From an uncultured Polaribacter sp. (GTDB lineage: Bacteria > Bacteroidota > Bacteroidia > Flavobacteriales > Flavobacteriaceae), in NCBI RefSeq assembly GCF_947503875.1, contig NZ_CANNFH010000001.1, forward strand, positions 62,001 to 126,000: a DNA stretch of 64,000 nt, given 5' to 3'. Within the stretch, counting starts at the first letter, position 1. Each line of letters starts with the position of its first letter. Positions 1-64,000 of the stretch are shown piece after piece. The notes beneath the pieces are model-generated. The model worked only from the letters and a program-made list of their open reading frames with translations. It did no database searches and was not told where the DNA came from. Position numbers and translations under genes: made by a program.

Positions 1-281
1 CGTGGTTTTTTGTTTTAATAGTTTACTGTTAAATCGTTTTTTTTATAACCAAATATGTCTTTAAAATTTGTAAATTTATGTTTCAATTTTATAATACCAA
101 TTAAATTTTAAAATGATACATAAATAAATTGAATTATTTTTTTCTTTATCAAGGCAAAATTTTTAATCATAGCCTTAGTTATGGTTTAAAATTTTAACAC
201 AGATAAAGGTAAAAAGAAACTATTTATATGGGTTATTTTACTGTTTAATAGGTATAAGTTTCTTAAAAACATTTTAAATAC

Positions 282-2855
282 ATGCTTATGCGCTTAATAA
301 CAAAAATAATAGCTGTTTTATTACTTGTTTTACTAATTTCTTGTAACCTTAAAGAAGGGGAATTAAAATTAGAAAACGGCATTTCTTACGAGTTAGCAAA
401 GTATAGAAAACAACAAATTACAGCCGTTGTTTATAACCTTCATTTTAAAATTCCTAAAGAAAAAACAGCACCAATACCATCAAAATTGACACTAGATTTT
501 ACGGTAAATGATTTAAAAAATGATGTTTTTTTAGATTTTAATGTCAATAAAACCAACCTTAAAACTTTACATATTAATGGTGAAGTTGCAGAAATTAAGC
601 ATCAAAAAGAACACTTAATAATAGATAAAGCCAAACTAATTTTAGGTAAGAATACGGTAGACGTTCTTTTTAATGCAGGCGAAAAATCATTAAATAGAAA
701 CGATGATTTTTTATACACCTTATTAGTGCCAGACAGAGCAAGCACGTTGTTTCCTTGTTTTGATCAGCCAGATATAAAAGCCAAATACAATTTAAGAATT
801 ACAGCACCAGAAGATTGGAAAGTTTTGGCGGCTAGCTTTAAAGAAAGTAGCTTGGCAATAGATGGTTTTAAAGAACATACTTTTAAAACAACTGATTTAA
901 TGAGTACTTATTTATTTTCTTTTGTAGCCGGTAAATTTACAGAAGAAACTAAAAATCCGGGTGCTTTTGATATGCGTTTTTTATACAGAGAAAACAATAA
1001 AGAGAAGATAGCAGAAAGTGTAAATCAGGTTTTTGAAATTCATCAAAACGCACTTAATTTCTTAGAAGATTATACGTTAATAAAATTCCCGTTTCAAAAA
1101 ATGGATTTTGCGGCAATTCCTCCTTTTCAATATGGTGGAATGGAGCATGTGGGTGCAATTCAGTATAGAGAATCTTCTTTATTTTTAGATAAAAATGCAA
1201 CACAAACTCAAAAATTAAGAAGAGCCAAATTAATTGCGCATGAAACCTCACATATGTGGTTTGGAGATTTGGTAACCATGAAATGGTTTAATGATGTTTG
1301 GATGAAAGAAGTTTTTGCCAATTTTATGGCAGATAAAATTGTAAATCCTGTGTATCCAGAAATTAATCATAACCTAAGTTTTATGATGTCTCATTATCCT
1401 GCAGCATATTCAGAAGATAGAACAAAAGGCACTAATGCAATTCGCCAAAATTTAGACAATTTAAAAGATGCAGGTTCTTTATATGGAAGAATTATTTACA
1501 ATAAAGCACCTATTATGATGCGCCAATTGGAATATTTATTGGGAGATTATGCGTTTCAAGAAGGTGTGCAAGAGTATTTAAAAAAGTACGCTAACATAAA
1601 TGCAGATTGGAATGATTTGGTTACTATTTTAGACACAAAAACTAAAGGTGAAATTAAAAACTGGTCAGATGTTTGGGTAAATTCTTCCAGCAGACCCATT
1701 TTTTATGAAGAAATAGAATTGAATGCAAAAGGCAATGTTACTAAATTTATAATCCATCAAAAAGCAGAAGACGGCTCTAATAAAGTATGGACACAGTCTT
1801 TTAAAATGCAATTGAAAGATGCCAGAGGTTATGTAAAAAACATAAACATAAGAAACATGGGTAAATCTTTTGACATTACTTCTGCCACAAAAGATTTTAA
1901 ACCAGGGCAAGTTTTATATAACGTTAACGGATTTGGTTATGGCGTTTTTCCTATCTACAAAAAAGAAGTTTTTGCTTATAAATCTCTTAAAGATGATGTG
2001 GCTAGAGGATATCAATATATTAATTTGTATGAGAATATGTTACTTGGAGCAATTTCGCCAAAAGAAACCTATTCTGTCTTTTTAAATGCAATTGCTAGCG
2101 AGAATAATGAACTAATTACAAATTATTTGTCAGGGAGATTGCAAACCATTTTCTGGACTTTTTTACCAATTGAGGTACAAGAAGAAGTACAGGCTAAAAC
2201 CGAAGGAACTATTTTTAAGTTAATAGAAAGTGATTTGCCAGCCAACATAAAAAAAACATTGTTTAATTTGTATAAAGCTATAGCGACTTCAACACAAGGT
2301 AAAGCCAATTTATATGCCATTTGGAATAAGACCAAAGTAATTAATGATTTATTTTTAAATGAAAATGATTATACAGCTTTAGCAATGCAATTGGCAATTT
2401 TTAAACATACAAATGCCAAAGAAATTTTAGTAGAACAACAAAAAAGAATTACCAATCCAGATAGCTTAAAACGTTTTATGTGGTTGTTGCCTTCTTTATC
2501 TGATGATGCAAATGTGAGAGACAACTTTATGAAATCTTTGTTGCAAAAAGAAAATAGAGGGAATGAATCTTGGGTGCAAACAGCATTAAATAATCTGCAT
2601 CATCCACTAAGGCAAAAATCATCTACTAAACATTTAAAATCTATTTTAGAAAAATTAGAAGAAGTGCAATTAACAGGAGATATCTTTTTCCCTAAAGGCT
2701 GGTTGTCAAGTTCTATTGGTAATTATTCTTCTGCTGAAGCACACAAGATTTTACAAGGTTTTTTAGATGATAATTCAAATTATAATCCTATTTTGTTAAA
2801 GAAATTATTACAAACCACAGACAATTTAACAAGAGCTCAAAAAATTAAAAAGTAG
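282..2855 (+). CDS. M1 family aminopeptidase
   Basis: Zinc-binding HETSHMWFGDLVT...NDVWMKEVFANF (HExxH-x18-E) and upstream GGMEH motif typical of M1 peptidases. Confidence 0.9.
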   Translation: MLMRLITKIIAVLLLVLLISCNLKEGELKLENGISYELAKYRKQQITAVVYNLHFKIPKEKTAPIPSKLTLDFTVNDLKNDVFLDFNVNKTNLKTLHINGEVAEIKHQKEHLIIDKAKLILGKNTVDVLFNAGEKSLNRNDDFLYTLLVPDRASTLFPCFDQPDIKAKYNLRITAPEDWKVLAASFKESSLAIDGFKEHTFKTTDLMSTYLFSFVAGKFTEETKNPGAFDMRFLYRENNKEKIAESVNQVFEIHQNALNFLEDYTLIKFPFQKMDFAAIPPFQYGGMEHVGAIQYRESSLFLDKNATQTQKLRRAKLIAHETSHMWFGDLVTMKWFNDVWMKEVFANFMADKIVNPVYPEINHNLSFMMSHYPAAYSEDRTKGTNAIRQNLDNLKDAGSLYGRIIYNKAPIMMRQLEYLLGDYAFQEGVQEYLKKYANINADWNDLVTILDTKTKGEIKNWSDVWVNSSSRPIFYEEIELNAKGNVTKFIIHQKAEDGSNKVWTQSFKMQLKDARGYVKNINIRNMGKSFDITSATKDFKPGQVLYNVNGFGYGVFPIYKKEVFAYKSLKDDVARGYQYINLYENMLLGAISPKETYSVFLNAIASENNELITNYLSGRLQTIFWTFLPIEVQEEVQAKTEGTIFKLIESDLPANIKKTLFNLYKAIATSTQGKANLYAIWNKTKVINDLFLNENDYTALAMQLAIFKHTNAKEILVEQQKRITNPDSLKRFMWLLPSLSDDANVRDNFMKSLLQKENRGNESWVQTALNNLHHPLRQKSSTKHLKSILEKLEEVQLTGDIFFPKGWLSSSIGNYSSAEAHKILQGFLDDNSNYNPILLKKLLQTTDNLTRAQKIKK

Positions 2856-2856
2856 C

Positions 2857-3777
2857 ATGAATTTAGCAGAAGTAAAATCGTCTGAAATAAAAAACTTAGA
2901 TATTTTAGCCAAAAGCGTGGTAGAAGGTTTTATTACAGGAATGCACAAAAGTCCGTTTCATGGCTTTTCTGTAGAGTTTTCTGAGCATAAATTGTATAAC
3001 AAAGGCGAAAGTACACGTCATATAGATTGGAAGTTGTTTGCAAAAACAGAAAAATTATACACCAAAAAATATGAAGAGGAAACCAATTTAAGATGCCATA
3101 TTATTATAGACAATTCTGCATCTATGCATTATCCTGTTGTAAAAAAACAAACGGTAAACAATTTAAATAAAGTAGGTTTTTCTGCAATAGCTGCTGCTTC
3201 TTTAATGGAAATTTTAAAAAGACAAAGAGACGCAGTGGGTTTAAGTGTATATTCAGATACTTATGAGTACTATGCACCAGAAAAGGGTAGTGATCGCCAT
3301 AGAAACATGCTTTTGCATCAACTAGAGCAATTGTTAGTTTCAGAAACAAAAGCAACCACAGAAACTTATAAATTTTTGCATGAAATTGCAGAGAAAATAC
3401 ACAGGCGTTCTTTAATTTTCTTATTTACAGACATGTTTCAAACTAATAAAGAAGATGAGGCCTTGTTTGAAGCTTTACGTCATTTAAAATACAACAAACA
3501 CGAGGTAGTTTTGTTTCATACTTATGATAGCAAAACAGAATTAAACTTTAATTTTGATAATGTACCCAAAAAATTTGTAGATGTAGAAACTGGGGAAGAA
3601 ATTAATGTATATGCAGAAAATATACAGGAAAAATACACAGAATTTGTAAGTAGTTATTTTAAAGAATTAAAAGACAAGTGTTTACAATATCAAATAGATT
3701 ACGTTCCTGTAGATATTAATGCAGGTTATACAGATGTTTTAACGGCGTATTTAATCAGTAGAAAAAAAATAAAATAA
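2857..3777 (+). CDS. DUF58 domain-containing protein
   Basis: SRHIDWKLFAKTEKLYTKKYEEETNLRCHIIIDNSASMH pattern typical of DUF58/VWA-like proteins. Confidence 0.85.
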   Translation: MNLAEVKSSEIKNLDILAKSVVEGFITGMHKSPFHGFSVEFSEHKLYNKGESTRHIDWKLFAKTEKLYTKKYEEETNLRCHIIIDNSASMHYPVVKKQTVNNLNKVGFSAIAAASLMEILKRQRDAVGLSVYSDTYEYYAPEKGSDRHRNMLLHQLEQLLVSETKATTETYKFLHEIAEKIHRRSLIFLFTDMFQTNKEDEALFEALRHLKYNKHEVVLFHTYDSKTELNFNFDNVPKKFVDVETGEEINVYAENIQEKYTEFVSSYFKELKDKCLQYQIDYVPVDINAGYTDVLTAYLISRKKIK

Positions 3778-3792
3778 AAAAGTGTTTTTTTG

Positions 3793-3823
3793 TTTGCAGA
3801 TATTAAAATCTATTATATATTTG
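3793..3823 (+). promoter_or_regulatory. Bacteroidota sigma-70-type promoter of tRNA-Asp
   Basis: TTTG (3793-3796), 19 nt, TATATTTG (3816-3823) fits the Bacteroidota TTTG/TAnnTTTG consensus, just upstream of the tRNA. Confidence 0.6.
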
Positions 3824-3840
3824 CAACCGCTAAAAGCAAC

Positions 3841-3914
3841 GGTCTGGTAGTTCAGCTGGTTAGAATACCTGCCTGTCACGCAGGGGGTCGCGGGTTCGAG
3901 TCCCGTCCAGACCG
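3841..3914 (+). tRNA. tRNA-Asp (anticodon GTC)
   Basis: Acceptor ggtctgg/ccagacc, anticodon loop ctgtcac, T-arm gggttcgagtccc, discriminator G. Confidence 0.95.
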
Positions 3915-3918
3915 CAGA

Positions 3919-3946
3919 AAGCACTTCATTTATGAAGTGCTTTTTT
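3919..3946 (+). terminator. Rho-independent terminator after tRNA-Asp
   Basis: gcacttca-ttta-tgaagtgc stem-loop followed by a T run. Confidence 0.85.
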
Positions 3947-4961
3947 AGTTTTATTTCAATTTAACTTACTGTAAATAAAGGTCTTATAGGATAAAATTAC
4001 TACTTTTTTTATCAATTTCAAAAAAGGTTCGGGGACTAAACCGGGGACTTTTTTTTTCTTGTAAGCCAAAATAATTTTTATTTTCAAAATAAAGCAACTA
4101 GCATCATTAAAATGCTTTTAGCAAAATTAAGTTGGTCTATAAATATACGTAAAAGAGTGCTGTTTGTTATTTTATAAAACAATTTTTATTTATTTAAAAT
4201 AAAGCGATGTAAACGGTATTTAAGACGCGTTTTGTTTTTTACTCTAAAAAAAATCAATAAATACCTCGGTTTTTAAAACTGCTATAAAAATAACTTATAG
4301 TAATGAATGCATTCCAAAGTAAATATGCATTGACTTTTTATTGTTTTTTAGTTTTTTTTAACAACTGCTCCACAATTGATTTTACTATAAATTTTCCTTG
4401 TTTTTATATGTTTTATTTTTTTTGATGATTTTTAATTAAATTAAAGAATAAAATTCATTAAAATTTCAATGAAAAACAATAAAAATCATTGTAAAAAAAG
4501 AATTGAATTTTTTATAATTATTCTAGGAGATAATATTTGAGTTTTTAATACCTTTTTTATTCCTTTTATACAATGAAAATAATTATTTTTCCTTTATGAA
4601 TTTTAGCATCCCTAAAATCGATTAAAGTCAATAAATTTTAAGCATTGGTTTAATAGAAAATTTTGCATCTTATCATCAAGTGGCATATTGATTTTACTAG
4701 GAAAATGATAAATTGTAATTTTTGAAGTATTTCACGTTAATTAAGTTATTAAATTAGATTAAAACTCTCTTAAATTTTGATGAGAAAAAGTCATTTTTGT
4801 TTAATTATCTATAATTTATTATCAAGAATAAAAAATTATTCTTGGGAATAAATAGTGAGTCCTGCAGTTGAATTTCTATACTTTTTAGACGATTTAAATC
4901 GTATTTTATTATTCAATTCTTGACTAATTAAATCTGGTACAAAAAAACATGTTATACGTTA

Positions 4962-5861
4962 TCAACCAAAAATATTTCTGTAAAATAAGGTATTGTCGTC
5001 TTTAATTTTTTCAATTTCTGTTAAGCATCTATCATAATATGCTATTAGTTCAGGTGGTTCTATTATTCTAACATTGTACATCCACAAAAATATCCACCCT
5101 ACTAATTCTCTATTTATCCCACATTTAAATGTTATTGTAGTGGTATTATCTTCATTTACAACTTTCTGTGAATGGTGCCAAATAAACTTTTTTACATAAG
5201 CTCCGGTTATTGAAGAGAATTCTAATTTTATATTATAAATATTGTCGTCAACGTTTTTAGTAACGCCAAAGAGTCCCTTTTCAAAAGTTAGGTACCCTTC
5301 TTGTAAAACCTTATAATTATACTTTTTTTTACTGCGTAAGATTCTAGCTCCAATGAGTTGGCTAATGTCGAAAATAGCATAATCATTAGTTTTGGTTATA
5401 TAGCATCCTAAATAAAAATCTAATCTATGTTGAATTATTTTAAACGGTAATAGCGTAAGAGGAGTATCTTTAAATTCTGAATTAAATGATGTTACATCAT
5501 TTATTACGCTACTTACTCTTAGAGGTGCTTTTTTTACAATAGCATTAGAAAATAAAGATATTTGTGCCTTTATGTGGTCATCATTGGTAGGGATTTTAAA
5601 AACAGAATCTACTATTTGCGAAAAATCATTAGTTTTTTTCTTGTTGGTTATTTGCAGCTCTAAAACATTATTTATACCTCTACTTTTTACCAACTCCTCG
5701 TTTTTGTTAAGAAACTGTTTTAACTCATTAATATCTCTTTGTAATTGTCTTAAGCCAAGGATAGTTTTCTTTTTTTTAAACGCACTTAGTAAAGTGTTGT
5801 AGGTTTGTTTTGTTTCTTTTAAAAGATTGTAAATAAATTTAATGCGCTGAGTTTGTTTCAT
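4962..5861 (-). CDS. WYL-domain transcriptional regulator
   Basis: N-terminal HTH-like region; C-terminal LPFKIIQHRLDFYLGCY...GWIFLWMYNVRIIEPPELI resembles WYL plus WCX domains. Confidence 0.7.
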   Translation of the reverse strand: MKQTQRIKFIYNLLKETKQTYNTLLSAFKKKKTILGLRQLQRDINELKQFLNKNEELVKSRGINNVLELQITNKKKTNDFSQIVDSVFKIPTNDDHIKAQISLFSNAIVKKAPLRVSSVINDVTSFNSEFKDTPLTLLPFKIIQHRLDFYLGCYITKTNDYAIFDISQLIGARILRSKKKYNYKVLQEGYLTFEKGLFGVTKNVDDNIYNIKLEFSSITGAYVKKFIWHHSQKVVNEDNTTTITFKCGINRELVGWIFLWMYNVRIIEPPELIAYYDRCLTEIEKIKDDNTLFYRNIFG

Positions 5862-5999
5862 TTTTCATAAATTTTACGACAATATAAGACGTTTTAGTGG
5901 TTTTTTTGGAAATATTACATCAATATTTAATTAACTTCGTTTTTAACTTACAAAACAAATTAAAACAGGGATAAAGTTTATAGGATACAAAAAAAAGAT

Positions 6000-6668
6000 T
6001 TGATAAATAATTTTATAGTTGCCTGTGAAAAATTAGGTTACAAAGATGTAATAAACAATCCTGTTAAAGAGAGTGTAACCTATAAAGCAATTGGTAAAGG
6101 TTTACAATGGGGAACAAATGCTGTTATTTTAGTTGAATTTAAAGAGAAAGAAGGTTACACTAATGCATCGTTTGAGATTATAAAACAAATCAGATTTCCA
6201 AAATTTGGAAAACAAAAACTAGCTGAAAAATTTTACAAAGAAATAATTGGCTTGGTAGAGCTGTTAAACGAAACTACGATAAAAGATAATCAACCATTTA
6301 ATGATACTGAAAATGAAACTAATAGTGAATCAATTGAAAATGAAAGAAAAGTTGCTGAAAATAAAAGAGCTAACACCTTAAACAATAGAAACGATTCAGA
6401 AAATGTTAACACATATTTAGATAAAAACAACAAAAAGAAAAAAAATAAATTACTAATTTTTGGAGGTATACTAATTTTATTTTTAATGATAACTCAATTA
6501 TCAAAATCATCATCTTCTCCATCATCATCAATTAATGCCTGTGAATGTTCAGAAAGGTGGTTGGCTACACCTAAAAGTATGATGAAAAGTACTGATAAAT
6601 GGAAGTATGATGAATGCGTAAGAAAATATGGTGGATTCGCTGGTGCTCACGCGAAATGTAATGAATAA
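6000..6668 (+). CDS. Hypothetical single-pass membrane protein with Cys-rich C-terminal tail
   Basis: Intact ORF (TTG start), TM segment KLLIFGGILILFLMITQL, tail with CECSERW...DECVRKYGGFAGAHAKC. Confidence 0.6.
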   Translation: MINNFIVACEKLGYKDVINNPVKESVTYKAIGKGLQWGTNAVILVEFKEKEGYTNASFEIIKQIRFPKFGKQKLAEKFYKEIIGLVELLNETTIKDNQPFNDTENETNSESIENERKVAENKRANTLNNRNDSENVNTYLDKNNKKKKNKLLIFGGILILFLMITQLSKSSSSPSSSINACECSERWLATPKSMMKSTDKWKYDECVRKYGGFAGAHAKCNE

Positions 6669-6677
6669 TAAAAACTT

Positions 6678-7334
6678 ATGAAAGAACAAAATCTATTAAA
6701 AAGTAATATTTTAAAATTAAACACATTTGTATTATTAATACTAATGCTTACAGGAGTTAGCTGTAAAAAAGAGATAGACTATGAAACCGAGCAAGACTAT
6801 TTTGAAATAAGAAAAAACATTACTTATTATAAAGGAAAACCTTTTAATGGTATTCTAGTTAAAACCTACAAATCTAATTATGATTGGAGTGAAGAAGCTG
6901 AGGATGTAAATGAAGAAGCGTATATAGAACCTAATATTGTATTAGAAACTTTTATTGAAAGGACACCATACACAGAAGGAAAAATTAATGGAAAACAGAA
7001 AACGATAATAAAAAAATCTAAACAGTTAGAGATACTCTTTTCAGAGATGGATTATGTTTTAGGTTATTGGAAAAGTTTTAAACGCTATTACTCTAATGGT
7101 AACATCCTTCATATTATTACTTATAAATCAAATAAAAATGAATGGGAAAAACAACAGACGTATTATAAGAACGGTGTTGTAAAAGAGGAAAAACAATACA
7201 ATTATAAGAATGAAGTTAAAGTGAACCGTTATTATAAAACTGGGGTGATAAAAGAAGAGTTAATTGAACAAGGTAATGGTTTCTATACAATTATAAATAA
7301 ATTTAATGAAGATGGCAGCCCAATTAGAAAGTAA
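6678..7334 (+). CDS. YwqK/MORN-variant repeat lipoprotein
   Basis: Lipobox TGVSC; repeats of the type YYKNGVVKEEKQYNYKNE and YYKTGVIKEE. Confidence 0.65.
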   Translation: MKEQNLLKSNILKLNTFVLLILMLTGVSCKKEIDYETEQDYFEIRKNITYYKGKPFNGILVKTYKSNYDWSEEAEDVNEEAYIEPNIVLETFIERTPYTEGKINGKQKTIIKKSKQLEILFSEMDYVLGYWKSFKRYYSNGNILHIITYKSNKNEWEKQQTYYKNGVVKEEKQYNYKNEVKVNRYYKTGVIKEELIEQGNGFYTIINKFNEDGSPIRK

Positions 7335-7500
7335 TATATTTATTTTTTACTAAAATAAATGGTTTAATGTTACCTATAAATACAGTTATACTGATAAAGA
7401 AAACCAGACTTTCTAGAATCATTTAACAGAAAGACTAATGGGAAAGTTATTGTACTTATTAGCATGATCACAATAGTCTTTTTTTTTAAATAACATATTA

Positions 7501-8613
7501 ATGTTTCTAATATTAATGCTGGCAGTAGCTAGCTGCAAAAAAGAGGTAAACTATGAAACCGAGCAAGACTATTTTGAAATAAGAGAGAACGGAAAAAATA
7601 AAATATTCTATGGTTTTCCTAAACCTGAAGGAAGTAGTATTCTATATTACAAAGGAACTCCTTTTAATGGTAATTTGATTGGTAAAAGTCGTAATGATAT
7701 TTATATTCATAATGTACAATTTAAAGAGGGTAGATTAGATGGAATTTATGAAAGATATTACGAAAATGGACAACTGGAAAGAAAAACAAATTATAAAGGA
7801 GGGAAAAGGAACGGATTATTTGAAGAATATTACGAAAATGGACAATTAAAAATAACAACCACACTTAATGGTGATAGGTTTACTGGTTTAACGGAAGAAT
7901 ATTTTGAAAATGGTCAATTATTAGGGAAATCAAACTTTAACAAGGATAATCTTAGAGTAGGAACAGTAGTGGAATATTATGTAAACGGACAATTAAAATT
8001 AAAAATAAATTATAAAGGAGGAAAAAAGAACGGATTATTTGAAGAATATTATGAAAATGGACAACTAAAATCAAAAATAAATTATAAAGGAGGAAAAAAG
8101 AACGGATTATTTGAAGAATATTACGAAAATGGACAACTAGAAAGTAAGGGTTCTTATTGGTTTGATAATGATGATGGAATTTTGGAGCAGTATTACGATA
8201 ATGGAACACTATTGTGCAAAAGTAGTTGGATAAAAGGAAAGGCTGCAGATGGAATTATAAGGATTTTTTATGAAAATGGGAGATTAAAGAGCATGAAACA
8301 GGTTATAGATAATCAAGATAGATTTATTGTGAATTATGAATATAATGGTGATATAATATGGCCATATAAAGAATATTATGGTAATGGAAAAATTAAATTA
8401 GAAGTTGATTTCGAATATGGACATGATTTCAATGGATTTGAAACGTCTTGGCATGAATGGGGTTCTTACAAGGGTTCGAAAAAAATAAATTACCAAGATT
8501 TTACTAATAACTCCAATTACAAAATTTTTGCCATTGATTCTCATATATTGAACAATAAAAAAGTAGAAAAAATTAAAATTGTAGATACCATAAAACAAAA
8601 AAAAATCAAATAA
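7501..8613 (+). CDS. YwqK/MORN-variant repeat lipoprotein
   Basis: Lipobox AVASC; many (G)xYEEYYENGQLKxKxNYKGGKxNG repeats; N-terminal region near-identical to 6678..7334. Confidence 0.75.
   Translation: MFLILMLAVASCKKEVNYETEQDYFEIRENGKNKIFYGFPKPEGSSILYYKGTPFNGNLIGKSRNDIYIHNVQFKEGRLDGIYERYYENGQLERKTNYKGGKRNGLFEEYYENGQLKITTTLNGDRFTGLTEEYFENGQLLGKSNFNKDNLRVGTVVEYYVNGQLKLKINYKGGKKNGLFEEYYENGQLKSKINYKGGKKNGLFEEYYENGQLESKGSYWFDNDDGILEQYYDNGTLLCKSSWIKGKAADGIIRIFYENGRLKSMKQVIDNQDRFIVNYEYNGDIIWPYKEYYGNGKIKLEVDFEYGHDFNGFETSWHEWGSYKGSKKINYQDFTNNSNYKIFAIDSHILNNKKVEKIKIVDTIKQKKIK
8001..8144 (+). repeat. Near-identical 72-bp tandem repeat inside the YwqK gene
   Basis: aataaattataaaggaggaaaaaagaacggattatttgaagaatatta(t/c)gaaaatggacaact... 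occurs at 8004 and 8076 (24-aa unit); a diverged copy lies near 7789. Confidence 0.85.
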
Positions 8614-9101
8614 AACAATCAATTGAAATTAACCAATTTGTAGGGAGATGGTATGATGGTGATAATTGTTGGCTTAATATAGAAGAATCTAACGAAAATC
8701 TAAATATCTATTACCATGCAGGTCCATGCCAAGGTACTATCTTTGGTAGATTCATAAAAAATAAACACACATTAATTCATGTAAGTTCAGAATGCAACTA
8801 TAGAGGGTTTAATAACGAGCATATCCTGGGTAAGAAAATTGGATATGCAAGAATAATAAACAGACAACTTGTATTAGATTTAGCTATTGGTGATGATCTA
8901 TTAAAAAAAGGAGGACAGGTCTTTAACCGTGAAGAGTAATGAATTATACCAAGACTTATTTTTTAGTCAATTTTAATATGTGATCTAAAGCTTCTCGTAA
9001 TGAGCATAAAAACACATCATGCAGATGTACTTTTGAAGAATGAATGGAACACTTAATAAGGGATATACGTAATTAAGGTAAATTGCTAATAAATGACTTT
9101 A

Positions 9102-9877
9102 GGTTCTGACGCATCTGTTAAAATTAAGCCTCAAGTTTTAAACTAATTTAATTTTTTAAGAAGCTAATAATATAAATGATTTGTATGTTGAACTTTCAGG
9201 GTTCACCAGTTGATTTTTATTTATCATTCTAACTACTTCTATTACTGTTATGGTTCTCTTTGCTGATTTAAATTCTTTAAAACCTAGACCTAGAATAATA
9301 CGCTACTTTATCATTCGATGGTCTTGTTCTACAATATTATTAAGGTATTTGCATTGCCTTATTTTTATGTTTGAATAGTTTCTTCGATTGTATAGTTTTA
9401 CCGCAGCTTTATTCGCCCCACTCTTATCGATGTTTATAAGTTCTGGATTAACATTATTCTCTATGGCTTTGATTAAAAATTTCTGTTCAGATATGCGTTG
9501 TCTTCTTTTAGTTAACAAAAAGTCTACAGTATTCCCTTCTTTATCAACTGCTCTGTATAAACATCTTCACTCACCCTTTACCTTAATATAGGTTTCATCT
9601 AGTCTCCACCTTTTCCCAACTAATTTTTTTCTCTTTCTGAATTGTTGTTCTAAAAGGGTTGTTAATTTGAATACCCAGTGTTGAATAGTAGCATGATTCA
9701 CTTTGACCCCTCTGATAGATAAAAGTTTTTCTACATCTCTATAAGCTTAGACTAAACCTTAATTTGAAGTAAACAGTTTGTAATATGATTTCTTTAGGAA
9801 AACAGTGACCTTTGAACATCTTTTTTGTTGTAAATATAAAAAAAATGATTATTTCTTAAATTAGATGCGACAGAACC
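9102..9877 (-). mobile_element. Decayed IS6-family insertion sequence
   Basis: Terminal inverted repeats ggttctg(a/t)cgcatc at 9102 and 9877; minus-strand remnants HWVFKLTTLLEQQFRKRKKLVGKRWRLDETYIKVKGE*RCLYRAVDKEGNTVDFLLTKRRQ...NIVEQDHRMIK*RI; about 776 bp; one frameshift and two Trp-to-stop changes. Confidence 0.85.
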
Positions 9878-9898
9878 TTATAAACGGATGTTAAATTT

Positions 9899-10066
9899 TT
9901 AAAACCCAGTTCCAGGTGCTTCTGGACTTTGCGCCTGAGCTTTTCGAGGATTTAAAATCATATAAGTACCTAAAGCCGTAAGTGCTGCGTATTTACCGAA
10001 ATTTCCTATTTTTTTAATAGCGTCTTTACGAGAAATTTCCTGTTTGTTATTTTTTAGTTGTTTCAT
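9899..10066 (-). CDS. Small (55-aa) protein with N-terminal export-like segment
   Basis: ATG ORF: MKQLKNNKQEISRKDAIKKIGNFGKYAALTALGTYMILNPRKAQAQSPEAPGTGF; hydrophobic core then AQA; below the cutoff of the supplied ORF track. Confidence 0.55.
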   Translation of the reverse strand: MKQLKNNKQEISRKDAIKKIGNFGKYAALTALGTYMILNPRKAQAQSPEAPGTGF

Positions 10067-10087
10067 TTTTTTATCTTTTCTCGTTAA

Positions 10088-12196
10088 TTATTCTAAGATT
10101 ATTTTTTTGTTTAATTCACCTTTGTTCGTCTGAAGTTTTACTAAATAAATTCCAGTTGCTAAATTTGGTAATGAAATATTATTTACATTTTCACCATCAA
10201 ATGTTGTTGACATTACTTTTTTGCCTAATAAGTTGAACAAAGATATATTTGTTTTTCCTTTGTTTAAACCGGTTATTTTTAAACCTTCGCTACCAATATT
10301 ATAAATACTTACACTATTTAGTAAATCTGAATCTAAACTTAATGATTTAGATGTATTTGTGTGAATATAGAATCTTCCTGTTCCATTTAAGGCATTAGAT
10401 ATATATACAGAGTGTGAGTTGGAGCCACTAATTTTATTATAGGTGTTTTGTTCTCTATCTTCTAAATAAACATCTATTCCTGCTGGCAAATTTTTTGTAT
10501 ATGTAGAAAAAATAATTTCTTTTCCTTCTCCAGCAATTACTCCTAAAGGAACAATCATTGTTTCTAAATCAGAATTTGGTAAAGATTGTACACTTAGTTT
10601 TTTATCATCATTTGGTATAATAGTGTATATAGATAGTTCATAATCTAAACCATCAAACATAGATCCATCAAAACCATTATCAAAACCTTTTGAAGTACCT
10701 TCTAAATAATATAATTTCGTACTATTAGTGATGTTATCTTGTTTTATACTTAATGTTATTTCTGTTCTACTAACAGAGCTCTTTAAGAAAGTATCTGTTT
10801 TGTGACTTTGATTCTCTTCAGCAAAAGAAACCTCATTATCAGCAGCAGGGCCTGCACTTACAAAAAACGCTTGTCCAGGAGCAATCTCAAAAGTTGGGTC
10901 TGTGCCAGACATTTTAGTAATATAACCACCATTTCCGGAATTTGCATTTGGATCCCATAACCAAATTGTTTCCTCTGTTAATCTATCAGGAGCATTATTA
11001 TTTGTGAAAAAAGCACCTAAATTTATAAAGGATAAATAAGGGTTCCCTACTAAATTAAAATTATTTGTGCCTTGAGAAATAGCTATCTGTCTATCAGATT
11101 TTCTGAAAAAACCAGAAAATTCAACATCACCAGCAGTTGCATTTTTTATAGCAAAACCTTTACCTACTGTAAAAGCATCTCCACCAGCATAACTAGCATC
11201 ATAATAATTAAAGCCATTTCCATCATTTGTGTAATTTGCGATACCTTTAAAGATTGGATTTGTAGTACCTGAAGCTAAATTATTGCCAGCAATAAAATTA
11301 ACAATACTAACACCAGCAATAGGAGAAGTTGCTAAGTGCCATGCTTTTGTTGCATCTGCATTTGCTGTTAGTGTTCTTTTGTATTTTATTGAGTTATTCG
11401 GAGAAATCGCTTCTTTGTCTACAAGTAACGAAGAACCATTGCTAATGTTTATTGCTGTGCCACTTGCAATATTTATATAGTTGGTTGATATAGCCGTATT
11501 ATCAGCTACAATAGGTTCAGCAACTCCAGTTGGTATTATCGCACCTAAACTAGAAGAAGGTAGACCTCTAGACCAGTTGGTTGGCGTAGACCAATCTGTT
11601 GTTGTCCCTAACCATGTATTTTGTAGTTCTGATGGAGCACTGTTTGTGAATTTAATATTGTCAACATAAAGAAAAGTATTAGTATCATTTAAAATTGTAC
11701 CAGATGGTACGTTTTCAACTCCCATGTCTGCATGGAAAGAAAGATAAGATACAGTTTTTCCACCAGTACCACCAGGAATTGTAAACACAATATCTTGCCA
11801 CTGACCAATGTCTGTATAATCATTTGTGCCTCTTGTAACACCACCTGCATTTTTATTTTCAGCAGTACCATCAACTCTTACTCCTAAATCTGTTTGTTCT
11901 GGTGCCTTTACTAATATATGAATATATCTTGTTTCATTTGCTGGTATCACATAAGGTGTGCCTAAATCAAAATTAATCAATAACCACCAATTTGTTGTTC
12001 CAGCTACCCTGCCAATTCTACCAACATTTGCTGATGCATTATCAGTCATATCAGGATTTGCTATCAAAGAATAATCAGCTCCTCCTGCCACCCTAACAGT
12101 AGGAGAACCAATTTCAAAATCGTGAAGTACCATTGTTTGTCCATAAATAAATGCGGATGTACAAAACAACAACATTAAGGTGATTTTTTTTAACAT
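10088..12196 (-). CDS. T9SS-secreted protein with N-terminal CBM-like domain
   Basis: Signal peptide; C-terminal Por secretion-type domain ...LFNLLGKKVMSTTF..NNISLPNLATGIYLVKLQTNKGELNKKIILE; N-terminal domain shared with 41979..42818. Confidence 0.8.
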   Translation of the reverse strand: MLKKITLMLLFCTSAFIYGQTMVLHDFEIGSPTVRVAGGADYSLIANPDMTDNASANVGRIGRVAGTTNWWLLINFDLGTPYVIPANETRYIHILVKAPEQTDLGVRVDGTAENKNAGGVTRGTNDYTDIGQWQDIVFTIPGGTGGKTVSYLSFHADMGVENVPSGTILNDTNTFLYVDNIKFTNSAPSELQNTWLGTTTDWSTPTNWSRGLPSSSLGAIIPTGVAEPIVADNTAISTNYINIASGTAINISNGSSLLVDKEAISPNNSIKYKRTLTANADATKAWHLATSPIAGVSIVNFIAGNNLASGTTNPIFKGIANYTNDGNGFNYYDASYAGGDAFTVGKGFAIKNATAGDVEFSGFFRKSDRQIAISQGTNNFNLVGNPYLSFINLGAFFTNNNAPDRLTEETIWLWDPNANSGNGGYITKMSGTDPTFEIAPGQAFFVSAGPAADNEVSFAEENQSHKTDTFLKSSVSRTEITLSIKQDNITNSTKLYYLEGTSKGFDNGFDGSMFDGLDYELSIYTIIPNDDKKLSVQSLPNSDLETMIVPLGVIAGEGKEIIFSTYTKNLPAGIDVYLEDREQNTYNKISGSNSHSVYISNALNGTGRFYIHTNTSKSLSLDSDLLNSVSIYNIGSEGLKITGLNKGKTNISLFNLLGKKVMSTTFDGENVNNISLPNLATGIYLVKLQTNKGELNKKIILE

Positions 12197-12220
12197 AATA
12201 ATTAAATTTAAATATTTTGT

Positions 12221-12279
12221 TAAAATTACTGTAACATAACTCTTAAAAAATAGACAAAAATTTAGAATATATGGACAAT
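12221..12279 (-). promoter_or_regulatory. Predicted AraC-type operator plus promoter, copy A
   Basis: Minus strand ATTGTCCATAT (12279-12269)-N12-TGTCTATT (12256-12249)-N20-TAATTTTA (12228-12221), upstream of 12196. Confidence 0.75.
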
Positions 12280-12474
12280 TTTATTTTTTTGTTAAATAAT
12301 ACTTAATTTATATGTTTAAAATTTGTTAAATAAGAATTAATTAATCAGTTTATTATTCATTTAAGATTTTTTACTACTCACAAAATAATTTTTTTTTACC
12401 TTTTTAAAATTTCAAATTTATTTGAAGGGTATAAAATAAATAAGTAATATTTCTTGAAATTTAAGAATTAACGG

Positions 12475-13362
12475 TTATTTTCTTTGACCATTTTTATAAT
12501 TTCTAGGAGATTTTCCCATAAATTTTTTAAAAGTTCTTGAAAAATATAAAGGATCTTCAAAGCCAACTTTGTAACTTATCTCTTTAATGCTTAAATCTGT
12601 GTAGCTTAATAATTCACATGATTTTTGTATTTTTTTTAATGTGAAAAATGCAAGTACAGAATAACCTGTTTTTACTTTAAATTTAGTATGAAGATAAGAT
12701 TTAGAATAATTAAATTTTTCTGCCAATTCATTAAGAGTGAGAGTTTTTTCTAGATTGTTTAATAAATAATTTTTAACAGATTCTACAAGATTGTCACTTT
12801 GGTGGGGATTTGCCTTAGATTGAAAATCATGATATACAAAAGAGCTAACAAAATCTAAACTTAAAAGATTAGCGTACTCAATATCTTTTAGAATATAATT
12901 ATTGTTAAAATAGTTAAATATCTTATTAAATTGATCTGTAATCCCCTTAGAAAAGGGGATGTTTTTATAATTGTCTTTATTAGTCTTTTTATATCTATCG
13001 TAGATTTTATCTGCAAAAGATCCATTAAAATGAACCCAATAAATACTCCAAGGGTCAGCATCATCAGCTTTATATGTATGACTCTTATTTTTGGGGATAA
13101 TAAAAAAATGATTTGGATTTATAATTGTGCTTTTATTTTCAAGTATTATTTCGCCTTTTCCTTTAGTGCAGTAAATAAAAATATATTGTTTAGAACCTTT
13201 TTTTCTCGACCTAAAATGATGGTTCGCTAACGGGTAATATCCTAAATCACTTATGTAAAAGTTTTTTGCAATAGGATTGTTTTTAATATCGTTTAAAAAT
13301 GATTTGGGAAAAGCAATCATTTTTTGTCCAAGAAACCCATCTTTTAAAGTGTTTTCATCCAT
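12475..13362 (-). CDS. AraC-family transcriptional regulator
   Basis: N-terminal cupin-like sensor; C-terminal double HTH: LTLNELAEKFNYSKSYLHTKFKVKTG...IKEISYKVGFEDPLYFSRTFKKFMGKSPRNYK. Confidence 0.92.
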   Translation of the reverse strand: MDENTLKDGFLGQKMIAFPKSFLNDIKNNPIAKNFYISDLGYYPLANHHFRSRKKGSKQYIFIYCTKGKGEIILENKSTIINPNHFFIIPKNKSHTYKADDADPWSIYWVHFNGSFADKIYDRYKKTNKDNYKNIPFSKGITDQFNKIFNYFNNNYILKDIEYANLLSLDFVSSFVYHDFQSKANPHQSDNLVESVKNYLLNNLEKTLTLNELAEKFNYSKSYLHTKFKVKTGYSVLAFFTLKKIQKSCELLSYTDLSIKEISYKVGFEDPLYFSRTFKKFMGKSPRNYKNGQRK

Positions 13363-13630
13363 TTAGTGAGAAAATTTGAGTTGTTTAAGCTATTTAAATG
13401 TTAAAATTCTATAGAATAAAGATAATAAAATATATTAATTTATTTGTTTATATAATTTTTTCGTTACCCAGTTTATAATAATTATTAGGTTTTATTACTC
13501 TGTTTAAATGTTTTAAATAATTGATAAACATGTGTTTGTATTTGTGTTTTTAGATTTTTATATATTGGTGTTGACATAAAATTACAAATTACAGAAATCA
13601 ATTTTCAAGTTTTTTTGTCGATTAAGTAAT

Positions 13631-13689
13631 ATTATCCATATTTATCCTTTTTTTGTCTATTAGTTGAAGACTTATAATTTTTATATTTG
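13631..13689 (+). promoter_or_regulatory. Predicted AraC-type operator plus promoter, copy B
   Basis: ATTATCCATAT (13631-13641)-N12-TGTCTATT (13654-13661)-N20-TATATTTG (13682-13689), upstream of the susE/C/D genes. Confidence 0.75.
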
Positions 13690-13819
13690 TTTTATTATTG
13701 ATAATTTATCAACATAAAAATTATCATTTTAATAAAATTAAAAAGTAATTGATAGACAACCTTCAGATTTTAGGTGTCTATTAATTTCCGAGTATTAAGA
13801 ATAAAAAAAAAACAAAAAA

Positions 13820-15232
13820 ATGAAAGCAATCAAAAAAAAATTAATTTACATGTTCTATTTGTTAGTGATTATGATAAGTTGTAATGATGATACTGTAGAG
13901 GTTGATTCTACACCTGAGTTTAATTCCTTTGTAGAAAGTATATCTTCTCTACCTGGCGAGATTGTTACTTTTGAAGCAGTAATTTCTGATCCTGCAGGTG
14001 TTAAATCTGTTAATATAAAATATGATAATTGGTTTTTAGATAAGACAATATTTAAAGATTCGTTACCAGATGTCTATAAGATGTCTTATCGTTTTACAGT
14101 GCCAAATGATGAAGAAGAGTTTAGTGTTCATACGATCCCTGTAACAATAACTAATGCTGGTGATGTCTCCACTAAAAAAGAAGTTGTAATTACCTTAGAT
14201 AAAGATATTGACGCTCCTTTAATATCTATTAATAGTCCAGAAAATAATGCTACTGTTTTAGTTGGTGCAGGTGATGAAATAAATTTTAATATAGATTTAA
14301 CTGATAGAGAGTTGGCTGAGTTTAAGGTGGAAAGCGACATTCTTAATGAAATTATTCCTTTAAATGGGGTTTCAACCTATAATTATAGTAAATCACTAGA
14401 TGTGGCTAGTCCAGGTAGTTATACTTTTAATTTTACAGCTAAAGATATAACTGGTAACGAGTCTACTTCTTCTGTTACAGTTAGTGTTGTTACAGATTTA
14501 CAATTTACTGCAATGTACCTAACTGATGAAACAAATGATGCTGCTTTAAGTCAGGATATATTTGGTATACCTTTTAGTACAACAGCTAGTCAAGCATCAG
14601 GTGAGAATGGGTATGTTTTTACTGCTTTTTATTACTCTAAAAATGCAAATTCAGAGGTGAGATTTATTCCTCAACAAGGATCTTTTTCTCCGTTTGCTTT
14701 TGGTGCAAATACTAATAGTTCTAATAAATTGAATTTAGGAAGTGATGCTACTGTAAATCCAATAATAATTCCTGGTGTAGGTTATTATGAAATAACAATG
14801 GATGTTAGAGATTTATCTTATTCAGTTACACCATATACGCCAACAGATTCAGCCTTTGATCAGGTTTATGTTTTAGGGAGAGGGATATTCGTAGATGGAA
14901 CAACTTCTACATGTACAAAAAATTCAGATGGTGCTACGCAATGCTGGCATTTTAATTCAGGAAAACCACTTGTGCAAGATTCAAACAATCAGTTTTTATG
15001 GACCTTAGATGTTACTATCAAAGACCAACCAGATGATAATGGTGCAAATGGATTTATACTAAATGCAAATCCTACTGGATGGGCGCCTTTTTGGAGAACT
15101 AACACAGAGGATCGTTCTATAGCAGTTCCTGGAGGTGGAGGTAATTATGTGTTTGAAGATAGTGCTTTGGATAAGGATTATACTTTCATATTTGATACTC
15201 ATTTAAATAGAGTAATAATTAAAAATAGATAA
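13820..15232 (+). CDS. SusE/SusF-like outer-membrane lipoprotein
   Basis: Lipobox MISCNDD; position next to SusC/D; beta-rich repeats and C-terminal SusE/F-like segment. Confidence 0.65.
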   Translation: MKAIKKKLIYMFYLLVIMISCNDDTVEVDSTPEFNSFVESISSLPGEIVTFEAVISDPAGVKSVNIKYDNWFLDKTIFKDSLPDVYKMSYRFTVPNDEEEFSVHTIPVTITNAGDVSTKKEVVITLDKDIDAPLISINSPENNATVLVGAGDEINFNIDLTDRELAEFKVESDILNEIIPLNGVSTYNYSKSLDVASPGSYTFNFTAKDITGNESTSSVTVSVVTDLQFTAMYLTDETNDAALSQDIFGIPFSTTASQASGENGYVFTAFYYSKNANSEVRFIPQQGSFSPFAFGANTNSSNKLNLGSDATVNPIIIPGVGYYEITMDVRDLSYSVTPYTPTDSAFDQVYVLGRGIFVDGTTSTCTKNSDGATQCWHFNSGKPLVQDSNNQFLWTLDVTIKDQPDDNGANGFILNANPTGWAPFWRTNTEDRSIAVPGGGGNYVFEDSALDKDYTFIFDTHLNRVIIKNR

Positions 15233-15280
15233 TAAATTAATTTTCTAAATATATATTAATATCAATCAAAACATAAATAA

Positions 15281-18200
15281 ATGAAGCAATTAATTATAAT
15301 TTTAATAAGTGTACTTTCCTTTAGTCTCTCTGCACAAGCTCAGAAAACTGTAAAAGGAATAGTTACAGACGGGAAAGGTTCACCAATACCTGGTGTAAAT
15401 ATTTTAGAAAAAAACACCCAAAATGGTACTTTCTCTGATTTCGATGGTAAATTTACATTGTCTGCTGGAGAAAAAGCTACCCTAATATTTAGTTATTTAG
15501 GTTTTAAAACCCAAGAAATATCGGTTTCAGGTAAAAATCAATTAACTATTAAAATGTTAGCAGACAATACTCAGTTAGAAGAAATTGTGGTAATTGGTTA
15601 CGGGTCTGTAAAAAGAGATAAAATTGCAAGTTCTTTAGTTACTGTTGATGGAGCTGAAATTGCAAAACAAGTAGCAAGCAATCCTGCAGAAGCTTTACAA
15701 GGTAAAGCTGCAGGTGTTCAGGTTTTGTCTTCAGGGGGTTCTCCAGGTGCATCACCTAGAATTGTAATTCGAGGTATTACAACTGCTAATGGTAGTACTA
15801 ATCCCTTAATTGTTATTGACGGAATTTTACAACCAGATGGGACTTCTCTAAATTCGGTAAATGCACAAGATATAGAGAGCTTACAAATTTTAAAAGATGC
15901 ATCAGCATCTGCTATTTACGGTTCAAGAGCATCTAATGGTGTTGTCTTAATTACAACTAAAAGAGGTAAAGAAGGTAAATCTGTAGTTAGTGTAGATTTA
16001 AATTATGGGGTTCAGTATTGGGATAAGATAGAAAGTGCAGATGCTCAAGAGTATATAAGAATAATGAACACTAGAAGAACTAATGATGGCAATGCTCCTT
16101 TGTTTAATCCAGATGACTTTCAAGGAGAAGGAACTGATTGGTGGAATGAAGTAGTTCAGAATTTTTCACCAATTTTAAATGCAAATATAAGGCTTTCTGG
16201 AGGTTCTGAGAAAATAAAATACTCTGGTAGCTTAGGGATTTTTGATCAACAAGCAAATTATTCTAAAGGTTTTTATCAAAGAATAACAGGTAGATTTAAT
16301 GTTGATTATAAGGTGTCTGATAAGCTTACACTTAAGCAAGATATTAGCCCTAGAATTGAAAGGTGGGAGAATACACCAAATTTATTATTCAATTCTCTAA
16401 GAATAGATCCTTTGACTCCTGTATTTATTCCACAAAGTGAAAGAGTTGGAAGAAATGAGTTCAGTATCTATGGATTATCTCAAAATTTGGTACCAAACCC
16501 AGTTGGTCAATTGGCAAGACAATTTAATGAAAATGATTTTTTTGGTTTTTTCTCTAATACACAATTAGATTATAAAATAACGCCTAATTTAACGTTCAAA
16601 TCTCAATTTGGGTTTAACATTTCAAGACAAACCTCTCAAACATTTAATCCAGAGTATTTTATTGGCCCTAACCGTCAGTTAGAAATTAATAATTTAACTA
16701 AAAGAGTTACGAATAATTTTGATTACGTAATAAATAATACAATTACCTATGATAATACTTTTAATGATAAGCATTATTTAAACTTAACTGGAGGTATTGT
16801 ATTTGATTCAGAAAATTTTGATTATTTACAGGGATTTAGAGATGGTTTACCAAGTAATACAAATGTAAATTTAAGACAACTCGATGCAGCAGAAGGAGAG
16901 ACAATAAGAGCAAATGCTAATCAGGCTACTGATAATATTTTATCTGGAGTTTTTAGAACAATTTATAGTTTTGATAATAAATATACATTCAACGGTTCTG
17001 TAAGAGTAGATCAATCTTCAAGATTTCCAGAAAATGGTAGAACAGGTGTTTTTTCTAGTGTTTCTTTTGCATGGGATATAGATTCAGAAGATTGGTTTAA
17101 TAGTGAGACAATTAATAATTTAAGAGTAAAGGTTGCAGCTGGTGAAGTTGGTAATCAAAATATTAGTAGAAATGGTCAATTCTTTTCTGTAGGATCTGGT
17201 AATTTTGTTTTTGGTGGAGATCGTGTTGTAGCTAATTTTTTATCACAATTTGGTAATCCTAATTTAAGATGGGAAACTGTAAGAGATAAAAACTTTGGTG
17301 TGTTAATGGGATTGTTTAACAATGAGATTACAATAGAAGCAGAATATTATGAAAAAACTTCAGATAACTTACTTTTTAGTGTAGAAACACCTAATTACAC
17401 TGGTATTCCAGGAACTGTGGCTCAAAACGTTGGTAGTTTTCAATCTAGGGGTTTAGATCTTACTATTGGATATAATAAAAAATGGGATGATCTTACTTTT
17501 GGTGCAAATTTAACGCTATCAACAAATGAAAGTAGAGCAATTGATTTAGCTCCTGGTAATGAGGTAATTTTAGGACAAAGAAGACCACGTTTAGGAAATA
17601 GATTTGTGAAAATTACTGAATTAAATGAAACTGTTGGTTTGTTTCAAGGATATCAAACTGGTGGTATTTTCCAGAATCAAACAGAGTTAAACTCACATAC
17701 TTCAGAAGACGGAACTTTAATACAGCCAAATGCTCAAGTTGGAGATCTTAGGTTTATTGATCAAAATGGAGATGGACTTTTAAATGATGATGATTTGACA
17801 ACAATAGGAAACCCTTTTCCTGACTTTTATGGTGGTTTAAACATCAATATGAATTACAAAAATTTTGATTTTTCTATGCAATGGTATGGAACTTATGGAA
17901 ATGATGTCTTCAATATTAATACAGAATATATACTTGCAGGTACACAAAACTTAAATGTTTTAGCAGGTTTAGAAGATCTTGTATGGTCGCCAACAAATAC
18001 TGGAGCTCCATATCCAAGACTAACAGAGTTGGATAGAAATGGAAATTATCAAAATCCTTCTGATTTATTTATAGAAGATGGTTCTTATTTGAGACTTCGT
18101 AATGTACAGTTAGGGTATAATTTTAAGATTAAAGGAATAAATAATTGTCGTGTATACTTAGCAGGACAGAATTTATTAACATTTACAAATTATTCTGGGT

Positions 18201-18307
18201 TTGATCCAGAGGTAAGTAGTGGTGGTATTATTAATGGTTTAGGAGTAGATTCTTCAGGAAACCCAGTAGCAAAAACATTTTTATTAGGATTAAATTTAAC
18301 ACTATAA
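15281..18307 (+). CDS. SusC-like TonB-linked outer-membrane transporter
   Basis: Carboxypeptidase-regulatory-like domain KGIVTDGKGSPIPGVNILEKNTQNGTFSDFDGKF, plug region VVIGYGSVKRDKIASSLVTV, SGGSPGASPRIVIRG, C-terminal beta barrel. Confidence 0.97.
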   Translation: MKQLIIILISVLSFSLSAQAQKTVKGIVTDGKGSPIPGVNILEKNTQNGTFSDFDGKFTLSAGEKATLIFSYLGFKTQEISVSGKNQLTIKMLADNTQLEEIVVIGYGSVKRDKIASSLVTVDGAEIAKQVASNPAEALQGKAAGVQVLSSGGSPGASPRIVIRGITTANGSTNPLIVIDGILQPDGTSLNSVNAQDIESLQILKDASASAIYGSRASNGVVLITTKRGKEGKSVVSVDLNYGVQYWDKIESADAQEYIRIMNTRRTNDGNAPLFNPDDFQGEGTDWWNEVVQNFSPILNANIRLSGGSEKIKYSGSLGIFDQQANYSKGFYQRITGRFNVDYKVSDKLTLKQDISPRIERWENTPNLLFNSLRIDPLTPVFIPQSERVGRNEFSIYGLSQNLVPNPVGQLARQFNENDFFGFFSNTQLDYKITPNLTFKSQFGFNISRQTSQTFNPEYFIGPNRQLEINNLTKRVTNNFDYVINNTITYDNTFNDKHYLNLTGGIVFDSENFDYLQGFRDGLPSNTNVNLRQLDAAEGETIRANANQATDNILSGVFRTIYSFDNKYTFNGSVRVDQSSRFPENGRTGVFSSVSFAWDIDSEDWFNSETINNLRVKVAAGEVGNQNISRNGQFFSVGSGNFVFGGDRVVANFLSQFGNPNLRWETVRDKNFGVLMGLFNNEITIEAEYYEKTSDNLLFSVETPNYTGIPGTVAQNVGSFQSRGLDLTIGYNKKWDDLTFGANLTLSTNESRAIDLAPGNEVILGQRRPRLGNRFVKITELNETVGLFQGYQTGGIFQNQTELNSHTSEDGTLIQPNAQVGDLRFIDQNGDGLLNDDDLTTIGNPFPDFYGGLNINMNYKNFDFSMQWYGTYGNDVFNINTEYILAGTQNLNVLAGLEDLVWSPTNTGAPYPRLTELDRNGNYQNPSDLFIEDGSYLRLRNVQLGYNFKIKGINNCRVYLAGQNLLTFTNYSGFDPEVSSGGIINGLGVDSSGNPVAKTFLLGLNLTL

Positions 18308-18311
18308 AATT

Positions 18312-19895
18312 ATGAAAAAACTTATTTTATTTTTAACATTTTGCATGGCTTTTTTAAGTGTAGGTTGTGATGCAGATAAATTATTAGATCAACCTTTGCA
18401 AGGTAGGCAGCAGTTAGATGATTTTTTCTCATCAGAAGAGAACGCAGAATCATTTGTAAATAGCGTATATCAGTTAGTGAACGGAACTAATTGGAATCAG
18501 GTAAATTTTCAGCGTCAAATTAATGAAATGGCATCTGATGATAATTGGGCAGGAAATACAAGGCAACCTAGGCCAGATATTACTGGTATAGCACAATATA
18601 ATGTCTTTCCTGGATCTACATATTTTAATTTATTTTGGGAAAACCACTACATTGGTATTACTAGGGCTAATATTGCTTTAGATAGAATTCCTGGGATTGA
18701 AGAAATTGATGATGCTAAAAGAGCACAGTTAATTGGCGAGGTTAAATTTTTAAGAGCCTTTTTCTATTTTGATTTATTAAGAAATTTTGGAGGGGTTCCA
18801 ATTGTTACTACTTACAATGAGATACTAGAACCTTCTATTAATGACAAGGTAAGATCTAGTGTTGAAGAAGTATATAGATTTATTGAATCAGATTTAAATG
18901 ATGCAATGGCTGGAGTACCTTTAAGAAGTCAACAATCTTCTGGAGAATCTGGAAGAATTACTAGAGGTGCTGTACAGTCTTTGTTGGCAAAAGTATTTTT
19001 GTTTCAGGAAAAATGGGGAGAGGCACAAGCTATGGCTAAAACAGTTATGGACTCTGGTGAATATAGTTTAGAATCAGATTTTGCAAATATCTATAAAGTT
19101 GGAAATTTAAATAGTGTGGAAACTATTTTTGAAATTCAGTATATTAATAATCAGACCTTTAATAATGTAGGTGGTCAATTTTCAGTAACTAATGGTAGTC
19201 GTGGAGATCGTGGTTGGGGATGGACATCACCTTCTAGTGACTTAGAAAATGCATTTTTAAGTGAAGGAGATAATATTAGATTAAGGTCTACAATTATTAA
19301 ACATGGAGAACCGGTTTTTGGAGACCCTGCTGTTACTTCTTTTGATGGTAAGCCTTCAGAAAATAAATCAGGACGTACTAATCGAAAATATTACATCCCT
19401 ACAGGTGAAAGACCAGATCCGTATCAAAGAGGACAATTACCATTACATTATATTCATTTAAGGTTGGCAGATGTTATTCTTATTCATGCAGAAGCTGCTT
19501 ATTTTAATGGAGATGAAACATCAGCTAAAACTTCTTTACAATTGGTTAGAGATCGTGTTCAATTACCTGAAAAAAATAATTTAACTGGAGAAAATTTAAG
19601 AGATGCTATATGGAAAGAAAGACGATTAGAATTAGCATTAGAACAGCATAGATTGTATGATATTAGAAGACAGAAAATAAATGGTGTGCCAAGAATTGCT
19701 TTAATTTTAGGACCACAAGGTTCCTTCGTTAAATATAATACAGAAGTAAGTATAGATCCTTTTGAGACTACTAATTTATTAGAGCCTCAAAATAGTGGAA
19801 CATTATTTGATCCAAATATTCACTTATTATGGCCAATACCTCCAGAAGAAATTCAACTTTCAAGAGGTAACATTGTGCAAAATCCTGGATATTAA
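18312..19895 (+). CDS. SusD-like glycan-binding lipoprotein
   Basis: Lipobox VGCDAD; KFLRAFFYFDLLRNFGGVPIVT and C-terminal ERRLELALEQHRLYDIRR...WPIPPEEIQLSRGNIVQNPGY. Confidence 0.97.
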   Translation: MKKLILFLTFCMAFLSVGCDADKLLDQPLQGRQQLDDFFSSEENAESFVNSVYQLVNGTNWNQVNFQRQINEMASDDNWAGNTRQPRPDITGIAQYNVFPGSTYFNLFWENHYIGITRANIALDRIPGIEEIDDAKRAQLIGEVKFLRAFFYFDLLRNFGGVPIVTTYNEILEPSINDKVRSSVEEVYRFIESDLNDAMAGVPLRSQQSSGESGRITRGAVQSLLAKVFLFQEKWGEAQAMAKTVMDSGEYSLESDFANIYKVGNLNSVETIFEIQYINNQTFNNVGGQFSVTNGSRGDRGWGWTSPSSDLENAFLSEGDNIRLRSTIIKHGEPVFGDPAVTSFDGKPSENKSGRTNRKYYIPTGERPDPYQRGQLPLHYIHLRLADVILIHAEAAYFNGDETSAKTSLQLVRDRVQLPEKNNLTGENLRDAIWKERRLELALEQHRLYDIRRQKINGVPRIALILGPQGSFVKYNTEVSIDPFETTNLLEPQNSGTLFDPNIHLLWPIPPEEIQLSRGNIVQNPGY

Positions 19896-19922
19896 TTTTA
19901 GTGTTAAGTAAAATAAAAGATA

Positions 19923-21548
19923 ATGTTCATAAAGTGTTTCAAGTTTTTTTTTTATTGTACCATAGTAATAGTGTTTGTTGGGTGTAGTTCAGATGTAGCT
20001 ACAGATCCTAACGATCCAAAGTTTGATGTTCCAAAAGAAGGGATAACACTTAATTTGAATACAACATTTCAAGAAATAAATCATTTTGGGGCTTCAGGTG
20101 GTTTTCAAGACCAATGGGTTGGAAAATGGCCTGAAGCATCTAAAGAACCTATTGCAAAGTTACTTTTTAGTAACGAAAACGATGCTCAAGGGAATCCTCA
20201 GGGAATTGGTTTGTCACTTTGGCGAACTGTAATAGGTGATGGAGCTGCAGATCAGGATAATAGTGGGTTTAGAGCGTCTTCTTGGTTTAGAGAAACTGAA
20301 TGTTTTTTAGACGAAGCTGGTAATTATGATTGGTCAAAACAAGCTGGAGAGCGTTGGTTTTTAGATAAAGCAAGAGCGTATGGGGTCTCTAAATTTACAG
20401 CTTGGGCAACAACTCCACCTTATTTTATGACCAAAAATGGATACACTTTTAGTACTAGCGATGTAAGTAGTTTTAATTGTCCTGAATCAAATTATTTAGC
20501 TTACTCAAAGTTTTTAGCAAGTGTTTTGAAGCACTATGAGGATGAAGGTTTTAATTTTGAAAATGTCTGTGCTTTTAATGAAACTCAATACGAGTGGAAT
20601 GCTGTTGTTGGTAATTCTACTCAATCAGGAACAAAAGCATTTAATTCAGAAGTTGCAGTAGTAACAAAAATAATGGATAAGGAATTCACAAATCAGGGAG
20701 TTAAAGCAAAAATTATGATTCCTGAAGCAGCACAGTTAAAATATTTGTTTGAAGGTTCTCAAAATACAACCAATCAAGTAAACGATTTTTTCAACCCATC
20801 AAGTGTTAATTATATTGGTGATTTATCAAATTTATCTAAACATATTGCTGGTCATAGTTATTTTAGTAATGGCTCAACAAGTGAATCACTCAGGCAACGT
20901 AAATCTCTAAATACAACTTTATCTAATTTTGGATTAGATTATTGGCAGACCGAATATAGTTTGTTAGGTGTTGGTTATCAGCAAGGTTTAGATGTTTCTA
21001 CATTTAGAGAGATAGATTATGCGCTTTGGTTAAGTAGAATTATTCATACAGATTTGGTTTTTGGAAATGCTACAGGATGGAGTTTTTGGACTGCACTAAA
21101 TCAATCTACATTCGGAGACCATCCATTTCGTTTTAATCTTATTTTATATGAACCAAACACAAATTCACCATCACATACAGATGGTACTTATAAAGCTAAT
21201 AAGTTGCTTTGGGCATTAGGGAACTATAGTAGATTTATAAAGCCCAATATGGTTCGTTTTCAAGTGATAGATCCTGATTATAATGATGAAACCTCGGTTG
21301 AAAATTTTATGATTTCAGGATATAAAAATACAAGTACAAAAGAGATTGTGTTGGTATGTGTAAATAATACAGATGAAAATAGAAAGATTTCTTTTGAAAA
21401 CTATGGACAAGATTTCGAGGTTGTTAATAATTCTTTCGATGTATATGAAACTTCTAATACAACAAACTTAAGAAAGTCTACTTTTTCAGTTGAGTCTTTA
21501 TCTATCTCAAGAAAATCTATAGTAACTTTAAAAGCAAAATTAAAATAG
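19923..21548 (+). CDS. GH30-like glycoside hydrolase lipoprotein
   Basis: Clan GH-A pattern: FGASGGFQDQWVG, acid/base region VCAFNETQYEW, nucleophile region DYWQTEYSLLG; similar to 23148..24704. Confidence 0.75.
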   Translation: MFIKCFKFFFYCTIVIVFVGCSSDVATDPNDPKFDVPKEGITLNLNTTFQEINHFGASGGFQDQWVGKWPEASKEPIAKLLFSNENDAQGNPQGIGLSLWRTVIGDGAADQDNSGFRASSWFRETECFLDEAGNYDWSKQAGERWFLDKARAYGVSKFTAWATTPPYFMTKNGYTFSTSDVSSFNCPESNYLAYSKFLASVLKHYEDEGFNFENVCAFNETQYEWNAVVGNSTQSGTKAFNSEVAVVTKIMDKEFTNQGVKAKIMIPEAAQLKYLFEGSQNTTNQVNDFFNPSSVNYIGDLSNLSKHIAGHSYFSNGSTSESLRQRKSLNTTLSNFGLDYWQTEYSLLGVGYQQGLDVSTFREIDYALWLSRIIHTDLVFGNATGWSFWTALNQSTFGDHPFRFNLILYEPNTNSPSHTDGTYKANKLLWALGNYSRFIKPNMVRFQVIDPDYNDETSVENFMISGYKNTSTKEIVLVCVNNTDENRKISFENYGQDFEVVNNSFDVYETSNTTNLRKSTFSVESLSISRKSIVTLKAKLK

Positions 21549-21591
21549 TAAAAAACATATAATTTTTATAAAAATAAAAATAACAAAGCAT

Positions 21592-23040
21592 ATGAATAAT
21601 AGTAAACTTTTAAAATCAATAATTTTCTTTACAGTGTTTGGTGTACTTTTGTTGGGGTGTAGTCCTAATGATGCAACAGATCCTAACGATCCAATTTTTG
21701 ATGATATAGATGACGAAGTGATTGTTGGAGGAGAGCTTGAATTTGACGTAGAATTATCTGTTGATGCCTCTGATGGGGTAGATATAAATCCAGATATTTT
21801 TGGTGTTAATAATGATTGGAGAAGAGTACCAGACAATACATTTTCTACTTTTGCTAATACACTAGATGATATGGGTTTAAGTGCAAAGGTATTTCGTTAT
21901 CCTGGTGGTTGGGAGTCAGAATTTTATGCTTGGACTTCTAATACTACTCCAAATTGGCCAAGTGCTCCATCAGTACCAGGAGCTTCTGTATCATCCTTAA
22001 AAGAGGAGTTTACAAATTATAGTATCGTTATTCCTACTGTAGATGCAATGAATAGAACAGTTGGTTCTTCTCAATGGAATTCAGCAATTTCAAAATTAAA
22101 GGTAACAGCAGAAAATGCAATTACAGCATCTGGTATTGCAAATGTTTCAAATGGTATTGTAGAGATTGGTAATGAGTGGTGGCTGCAGTTTGCTGGAGGA
22201 TCCTCCAGGTCTCAGAAACTAAACAAATATGTAAGTATTGCTATGGAATTGGCAGAACATATTGATGAGAAATTCCCAAATCACAAATTTAAATTACTAA
22301 TAAATGGAGATTATACTGTGCCTGAAGAGTTTACTACCATGAAACAAAGGTTTACAAAAGCCTATGATGTAATAGATGGAGTTGCACTACATACTTACAC
22401 AGGATATACTACTGATACACACAATATTGCAGATTTAGAAAAGCGAATTATAGATTGTGCGAATAATTTCAATCCTAACAAAAATTTTAAATATTTATCT
22501 GAGTGGATGCCTTCTAGAGATTACAATGAAAGAGCATTATATATGGAAGCAGCAAATATCATTCCAGATATTATTCATATATATGCAAGAACAGGTTCTG
22601 AAGCAGCAGCCTATTGGCCACCAGTAAATACACCTGTTCCTGGTTTAGGATTAACAAATTGGAATTTTTCAAAAATTTTCCCAGCAGGACAGATTATGGG
22701 AGATATGGGAAAATCTTATAGAGGAAAAGCTTTAAAAACAACTTCAAACCGTTTTCATATTGCTGCAGCATTACAAGATGAAAATACTATGGTTTTATAC
22801 ATAACTGGAGCTAAAGAAACTGGTAAAAAAGTAGGTGTAAAAGTAGATGGTTTTATTATATCTTCTATAGAAAGTGTAGAACGTTTTGTTCCTTTTGATT
22901 ACAATGAGTCCAATAAAGCAGAGGCTTATATTGAACAGACTGCAACTGCTAAGTTATCTTCTAATAACGAAGTTGTTTTTGATATTAACAAAGAAGGATT
23001 ATATCAAATTTATAAGATTATTGTAAAAGGTAACAATTAA
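21592..23040 (+). CDS. Clan GH-A glycoside hydrolase, GH51-like
   Basis: Lipobox LLGCSPND; RYPGGWESEFYAW, EIGNEWWLQ (putative acid/base), KYLSEWMPS (putative nucleophile). Confidence 0.55.
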   Translation: MNNSKLLKSIIFFTVFGVLLLGCSPNDATDPNDPIFDDIDDEVIVGGELEFDVELSVDASDGVDINPDIFGVNNDWRRVPDNTFSTFANTLDDMGLSAKVFRYPGGWESEFYAWTSNTTPNWPSAPSVPGASVSSLKEEFTNYSIVIPTVDAMNRTVGSSQWNSAISKLKVTAENAITASGIANVSNGIVEIGNEWWLQFAGGSSRSQKLNKYVSIAMELAEHIDEKFPNHKFKLLINGDYTVPEEFTTMKQRFTKAYDVIDGVALHTYTGYTTDTHNIADLEKRIIDCANNFNPNKNFKYLSEWMPSRDYNERALYMEAANIIPDIIHIYARTGSEAAAYWPPVNTPVPGLGLTNWNFSKIFPAGQIMGDMGKSYRGKALKTTSNRFHIAAALQDENTMVLYITGAKETGKKVGVKVDGFIISSIESVERFVPFDYNESNKAEAYIEQTATAKLSSNNEVVFDINKEGLYQIYKIIVKGNN

Positions 23041-23051
23041 AATAGAGTATT

Positions 23052-23110
23052 ATTGTCCATATTTCTGGTTTTGCTGTCTATTTTTTTTTAAGAATTTAGT
23101 TCTAATTTTG
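23052..23110 (+). promoter_or_regulatory. Predicted AraC-type operator plus promoter, copy C
   Basis: ATTGTCCATAT (23052-23062)-N12-TGTCTATT (23075-23082)-N20-TAATTTTG (23103-23110), upstream of 23148. Confidence 0.8.
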
Positions 23111-23147
23111 ATACAAATAAGCAATTTTGCTCTATACAATTTAGGGG

Positions 23148-24704
23148 ATGTTAAAAACTAATAAATATTTTTTTATCACACCAATCCTTGTTCTATTTTC
23201 AATATTTACCTTGTCTAGTCAATTTTTAAAAGTAAAAATAGATCAAAGTAAAGTATACCAAACAATAGAAGGTTTTGGAGCATCCGATGCTTGGAGGTGT
23301 CAATTTGTTGGTAGTAACTGGCCTTTAATAAAAAGAGAAAAAATAGCCCAATTATTATTTAGTAAAAACAAAGATAGTAATGGGAATCCTAAGGGTATTG
23401 GACTTTCAATTTGGCGGTTTTACATTGGTGCAGGAACAACAGAACAAGGTGAAAATTCAAACATAACAAATGAGTGGAGAAGAAGTGAATCTTTCATAGA
23501 TGTTAATGGAAATTATAACTGGACAAAACAAAAAGGACAACAATGGTTTTTAAATAAAGCAAAAAAATATGGTGTAGACCAATTTTTAGCATTTTCTATT
23601 TCGTCACCAGTTCAATGGACAAAAAATGGGAAGGGTTATAATGGAGATAATAAAGATGGAGAGATGAATTTAAAACCAGAATATTTCGACGAGTATGCTC
23701 AGTTTATGGTGAAGTTTTTAGATCATTTTAAGTCAGAAGGAATTTCTTTTGATTATCTAAGCCCTGTAAATGAACCACAATGGGATTGGGAGAAGAAGTC
23801 ACAAGAAGGTACTCCAGCTACAAATCAGAATATTGTAAAATTATCGAAATTATTAAATGATAAAATAAAAGAAAATAATTTGCCAACTAAAATTGTATTA
23901 GGGGAAGCAGCAGACTTGCGATGGTTATATTCAGATTATGGTAAACCAGAAAGAGGAAATCAAATAAATTATTTTTTTAATACAAAAAATAAAATTGAAA
24001 CTTTAAAAAAAACAATATCTGGTCACAGTTATTTTACAACATGGCCCGTAGACAGTTTAATATCTATAAGAAAGAAACTAAATCATAAATTACAAAATTA
24101 TAATTTAGATTATTGGCAAAGTGAATTTTGTATTCTAGAAAATACAGATGATATTGGTGGTGGTTCTAAAAGAGATTTAGGAATTAATACTGCACTATAT
24201 GTTGCTCGTGTAATTCATGCAGATTTAACAATTGCAAACGCAAGCTCATGGCAATGGTGGACAGCTTTAACAAATGCAGATTATAAAGACGGCTTAATTT
24301 ATCTAGATACAGGAGATAGTAGAGATTTGTTTAATTTAAATAAGATGAAATTCGATGGAGAATTTCATGATTCAAAATTATTATGGGCTTTTGGAAACTT
24401 TTCTAGGTTTGTAAGACCAAAAATGAAAAGAATAAAAATTGAGTTAGATGACTATAAAACACTTGGTGAACAATATAAAGATTTAATGATTTCTGCGTAT
24501 GTAGATCAAGAAAAATCAAAGTTGGTTTTAGTAGCCATTAATTATGGTAAAACAAATAAAACTATTGATTTTTCTGGTTATAAAATAAAAGCGATATACG
24601 AAACATCAAAAGATAAAAATTTAGAGTATCAGAAAGTATCAAATCAAATAATAACATTAAGTGGACGAACAGTTAATACCCTTATTGGAAGTATATCTAA
24701 ATAA
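23148..24704 (+). CDS. GH30-like glycoside hydrolase (possibly endo-beta-1,6-galactanase-like)
   Basis: IEGFGASDAWRCQFVG, LSPVNEPQWDW (acid/base), DYWQSEFCILE (nucleophile), C-terminal beta domain. Confidence 0.75.
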   Translation: MLKTNKYFFITPILVLFSIFTLSSQFLKVKIDQSKVYQTIEGFGASDAWRCQFVGSNWPLIKREKIAQLLFSKNKDSNGNPKGIGLSIWRFYIGAGTTEQGENSNITNEWRRSESFIDVNGNYNWTKQKGQQWFLNKAKKYGVDQFLAFSISSPVQWTKNGKGYNGDNKDGEMNLKPEYFDEYAQFMVKFLDHFKSEGISFDYLSPVNEPQWDWEKKSQEGTPATNQNIVKLSKLLNDKIKENNLPTKIVLGEAADLRWLYSDYGKPERGNQINYFFNTKNKIETLKKTISGHSYFTTWPVDSLISIRKKLNHKLQNYNLDYWQSEFCILENTDDIGGGSKRDLGINTALYVARVIHADLTIANASSWQWWTALTNADYKDGLIYLDTGDSRDLFNLNKMKFDGEFHDSKLLWAFGNFSRFVRPKMKRIKIELDDYKTLGEQYKDLMISAYVDQEKSKLVLVAINYGKTNKTIDFSGYKIKAIYETSKDKNLEYQKVSNQIITLSGRTVNTLIGSISK

Positions 24705-24717
24705 ATAAAAAAAATAT

Positions 24718-26313
24718 ATGAAATTTAATAATAACTATTTTGAATTAGTTTTTAGTCTTTGTTTTGCAGTCATATGTCTAAGTGGCTGCAAAGGCAAAGA
24801 CCCAGTAAAGAAAAAACCAAATATTGTCTTTATTCTTGCAGATGATTTAGGAGCTCATGATTTAAGTTATGCTGGTAGTAAGTATTATGAAACTCCAAAT
24901 ATTGATGCTATTGCTAATGAAGGAGTACAATTTACTCAAGGATATGCTGCAGCTCAAGTATGTAGCCCATCTAGAGCAAGTTTAATGACAGGGCAGTACA
25001 CTGCTCGTCATGGAGTAACAGATTGGATTGGTGCTGCAACTGGAAAGAAATGGGGTGATTATTATAATACGAAAGTTATGCCTCCAGAGTATGCTCATGC
25101 TTTACCTGAAGAAACTATTACAATTGCGGAAGCTTTAAAACAAAACGGATACAAAACATTTTTTGCTGGAAAATGGCATATAGGTGATGAACCTTATTCT
25201 CCAGAAAACAATGGATTTGATATTAATATTGGAGGATGGGAAGTTGGAGGACCAAAAGGAGGATATTATGCTCCTTGGAGAAATCCAAAGTTAGATTACA
25301 AATACGAAGGAGAAAATTTAACAAAACGATTGGCTTTAGAAACAGCTGATTTTATTTCAACTAATAAAGACGAACCTTTTTTTGCTTTCTTGTCCTTTTA
25401 CGCTGTTCATGGTCCTATTCAAACGACCCAAGAGAAATGGAGTAAGTATAGAAATAAAGCTGAAATTCAGGGTATACCTGAATCTGGTTTTGAAATGGAG
25501 GCAAGATTGCCTATCAGAAATGTACAAGATAATCCTATTTACGCAGGTTTAGTAGAATCTATGGATGATGCTGTAGGTGTTGTTTTAAAAAGATTAAAAG
25601 AATTAGGAATTGATGATAATACAATAATAGTTTTTACTTCTGATAATGGTGGTGTAGCAAGTGGAGACGCATTTTCTACAACAAATTTCCCTCTAAGAGG
25701 AGGTAAAGGGTATCAATGGGAAGGTGGTATAAGAGAGCCTTATCTAATAAAAGCACCAATGTTTCACAACACACCCAAATCTGTTGATTATCCTGTTTCA
25801 GGAATCGATTTTTATCCTACACTTTTAGATTTAGTTGGAGCAAAGAAAGATCCTAATCAGATTATAGATGGAGTAAGTTTAGTACCATTATTAAAAGGAA
25901 ATTCCTTAGATAAAAGACCATTATTCTGGCATTATCCTCACTATGGTAACCAAGGAGGTGACCCTGTAAGTATCATCAGAAAAGAAGATTATAAATTGAT
26001 TCACTACTGGGAAGATGGACGTGACGAGTTGTATAATTTAGAGAATGATCCAGGAGAGAAAAATAATATTAGCAAAGAAGAACCAACGGTTGTAAATAAA
26101 TTAAGGAAAGAGTTAGATACGTATTTAAAAAACATAAATGCTAAAATACCTGAGGTATATGCTGATTATGATGCAACTAAAGCAGCTAAAAAATATCAAG
26201 AAAGTAAAACCAGGATGTTAGAACGTTTAGAAAAACAGCGTAAAAATTTCTTAAGTAAAGATTTTGATCCTAACAATAACTGGTATGACAGTAGTTTAAA
26301 TACTAAAGATTAA
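24718..26313 (+). CDS. S1-family sulfatase (lipoprotein)
   Basis: FILADDLGAHD; formylglycine motif VCSPSRASLMTG; FAGKWHIG; FTSDNGG. Confidence 0.95.
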   Translation: MKFNNNYFELVFSLCFAVICLSGCKGKDPVKKKPNIVFILADDLGAHDLSYAGSKYYETPNIDAIANEGVQFTQGYAAAQVCSPSRASLMTGQYTARHGVTDWIGAATGKKWGDYYNTKVMPPEYAHALPEETITIAEALKQNGYKTFFAGKWHIGDEPYSPENNGFDINIGGWEVGGPKGGYYAPWRNPKLDYKYEGENLTKRLALETADFISTNKDEPFFAFLSFYAVHGPIQTTQEKWSKYRNKAEIQGIPESGFEMEARLPIRNVQDNPIYAGLVESMDDAVGVVLKRLKELGIDDNTIIVFTSDNGGVASGDAFSTTNFPLRGGKGYQWEGGIREPYLIKAPMFHNTPKSVDYPVSGIDFYPTLLDLVGAKKDPNQIIDGVSLVPLLKGNSLDKRPLFWHYPHYGNQGGDPVSIIRKEDYKLIHYWEDGRDELYNLENDPGEKNNISKEEPTVVNKLRKELDTYLKNINAKIPEVYADYDATKAAKKYQESKTRMLERLEKQRKNFLSKDFDPNNNWYDSSLNTKD

Positions 26314-26353
26314 CTTTCTGAATTAATAATAATAACACAATCCAACCAAAATA

Positions 26354-27754
26354 ATGTCTAACACAAAATTTAACTTTACCTACTTACTTTTTTTAGCCCT
26401 AGTATCAGCTATGGGTGGCTTTCTTTTCGGATATGATTGGGTAGTAATAGGAGGAGCAAAACCTTTTTATGAATTATTTTTTGATATTGCTTCTCAACCA
26501 ACATTACAAGGATGGGCAATGAGTAGTGCTTTAATAGGTTGTATACTAGGAGCAGTAATCTCTGGTTTTGTAGCTGATAAATTTGGTAGAAAACAACCTT
26601 TAATTTTAGCAGCAGCCTTATTTACACTTTCTGCATTTGGAACGGGTTATGCAAATGAATTTACTCCTTTTATAATTTATCGTTTAATTGGTGGCTTAGG
26701 AATTGGTTTAGCATCTACATTATCGCCAATGTATATCGCAGAAATAGCACCAGCAAAATATAGAGGTCAGTTTGTTGCTATTAACCAACTAACTCTAGTA
26801 ATTGGTATTTTAGCAGCACAAATCGCAAACTTTTTTATAGCAGAAGCAATCCCAGAAAATTATTCACCAAATGAGATACTAGGATCTTGGAATGGCCAAA
26901 CAGGTTGGCGTTGGATGTTTTGGGTAGAACTTATTCCAGCAATATTGTTTTTTGTTTTAATGTTTATTGTACCTAAAAGTCCAAGGTTTTTAGTAAAAAT
27001 AGATAATAAGGAAGCTGCTAAAAATGTGTTAGCAAAAATTGGTGGTAATACTTATGCAGAACAAGAATTAGCCAGTATACAGCAAACACTTCAAGAAGGT
27101 GGAGCTTCTAAAATTAAATTTTCAGATTTTAGTAGTTCTAAAATTAAACCTATTCTAATTATTGGTATCGTATTAGCCATTTTTCAACAATGGTGTGGTA
27201 TCAATATCATTTTTAATTATGCTGAAGAAATCTTTACAGCAGCAGGTTATAGTGTAGGCGATATGCTATTTAATATCGTAATTACAGGTAGTGTAAATTT
27301 AATATTCACACTTATAGCCATGCGAACTGTAGATAGTTGGGGACGTAGAAAGCTAATGCTTTTAGGTTCTGTTGGATTAGGTGTGGTATATCTTATTTTA
27401 GGAGGTGCCTATTATATGGAGTTTACGGGTTGGCCAGTATTACTTTTAGTAATTACAGCCATCGCCATTTATTCAATGTCCCTAGCACCAATTACTTGGG
27501 TGGTTTTATCAGAAATTTTCCCGAATAAAATTAGAGGTGTAGCTATGTCTATTGCCACATTTGCCCTTTGGGTAGCTTCTTTTATACTCACATTTACCTT
27601 TCCTATTTTAAACGATGCATTAGGGGCTTCAGGAACATTTTGGGTGTATGGCCTTATTTGTTTCGCAGGTTTTTTATTCATAAAAAGCAAGTTACCTGAA
27701 ACTAAAGGAAAGAGTTTAGAGGAAATTGAATTGGAATTAACCAAAGATAAATAA
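26354..27754 (+). CDS. Sugar porter family MFS transporter
   Basis: GGFLFGYDWVVIGG, DKFGRKQPL, SPMYIAEIAPAKYRGQ, PKSPRFLV, LPETKGKSLEEIE. Confidence 0.93.
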   Translation: MSNTKFNFTYLLFLALVSAMGGFLFGYDWVVIGGAKPFYELFFDIASQPTLQGWAMSSALIGCILGAVISGFVADKFGRKQPLILAAALFTLSAFGTGYANEFTPFIIYRLIGGLGIGLASTLSPMYIAEIAPAKYRGQFVAINQLTLVIGILAAQIANFFIAEAIPENYSPNEILGSWNGQTGWRWMFWVELIPAILFFVLMFIVPKSPRFLVKIDNKEAAKNVLAKIGGNTYAEQELASIQQTLQEGGASKIKFSDFSSSKIKPILIIGIVLAIFQQWCGINIIFNYAEEIFTAAGYSVGDMLFNIVITGSVNLIFTLIAMRTVDSWGRRKLMLLGSVGLGVVYLILGGAYYMEFTGWPVLLLVITAIAIYSMSLAPITWVVLSEIFPNKIRGVAMSIATFALWVASFILTFTFPILNDALGASGTFWVYGLICFAGFLFIKSKLPETKGKSLEEIELELTKDK

Positions 27755-28510
27755 TTGAAACATCAGATGCTTTTAACATTAAAAAAATATACTATTCTAG
27801 GTTTTGGTTTGCTGTTAACTTTAAATGTTGCTTGTGCTCAACAGAACAGTAAAAAGCATTCAAATGCAGCGCTAGCACCTCATTATTTAGATTCGCTTAA
27901 AAGCAAGTTGAAAGTAAAATGGCCAAAAAACCACACTATAAATTTAGTGTTTCATGGACATTCTGTCCCTACAGGTTATACCACAGGAGGTGTATTAGAT
28001 AGATTAAATGCTTATCCATACAGAACCTTAAAAAAAGTAAACGATTTCTATCCGTATTCTGTTGTTAACACTATTACAACATCAATTGGTGGAGAACAGG
28101 CAGAACAAGGCGCAAAGCGTTTTAAAGAAGAAGTTCTAAATCATAAACCAGATGTTCTTTTTATAGATTACGGATTAAATGATAGAAGTATAGGTCTAGA
28201 ACGTGCAAAGGTTGCTTGGGAAAAAATGATACAACATGCTTTAGCTTATGGGACAAAAGTGATTTTATTAACTCCAACACCAGATTTAAAAGAGAATATA
28301 GCTTCAGAGGATACGCCCTTAGCAAAACATAGCGAACAAATTAGAGCATTGGCTAAAAAGTATAACGTTGGTTTAGTCGATAGTTACGCGCTATTTAAAG
28401 CTTTGGCAGAAATTCAGCCTTTAAAAGGATATATGTCGCAAAATAATCATATCAACCAAAAAGGACATCAATTTGTTGCTGATGCCATTTTTGAATATTT
28501 CAGACTTTAA
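27755..28510 (+). CDS. SGNH/GDSL-type hydrolase (lipoprotein)
   Basis: LVFHGHSVPTGY block I-like, DYGLNDRS, C-terminal NNHINQKGHQFVADAI. Confidence 0.75.
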   Translation: MKHQMLLTLKKYTILGFGLLLTLNVACAQQNSKKHSNAALAPHYLDSLKSKLKVKWPKNHTINLVFHGHSVPTGYTTGGVLDRLNAYPYRTLKKVNDFYPYSVVNTITTSIGGEQAEQGAKRFKEEVLNHKPDVLFIDYGLNDRSIGLERAKVAWEKMIQHALAYGTKVILLTPTPDLKENIASEDTPLAKHSEQIRALAKKYNVGLVDSYALFKALAEIQPLKGYMSQNNHINQKGHQFVADAIFEYFRL

Positions 28511-28534
28511 TATATAAACAACAATATAAACTAA

Positions 28535-31378
28535 ATGAAGTTTTTTAAAATCATAAACATCTTCTCTGTTTGCTTATCTATACTTGCTTTGACGGCTTGT
28601 GTAAATAAACAGCAAAAAGAAATGGATTTGTCTGGAGAATGGGGCTTTAAGATAGATTCTTTAGATGTAGGTGAAACTGAAAATTGGTTTGCTAAAGATT
28701 TAAATGATGTCGTAAAACTACCAGGTTCTATGGCTGAAAATGGAAAAGGGAATGATATTACCGTAAACACAAATTGGACGGGTAATATGTGGAATGATAG
28801 TCTTTGGTATAAAGATCCAAAGATGAAAAAATACCGACAAAAAGGTAATGTAAAAGTACCTTTTTGGTTAACACCTGTAAAAGATTATAAAGGTGCTGCT
28901 TGGTATCAAAAAACCGTTGTTATTCCAGAAGATTGGGGTACTCAAAACATCAATCTTCATTTAGAACGCGTGCATTGGGAATCTACAGTTTGGGTAGATA
29001 ATAAAAAAATGGGTATGCAAAATACCTTAGCCACCTCGCATGATTATAATTTAGCAGATGTTTTAAGTCCTGGCGAGCACACCATTTCCATTCGTGTTGA
29101 TAATAGAATAAAAGATATCGATGTTGGCAAAGATGCACATAGTATATCAGACAATACACAAAGCAATTGGAATGGTATTGTTGGAGCTATCAAGTTAACT
29201 ACCTCTCCTATATTGGCGTTAGGGAATGTGAAGTTATATCCTAATGTGTCAACTAAAACCGTAAAAGTAGTTCTTCAAATTGAAAACGCATCAAAAGGAC
29301 TTAAAACTGCACAATTGAATATTAAAGCGAAAGAGAAGTCTGTTAATGGTACTTCTATTCAATCACTAAAAAAAGATATTGAAATTAATGGAAATCAAGA
29401 AATTGTTTTAGAATATCCTATGGGCGATAATCTGAAATTATGGGATGAATTTGAGCCAAACCTTTACAAAATGCAACTTACTTTAAAATCTGAAGCAGGA
29501 GTTGATACTAAAAATATCGATTTTGGAATGCGCGATTTTAAAGCTGAAGGGACTGTATTTACAATCAATGAGCGTCCCATTTATTTAAGAGGTACTTTAG
29601 AATGTGCCATTTTCCCAAAAACAGGTTATCCACCAACGGATGTAGATTCTTGGAAACGAATTTTTAAAATTATAAAAGCACACGGTTTAAATCATATGCG
29701 TTTTCATTCCTGGTGTCCACCAAAAGCGGCATTTGTTGCTGCAGATGAAATGGGTGTTTATATTCAAGCTGAAGCCTCTGCTTGGTTAGCAAATTTAGGA
29801 GATGGTAACCCTGTTGACAAATGGTTATACAAAGAAGGGGAAGCTATCATAAATGCTTATGGTAATCATCCATCGTTTGTTATGATGACTTATGGAAACG
29901 AACCAAGTGGCAAGAATCACAAAGACTATTTAACAAAATACGTAAATCATTTTCAGAATTTTGATAACCGTCGTTTATACACAAGTGGTGCTGGGTATCC
30001 CTATCTTGAAAATATGGATTTTTACAATCATAGAGGGCCTAGAATTCAAGGTTGGAATGAAAATTTAAAAAGTGTTATTAACGCAAAAGCACCCCAAACA
30101 AAATTTGATTGGAGCAAATTTATAGATAAAACACCAATGCCTTATGTAAGTCACGAAATGGGACAATGGTGTGTGTATCCTAACTTTAAAGAAATGTCCA
30201 AGTATACAGGTGTTTTAAAACCTAAAAATTTTGAGATTTTTAAAGAAACTTTAGAAGAAAATGGGATGTTGCATTTGGCTGACGATTACTTAAAAGCATC
30301 AGGTAAATTACAAACACTTTGTTATAAAGCAGATATTGAAGCCGCTTTAAGAACAAAAGGAATGGCAGGATATCAATTGTTAGATTTACACGATTTTCCT
30401 GGACAAGGAACAGCTTTAGTAGGTGTTTTAGACGCCTTTTGGGATGAAAAAGGTTATGTAACACCAGAAGAATTTAGGGCGTTTAGTGGTAAAACTGTGC
30501 CTTTAGCACGATTAAAACAGCGTACCTTTAAAAATACAGATACTTTATCAGCATCTATTGAAATTGCACATTTTGATAAAAATGCCTTAGAAAACGTGGT
30601 CCCAAAATGGACCTTAACCAAACCTGATGGAAGTATTTTTGATAAAGGTAATTTAGATAAAACAGATATTCCTATTGGTAATGGAATTCAATTAGGAAAA
30701 ATCAATAGACCTTTAAATATAATTGATACAGCTCAAAAACTGACTTTAAATGTTATGGTTAATGATTTTAAAAACAGCTGGGATATTTGGGTGTATCCAG
30801 AAGTAAAATCTCCGATTAATACCAAAACAGATTACAGAATAGTCAGTAAGTTAGATAACAAAACGCTATCATATTTAGAAAATGGTGGAAATGTATTATT
30901 AAATGTTACAAAAGGCGATATTACTACTAAATATGGTGGTGATATTGGTATTGGTTTTTCAAGTATTTTTTGGAATACCTCTTGGACTAAAGAACAAAAG
31001 CCGCATACGCTAGGTATTTTATGTAATCCTGAACACCCAGCGTTGGCGAATTTTCCAACCGAATATCATTCCAATTGGCAATGGTGGGATGCCATGAGCA
31101 CCTCAAATGTTATTATTTTTGATGAGATGCCAAAGTTAAATCCTATTGTAAGAGTGATAGACGATTGGTTTAAAAACAGAAAAACAGCACTCATTTTTGA
31201 AGTAAAAGTGGGTAAAGGTAAGCTGCTGTTTTCTGGAATTGATTTACACACAAATTTAAGTGAGCGACTAGAAGCACAACAGCTTTTATATAGCCTTGAA
31301 AAATATATAGCTAGTGATGCTTTCAATCCAAAAGAAAGTATTACAAAACAACAATTAAACAAAATATTAAAGTATTAA
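28535..31378 (+). CDS. Glycoside hydrolase family 2 protein
   Basis: Sugar-binding and TIM-barrel arrangement; MMTYGNEPSG acid/base and VSHEMGQW nucleophile regions. Confidence 0.85.
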   Translation: MKFFKIINIFSVCLSILALTACVNKQQKEMDLSGEWGFKIDSLDVGETENWFAKDLNDVVKLPGSMAENGKGNDITVNTNWTGNMWNDSLWYKDPKMKKYRQKGNVKVPFWLTPVKDYKGAAWYQKTVVIPEDWGTQNINLHLERVHWESTVWVDNKKMGMQNTLATSHDYNLADVLSPGEHTISIRVDNRIKDIDVGKDAHSISDNTQSNWNGIVGAIKLTTSPILALGNVKLYPNVSTKTVKVVLQIENASKGLKTAQLNIKAKEKSVNGTSIQSLKKDIEINGNQEIVLEYPMGDNLKLWDEFEPNLYKMQLTLKSEAGVDTKNIDFGMRDFKAEGTVFTINERPIYLRGTLECAIFPKTGYPPTDVDSWKRIFKIIKAHGLNHMRFHSWCPPKAAFVAADEMGVYIQAEASAWLANLGDGNPVDKWLYKEGEAIINAYGNHPSFVMMTYGNEPSGKNHKDYLTKYVNHFQNFDNRRLYTSGAGYPYLENMDFYNHRGPRIQGWNENLKSVINAKAPQTKFDWSKFIDKTPMPYVSHEMGQWCVYPNFKEMSKYTGVLKPKNFEIFKETLEENGMLHLADDYLKASGKLQTLCYKADIEAALRTKGMAGYQLLDLHDFPGQGTALVGVLDAFWDEKGYVTPEEFRAFSGKTVPLARLKQRTFKNTDTLSASIEIAHFDKNALENVVPKWTLTKPDGSIFDKGNLDKTDIPIGNGIQLGKINRPLNIIDTAQKLTLNVMVNDFKNSWDIWVYPEVKSPINTKTDYRIVSKLDNKTLSYLENGGNVLLNVTKGDITTKYGGDIGIGFSSIFWNTSWTKEQKPHTLGILCNPEHPALANFPTEYHSNWQWWDAMSTSNVIIFDEMPKLNPIVRVIDDWFKNRKTALIFEVKVGKGKLLFSGIDLHTNLSERLEAQQLLYSLEKYIASDAFNPKESITKQQLNKILKY

Positions 31379-31415
31379 TATGCATTTGAAAAAGTGTAGC
31401 GTAAAACATTAAAGT

Positions 31416-34400
31416 ATGAAAACTGTAAAAGCCTGGGAAGAAAAAGTAATCATTCCTACTTATGAAGTTGGAGCTCCTGAAAAGTATCCTGTTTTTCTTG
31501 AAAAGCGCGTATATCAAGCGAGTAGTGGAGCGGTTTATCCACATCCTGTAATCGAAAAAATTAGTGACACTAAAGTAGATAAAGAATGGAATGCCATTTT
31601 TATAGAGAATGATTATATTAAATTAATGATTTTACCTGCTTTAGGAGGAAGAATTCAAAGAGCCTATGATAAGGTTCGTAAACGTGATTTTGTTTACTAT
31701 AATCATGTAATAAAACCGGCATTGGTAGGTTTAACTGGTCCTTGGATTTCTGGTGGTATAGAATTTAATTGGCCACAACATCATAGACCAAGTACTTACG
31801 ACCCAACAGATTTCTATATTGAAGAAAATGAAGATGGTAGTAAAACAGTTTGGGTAAGCGAATTAGAGCGTATGTTTCGTACAAAAGGAATGGCAGGTTT
31901 TACCTTACATCCGGATAAAGCATACATAGAAATTAAAGCACATTTATATAACAGAACTCCACATCCGCAAACCTTTTTATGGTGGGCAAATCCTGCAGTT
32001 GCAGTAAACGATCATTATCAATCGGTATTTCCACCAGATGTAAATGCGGTTTTTGATCATGGTAAACGAGATGTTTCTGAATTTCCAATAGCAAAAGGAG
32101 AATATTACAAAGTAGATTATTCTCCAGGAACAGATATTTCTAGATATAAGAATATACCTGTACCCACTAGTTATATGGCAATTACCTCAAAATACGATTT
32201 TGTAGGTGGGTACGAAAATGATTCAAAAGGAGGGTTATTGCATGTTGCAGATCATAATGTATCGCCAGGAAAAAAACAATGGACTTGGGGTAATGGTGAA
32301 TTTGGAAAAGCATGGGATAGAAATTTAACAGACAAAGATGGTCCATATATTGAGTTGATGTGTGGTGTATATACTGATAATCAACCCGATTTTTCATGGA
32401 TGCATCCGTATGAAGAAAAAAGCTTTAAACAGTATTTTATGCCCTACTATAATGTAGGTGTTGTAAAAAATGCAACCAAAGAAGCTTTAGTAAACTTAGA
32501 AATGGTAGATGGTAAAGTTTTAGTAAAAGTACATGTTACTGCAATGTACACAAATAGTATCATCACTTTAAAAGCAAATGAAACAGTATTACACGAAGAG
32601 GTTTTAAATCTTTCTCCAGAAGAAGGTTTTGAAAAATCTTTAGAAATTGGAAGCAATACTTTTAATGATTTACAAATATCAGTTAGCGATAGCCAGGGAA
32701 AAGTGTTGGTGGCATGGGAACCAGATAAAGATTTGTCAGAAGAAATTCCTGAGCCAGCAAAGGCTGCAAAAGACCCTAAAGATATTGACACTGTAGAAGG
32801 TTTGTATTTAAGAGGTTTACACTTAGAACAATACAGACATGCAACTTTTAATGCAACTGATTATTACGAGGAAGCTTTAAGACGCTCGCCAAAAGATGTA
32901 CGTTGTAATAATGCTATGGGACTGTGGCACATGCGTAAAGGTCAGTTAGAAAAATCTATTGGTTATTTTGACATCGCTATTGAAACCTTAACTAGTCATA
33001 ATCCAAATCCTTATGACGGCGAACCATATTTTAATAAAGGTCTAGCCTTAAGTTATTTAGGAAAAAAGGACGAGGCTTACGCAAGTTTCTTTAAAGCCTG
33101 TTGGAATGCCCAATGGCAAGATGCTGGCTATTTTAATCTAGCACAAATAGATTGTTTTAGAGGCGATTTAGACAAAGCTTTAGACCTTGTAGATAGAGCA
33201 TTGATTAAAAACTGGCACAACCATAAGGCAAGACATTTAAAAGTGATTATTTTAAGAAAACTAGGTAAAATTGAAGCGGCTAATCAACTAGTAAAAGAAT
33301 CATTAGTCATTGATAAATTCAACTTTGGTATTTTATACGAACGTTATATTTTATCTAACAAAATAGAAGATTTAGAGGCTCTTAAACACATTCTAAGAAA
33401 TAATGCACATAATTATATTGAGTTTGCTTTAGACTATGCTTCTGCTGGTCAGTTTGATGAAGCTGTTGCTTTATTAAAAGTGCATACAAAGGAAAACACT
33501 ATGGTTTATCCTATGGTGTATTATTTTATGGGATGGTTTTACGATCAAAAAGGAGATTCTACAAGTGCATTAAAAGCCTACAAGCAAGGATCTCAAATGC
33601 CAGATAAATATTGTTTCCCAAATAAAATAGAAGAGGTTTTAGCGTTACAAGCTGCTTGTAAAGCAAACCCGTTTGATGCTAAAGCATTTTATTATGTAGG
33701 GAATTTTTGGTATGCAAATAGACAGTATATAGAAGCGCAAGAATGTTGGGAATCTTCATTAAATCTAGATGATAGTTTTGCAATTATTCATCGTAATTTA
33801 GCACTACTATACTATAATAAAACCAATCAAAAAGAATTAGCAGTAAAACATTTAGAACGTGCTTTTGAGTTAGATAATACAGATGCTAGATTGTTAATGG
33901 AGCTTGATCAACTTTACAAAAAAATAAATGTTTCTATACACAAACGTTTGTCTATTTTAGAGCAGTATATAGATTTAACTAATTCAAGAGACGATTTATA
34001 TCTAGAGCGTATTTCATTATACAACCTCAAAGGAGATTTTGAAAAGGCGAAACAACTAATAGAAAATAGACAATTTCATCCTTGGGAAGGAGGAGAAGGT
34101 AAAGTGCCATTTCAATATTTAACTTGTTATACAGAGCTAGCTAAGAAAAATATAAACATAAGGAATTTTGATTATGCTATTGAACTATTAACTGCAGCAA
34201 AAACATACCCTCATAATTTAGGAGAAGGTAAATTACATGGTACAGTTGAAAATGACATTGATTACTGGTTAGGTTGTGCTTACGAAGGTTTAGGTAAAAC
34301 CGATAAAGCTAAGGAGTTTTTTGAATTAGCATCAGAAGGATTAAGCGATCCAAGTCCTGCAATATTTTATAACGATCAACAGCCAGATAAAATATTTTAT

Positions 34401-34715
34401 CAAGGACTGGCATTAGAAAAATTAGGAAAATCTAAAAAAGCTAAAAAGAGGTTTGATAATCTGTTAAACTATGGTAGAGACCATATGAACGATGATGTAA
34501 AGCTAGATTATTTTGCTATATCACTGCCAGATTTATTAATATGGGAAGAAAACTTAAATGTTATAAACAAAATACATTGCAATTATTTAATAGGCCTTGG
34601 TCAATTAGGAAAAGGAAATGATGCTGAAGCTATGGAAGCTTTTGATAAAGTAAAACATACTAATTTATCTCACATACCAGCTAATATTCATGCTCAATTA
34701 ATAGGTGTTTCTTAA
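31416..34715 (+). CDS. DUF5107 domain plus tetratricopeptide-repeat protein
   Basis: N-terminal WEEKVIIPTYEVGAPEKYPVFLEKRVYQ...WISGGIEFNWPQHHRPS; multiple TPRs; no signal peptide evident. Confidence 0.8.
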   Translation: MKTVKAWEEKVIIPTYEVGAPEKYPVFLEKRVYQASSGAVYPHPVIEKISDTKVDKEWNAIFIENDYIKLMILPALGGRIQRAYDKVRKRDFVYYNHVIKPALVGLTGPWISGGIEFNWPQHHRPSTYDPTDFYIEENEDGSKTVWVSELERMFRTKGMAGFTLHPDKAYIEIKAHLYNRTPHPQTFLWWANPAVAVNDHYQSVFPPDVNAVFDHGKRDVSEFPIAKGEYYKVDYSPGTDISRYKNIPVPTSYMAITSKYDFVGGYENDSKGGLLHVADHNVSPGKKQWTWGNGEFGKAWDRNLTDKDGPYIELMCGVYTDNQPDFSWMHPYEEKSFKQYFMPYYNVGVVKNATKEALVNLEMVDGKVLVKVHVTAMYTNSIITLKANETVLHEEVLNLSPEEGFEKSLEIGSNTFNDLQISVSDSQGKVLVAWEPDKDLSEEIPEPAKAAKDPKDIDTVEGLYLRGLHLEQYRHATFNATDYYEEALRRSPKDVRCNNAMGLWHMRKGQLEKSIGYFDIAIETLTSHNPNPYDGEPYFNKGLALSYLGKKDEAYASFFKACWNAQWQDAGYFNLAQIDCFRGDLDKALDLVDRALIKNWHNHKARHLKVIILRKLGKIEAANQLVKESLVIDKFNFGILYERYILSNKIEDLEALKHILRNNAHNYIEFALDYASAGQFDEAVALLKVHTKENTMVYPMVYYFMGWFYDQKGDSTSALKAYKQGSQMPDKYCFPNKIEEVLALQAACKANPFDAKAFYYVGNFWYANRQYIEAQECWESSLNLDDSFAIIHRNLALLYYNKTNQKELAVKHLERAFELDNTDARLLMELDQLYKKINVSIHKRLSILEQYIDLTNSRDDLYLERISLYNLKGDFEKAKQLIENRQFHPWEGGEGKVPFQYLTCYTELAKKNINIRNFDYAIELLTAAKTYPHNLGEGKLHGTVENDIDYWLGCAYEGLGKTDKAKEFFELASEGLSDPSPAIFYNDQQPDKIFYQGLALEKLGKSKKAKKRFDNLLNYGRDHMNDDVKLDYFAISLPDLLIWEENLNVINKIHCNYLIGLGQLGKGNDAEAMEAFDKVKHTNLSHIPANIHAQLIGVS

Positions 34716-34728
34716 TATTTTAAATTTC

Positions 34729-36240
34729 ATGAACTCTAAATTTTCAATATATTTTTGTGTAATTTTCTTCTTTTTGGGAGTAAATAATACTATTTTTTCT
34801 CAAAAAGAAAAACCAAATATTGTTATCATTTATGTAGATGATTTGGGTTTTGGTGATATTGGAGTAAATGGAGCAATTGGAGTAAAAACACCAAATATAG
34901 ATAAATTAGCAAAAAATGGATTAAATTTTACGGATGCTCATTGTTCTGCAGCAACATGTACACCATCTCGTTATTCTTTATTAACAGGGAGTTATGCATT
35001 TAGAAATAATGCTGCTATTTTAGAAGGTGATGCGCCCTTAATCATAGATGTTAAAAAAGAAACATTGCCCAAAATGTTACAGAAAGCAGGTTACAAAACT
35101 GGTGTAGTTGGTAAATGGCACTTGGGTCTTGGAAAAGGAAAAATTGATTGGAATAAACGCATACCATTAGGACCAAAAGAGGTTGGGTTTGATTATAGTT
35201 TTTTAATTCCTGCAACAGGAGATCGTGTACCTACAGTTTTTTTAGAAAATCAAGAAGTAGTAAACTTAGATCCTAATGATCCAATTTCAGTTAGCTATGG
35301 AACAAGAATTGAAGGATATCCTTGGGGATTTAAACATCCAGAATTGTTAAAACAACATACAGATCCTTACCATCAAGGAGCAGTAATTAATGGAATTAGT
35401 AGAATTGGCTACATGAAAGGTGGAAAGGATGCGCTTTGGGTTGATGAAAAAATACCTTTTGTACTCTCTGAAACTGCTAATAATTTTATAGAAGATAATA
35501 AAGAAAATCCGTTCTTTTTATATTTTTCGCTTCACGATATTCATCAACCAAGAATTGCAAATATAAAGTTTGTAGAAAGTAGTACTATGGGACCTCGTGG
35601 AGACGTTATTGCTCAAATGGATTGGTGTGTAGGTCAGATTACAGAAAGTTTGAAAAAACAAAATCTTTTAGAAAATACATTAATCATTTTTACAAGTGAT
35701 AACGGACCAATTTTAGATGATGGATATTTAGATTATGCAAGAGAATTAGTAGGCAATCATAAACCAGGTGGTATTTATAGAGGAAGTAAATATTCTGTTT
35801 ATGAAGCAGGAACAAGAATGCCAACAATAGTTCATTGGCCAAAAGAAGTAAAGCCAGGTAAAAGTTCGGCTTTGTTATCTCAAGTAGATTTGTATAAATC
35901 TTTAGCTTGTTTGGTTAAGCAAGATATTGCAAAAGGTGCAGCTCCAGATAGTCAGGATTTTTTAAAATCTTGGCTAGGAAAATCAAATAAAGGTAGAGAA
36001 TTTTTGTTGGAAGAAGCCTATACGTATGGTTTAAGAATGGGAAATTGGAAATACATACAACCTAAAAATAAACCAGTACCAAATTGGATTGTACAAAAAT
36101 TTGTAGATCCAGGGTTTAATAAAAAAGTTCAATTGTACAATTTAGATAAAGATCCATCAGAATCTAAAAATGTTTATAAAGATTACCCTAAGATTGTGAA
36201 AAAGATGGAGAAAAAGTTGAACGAAATCTTCAATCAATAA
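34729..36240 (+). CDS. S1-family sulfatase
   Basis: IYVDDLGFGDIG; TCTPSRYSLLTGSY; VGKWHLGLGKG; FTSDNGP; start placed at the second Met (ORF track start 34705). Confidence 0.93.
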   Translation: MNSKFSIYFCVIFFFLGVNNTIFSQKEKPNIVIIYVDDLGFGDIGVNGAIGVKTPNIDKLAKNGLNFTDAHCSAATCTPSRYSLLTGSYAFRNNAAILEGDAPLIIDVKKETLPKMLQKAGYKTGVVGKWHLGLGKGKIDWNKRIPLGPKEVGFDYSFLIPATGDRVPTVFLENQEVVNLDPNDPISVSYGTRIEGYPWGFKHPELLKQHTDPYHQGAVINGISRIGYMKGGKDALWVDEKIPFVLSETANNFIEDNKENPFFLYFSLHDIHQPRIANIKFVESSTMGPRGDVIAQMDWCVGQITESLKKQNLLENTLIIFTSDNGPILDDGYLDYARELVGNHKPGGIYRGSKYSVYEAGTRMPTIVHWPKEVKPGKSSALLSQVDLYKSLACLVKQDIAKGAAPDSQDFLKSWLGKSNKGREFLLEEAYTYGLRMGNWKYIQPKNKPVPNWIVQKFVDPGFNKKVQLYNLDKDPSESKNVYKDYPKIVKKMEKKLNEIFNQ

Positions 36241-36262
36241 AAATTTTTCAAGTTAAAAAAAG

Positions 36263-38155
36263 GTGAAATTATATAATCTATTAATCATATCAATATTAAT
36301 TGTTTTGAGTTTTGGTTGTAAAACAAAAAATCAAAAACAACCAAATATTTTATGGATTACTATAGAGGATACTTCTCCACAGTTTATTGGTTGTTATGGT
36401 GACGCTAATGCAAGTACTCCTGTAATAGATAAGTTAGCAGATGAAGGGGTTCGTTTTACGAATGTGTTTTCTACAGGTACAGTATGTTCTGCTAGCAGAT
36501 TTACTATAATTACAGGTGCTAGAACTTTTAAAACAGGTACAGGTCATCAAAGAAGTCAGTATTCAATTCCAAGTTCTATTAAAGGGTTTCCTTATTATAT
36601 AAAACAATTAGGATATTACACTACTAATAATTCTAAAACAGATTATAACATTGCTAATGAAAAAGATTTTGTAAAGCAAGCTTGGAACGAAAGTTCTAAT
36701 AAGGCAAACTGGAAGGGAAGAGCAGAAGGACAACCATTCTTTTCGGTTTTTAATTTTGCAGAATCTCATCAATCAAGAACTATGTCTTGGACATTTGAGC
36801 AATATAAAAAGCATGTTTGGAATCACCTTACTGAAGAAGATAGAATTCCTGATGATGCATTTGATATGCCTCCTTTTTATAATGATACACCTCAAATGCG
36901 CAAACAATTTGCTAGAGTGTATAATTCTATTAAGTTAACAGATAATAGAATTGGCGATTTATTACAAAAATTAGAGGATGATGGCTTAAGAGATGATACT
37001 ATTATTTTCTTTTTTGCAGACCATGGTGAGGGTATACCAAGAGCAAAAACAAATGGAATAAATTTAGGATATCGTGTTCCGTTTATTGCATGGTTTCCAG
37101 AAAAATTCAAACATTTATCACCCTGGAAAACAGGAGGAACTATTAGTAACAAACTAATTAGTTTTGAAGATTTAGGGCCAAGTATGATTGATTTATTAGG
37201 TGGAGAAGTTCCAGTATATATGAAAGGTAAAAAACTTTTCAACGTTAATTCAAAAGCTAAGAATGAGCTATTATTACTTTCTACAGATAGGGTAGATAAT
37301 GGTTTGGATTTGGTAAGAAGTGTAACCGATGGAAAGTATGTATATTCAAGAAACTTTATGCCTTTTATACCAGAAGTACGTTATATCAATTATTTAGAAA
37401 TTGCAGATATCACAAAGCATATGCGTAGTGATTTAAAGCAAGGTAAACTTAATGCACTGCAGTCTGGTATTTTTGATACGCGTCCTTATGAAATGTTATT
37501 TGATGTTGAAAATGACATTTGGGAAACCAATAATCTAGCCGAAAATCCAAAATATAAGTCTGTAAAAGAAAACATGAGACAATTCTTGGATACTGAACTT
37601 TTAAAAGTAAAAGATATTATGTTTATGCCAGAATATGAAATGGCTAAAATTTCAAAAACACAAACTGTTTATGAATATCGTTTAGATGAAACCAATTATA
37701 ATTTTGATGAGATTTATAAAGTAGCATCTTTATCTGGTAAAAAAGGAGAAGAGGTTGCTAAAGCTCAAATTGCATATCTAAATCATAAAAATGATATTGT
37801 ACGTTATTGGGCTAGTATTGGATTAATATCTCAAGATAAAACGCTGTTACAATCGTATCAAAAAGAATTAAATGAAGCCCTTACAGATGAATATGCTCCT
37901 GTTTCAGTTTCAATTTCAGCAATATTGTATGATAAATTTAAAAGTAAAAAAGCTGCTGAGAGTTTAAAACGATTTAGTGTAAATAAAAATAAGTTTTTAG
38001 CATTAATGTCTGTAAATTATATGCTATACATTAATGATAAAACACCTTTTATAAATACAATAGCGGAATTAAATCAACAAAAAGATTTAAACGGAACCGT
38101 TAAAAATGCTTGCAAAGATTTTTTGGAAGTAGTAAAACAAAATAAGTTTAACTAA
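36263..38155 (+). CDS. S1-family sulfatase with Ala-type formylglycine motif and C-terminal helical repeat region
   Basis: ILWITIEDTSPQFIGCYG; TVCSASRFTIITGARTF; FFADHGEGIPRAK; GTG start. Confidence 0.9.
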   Translation: MKLYNLLIISILIVLSFGCKTKNQKQPNILWITIEDTSPQFIGCYGDANASTPVIDKLADEGVRFTNVFSTGTVCSASRFTIITGARTFKTGTGHQRSQYSIPSSIKGFPYYIKQLGYYTTNNSKTDYNIANEKDFVKQAWNESSNKANWKGRAEGQPFFSVFNFAESHQSRTMSWTFEQYKKHVWNHLTEEDRIPDDAFDMPPFYNDTPQMRKQFARVYNSIKLTDNRIGDLLQKLEDDGLRDDTIIFFFADHGEGIPRAKTNGINLGYRVPFIAWFPEKFKHLSPWKTGGTISNKLISFEDLGPSMIDLLGGEVPVYMKGKKLFNVNSKAKNELLLLSTDRVDNGLDLVRSVTDGKYVYSRNFMPFIPEVRYINYLEIADITKHMRSDLKQGKLNALQSGIFDTRPYEMLFDVENDIWETNNLAENPKYKSVKENMRQFLDTELLKVKDIMFMPEYEMAKISKTQTVYEYRLDETNYNFDEIYKVASLSGKKGEEVAKAQIAYLNHKNDIVRYWASIGLISQDKTLLQSYQKELNEALTDEYAPVSVSISAILYDKFKSKKAAESLKRFSVNKNKFLALMSVNYMLYINDKTPFINTIAELNQQKDLNGTVKNACKDFLEVVKQNKFN

Positions 38156-38170
38156 GATATTTACAATTCT

Positions 38171-40963
38171 ATGAAATTATTAAAAATAACAACCTTATTA
38201 ATTATAACTTTTGTTATAAATTCTTGTTCCATAAACTCAGTAAATAAAATAGATTTATCTGGTGAATGGATTGTTAAACTAGATTCTACTAATATAGGAA
38301 TAAGCAATAATTGGGCAAATATACTATTTACAGGAACAAGAATTACGCTACCTAACACTTTAGATGGCGCAGGTATTGGTAAACCAAGTACTTTAAAACC
38401 AGCCTTAAATAATTATGTAATGTCTAACTTAACAAGAAAGCATCAATACATTGGTAAAGCTTGGTATCAAAAGGAAATAGAAATACCTAATAATTGGAAA
38501 GGTAAAAATATTGAGTTAGGTTTAGAACGTATTATTTGGGAATCTTCAGTTTATGTAGATGGTAAACTTATAGGCAATGCTAATAGTTTGATTGGAAGTC
38601 ATAATTATAACCTAAGCAAACATCTAACTCCAGGTAAACACTTGCTAACGATATGTGTTGATAATTCTAATAAATTTCCGCTTATAAATGTAGCAGGAAC
38701 TATGTATCCAGATGTTGTAAATCAAGATATGGCCCATGCATATACCAATCATACCCAAATAAAATGGAACGGTATTTTAGGTGATATTTCTTTAAAAGCA
38801 TCTACAAGTACTACTCCTAAAAACGTTCAGGTTTATCCAAATTCTCAATTAGATAAACTAAAAGTTACTTTTGAACAATCTAATAATCTAGATGGAGCCG
38901 TAAAATTGGTTGTGAAAACTATAGATGGTGAAGAAGTTTTTAATAACAAAGTGCTCTCTTCAAAAAAAATAGATGGTAAATATACCTTAGAAATAGATAA
39001 ACCAGAAAACTTAAAGTTATGGGACGAGTTTAATCCTCATTTATACGATGTAATAGTTAAGACTAATACAGGTGAAGCAAAAGCACGATTTGGATATAAG
39101 TTTGTTAGTAGCGAAAAAGGAACTCTTCTTTTAAATGACAAACGAATTTTTTTAAGAGGTAATTTAGAGTGTGTTATTTTTCCTTTAACAGGTCACCCAC
39201 CAACAAAAAAAGAAGAATGGGCTAAATTAATAAAACAAGCCAAAGATTATGGATTAAATCATTTACGTTTTCATTCTTGGTGTCCACCAAAAGCTGCTTT
39301 TGAAGCTGCAGACGAAGCAGGATTTTATGTTCAAGTAGAGTTACCTCATTGGAGTTTAAAAGTAGGAGAGGATAAAAAAACAACAGCCTTTTTAAAGCAA
39401 GAAGCAGATAAAATGATTAAAGATTATGGAAATCATCCATCATTTATTTTTATGGCTTTAGGAAATGAATTACAAGGAGATATAAGTGTGTTAAATGATA
39501 TGGTAGCAGATTTAAAGCCAAAAGATAATAGACATTTATATGCAACAACAGCATTTTCTTTTCAGCAACCTACAGGAACAAGACCTGAAGCAGAAGATGA
39601 ATTTTTTATAGCACAATGGACAGACAAAGGATGGATTCGTGGCCAAGGAATTTTTAATGCAAAACCACCTCATTTTGATGCAGATTATACTTCTGGTAGC
39701 GAGCATATAAATATGCCTTTAGTATCTCATGAAATAGGGCAGTATTCTGTCTATCCAGATATGAGTGAAATTAAAAAGTACACAGGTGTTTTAAAACCGT
39801 TAAACTTTATAGCTGTTAAAAACGATTTAGAAAAAAAAGGATTGTTAGAATTGGCTCCAGATTTCACATACAATTCAGGGAAATTAGCTGCACTTTTATA
39901 TAAGGAAGAAATTGAGCGTGCATTAAAAACACCAAGCTTTGATGGTTTTCAATTATTGCAATTGCAAGATTTTCCTGGTCAAGGAACTGCTTTGGTTGGT
40001 TTGTTAAATGCTTTTTGGGAATCTAAAGGTGTTATTTCTGCAGAAGAATTTAGTCAGTTTAATAGCGAACTTGTTCCACTAATAAGATTTAAAAAGGCAG
40101 TTTATGAAACTGGAGAAACTTTTGAAGCTACCATTGAAATTGCAAATTTCTATAAAGATTTTAGTAATAAAACGATTAATTGGCAAATAACAGATGAAGC
40201 TGGAAATGAAGTTAAAAAAGGAAATTTAAGTAATATGAATTTAGCTATTGGAAATAATACAGATTTAGGTGTTATTAAATATGCTATTAATGCAAACAAA
40301 GCAAAAAAGCTAACAATTACAGTAAGTTTACAAGATACTAAATATAAAAATAGTTGGAGTATTTGGGTATATCCAAAGAAAACAATAACTACAAATAACA
40401 ATATACTTTTTACTACATCAATTATTGAAGCTGAAAATGCACTAAAAAATGGTAAAAAAGTTTTTTTAAACCCAGATTACAAAATTTTAAAAGGGATTAC
40501 AGGGCGTTTTGTTCCAGTATTCTGGAGTCCTGTCCATTTTCCAAATCAGCCAGCTACTATGGGAGTTATGTTAGATGATAAGCACCCAGCATTTAATGAG
40601 TTTCCAACAGATTCTCATACAGATTGGCAATGGTGGGATTTATGCATCAACTCAAAGTCGGTAATTGTAGATTCTATAAACACAAAACCTTTAGTTCGAG
40701 TAATCGATAATTTTGTAACAAATCATCATTTAACTAATTTATTTGAAGCTAAAGTAGGTAAAGGACAATTGGTTTTTTCTTCGATAGATTTAACCTCTAA
40801 TTTAAAAGATAGGCCAGTTGCAAGACAACTAAAACACAGTGTTTTAGAATATATGAATAGCAATAGTTTTAATCCTGTTAACAACATTAAAATTCAAGAT
40901 ATTAAATCACTAGTTTTAAAAGGAAAGCAGTCTAACTTTTCAGCAAAAGATATTTACAAATAA
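38171..40963 (+). CDS. Glycoside hydrolase family 2 protein (paralog of 28535..31378)
   Basis: FMALGNELQGD and LVSHEIGQYSVYP; colinear with the 28535 protein throughout. Confidence 0.85.
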   Translation: MKLLKITTLLIITFVINSCSINSVNKIDLSGEWIVKLDSTNIGISNNWANILFTGTRITLPNTLDGAGIGKPSTLKPALNNYVMSNLTRKHQYIGKAWYQKEIEIPNNWKGKNIELGLERIIWESSVYVDGKLIGNANSLIGSHNYNLSKHLTPGKHLLTICVDNSNKFPLINVAGTMYPDVVNQDMAHAYTNHTQIKWNGILGDISLKASTSTTPKNVQVYPNSQLDKLKVTFEQSNNLDGAVKLVVKTIDGEEVFNNKVLSSKKIDGKYTLEIDKPENLKLWDEFNPHLYDVIVKTNTGEAKARFGYKFVSSEKGTLLLNDKRIFLRGNLECVIFPLTGHPPTKKEEWAKLIKQAKDYGLNHLRFHSWCPPKAAFEAADEAGFYVQVELPHWSLKVGEDKKTTAFLKQEADKMIKDYGNHPSFIFMALGNELQGDISVLNDMVADLKPKDNRHLYATTAFSFQQPTGTRPEAEDEFFIAQWTDKGWIRGQGIFNAKPPHFDADYTSGSEHINMPLVSHEIGQYSVYPDMSEIKKYTGVLKPLNFIAVKNDLEKKGLLELAPDFTYNSGKLAALLYKEEIERALKTPSFDGFQLLQLQDFPGQGTALVGLLNAFWESKGVISAEEFSQFNSELVPLIRFKKAVYETGETFEATIEIANFYKDFSNKTINWQITDEAGNEVKKGNLSNMNLAIGNNTDLGVIKYAINANKAKKLTITVSLQDTKYKNSWSIWVYPKKTITTNNNILFTTSIIEAENALKNGKKVFLNPDYKILKGITGRFVPVFWSPVHFPNQPATMGVMLDDKHPAFNEFPTDSHTDWQWWDLCINSKSVIVDSINTKPLVRVIDNFVTNHHLTNLFEAKVGKGQLVFSSIDLTSNLKDRPVARQLKHSVLEYMNSNSFNPVNNIKIQDIKSLVLKGKQSNFSAKDIYK

Positions 40964-40994
40964 TAAATTAATTACAAATTTAAATTTTTTTAAT

Positions 40995-41876
40995 ATGAAA
41001 TCTAACAATCATAAAAATTACAAAACCCTTTTTGGTTTTTTTTTGCTAGCCTTTTTACTTTTTTCATGTACTGAAGATAATAGTACTTCTGCCGATGATG
41101 AACAATTTAATGATTTAGGAGATACAAATGCTCCACCAGCAAAACCTCTTTTAAGTTCTATAAATACAAGTGATTGGATACTTATGTTTGAAGATAATTT
41201 TGATAAGTTTGAGCCCACTAAATGGACAATAAATAATTCAACTAGGAGTAGAGCTGCTAGACCTGGAGTTGGTATTAACCAATGGTTTTGGAGACCTGAA
41301 AATGTAAGTTACAAAGATGGAAATCTAATTTTAAGAAGTGAAAAAGTTGGTAACGATGTAATGCATTGTGGAGGTGTCTTTACCAATAATTTATTCGAAT
41401 TTAAATATGGTTATATAGAAGCAAAGATAGATATCGCAGAAACTTTACTGGGAACACATACTGCACTTTGGTTGCAAGGAGATAATATGGGTAATGTTGA
41501 TGGTACAGGAAATGATGGTGCAGAAATAGATGTTTTTGAATCTGCTTGGATTGGAGATTATACCAAAAGTGTGGTACACATAGATGGTTATGGTGCTCAT
41601 CAAAAATCAAATACAAGACGTTATGAAACTCCTGGACTACATTCTGGTTACCATACTTTCGGGTTGCTTTGGAACGAAGATAAATTAGAAATTTATTATG
41701 ATGGACAATTTAAAACAAGGTATCAAGGAATTTGGGTTCCAAAGGTAGAAGAATTTCTTTGGTTGTCTACAGGAGCAAGTTTTGGAGGGCCTTCAAATAC
41801 TAATTTTCCCGAAAGAGAAATTGGAGAATATACAGAAGCCAAGGTTGATTATATTAGAGTTTGGAAGATGAATTAG
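40995..41876 (+). CDS. GH16-family glycoside hydrolase (lipoprotein)
   Basis: Catalytic motif DGAEIDVFESAW (ExDxxE), GYHTFGLLWNEDKLEIYYDG, lipobox LFSCTED. Confidence 0.88.
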   Translation: MKSNNHKNYKTLFGFFLLAFLLFSCTEDNSTSADDEQFNDLGDTNAPPAKPLLSSINTSDWILMFEDNFDKFEPTKWTINNSTRSRAARPGVGINQWFWRPENVSYKDGNLILRSEKVGNDVMHCGGVFTNNLFEFKYGYIEAKIDIAETLLGTHTALWLQGDNMGNVDGTGNDGAEIDVFESAWIGDYTKSVVHIDGYGAHQKSNTRRYETPGLHSGYHTFGLLWNEDKLEIYYDGQFKTRYQGIWVPKVEEFLWLSTGASFGGPSNTNFPEREIGEYTEAKVDYIRVWKMN

Positions 41877-41978
41877 CATTCAAAAAGTATTAATATCTAT
41901 GTTTTGAAGTTATTAATCCATTTATATTATTTTAAGAATATTTAGTTTTATAATTCAATTTTAACTAAATTTTAAATT

Positions 41979-42818
41979 ATGAAACAAAAAATTACTTTTT
42001 TATTTTTACTATTGTTAAGTTCATCTAGTTTGGTTTTCTCTCAAACGATGGTTAATGACTTCGAATCTGAAGAAACAGGATTACTAAATACTGGGGGTGG
42101 TATATCTAGTGCTATTGTTGCTAATCCTAATGCAACAGGAGAAAACACTACTGCTAACTGTCTAGAAATTAAAAGAACTGGGGCACAATGGTGGATTTTT
42201 CAGGGTATAGATGTTGTAGATATGGCTATCTCAGACACTGATACAAAGTTTATTAGTATGATGGTGCATTTTCCTATGCAGGCAGATATTGGTATTCGTC
42301 TAGATGCTCCTAATGATGATAGTAATGGAACATTAATTGTAAGACCTTTAAATGCTTACACAGAATTTAACCAATGGCAGCAAATGATTTTTGAAGTTAA
42401 AGATGGCCCTGATGCAAGTTCATTTACATTAGAAACTTTATTCAGAATTTCATTTCATCCTGATATGGGATTTGAAAATGACCCTGCTGGACAAATCCTT
42501 AACGATACAGACGCATTTGGTTATATAGACCAAATTCAAATTTTAGATGCAAATCCTTTAAGTACTGATAAATTTGAGTTTCAAAATAGTATCTCTTTAT
42601 ACCCGAATCCAGCTCAGTCTTCTTTTAAAGTAACGTCTAGAAATAATGTTGAAATTCAATCTGTATCTGTTTATACTGTATTAGGGAAGCAAATCAATAA
42701 TTTATCAAAATTGGATAAAAATCATTATGATATAAGTAATTTGGCTTCTGGTTTATATTTAGTTAAGGTTACTGATAGTAATGGAGGCATAGCATCTAAA
42801 AAATTATTTAAGAAATAA
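41979..42818 (+). CDS. T9SS-secreted protein with CBM-like domain
   Basis: Signal peptide; domain shared with 10088..12196; C-terminal sorting domain SLYPNPAQSSFKV...ISNLASGLYLVKVTDSNGGIASKKLFKK. Confidence 0.8.
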   Translation: MKQKITFLFLLLLSSSSLVFSQTMVNDFESEETGLLNTGGGISSAIVANPNATGENTTANCLEIKRTGAQWWIFQGIDVVDMAISDTDTKFISMMVHFPMQADIGIRLDAPNDDSNGTLIVRPLNAYTEFNQWQQMIFEVKDGPDASSFTLETLFRISFHPDMGFENDPAGQILNDTDAFGYIDQIQILDANPLSTDKFEFQNSISLYPNPAQSSFKVTSRNNVEIQSVSVYTVLGKQINNLSKLDKNHYDISNLASGLYLVKVTDSNGGIASKKLFKK

Positions 42819-42862
42819 TTTTAATTAATATTTTGCAAGTTTAGAATGTAAACTTAGTTTTA

Positions 42863-42897
42863 AAAAGAACGGATGTATATATCTGTTCTTTTTTTTT
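42863..42897 (+). terminator. Rho-independent terminator
   Basis: aaagaacggat...atctgttcttt hairpin followed by a T run. Confidence 0.65.
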
Positions 42898-42938
42898 ACA
42901 ATCAATTTTATATCATTAACATATTAATAAACGTTTAA

Positions 42939-46145
<3,207 letters not shown>

Positions 46146-46161
46146 ATTAAAAAGCTAAAAA

Positions 46162-47568
46162 ATGAGTAGATATTTTCTAGTGTTTTTAATGTCAATTGGC
46201 ATTTTATTTTCTTGTAAATCAGAAAAAAGTAATCAAGAAAAAAGTACTGAAAAACCTAATGTTATCGTTATTTTGGTTGATGATGCAGGTTATATAGATT
46301 TTGGTTTTATGGGAAGTAAAGATTTACAGACACCTCATATTGATGCTTTAGCAAAAAGTGGTGTAAAATTTACAGATGCACATGTTAGTGCAACAGTTTG
46401 TGCGCCTTCTAGAGCTGGCTTAATTACAGGAAAATACCAACAACGTTTTGGTTTTGAGGCTAATGGAACAGGAGGTATTGGCCTAAGTGATGATGTAACA
46501 ACTATTGCAGATGTTTTTAAAAATAATGGTTACAATACTTTTGCCTTAGGTAAATGGCATTTAGGTGAAAATGAATCAGATCATCCAAATAAAAGAGGAT
46601 TTGATGAGTTTTATGGATTTTTATCTGGTAGTCGTTCTTATTTTCCATTGGAAAAACCTTCCAAAGAGAAAATGCTACAGCATAATGGAAAACGAATTGT
46701 TTTTAATGGGTATATGACAGACGTCTTAGGAGATCAATCTGTAAAGTTTATTGAAACTTCAAAAGACAAACCATTTTTTATGTATTTATCATTCAATGCA
46801 GTACATACACCAATGCAAGCTAAACAAGAAGATTTAGATAGGTTTAACAACCATCCAAGAAAAAAGTTAGCTGCTATGACTTGGAGTTTAGACGAAAATG
46901 TTGGTAAATTATTAAAAAAGTTAGATGATCTAAATAAACGAAATAACACTTTAATCTACTTTTTAAGTGATAATGGAGGAGCTCATAATAATCAATCATT
47001 AACAGGACCTTTAAAAGGCTGGAAAGGGAATAAATTTGAAGGAGGGCATAGAGTACCATTTATTTTGTCCTGGCCTATAGAAATTAGTTCAAATGTTTCT
47101 TTTGATGGATTAACATCTTCATTAGATATTTTTTCTACTTCTATTTCTGCAGCAAAGATTAAAAACCAAAAAAGACTTCAATTAGATGGTGTAAACTTAA
47201 TTCCTTATTTAAAAGGTGAAAAACAAGGACATCCTCATCATAAACTTTTTTGGAGAAAATTAGATGAGTCTGCAGCAAGAGTAAGAGAATATAAAATAAT
47301 TAATCTTAAAGGTTTTGGCTCTGTGATGTATAACTTAAATAAAGATTTGGGAGAAACTATAGATCTTTCTCAAACGCATTCTAAAAAGTTCGACACTATT
47401 TTGTCTGTTTATAAAACCTGGGAAAATCAACTAATAAATCCTTTATGGATAGAGGAAAAACCTTGGATGGATGTAACATGGCATATTCATAAACAGCTTA
47501 TGAACAATAAAAATCCTGAATACAAAGATATCTGGAATCCTAATTTTTTAAATAAGTACAAAAAGTAA
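46162..47568 (+). CDS. S1-family sulfatase (lipoprotein)
   Basis: VILVDDAGYIDFGFMGS; TVCAPSRAGLITGKYQQRFG; LGKWHLGENE; FLSDNGGA. Confidence 0.95.
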   Translation: MSRYFLVFLMSIGILFSCKSEKSNQEKSTEKPNVIVILVDDAGYIDFGFMGSKDLQTPHIDALAKSGVKFTDAHVSATVCAPSRAGLITGKYQQRFGFEANGTGGIGLSDDVTTIADVFKNNGYNTFALGKWHLGENESDHPNKRGFDEFYGFLSGSRSYFPLEKPSKEKMLQHNGKRIVFNGYMTDVLGDQSVKFIETSKDKPFFMYLSFNAVHTPMQAKQEDLDRFNNHPRKKLAAMTWSLDENVGKLLKKLDDLNKRNNTLIYFLSDNGGAHNNQSLTGPLKGWKGNKFEGGHRVPFILSWPIEISSNVSFDGLTSSLDIFSTSISAAKIKNQKRLQLDGVNLIPYLKGEKQGHPHHKLFWRKLDESAARVREYKIINLKGFGSVMYNLNKDLGETIDLSQTHSKKFDTILSVYKTWENQLINPLWIEEKPWMDVTWHIHKQLMNNKNPEYKDIWNPNFLNKYKK

Positions 47569-47592
47569 AAAATAGCATTATTTGGTCAAAAA

Positions 47593-47636
47593 AAACATCC
47601 TTATCTAATTCTATAAATTTTTAGATAAGGATGTTT
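47593..47636. terminator. Bidirectional intrinsic terminator between convergent genes
   Basis: aaacatccttatctaa / ttagataaggatgttt perfect 16-bp stem with A and T flanks. Confidence 0.85.
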
Positions 47637-47654
47637 AATCTAGCATTACAAAAC

Positions 47655-48359
47655 TTAAAAATCGTTTACTTTAAAGTTCCATATTGGGCTATTCGTTTTA
47701 GCTCCTTTATCGTCTTTAACAATTACTTGCCAGTAGTAAGTAGTTTGTCGAGTATCAGCTGTTACTGTTAATGAGGTTTCTTCCATGTCCTCTTCTATTA
47801 AATCTAGTGCAGCTTTATCTTTTCCAAAATATATATCAAATTTTAAAGGGTCATTATCTACATCTGATGCAGACCATTTTAGATCAATATTATTTTCTCC
47901 ATCAAAATTTTGACCAACGAATGGAGCTATGTTACTAGCTGAAAAAGGCAAATTATTGCTATTAGGTACTTCTTCTGTATAAAATTGCGATATGATAGAG
48001 TATTCACCCACAATACCTTTGGTACTTTTAGCTCTAACTCTCCAATAGTAAGCAAATCCTTTTTCTAATGTAACAGTTTTAGATAAGGAAGTTTGTATTT
48101 CAGTCACAACAATATTGGTAAACTGATTATCAGTAGCAATTTCAAATTCGTAAATAATTGAGCTTCCGTCTTCGTTTGTAGATGCGTTCCAAGTAAAATT
48201 TAATGTATTGTCAATACATAGTTGATTTTGAGTAGGAAACGTTAATAAAGGTGTAGTTGGTGTACTACCATTTAATGTTTCTGAAGATTCATCATCAGCT
48301 TTAGAGGAACAAGATGACGAAATAATGATAAAAACTAATGTATATAATATTTTTTTCAT
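47655..48359 (-). CDS. Lipoprotein with fibronectin type III-like repeats
   Basis: Lipobox SSSCSSKADDES; paired FTWNAS...YWRVRAKS and LKWSASDVD...YYWQVIVKD repeats. Confidence 0.65.
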   Translation of the reverse strand: MKKILYTLVFIIISSSCSSKADDESSETLNGSTPTTPLLTFPTQNQLCIDNTLNFTWNASTNEDGSSIIYEFEIATDNQFTNIVVTEIQTSLSKTVTLEKGFAYYWRVRAKSTKGIVGEYSIISQFYTEEVPNSNNLPFSASNIAPFVGQNFDGENNIDLKWSASDVDNDPLKFDIYFGKDKAALDLIEEDMEETSLTVTADTRQTTYYWQVIVKDDKGAKTNSPIWNFKVNDF

Positions 48360-48361
48360 CT

Positions 48362-51300
48362 TTATTGTTTTAAAATTTTAATGGTTTCAATTTTTTCTAG
48401 ATGTAACCTTAAAAAATACATACCAGAAGGCATATCCTTTAGGTTAATCCTTATTTTATTATTTGTAATAGCATATTGTTTGCTAGATAGTAATTTTGAT
48501 GATGTAGAAAACAAATCAACTTTAATATTTTTACCTGAGTTTACTGGCAGGTTAATTTCTACATAATCTTTAGCTGGGTTTGGGAAAGCTTTTAAATCTA
48601 AAGATCCCATTACTTTGGTTACTTTTCCTTCACAAACAGCTTTTGACTTTATTTCTATAAAATCGCCATCATTTGCTCTTATGCTAAAATTAGTATTAGA
48701 TGTCTCAAGAACTTTGTTATTATTTATAAAAACAGTAAAAGGTGCTGTACCAGAATTTATTTCTACATCTAAAAACTTACTATTTGGTTTTTTAGAGGTT
48801 TTAGCAGATAAAAGACTAGAAGCTGCAACTTCTAAAGTTACACAATGTTGATAGCTAGTATTTAATATACCAATACAAATATTATAGTCTCCAGGTTCTA
48901 AATTAGGAATATTAAGTGCATCTGTAAAAGCGTAATTTACACCATTAACTGTTAAAGTGTAATTATGGTTGTATTTAGTATCAATTTTCAACTGTCCATT
49001 TTTACCTTGACAGGTTTCATCTGTAACTTGAATTTCAAAGTTATCAGCCGCAACAAAAATTGTTGAGAAATCTTCATTTAAAGTAAAGTCTATAATCCCA
49101 CTTCCATAAGTTGCAAAACGAACAACATTGGTATCTTCTATAAACTGCACATCTGTATATCCTACAGCATCTGGTACTGCTGCACCATCCATTTTAAACC
49201 ACTTATCTTGTTGTACAGAATAGACCCATGAACCATCAAATTCACAAGCAGCAAAAATAAATTGACCATTTGGAGATGCTTCTATGTCTACAACTCTATC
49301 TACGTCTAACCCATCATTATGATTTGTAAAAGATGCTCCACCATCTAATGATATTAAAAAGTTATTACCTCTACCAGCATAGTATACAGTAGCCTCATCT
49401 ATAGGGCTTGTAGCGATTACTGCTCTACGTTTTCTATGAGAGTTTTCACCTGTTGGCCAAGACCCAGCATAAGACGAATTAGAAAACGAATTACCACCAT
49501 CTGTAGAATACATAAATCTACCAGATTGAAGACCTACATACCATCTGTCTTTATTTACGTTTGAATAACCAAAACTATGAGCAGCTTCTGGAAAGACGAA
49601 AGAATGTAGTGTTTGTTCAACTGAACTACCATTGTAGGTCATTTTTTGTAATTGATTACCCCAAGGAATAAAAACTGCATCTTCAGATGAATTTGGGGAC
49701 GCAACCATACTTGTAGCTGCCCAGTTTGGGAAAAGGTTTCTTCTTGAAACAACTGTTCTAAAATTTCCACCATCACTTACAGAGCTTCTTCCAATTGCTC
49801 CATAATAATACCAGTACCAAGCAGATTCGCCATTGTTTGCAATTGTTACTCTTAAAACATCTGTATTGGCTTCTCTTTCAGCAGGAATTGGTTTAGTGAT
49901 GTCGTGATCTGGATTATCTATAAAACTTTGTGAACCTCTGTCTTGATTTGCTGTATAAACTCTATTATATTTTTCACTAGTATCAGCATCATAACACATT
50001 ATTGTTGGGTTTCCTCTACTTACACTAATCCAAGAATTCCAATCTTCTGATGTTGTTGAGTAATAGGTTCCAAAATCATATCCAGAGATAGTAAAGAAAC
50101 CACCATCTTCCTTGTCAAAAGTTTTAAAGTGTTGTACATCCCAAACATAAATGTCATTATTACTTAAAACATGTTTATTTCTAGTCCAATTAACACCATA
50201 ATCTGTAGATATCCATAATTCTACAAAACCTTTAAAAACAATGTTAGGTTTTGTTGGATGCACTTCTATAATATTCCTACCAGTATTGCTATCTGTTACT
50301 TTTTTTGTCCATGTTGCACCTTCATCACCAGAATAAAAAATATTGATATTATCATAGCTAATATAAAAGTGTGTATTACCATTTACAGTAGTTCCACTAA
50401 CTGCATCTAAAGATTTAATTGCTGTTGTTGTTGGTTGATGTATTAAATTAAAATCTGAATCATTTTCTCCCATTTTATATACAAATAGTTTTGAGTCACT
50501 AATTCTTCTTGCAAGAAGGTATACAGCTCTACTAGAATGTGGCTTAAGAATTTCTACATCATATGTATTACTTTTAAATGTTAAAGAAGAAGTTGTGTAA
50601 TTTAACCCATAGTCTGTAGAAATATACACATAATCATACCAAGCATTTGCGTCTGAAGAGTTTCTTCTAGCTCCATGAGCTACAATTCTTTTACTTGATC
50701 CTTTTTTAGTTACAAGAGTTGTGTAATTTGCATTACCTTCAAAAAAAGCGCCATTAGCATCTATCCATGTTCTACCTTCATCATCTGAAAATTCCATGGC
50801 TCCAGTACCTTTTTGGTTCAGCAATCTAAAATTGCCATTGGCTAAATTAACCCCATTAAATTTATCCCCTTCAAAACTTTTAGTTTGATTTCTAAGAGAC
50901 CATTTTATAGGTGCTTCTTCATCAATTTTATAAATATGCCCTGCAAAAGATACAATGAACATTTCTTCATTTACAGGGTCATATAAAGAACCGTCTGTTC
51001 TAAAGCCACCTTCGCTATAACCAGGGTTAGTTGAAGAAAACATATGTAAATATTTTTGATCCCAAACCCCTGTAAGCGTATTATTAGCATAAGAATATTG
51101 TTCAGATAGGGTAGAGGTCATGTTTTTTTTTGCACTTGCAAAATAAGCAGAGAAATCTTTAGAACTACTAAATTCAAAATTAGATTGTTTTACTTTTTCT
51201 ACCCACGAATTGTATTTTACTAATTCTATGTCACTTAAACTGGTTAAATCAAAAGCTTTTGGTAAAGCTTCTTTTTCCATTGCCATTTCATAGGCAATTT

Positions 51301-51457
51301 CTTCTTCGCTTTCCTCATAATCTTCAGCATACTCTTCATGATGGTAATCATCAATATAAGTTTCACTAATATTTAAAATGTTTTTATTTATTAGAATTAT
51401 TATAAATATACTTATTACACAAGTATACCCTATAAATTTGAAAGTATTTTTTTTCAT
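48362..51457 (-). CDS. T9SS-secreted beta-propeller (sortilin/Vps10-like) protein
   Basis: Multiple Asp-box-like segments (YSGDEGATW, STDYGVNW, STDGGNSF, SLDGGASF); C-terminal sorting domain LKAFPNPAKDYVEI...LKDMPSGMYFLRLHLEKIETIKILKQ. Confidence 0.75.
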   Translation of the reverse strand: MKKNTFKFIGYTCVISIFIIILINKNILNISETYIDDYHHEEYAEDYEESEEEIAYEMAMEKEALPKAFDLTSLSDIELVKYNSWVEKVKQSNFEFSSSKDFSAYFASAKKNMTSTLSEQYSYANNTLTGVWDQKYLHMFSSTNPGYSEGGFRTDGSLYDPVNEEMFIVSFAGHIYKIDEEAPIKWSLRNQTKSFEGDKFNGVNLANGNFRLLNQKGTGAMEFSDDEGRTWIDANGAFFEGNANYTTLVTKKGSSKRIVAHGARRNSSDANAWYDYVYISTDYGLNYTTSSLTFKSNTYDVEILKPHSSRAVYLLARRISDSKLFVYKMGENDSDFNLIHQPTTTAIKSLDAVSGTTVNGNTHFYISYDNINIFYSGDEGATWTKKVTDSNTGRNIIEVHPTKPNIVFKGFVELWISTDYGVNWTRNKHVLSNNDIYVWDVQHFKTFDKEDGGFFTISGYDFGTYYSTTSEDWNSWISVSRGNPTIMCYDADTSEKYNRVYTANQDRGSQSFIDNPDHDITKPIPAEREANTDVLRVTIANNGESAWYWYYYGAIGRSSVSDGGNFRTVVSRRNLFPNWAATSMVASPNSSEDAVFIPWGNQLQKMTYNGSSVEQTLHSFVFPEAAHSFGYSNVNKDRWYVGLQSGRFMYSTDGGNSFSNSSYAGSWPTGENSHRKRRAVIATSPIDEATVYYAGRGNNFLISLDGGASFTNHNDGLDVDRVVDIEASPNGQFIFAACEFDGSWVYSVQQDKWFKMDGAAVPDAVGYTDVQFIEDTNVVRFATYGSGIIDFTLNEDFSTIFVAADNFEIQVTDETCQGKNGQLKIDTKYNHNYTLTVNGVNYAFTDALNIPNLEPGDYNICIGILNTSYQHCVTLEVAASSLLSAKTSKKPNSKFLDVEINSGTAPFTVFINNNKVLETSNTNFSIRANDGDFIEIKSKAVCEGKVTKVMGSLDLKAFPNPAKDYVEINLPVNSGKNIKVDLFSTSSKLLSSKQYAITNNKIRINLKDMPSGMYFLRLHLEKIETIKILKQ

Positions 51458-51511
51458 AATGAAAAATGATTATTTAGACAAGTATAAAATTACCTAATAA
51501 CTAGAAGTTTA

Positions 51512-51545
51512 ATATGTATTATACCACTTTATATATGTATTATAC
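51512..51545 (-). promoter_or_regulatory. 21-bp-spaced direct repeat upstream of 51457
   Basis: atatgtattatac at 51512-51524 and again at 51533-51545. Confidence 0.5.
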
Positions 51546-51915
51546 TACTCATCTACTCCTTAAGCTAATTAATTTATTAGTTTAAGAAATTTTTAGAAAG
51601 CCATATATTAATGAATTTGGTATTGTTATGAAAATGCCAGAATTTGAAATGAATTTTAATTTTAATTAATTAAAATTGATTTTACAGCAACATGAGTTTG
51701 CTGAAAAATATAAGAAGTATAACTAAAAGAATATTGCAGCTAGAAGTAGTAGGATATTTAAAAATTATAAAAATTATAAAAATTATAAAAAAGCTATCCT
51801 AGATTATATTTTATTAAAATTCACAAAAGAGTTTAAAGCATTTGAAAAGAATGGCTTTATAAATAAAATATAAAGCCAAGACCAAAGTAAAATAAATAAA
51901 AATAATTTTTTAATA

Positions 51916-52938
51916 TTAAACCAAATCTCTCAATCTTTTAGCAGCTTGTTCTGCTGTAATATCTCTTTGAGGTGTACCAAACATTTCATACCCTACCATA
52001 AATTTCTTTACAGTTGCACTTCTTAATAAAGGTGGATAAAAACTCATATGAAAATGCCAATGTTTGTTTTCTTGCCCATTTGTTGGTGCTTGATGAATAC
52101 CTGAAGAATAAGGAAAAGAACATTCAAATAAAGCATCGTATGTTTTTGTAAGCACAGAAATAGCTTCTGCATAAGCTAAACTTTCTGAATCTGAAAGTTG
52201 AGTAATATCTTTGTATTGTTTTTTTGGAGCAATCATAGCTTCAAAAGGCCAAACTGCCCAAAATGGAATTAAAACTACAAAATCATCATTTTCAAAAATA
52301 ATTCTTTCTTTTGATGACAATTCTTGTTTTAGATAATCGCCTAAAAGACTCGATTTATTTTCTGCATAATAATTGCGCTGTTGAGTATCTTTTTTTGCAA
52401 CTTCATTTGGTAAGGTAGACTGACTCCAAATTTGTCCATGAGGATGTGGATTACTACAACCCATTACAGCACCTTTATTTTCAAAAATTTGTACATTGTT
52501 TATGTTTTCTTTACTGCCTAATATAGTGTACTCTTTTTGCCAAGTTTTTACAACTTTATCAATATCGTTTACAGCCATATCTGCCAAACTTTTAGAATGA
52601 TCTGGACTAAAACAGATTACTTTACAAATTCCTGTTTCGCTTTCTGCTTTTAACAAACCATCATTTACATTAAATTTTGGCGAATTATTTTGTAGTGCTG
52701 CAAAATCGTTTGTAAAAACAAAAACATCTTTATAATCTGGGTTTACTTCACCATTAATTCTTGTATTGGTAGCGCACAAATAGCATTTTTCATCGTAAGC
52801 AGGTCTTATTTCTTTAGAAATTTCTTCATTTTGTCCTTGCCAAGGACGTTTTGCTCTATGAGGAGAAACCAAAACCCATTCACCAGTTAAAATATTAAAT
52901 CTTTTATGTGAATAATCTTGCAAATTTGTATTTTCCAT
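51916..52938 (-). CDS. galT: Galactose-1-phosphate uridylyltransferase
   Basis: RFNILTGEWVLVSPHRAKRPWQG; CYLCATNTRINGE; MGCSNPHPHGQIWSQS active site. Confidence 0.96.
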   Translation of the reverse strand: MENTNLQDYSHKRFNILTGEWVLVSPHRAKRPWQGQNEEISKEIRPAYDEKCYLCATNTRINGEVNPDYKDVFVFTNDFAALQNNSPKFNVNDGLLKAESETGICKVICFSPDHSKSLADMAVNDIDKVVKTWQKEYTILGSKENINNVQIFENKGAVMGCSNPHPHGQIWSQSTLPNEVAKKDTQQRNYYAENKSSLLGDYLKQELSSKERIIFENDDFVVLIPFWAVWPFEAMIAPKKQYKDITQLSDSESLAYAEAISVLTKTYDALFECSFPYSSGIHQAPTNGQENKHWHFHMSFYPPLLRSATVKKFMVGYEMFGTPQRDITAEQAAKRLRDLV

Positions 52939-52956
52939 TATGTATTTTTTTGTTGA

Positions 52957-54105
52957 TTATTTTACCAAATGTGTACCATCAGAAAGTTCTATAAAATAGA
53001 CAGAACATTCTTTATCAAATTTATTTTTATAGGCTATGGATGCTGTTTTACCAAATGCTTTTGCTTCAGATTTTTTAATTAAATTGATGGTGCAACCACC
53101 AAAACCACCACCCATCATTCTTGCACCTAAAACGTTTTTATTCTTTTTTGCTTGTGCAACCAGAAAATCTAATTCATCACAACTTACTTTATATTGATCA
53201 GATAAACCAGCATGAGATTGGTAAATTAAAGAACCTAATAATTCTAAATCATTATTTTCAATCGCTTTTGCAGCTTTAATAGTTCTTGTGTTTTCCTGAA
53301 TAACATATAATGCTTTTTGGTAATTACTAGGTGTAACTTTATCAATAACAGTTTCTAAATCTTCTTTTGTTGCATCTCTTAATGCTTTTACACCTAATAA
53401 TTCTGAAATGCTTTCGCAAGCAGAACGTCTATCATTATAGGCACTATCAGACAAACTATGTTTTACATTTGTGTTGATTAGCATTAATTGATGATCTTTA
53501 AAATCGATTTTGTAAGGTTTAGATGTTATAGTTCTACAATCTAAATGCAATGCATTGTCTTTAATGCCAAACATACTTGCATATTGGTCCATGATTCCAC
53601 AATTTACACCCACATAATTATGTTCTGCTTTTTGTGAAATTAAAATCATTTCTGTTTTGGTTAATTCTAAATCAAACAATTCATTTAAACCAAAAACAAC
53701 ACTATTTTCTAATGCTGCAGAAGATGACATGCCTGCTCCACCAGGAATATTACCTTTAAAAATAATATTAAAATCGCCAACAACTTTATTTCTATTTTGT
53801 ATTTCTGCAACAACTCCAAAAACATAGTTTTCCCAACTCCCTTCTTTTGACGGTTTTAATTTATCTAATTCAAATTTTATGGCACTGTCTAAATCTAAAG
53901 CAATTGCAGTACAATTTCCAGTATTGCTTTTTTGTATGGCAGCTGCAATACCTTTATCTACAGCAGCAGGAAAAACAAAACCATCATTATAGTCTGTATG
54001 CTCACCAATAATATTTATTCTTCCAGGAGAAAAAATAAGTAAAGGTGCTACTTTAAAGGTTTCTAAAAACTTACTTTTTACTTCTTTAATTAATGTTTTG
54101 CTCAT
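52957..54105 (-). CDS. galK: Galactokinase
   Basis: SPGRINIIGEHTDYNDGFVFP; GNIPGGAGMSSSAALE; GARMMGGGFGGCTINLI. Confidence 0.97.
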   Translation of the reverse strand: MSKTLIKEVKSKFLETFKVAPLLIFSPGRINIIGEHTDYNDGFVFPAAVDKGIAAAIQKSNTGNCTAIALDLDSAIKFELDKLKPSKEGSWENYVFGVVAEIQNRNKVVGDFNIIFKGNIPGGAGMSSSAALENSVVFGLNELFDLELTKTEMILISQKAEHNYVGVNCGIMDQYASMFGIKDNALHLDCRTITSKPYKIDFKDHQLMLINTNVKHSLSDSAYNDRRSACESISELLGVKALRDATKEDLETVIDKVTPSNYQKALYVIQENTRTIKAAKAIENNDLELLGSLIYQSHAGLSDQYKVSCDELDFLVAQAKKNKNVLGARMMGGGFGGCTINLIKKSEAKAFGKTASIAYKNKFDKECSVYFIELSDGTHLVK

Positions 54106-54114
54106 TGTAGATTT

Positions 54115-54984
54115 TTATTTAATTTTTACATTCCAAGTTACAGCATAAGATGTTTGGGGTTCTAATTCTTGAAGCCCAGTTTTATTATTAAAGCTATTAG
54201 AAATACCTGTCATTGGCTCTATAGCAATAACTGGTAAGCCTTTAGGTGTATATAATTGTAAATAGTTTTCTACTTGGTTTGTAGAAATTTCTATTTGATA
54301 ATTTGGAGTTGAAAAGGCAACTACATCAGAATTTAAAATAAAAGAATCATCTAATTGTATGCCTTTTTAAGTGAATTTGTCATCAGCTTTATAATCAGTT
54401 ATTTTTTTTGTGATTAAATTTTCATCAAATTCAATTTTCTTATCGCTTTTAAAATTTAAAGAACTATTTTCTAAATCTTCACTAAAAAAATAAGGGTGCC
54501 ATCCTAAAGTAAAAGGAAAAGGTTTGGTATCTGTATTTTCTATTTTTACGGATACACTAATTTCATCTTTATAAAGCGTGTAGATTAATTCAACTTTATA
54601 AGTAAAAGGAAACCCTAAACTTTCTTCTTTTTCTTGATAAATAAGAGTTACAGCAGCATAATTTAGAGATTCAATTTTTTTTTCGACTGTAAAAGGTTTG
54701 TTATAAACTAAACCATGCAAAGCATTTTTACCATCATTACATTCAAATTCATATTCGTTTTCTTTAAATGTATATTTTCCATTTTCTATTCTATTTGCAA
54801 AAGGAAATAATATAGAAGAAGCATAAGAGTTTTCATAAGAAAAACCAGTAATTTCTTTGATTAATAGTTGATTATTCAGCTGTAGTTCTTGTAATCTTTC
54901 ACCTTCATTTAAAGAAATTATTGCTTTACTATTTGTGCTTTTTAGTTCTAAAAAGTTGACATTTTCATCTTTTATTGTAAACAT
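54115..54984 (-). pseudogene. galM: Aldose 1-epimerase (galM-like) interrupted by an in-frame TAA
   Basis: 54367..54984 encodes an aldose-epimerase N-terminus (LHGLVYNKPF, FTLGWHPYFF); the same frame resumes after the TAA at 54367-54369 with KGIQLDDSFILNS...GLPVIAIEPMTGISNSFNNKTGLQELEPQTSYAVTWNVKIK* to 54115. Confidence 0.85.
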
Positions 54985-54987
54985 TTT

Positions 54988-55989
54988 TTAAATTGATTTT
55001 CTTAAAATTAAACTACTAGGGTTTTCAATTTTTATTTGCTGATTATTTAAAATCATATTTGCTAAATTTTTTCCCATTACATTAAAATCTGTTGAAATTG
55101 TGGTAATACCACCTTCTACTATTTCTTTTAATAAGGTGTCATTCACAGAAATAATGCCAACATCTTTTGCTAAAATTAATTGTGCTACTTTTATTTTTTT
55201 TAGAACTCTTATTAAATTTTTATCGTCTAAGACCATGTAAATTTCACCTTTTGTAGGAACTCTATTATTTTCTAAAGATGAGATTGATTCGAATTTAATA
55301 TTATACTGATTACAAAAAGTTTGAAAACCTTTTAAAATTCCTTGAGGTTGCTTTTTGTCAGAAAAAAATAAAACTATTTTTTTGTACTTTTTTATTTTTG
55401 ATTTAATAGAAGAAAGTCCATTAAAAATATCTTTTTCAAAGTTTTGATAAACAGCTGCATATTCAGACAAACTGCTATTTACTTGATCTAAAATATAAAC
55501 TTTTTCTTTGGGTAAATTAGCTATAACACTTGCTGTCCCGTTAAGGTTTGCTGGCATAATTACATAATAATTATAACCTCCAATATTGTCATTTATCAAC
55601 TTGTTAAAAATTTCAATATTAAAATGATGAAAGAAAATATCAACTTGAATATTTTTTCCTAAATTTTCTAAAAATGAATTGTATAAGTCTTCTTTAAATG
55701 AATTTAATTCATCAAAAAGTAAAAAAATCTTTTTTTCAACTTCAATATCTATGCTAGATACATAGTACCCTTTGCCAACCACAGAGTAAATAATGCCTCT
55801 GTTTTTTAATTCATTAAAAGCTGTTAAAACTGTATCTCTAGATACTTTATGAGTATCTTTAATTTCGTTTAAAGAAGGCAATTGATTTCCTTTTTTTAAT
55901 GTACCATTAGTAATAGCAGTTTCTATTGAAGTTACTATTTGTTTGTATTTTGGCACACCAATATTTTTTTTAAGTGATACAATTCCCAT
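54988..55989 (-). CDS. GntR-type HTH regulator with periplasmic-binding-protein-like sensor
   Basis: wHTH QIVTSIETAITNGTLKKGNQLPSLNEIKDTHKVSRDTVLTAFNELKNRGIIYSVVGKGYYV; start taken at MGIVSLKK rather than the 56004 track start. Confidence 0.88.
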   Translation of the reverse strand: MGIVSLKKNIGVPKYKQIVTSIETAITNGTLKKGNQLPSLNEIKDTHKVSRDTVLTAFNELKNRGIIYSVVGKGYYVSSIDIEVEKKIFLLFDELNSFKEDLYNSFLENLGKNIQVDIFFHHFNIEIFNKLINDNIGGYNYYVIMPANLNGTASVIANLPKEKVYILDQVNSSLSEYAAVYQNFEKDIFNGLSSIKSKIKKYKKIVLFFSDKKQPQGILKGFQTFCNQYNIKFESISSLENNRVPTKGEIYMVLDDKNLIRVLKKIKVAQLILAKDVGIISVNDTLLKEIVEGGITTISTDFNVMGKNLANMILNNQQIKIENPSSLILRKSI

Positions 55990-56023
55990 GCAACAAATAT
56001 ACAATTTCTTTTCTTAAAAACTA

Positions 56024-56043
56024 CTAGTAGGTTCTAGTAGGTT
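56024..56043. promoter_or_regulatory. Predicted operator between gntR-type regulator and galE
   Basis: Perfect 10-bp tandem direct repeat CTAGTAGGTT-CTAGTAGGTT in the divergent intergenic region, plus palindrome CTACTAGTAG (56021-56030). Confidence 0.65.
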
Positions 56044-56089
56044 TTGTTAGTTTTTTTTATTAGATTTGTATTTTAGAAAACAAAATAAA

Positions 56090-57118
56090 ATGAAGCACAA
56101 AATAATAGTAACAGGTGGTTGTGGTTATATAGGTTCTCATACAGTTGTAGAATTAATTGAAAACAATTATGAAGTTGTTATTTTAGATGATTTATCTAAT
56201 TCATCAGAAGAAACCCTTGGTAGAATAGAAAAAATTACAAAAGTAAAACCTACATTTATTAATATTGATTTAAAAAATGTAGCTGAAACTTTACAAGTTT
56301 TTAACAAACATAAAGATGCTAAAGCTGTTATAAATTTTGCTGCTCTTAAAGCTGTTGGAGAATCTGTGCAAAAACCGTTAATGTATTATAAGAACAATTT
56401 ATACTCTTTGTTAAATACACTTTCTGCACAATTAGAAAATGGCATCAATGGGTTTATATTTTCGTCTTCTGCCACAGTTTATGGTACTCCAGAAACATTA
56501 CCAATTACTGAAGAAAATGAAACACAAAGACCTTTTTCTGCTTATGGAAATACCAAAAAAATAGCCGAAGAAATTTTAGATGATTTTATAAAATCAAACA
56601 ATGCTTTTTCTGCAATTTCATTGCGATATTTCAATCCTATTGGTGCTCATGAATCTGGATTAATTGGAGAATTACCCAGTGGAATTCCTAATAATTTAAT
56701 GCCTTACATTACACAAACTGCAGTAGGAATTAGAGAAAAATTAATGGTTTATGGTAATGATTATCCAACAAAAGATGGAACACCAATTAGAGACTATATT
56801 CATGTTGTAGATTTAGCAAAAGCACATGTTTTAGCAGTAGAAAGAATCATAAAAAAAGAACAAGACCAACCTCTTGAAGTTTTTAATTTAGGAACAGGAA
56901 ATGGTTTTTCTGTATTAGATGTAATTAATTCTTTTGAAGAAGTATCTAACTTAAAGCTAAATTACGAAATTACGGATAGAAGATCTGGAGATGTACCACA
57001 GCTATATGCTGCAACAGATTTAGCTAAAGAAAAATTAGGATGGACAGCCAATAAAAGCTTAAATGAAATGATTAGTTCTTCGTGGAAATGGGAGCAGAAA
57101 TTGAGAAATAATAAGTAA
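56090..57118 (+). CDS. galE: UDP-glucose 4-epimerase
   Basis: VTGGCGYIGSHTVVEL; FSSSATVYG; YGNTKKIAEE; LRYFNPIGAHESG; ATG at 56090 preferred because the TTG at 56066 overlaps a TAnnTTTG box. Confidence 0.96.
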   Translation: MKHKIIVTGGCGYIGSHTVVELIENNYEVVILDDLSNSSEETLGRIEKITKVKPTFINIDLKNVAETLQVFNKHKDAKAVINFAALKAVGESVQKPLMYYKNNLYSLLNTLSAQLENGINGFIFSSSATVYGTPETLPITEENETQRPFSAYGNTKKIAEEILDDFIKSNNAFSAISLRYFNPIGAHESGLIGELPSGIPNNLMPYITQTAVGIREKLMVYGNDYPTKDGTPIRDYIHVVDLAKAHVLAVERIIKKEQDQPLEVFNLGTGNGFSVLDVINSFEEVSNLKLNYEITDRRSGDVPQLYAATDLAKEKLGWTANKSLNEMISSSWKWEQKLRNNK

Positions 57119-57121
57119 AGC

Positions 57122-57173
<52 letters not shown>

Positions 57174-57647
57174 TTCAAAAAATATAAACCAATCCAATAT
57201 AGGTTGGTTATTTAGTTGAAAAAAGATTATTTCTTACTAATTTTTTTCTTTGAGCGTCTGTAAAACTTTTATAACCTAACATATATTTATATCATAGATT
57301 TTATTATGATAAGTTTTTACGATTTTACTATCCGAGATACTTGCAAAATAGTCATTTAGAAATGTACTCTAACTGCAAATTCCTTTGTTGTAGTTTTTAG
57401 CAGGCATGTTACCATCTTTCATCACAAAGCTATTATTAGTAAAAGCATGAAAGCATAAATACTTACAAGATTCTTAAAAGAAAAATCAGCATAAAGGAGT
57501 TCTCCAACTACAAAAAAAATCAAATAATCAGGTTTGGCTATTTTTGAAACTTAAGGGTTTGAAGGAGTGATTGTAACTCTTCCTTCAGTAGTTCGAATAT
57601 TCAATCTCTTTGAATTCTTATATTTTTTATATAAAATAATATGCTGT

Positions 57648-58742
57648 GTTCAAGTCATAAGTGCAACAAAATTATTATTTAGATAGGTAATACGACTAAG
57701 ATAATTGAATTTTCTAATAGGTCTGTTATTAATTGATGATTTTACTTGTTTAATTCTTTTCTTAGAAATTTTATTTAAATCAGTTTTCTTTGGGAAAAAC
57801 CTTCCGATTACCCCAATTCTATTTTCTACAGTTCCCTTTTATTGCGAAGTGTAAGGCGTTGTAAAGTATGTTTTTAAGTTAAACTCTTTTGTAATTTCTT
57901 TATGCCTAGCAAATTCTTTTCCATGATCATAAGTAATTTACTTAATTTAACTAGAACTAAATCTACTTAACCTTTTTTAATACAGAAGGTAGCTCATTAG
58001 TCGTTTTCCCCCATTAACTTATCTATAATAGCAATTAAAGTTGTTCTATCTGTAAGTATCAATAATGCTGTCTTATGATCTTTACCTATCATTAAATCTG
58101 CTTCTAAATTTCCAATACGTTTTCTTTTTCAATAACTGCCGGACACTCTGATATGTGCACACGATTTTTTATAGCTCCTCTTGTATCTTTGATATTTCCC
58201 CTTTTCTGCCTTCTTTTTCCCTGTTTTAATTCTTTGTAAAGGTTCTTGTAAGGCTTGTTTTCTTTGGTGTTTGTGTGTTCGGATTCCCAAATCCATTTAT
58301 AGATAGTTTCGTGGGAGACTATTGGGATGTCTTATTGTTTCTATTTCTTAGAGATAAGTTCTGGGCTCCATTTGTCTAGTATCATCTTTTTACTTACATT
58401 CGAGCTCAATTTAGCTGTTAATAGCGCTCCTTTAAACTTGTATTTGTGTCTATTTCTTGTTTCACGTTCGGCATTAGCCGATATATATTCTTCAGCTGTT
58501 CTGCCTCGTATAGCGATATCTCTTTTTAACTCTCTACTAACGGTGCTTCTATCAACTCATAATTGAGTCACTAAGGAAGTTTGGGTTATTCCTACTTGTA
58601 ATAATGCTTCTATTTGATATCTTTGTGAAAGGGAAGGGGATTATGTTTTTTCATTCAAGTCAAATTTAGGTGTTTGATTCAAGCCACTTGGAGTCATTAC
58701 TTTAAGTGTTTAAAATTTGCCTGTAGCACTTATCAATTGAAC
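57648..58742 (-). mobile_element. Decayed IS30-family insertion sequence
   Basis: Minus-strand remnants TYDHGKEFARHKEITKEFNLKTYFTTPYTSQ*KGTVENRIGVIGRFFPKKTDLNKIS...INNRPIRKFNY and an HTH region; imperfect terminal repeats gttcaagtcataagtgcaaca / gttcaattgataagtgctaca; several stops. Confidence 0.8.
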
Positions 58743-58801
58743 TTACAAATCATAGATTATTAGTTTAATGCTTGAATCTAGTTTGACATCATTTTTAAAA
58801 A

Positions 58802-60385
58802 TTACCCCAACCAACCCTCTCTATCCAAACTTCTATATTGTATTGCTTCAGCAATGTGATCTGGTAAAATGGCTTCAGATTTTGCTAAATCTGCTATGGT
58901 TCTAGAAACTTTTAAAATTCTGTCATAGGCTCTAGCAGAAAGATTTAGTTTTTCCATAGCCGTTTTTAAAAGCGTTAAACTTTCTTCAGATAATTTACAG
59001 AAATTACGAATTTGTTTTACACTCATTTGTGCATTGTAATGGACATTTTCTAATTCTTTAAAGCGTACAGATTGTATTGCTCTGGCAGCAGTTACTCTCT
59101 TTCTAATCTCTACAGAAGCTTCTCCTTTGCGTTCTTCAGACAATTTCTCAAAAGGAACTGGCGTTACTTCTATATGAATGTCAATTCTATCTAATAAAGG
59201 ACCAGATATTTTACTCAAATAGCGTTGCATTTCTTGCGGAGTAGAGGTCATTGGCGAATTTGGATCATTAAAAAAACCAGAAGGACTAGGATTCATGCTG
59301 GCTACCAACATAAAACTACTGGGATAAGTAACTGTAAATTTTGCTCTAGAAATGGTAACTTCTCTATCTTCTAAAGGCTGACGCATTACTTCTAAAACAT
59401 CTCTTTTAAATTCTGGTAATTCATCTAAAAATAAAACGCCATTGTGTGATAATGATATTTCTCCTGGTCTTGGATATTGGCCACCGCCAACTAAAGCAAC
59501 ATTGCTAATTGTGTGGTGTGGACTTCTAAAAGGTCTTGCATATAACAAACCTTCGTTTTTAGTATTGCCAACTACAGAATGTATTTTTGTAGTTTCTAAA
59601 GCCTCATGCAAAGTCATTGGTGGTAAAATACTTGGCAAACGTTTTGCTAACATGGTTTTTCCAGAACCTGGAGGACCAATCAAAATTATGTTATGACCAC
59701 CAGCAGCTGCAATTTCCATACAACGTTTAATAGATTCTTGGCCTTTTACATCAGCAAAGTCGTGCTCAGGAAAATCGATATTTTTATAGAATTCAGCTCT
59801 GGTATCTACAATAGTAGGTTCAATTTTTACATGATCATCAAAATGATTGATGACTTCTAAGATGTTTTCTACACCTAAAACCTCTAAATTATCTACAATA
59901 GCTGCTTCTTTGGCGTTTGCTTTGGGTAAAATTAAATATTTGTAACCTTCTTCTCTAGCTTTTATCGCCATTGGTAAAGCACCTCTTATGGGTTGTAAAC
60001 TTCCATCTAAAGAAAGTTCGCCCATAATTAAATATTCATTTATATGGTCTGATTTTATTTGGTTAGACGCCGCTAAAATGCCAATAGCTAATGTTAAATC
60101 ATAAGCAGCACCTTCTTTTCTAATATCTGCAGGTGCCATATTGATAATTATTTTTTTACCAGGAAGTTTGTAGCCATTGTTGTTTAATGCAGCAGAAATT
60201 CTATAAGAACTCTCACTAACGGCTTTGTCTGGCAAACCTACCAAATGGTAACCTACGCCTTTATCTATATTAACTTCTACAGTAATTGTAGTGGCTTCTA
60301 TACCAAAAACGGCAGAACCATAAACTTTTGTTAGCATATTTTTTTCTTTAAAAATAACTAAAAAAAAGGCATAAAAAAAATGCAA
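58802..60385 (-). CDS. comM: YifB/ComM-family Mg chelatase-like AAA ATPase
   Basis: [23 protein letters not shown]; Walker [40 protein letters not shown]; start probably at internal MLTKVYG. Confidence 0.93.
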
Positions 60386-60428
60386 TCAAAATATTGATTG
60401 CATTTTTAAATAATGTTGAAATTTGTTT

Positions 60429-63008
60429 TTAAGCAGAATTTCTACTTGCATTAATATTACCAAATAAAGAACGCATTACCATTTTTTCGTAAATTTCTAG
60501 TTCTTTTTCATTACCCTCATTTTTCTGCAATTCTTGAATTTGCTTTAAAGCAAATTGCTGAATGGTTAATAATGGTAATACAATTTGTTCTCTCATTTCT
60601 ATAGAAGCCTTACCAACAGGGAAGTTTTCCATTAATTCTGTGTGACCTGCTAATTTTAAAAGTAACCTTTTAGTGGTTTTGTATTCATCATGAATAATGT
60701 TCCAAAATGCACCAAATTCTGGATCTTCAGACATGTAAGCTGTTAAACCAAAGAAAGATTTGGTTAAACTCATCATGCTATTTTCTAGTAAAGTTCTAAA
60801 GAAATCAGAGGCGTTGTAGAAATCTACAATTTCATCAAACTTACCTTCATCTTCATATTTTTTAAGAGCAGTACCTACACCAAAAAATCCTGGAACATTT
60901 TGTTTTAACTGACTCCAACTACCTACAAAAGGTATGGCTCTAAGAGCAGAAAAATCTAAAGTAGCAGAGTTAGAACGTTTACTTGGTCTACTACCAATAT
61001 TGGTTTTTGCGTAATATTTTAACGTACTCATTTTTTCTAAATACGGTAAAAACTTAGGATGCTTTTTAAAATCAACATAAGTTTGGTAGCTATTCGCTGC
61101 CAAATCTTCCATTAATTCTCTATGCTTATCATTCAATTGATCTTTAGTAAAAATATCATTTTTAATACCAGAGCTTAACAATTGCTCTAAGTTGTATTGA
61201 GAAGAGGCTTTTGTACCAAAGTTAGAACTAATAGTTTGCCCTTGTATAGTTAATTGTATTTCTTTATCTTCTATTGTTGGGCCTAAAGAAGCGTAAAATG
61301 CGTGTGTTTTTCCTCCACCTCTTGCAGGTGGTCCTCCACGTCCGTCAAAGAAAATTACTTCAATATCAAATTCTCTAGACACCTTTGTTAAAGCTTCTTT
61401 TGCTTTAAAGATTCCCCAGTTAGCCATTAAATATCCACCATCTTTTGTTCCATCAGAAAACCCTAACATTATAGTTTGCTTGTTTTTTCTTTTTTCTAAG
61501 TGGTATCTATAAGCTCTGTTGGCGTATAAAGTTCGCATTACATCTTCTGCATTTATAAGATCTTCTACAGTCTCAAAAAGCGGAATTACATCTACAGGCA
61601 ATTCGTTTTCAAAACCACATAAATTTAGCATTGCAAAAGTTTGCATTACATTTAATGCAGTTTGGTTGTTGCTAATAATGTACCTATTTGCACCACGTTC
61701 GCCGTTTCTTTTTTGAATTTCTTTAAGGGCATACATAGATTCTATAGTATCTACAGATATTTTTTCTGTTAATTTACTAGGGTCTATACTTCCTTTTATT
61801 AAGGATAACGCTTCTACTTTGTCTTCTTCAGATAAATTATTATAATTTTTTGGAAAAGTAGTGTCGCCTATACTTTGTAAATCTTTTACAATTTGCGTAA
61901 AAGCAGCATGATGCACTCTACTATCTTGTCTTATATCTAAGGTTGCAAAATGGAATCCAAAAATTCTCACTTTATTTATAAAATCGTCTAATTCTTCTAT
62001 AAATAAAGATTGGTGTTTGGTACTTATAATTTCTCTAGCAGCACTTAATTCTTCTAGCAATATTTTTTGAGAGAAGTTTACTTTGCTATAACTTCTAACA
62101 ACATGCTTGTACAATCTTTTTTCTATTCTAGCTAAAATTTCTTGAACACCATCAAAAGTGAAACGTCTTTTTAAACGTCTTACATCTCTGTAGTAGTTTC
62201 TAAGTACAGATTGGCGAAGTCTTTCTGCAACATTTAAAGTGATTTCTGTAGTTACAAATGGGTTTCCATCTCTGTCTCCACCAGGCCAAAAGCCTAAATC
62301 TATAATTTCATTATCCATAGGATTACCATCATAGATATTATTTTGAATGTAATTGTAAATTTTTGGCACAGAGTGATAAAAAACATGCTCTAAATACCAA
62401 ACTAAACTTACGGCTTCATCAAAAGGAGTGGGCTTTGTTTTTTTATAAAAAGGAGTTTTTCCTAATTGTGCTAATAATTTTTTTATCAACAATAAATCGT
62501 CTCTTTGTATGGCTTCATCTAAATCTGTGATAATACCTAAAACAGAACCTGGATAAAATTGTGTTGGGTGTGCAGTTAATACAACACGTACTTTAAAATC
62601 TTCTAAATAAGCTTTTAATTCTTCCTTTTTGTTATTTAGAGTGGCAGATTCTTTAGATCCTCTTAAAGTTCCAACACCATCCATATTATTTACTGCAGGA
62701 AAAGCAGCGTCTTCAATCGCATCAAATAATACTACTTGACGTTCTATATATTGAATAAATTTAAAAAGTAAATCCGTTTTTTCTTGTTCAGTAGGATTTT
62801 CTTGATATTTTTTAAAAAAGTGTTCTATAATTTCTGTTGGATTTTTTCCAAGAGCAAAACCTTTTTCACAAACCTTATGCAATAAAGGTAATAAAACCCC
62901 TGTATTGTCTATCGTATCAAAAGGTAAAGTGGTAAAAATACTATTGTAAATTTGGTATTTAGATAGTACGTTATCGTTAAAGCGAGATAATTTTGGAAGA
63001 TCTGACAT
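60429..63008 (-). CDS. ppc: Phosphoenolpyruvate carboxylase
   Basis: VLTAHPTQ; FWPGGDRDGNPFVT; FFDGRGGPPARGGG; IGSRPSKR. Confidence 0.95.
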   Translation of the reverse strand: MSDLPKLSRFNDNVLSKYQIYNSIFTTLPFDTIDNTGVLLPLLHKVCEKGFALGKNPTEIIEHFFKKYQENPTEQEKTDLLFKFIQYIERQVVLFDAIEDAAFPAVNNMDGVGTLRGSKESATLNNKKEELKAYLEDFKVRVVLTAHPTQFYPGSVLGIITDLDEAIQRDDLLLIKKLLAQLGKTPFYKKTKPTPFDEAVSLVWYLEHVFYHSVPKIYNYIQNNIYDGNPMDNEIIDLGFWPGGDRDGNPFVTTEITLNVAERLRQSVLRNYYRDVRRLKRRFTFDGVQEILARIEKRLYKHVVRSYSKVNFSQKILLEELSAAREIISTKHQSLFIEELDDFINKVRIFGFHFATLDIRQDSRVHHAAFTQIVKDLQSIGDTTFPKNYNNLSEEDKVEALSLIKGSIDPSKLTEKISVDTIESMYALKEIQKRNGERGANRYIISNNQTALNVMQTFAMLNLCGFENELPVDVIPLFETVEDLINAEDVMRTLYANRAYRYHLEKRKNKQTIMLGFSDGTKDGGYLMANWGIFKAKEALTKVSREFDIEVIFFDGRGGPPARGGGKTHAFYASLGPTIEDKEIQLTIQGQTISSNFGTKASSQYNLEQLLSSGIKNDIFTKDQLNDKHRELMEDLAANSYQTYVDFKKHPKFLPYLEKMSTLKYYAKTNIGSRPSKRSNSATLDFSALRAIPFVGSWSQLKQNVPGFFGVGTALKKYEDEGKFDEIVDFYNASDFFRTLLENSMMSLTKSFFGLTAYMSEDPEFGAFWNIIHDEYKTTKRLLLKLAGHTELMENFPVGKASIEMREQIVLPLLTIQQFALKQIQELQKNEGNEKELEIYEKMVMRSLFGNINASRNSA

Positions 63009-63144
63009 TCTTTATAATTTTAATAAAAGTAAAGTTACAAAAAAGTGGGTGCACAGAACTTGTGTTTTTCTTAATAATTACCAATTTAATTACGAAAACG
63101 ATAGAAATTTAAACACAAATAAATTAAAAAGATAAAATCTAGAT

Positions 63145-64000
63145 TTAAGGCTTGTTTTGGTGATTTACCAAGGTTTCCTTCAACCAATTTAAATACGTAT
63201 TTTTATCTGTGTATTGTTGAGGTGTATTTAAAACTTTTAAATCAGCGTTAAAAACCACATAATAAGGTTGTGAGGCATTTTTAAAATTAATCACCTGAAA
63301 GGTTGACCATTTATCACCATACGTTTTTATTTTTTTAAGGCTACCGTTCGCTTTTTTAAAGTTGAATTGTGCTGCTACTGGTAATTCTTTTTCGTAATCA
63401 TCTACATATAAAGAGATTAATACAAATTTGTTTTTTAAAAGTTGATAAATTTCGGGGTCACTCCACACATTTTCTTCCATTTTACGACAATTTACACATG
63501 CCCAACCTGTAAAATCTAACAAAATTGGTTTGTTAACTTCTTTCGCTTTTGCGAAACCAGCATCAAAATCTTTATAGCAATCTAAACCTAAAGGACATTC
63601 TGATTCTTGTTCATAAATGCTATAAAATTGTGGTGGAGGAAAACCACTAAGTAAACTCAAATTCCAACTTGGTGTTTTAAAAGTGCCTGGTATTAAATAA
63701 ATAACAAAAGCGGATACCAAAATACCAAAAGAAATTCTAGAAAAAGATAGTTTTTTGATAGGAGAATCGTGTGGAAATTTAATTTTAGCAAATAAATACA
63801 AGGCTAAACCAATAAAAATAACAACCCAAATAGCAATAAAAATTTCTCTTTTAAAAACACCCCAATGTCCAACTAAATCAGAATTGGAAAGAAATTTAAA
63901 GGCAAAAGCCAGTTCTAAGAAACCTAAAACTACTTTGGTAGTATTTAGCCATCCACCAGATTTTGGTAAAGCCTTAAGTAAGTTAGGAAATAGTGCAAAT
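63145..64000 (-). CDS. DsbD-like thiol:disulfide interchange protein (C-terminal part, runs off the window)
   Basis: Thioredoxin-like domain with FTGWACVNCRKMEENVW; the frame stays open upstream of 63801 to the window edge through membrane segments. Confidence 0.85.
   Translation of the reverse strand, partial: FALFPNLLKALPKSGGWLNTTKVVLGFLELAFAFKFLSNSDLVGHWGVFKREIFIAIWVVIFIGLALYLFAKIKFPHDSPIKKLSFSRISFGILVSAFVIYLIPGTFKTPSWNLSLLSGFPPPQFYSIYEQESECPLGLDCYKDFDAGFAKAKEVNKPILLDFTGWACVNCRKMEENVWSDPEIYQLLKNKFVLISLYVDDYEKELPVAAQFNFKKANGSLKKIKTYGDKWSTFQVINFKNASQPYYVVFNADLKVLNTPQQYTDKNTYLNWLKETLVNHQNKP

Follow-up and report, generated by a model that had tools for sequence, protein, structure and literature searches.

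The lipoprotein gene at 7501-8613 was most likely broken recently. We judge it about evenly balanced that it is a broken but leaky gene, thrown out of frame at a run of nine A's (A9), and not an evolved switch. The run lies in a linker, two reading frames meet at it, a tail with no start codon follows it, and the genome avoids such runs inside its genes; all of this can be read directly from the DNA. The window, as we call the whole stretch analysed, spans 64,000 nucleotides (62001-126000 of contig C1, itself 589,863 bases long), and the genome comprises 3.09 Mb in 10 contigs and is 99.98% complete. The features concerned are:

3841..3915, plus strand: tRNA-Asp(gtc), island boundary opposite the IS6 remnant
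4962-5861, minus strand: WYL/WCX-type regulator
6000..6668, plus strand: protein with a hydrophobic segment, function not assigned
6678..7334, plus strand: upstream paralogue, also a lipoprotein, with a Lys in its signal peptide and weak similarity to MORN_2
7464..7493, plus strand: mini-ORF from an alternative start in another frame, translated as MITIVFFFK-stop
7479..7487, plus strand: T9 tract, read from the sequence
7501..8613, plus strand: 370-codon ORF with a short signal peptide, lipobox Cys and MORN_2 repeats (YwqK-type lipoprotein)
7715..8215, plus strand: array of MORN_2 units with a 72-75-nt period (repeats D1-D3), from a repeat search
8597..8605, plus strand: A9 tract, in register A AAA AAA, read from the sequence
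8607..8939, plus strand: start-less C-terminal tail, 110 codons and a stop (8937-8939), shifted by -1 from the frame of the 7501 ORF
9303..9746, minus strand: IS6-family transposase remnant (NF033587, PF13610), in two pieces because of an in-frame stop, its C-terminus lost

A start-less frame behind the A run

The two tracts described in the earlier note, T9 at 7479-7487 and A9 at 8597-8605, are both present. Around A9 the zero frame reads CAA AAA AAA ATC AAA TAA, with the heptamer A AAA AAA in register. The open frame reported behind the run is there too, and does open at A9; its extent, first given as about 108 codons, is corrected to 110 past the tract, or 107 past the stop at 8613. This frame holds no ATG, GTG or TTG, which rules out a separate gene and leaves the tail reachable by a frame change only.

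Is such a frame coding? Stop-free stretches of at least 110 codons are rare by chance (2 of the 33,022 wrong-frame runs in the genome), and codon usage in the tail scores +0.13 bits per codon where the 7501 ORF reaches 0.34, all five other frames of the tail falling below zero (-0.10 to -0.52 bits per codon). Among real coding chunks the tail's score stands at the 4th percentile, and it is exceeded by 3.7% of wrong-frame chunks; as this is low for a gene, coding status is likely, short of proven. The earlier view that A9 separates the 7501 gene from a start-less, coding-like tail is borne out, and both the rarity of the frame and the fact that its codon score alone is positive argue for a broken gene. 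So does the position of the run, which is a natural one, in the Lys/Gln-rich linker through which the joined frame passes into NQFVGRWYDGDNCWLN..., possibly a compact domain. The tail translation includes FVGRWYDGDNCWLNIEESNENLNIYYHAGPCQGTIFGR.

Searches of the tail against Pfam, NCBIfam, PADLOC and PDB sequences gave nothing useful and no family. No homologue was found in 59 relatives, in 400 genomes of the family (at least 237 genera), 168 of the genus (168 species) and 395 of the class, or in GTDB contigs, viral contigs and plasmids; three matches from the family search (E 0.002-0.009) were discarded, the surrounding frames encoding unrelated proteins. No second genome among those searched carries the tail or the tracts. 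An AlphaFold model of the tail is all-beta, with six strands, at a pLDDT of 46, a low confidence at which it carries no weight, and a Foldseek search with this model, which returned nothing below E = 1, was disregarded.

The body of the 7501 ORF matches Pfam PF07661 (MORN_2) at E 7e-35 (115 bits against a gathering cut-off of 29.6), and a query with its N-terminal 126 residues found 44% identity to a genus-mate. Like the YwqK-type / MORN_2 (PF07661) lipoproteins of the Bacteroidota, it combines a lipobox Cys with arrays of EYYENGQL units; it differs from them in its abnormal signal peptide, and in a C-terminal tail present in no relative examined. The Bacillus gene ywqK appears in PMC8321402 as partner to a putative toxin, ywqJ. 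A YwqJ-YwqK toxin-antitoxin pair was considered here and is not borne out: around the gene lie a WYL/WCX-type regulator, the protein that the related genome G005 also has, the paralogue and the IS6 remnant, and since no toxin gene adjoins the 7501 ORF, an antitoxin role is unsupported.

How unusual, then, is a run of nine inside a gene? Our controls for tracts and headless frames covered 1.82 Mb (59% of the genome), with genes called mechanically as the longest ORFs and expected counts within them drawn from synonymous shuffles. A9 was observed 39 times in genes against 155 expected, and A10 or longer 4 times against 98; the corresponding figures are 15 against 60 for T9, and 2 against 38 for T10 or longer. 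The ratio of observed to expected is hence 0.25 for both A9 and T9 and only 4-5% for A/T runs of at least ten, the reduction being milder for A8 (0.81) and T8 (0.60), and tracts of at least nine are 11 times denser between genes than inside them. Baranov and colleagues read a nine-nucleotide threshold as slippage avoidance, adding that such counts cannot separate replication from transcription slippage (PMC1088944). By this criterion, nine marks the slippage-prone length of A/T runs in our organism, and because purging becomes strong at that length, slippage or an indel at A9, as the earlier note proposed, is a sound idea. The combination of a 9A or 9T run, a long extension in a shifted frame and a run-avoiding genome (of the PMC1088944 type) is found at A9, with its 107 codons beyond the stop.

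Within the last 60 nt of a gene, runs of at least nine A/T occur in 2 of 1,294 genes, one being the 7501 gene. A 3' tract case at C1:415042, in a MurQ-like gene, was rejected, an overlapping gene with its own ATG coming next. Start-less coding stretches in a shifted frame beside an upstream gene number two in 1.82 Mb, namely the A9 tail and a case on contig C3; the latter, beside an A6, was set aside, since its downstream ORF, with about 220 codons still to run after its first start, has the look of an ordinary gene. Of headless frames linked to a homopolymer, the A9 tail is the sole convincing one in the 1.82 Mb scanned. Elsewhere in the window, three A runs (A10, A7, A9) cluster at 13803-13840, at the start of the gene at 13820-15232.

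The 5' end of the gene

The ORF at 7501-8613 and the 11 residues ahead of its Cys (MFLILMLAVAS-C, with neither Lys nor Arg) are as first described, and the signal peptide is abnormal, as had been argued: both the homologue in G005, which begins MKLNNTLLILILVFSVISC, and the upstream paralogue at 6678, which begins MKEQNLLKSNILKLNTFVLLILMLTGVSC, have longer ones. When lipoprotein-like ORFs were filtered from 790 kb with a regular expression, 53 of the 54 carried a Lys or Arg and at least 13 residues before the Cys, and the 7501 gene was the exception. Of the three marks of a Bacteroidota lipoprotein (a basic n-region, a hydrophobic core and a lipobox Cys), the lipobox is present but the basic n-region is missing.

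As the assembled start is abnormal, looking upstream was right. The ATG at 7464 does open a short frame, its peptide being MITIVFFFK-stop (7464-7493) and not the MITIVFF first given, and loss of one T does join it to the 7501 ORF. The expectation that this would yield a normal signal peptide fails, however: the joined T8 form (MITIVFFLNNILMFLILMLAVAS; MITIVFFLNNILMFLILMLAVASC) is likewise free of Lys and Arg, and would itself be the only such case in the lipoprotein sample. Another ATG, at 7438 and in frame with the 7501 ORF (MGKLLYLLA), is interrupted by a TGA and a TAG ahead of the tract. The start codon of the G005 gene (MKLNN...) falls opposite the centre of the T run, and homology with that gene (LNN) extends up to the end of T9.

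Taken alone, the 5' tract is not unusual, with a run of at least nine A/T lying no more than 40 nt from the start in 27 of 1,294 genes; in about 30 genes in a 790-kb sample, a start in another frame could be joined through a tract of at least seven. Runs at both ends are found in the 7501 gene only, out of 1,294, where 0.04 genes would be expected were the two independent; this pairing was seen first and counted later, and so serves as a hint only. The evidence at the 5' tract is weaker than that at the 3' tract. As assembled, the 5' end looks more like a damaged one than a poised one, and, being abnormal as the 3' end is, it makes for two defects in one gene.

A probably decaying island and other disrupted genes

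The region from tRNA-Asp to the IS6 remnant looks like a rare, mobile island. Its protein at 6000-6668 is 73% identical to a G005 gene (L096:16259-16975), has no homologue in the other 166 of the 168 genus genomes and found no match among GTDB contigs. The G005 contig L096 carries the related lipoprotein and the 6000-6668 homologue together with brxA, brxB, brxC and a WYL regulator, a BREX-like defence cluster. The paralogue at 6678..7334 is 84% identical at the DNA level across 99 nt surrounding the lipobox (repeat D4), and its MORN_2 Pfam match (8e-5) lies under the gathering score. The two pieces of the IS6 remnant match NF033587 at E 7e-18 and 1e-21. That the island is decaying is the best reading, and this flank, with its in-frame stop and lost C-terminus, also argues for a broken gene.

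Disruption is seen beyond the island as well. In the genus relative G019 (L101, about 1270, minus strand) the MORN_2 array is split by what appears to be a 1-nt frameshift of its own, at a short run of A's, which suggests that genes of the MORN_2 type do break. The 1.82-Mb scan also brought up two in-frame nonsense cases. An aldose 1-epimerase of the galactose gene cluster (54115-54984, minus strand) has an in-frame TAA (...DDKFT-stop-KGIQLDDSF...) that divides it into about 205 and 83 codons, and a secreted protein with a C-terminal sorting-like end (C2:81928-83970, L059) has an in-frame stop between two repeated domains; inactivating mutations thus occur in this strain. Together with the apparent frameshift in G019, these stops would be in keeping with a broken 7501 gene.

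The window also holds a polysaccharide utilisation locus at 13820-47568, with SusC/SusD, two GH30 and several GH2 enzymes and a sugar transporter; galT and galE lie close by, and the locus probably serves a galactose-containing glycan. T9SS genes are found within the window too, and together with SusC/SusD they suggest a flavobacterium.

Broken gene, slippage or miscount

We propose that the stretch from about 7464 to 8939 was once a single, longer lipoprotein gene, comprising a signal peptide, the MORN_2 array, a Lys-rich linker and a C-terminal domain of about 105 residues. A slip of one base by the replication machinery at the A run would have cost the tail its frame, and relaxed selection would now act on the gene, whose start is also damaged or atypical and which sits in an island with an IS6 remnant. 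A run of nine A's being prone to slippage, RNA polymerase would probably yield a minority of mRNAs with a frame-restoring number of A's, and some full-length protein may leak. Such a leak through RNA-polymerase slippage is a reasonable expectation, with a precedent in tssM1, in which an A11 before the stop gives about 20% frameshifted product (PMC4256274). In E. coli, RNA polymerase slippage comes more easily on T runs than on A runs; a minimum of seven T's is required, and a larger number of A's (PMC6260861), and so the leak at A9 may be small. Three observations speak against a broken gene: the 370-codon body is intact and its repeats well kept, which would make any decay recent or partial; the open frame and codon use have to carry the ancestral fusion by themselves, as no homologue of the tail was found; and the G005 gene, closest to the body among relatives, has no such tail at its end, so that the tail could be a late, unselected extension.

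Could both products instead be of use? In functional transcriptional slippage, RNA polymerase would stutter at A9, and perhaps at T9, giving mixed mRNA and two C-terminal forms, both used. The poly-A just ahead of the stop and the further domain in another frame recall the layout of tssM1 (PMC4256274), nine A/T is where strong purging begins in this genome, and no other convincing headless frame of the kind lies in 1.82 Mb. However, A9 is shorter than the A11 of tssM1, the E. coli polymerase wants long A runs and favours T (PMC6260861), and conservation of the run, a criterion in PMC1088944, has no homologues on which it could be judged; we consider this reading unlikely.

It is slightly less probable again that one or both tracts were miscounted in sequencing or assembly and the gene is intact. 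Both anomalies fall exactly on nine-base homopolymers, which are hard to count, yet the 59 other in-gene runs of at least nine produce no further convincing headless frame in 1.82 Mb, completeness is 99.98%, and a T count one higher or lower still gives no normal signal peptide. As the A9 tail is the sole such case, general miscalling of homopolymers is unlikely, and an assembly-wide error is unsupported, the rest of the assembly being clean. The caution about sequencing error in the earlier note is eased by this record, and stands as regards a single local error.

Reversible phase variation in the DNA, with replication slippage at T9 and A9 switching both signal peptide and C-terminal form, seems to us doubtful. 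Both tracts have a length at which runs may become hypermutable (changes in the inlA poly-A tract exceed the average point mutation about 1,000-fold in frequency; PMC2831843), and the 7501 gene is alone among 1,294 in having runs at both ends. Against this, the T8 form still lacks a signal peptide with Lys or Arg, chance alone often places such runs at the 5' end, and the tract lengths come from one assembly, in which no variation is seen. An adaptive, two-ended phase switch is possible but unsupported. We regard as very improbable a scheme in which polymerase slippage at both nine-base runs would set export signal and C-terminal domain, for up to four forms and no regulator. A programmed -1 ribosomal frameshift of the dnaX kind at A AAA AAA is barely credible: the heptamer is in register (CAA AAA AAA ATC), but the downstream sequence folds no better than shuffles (z = 0.2 to 0.7), on which a stimulatory stem-loop was rejected, and inspection found no clear Shine-Dalgarno-like stimulator upstream.

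Should the broken gene prove leaky and full-length protein be made, it would be a Bacteroidota addition to the few demonstrated frames rescued by transcriptional slippage, and a warning that annotation cuts such genes short. Even if the gene is merely broken, the sharp purge of A/T runs from nine bases upwards in a flavobacterial genome offers a simple filter for slippage candidates. Among known systems, tssM1 of Citrobacter rodentium (PMC4256274) likewise has a poly-A shortly ahead of the stop of its shorter form, and a domain in another frame behind it; its run is A11 where ours is A9, and its tail is a known conserved domain. For tssM1, slippage, both products and the need for both have been demonstrated (PMC4256274); for the 7501 gene they are hypothetical. 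In inlA of Listeria monocytogenes (PMC2831843) the frequency of change has been measured, and the 7501 gene differs further in that its joined form keeps an atypical signal peptide; the two nevertheless share a homopolymer near the 5' end, and a very short product when out of frame.
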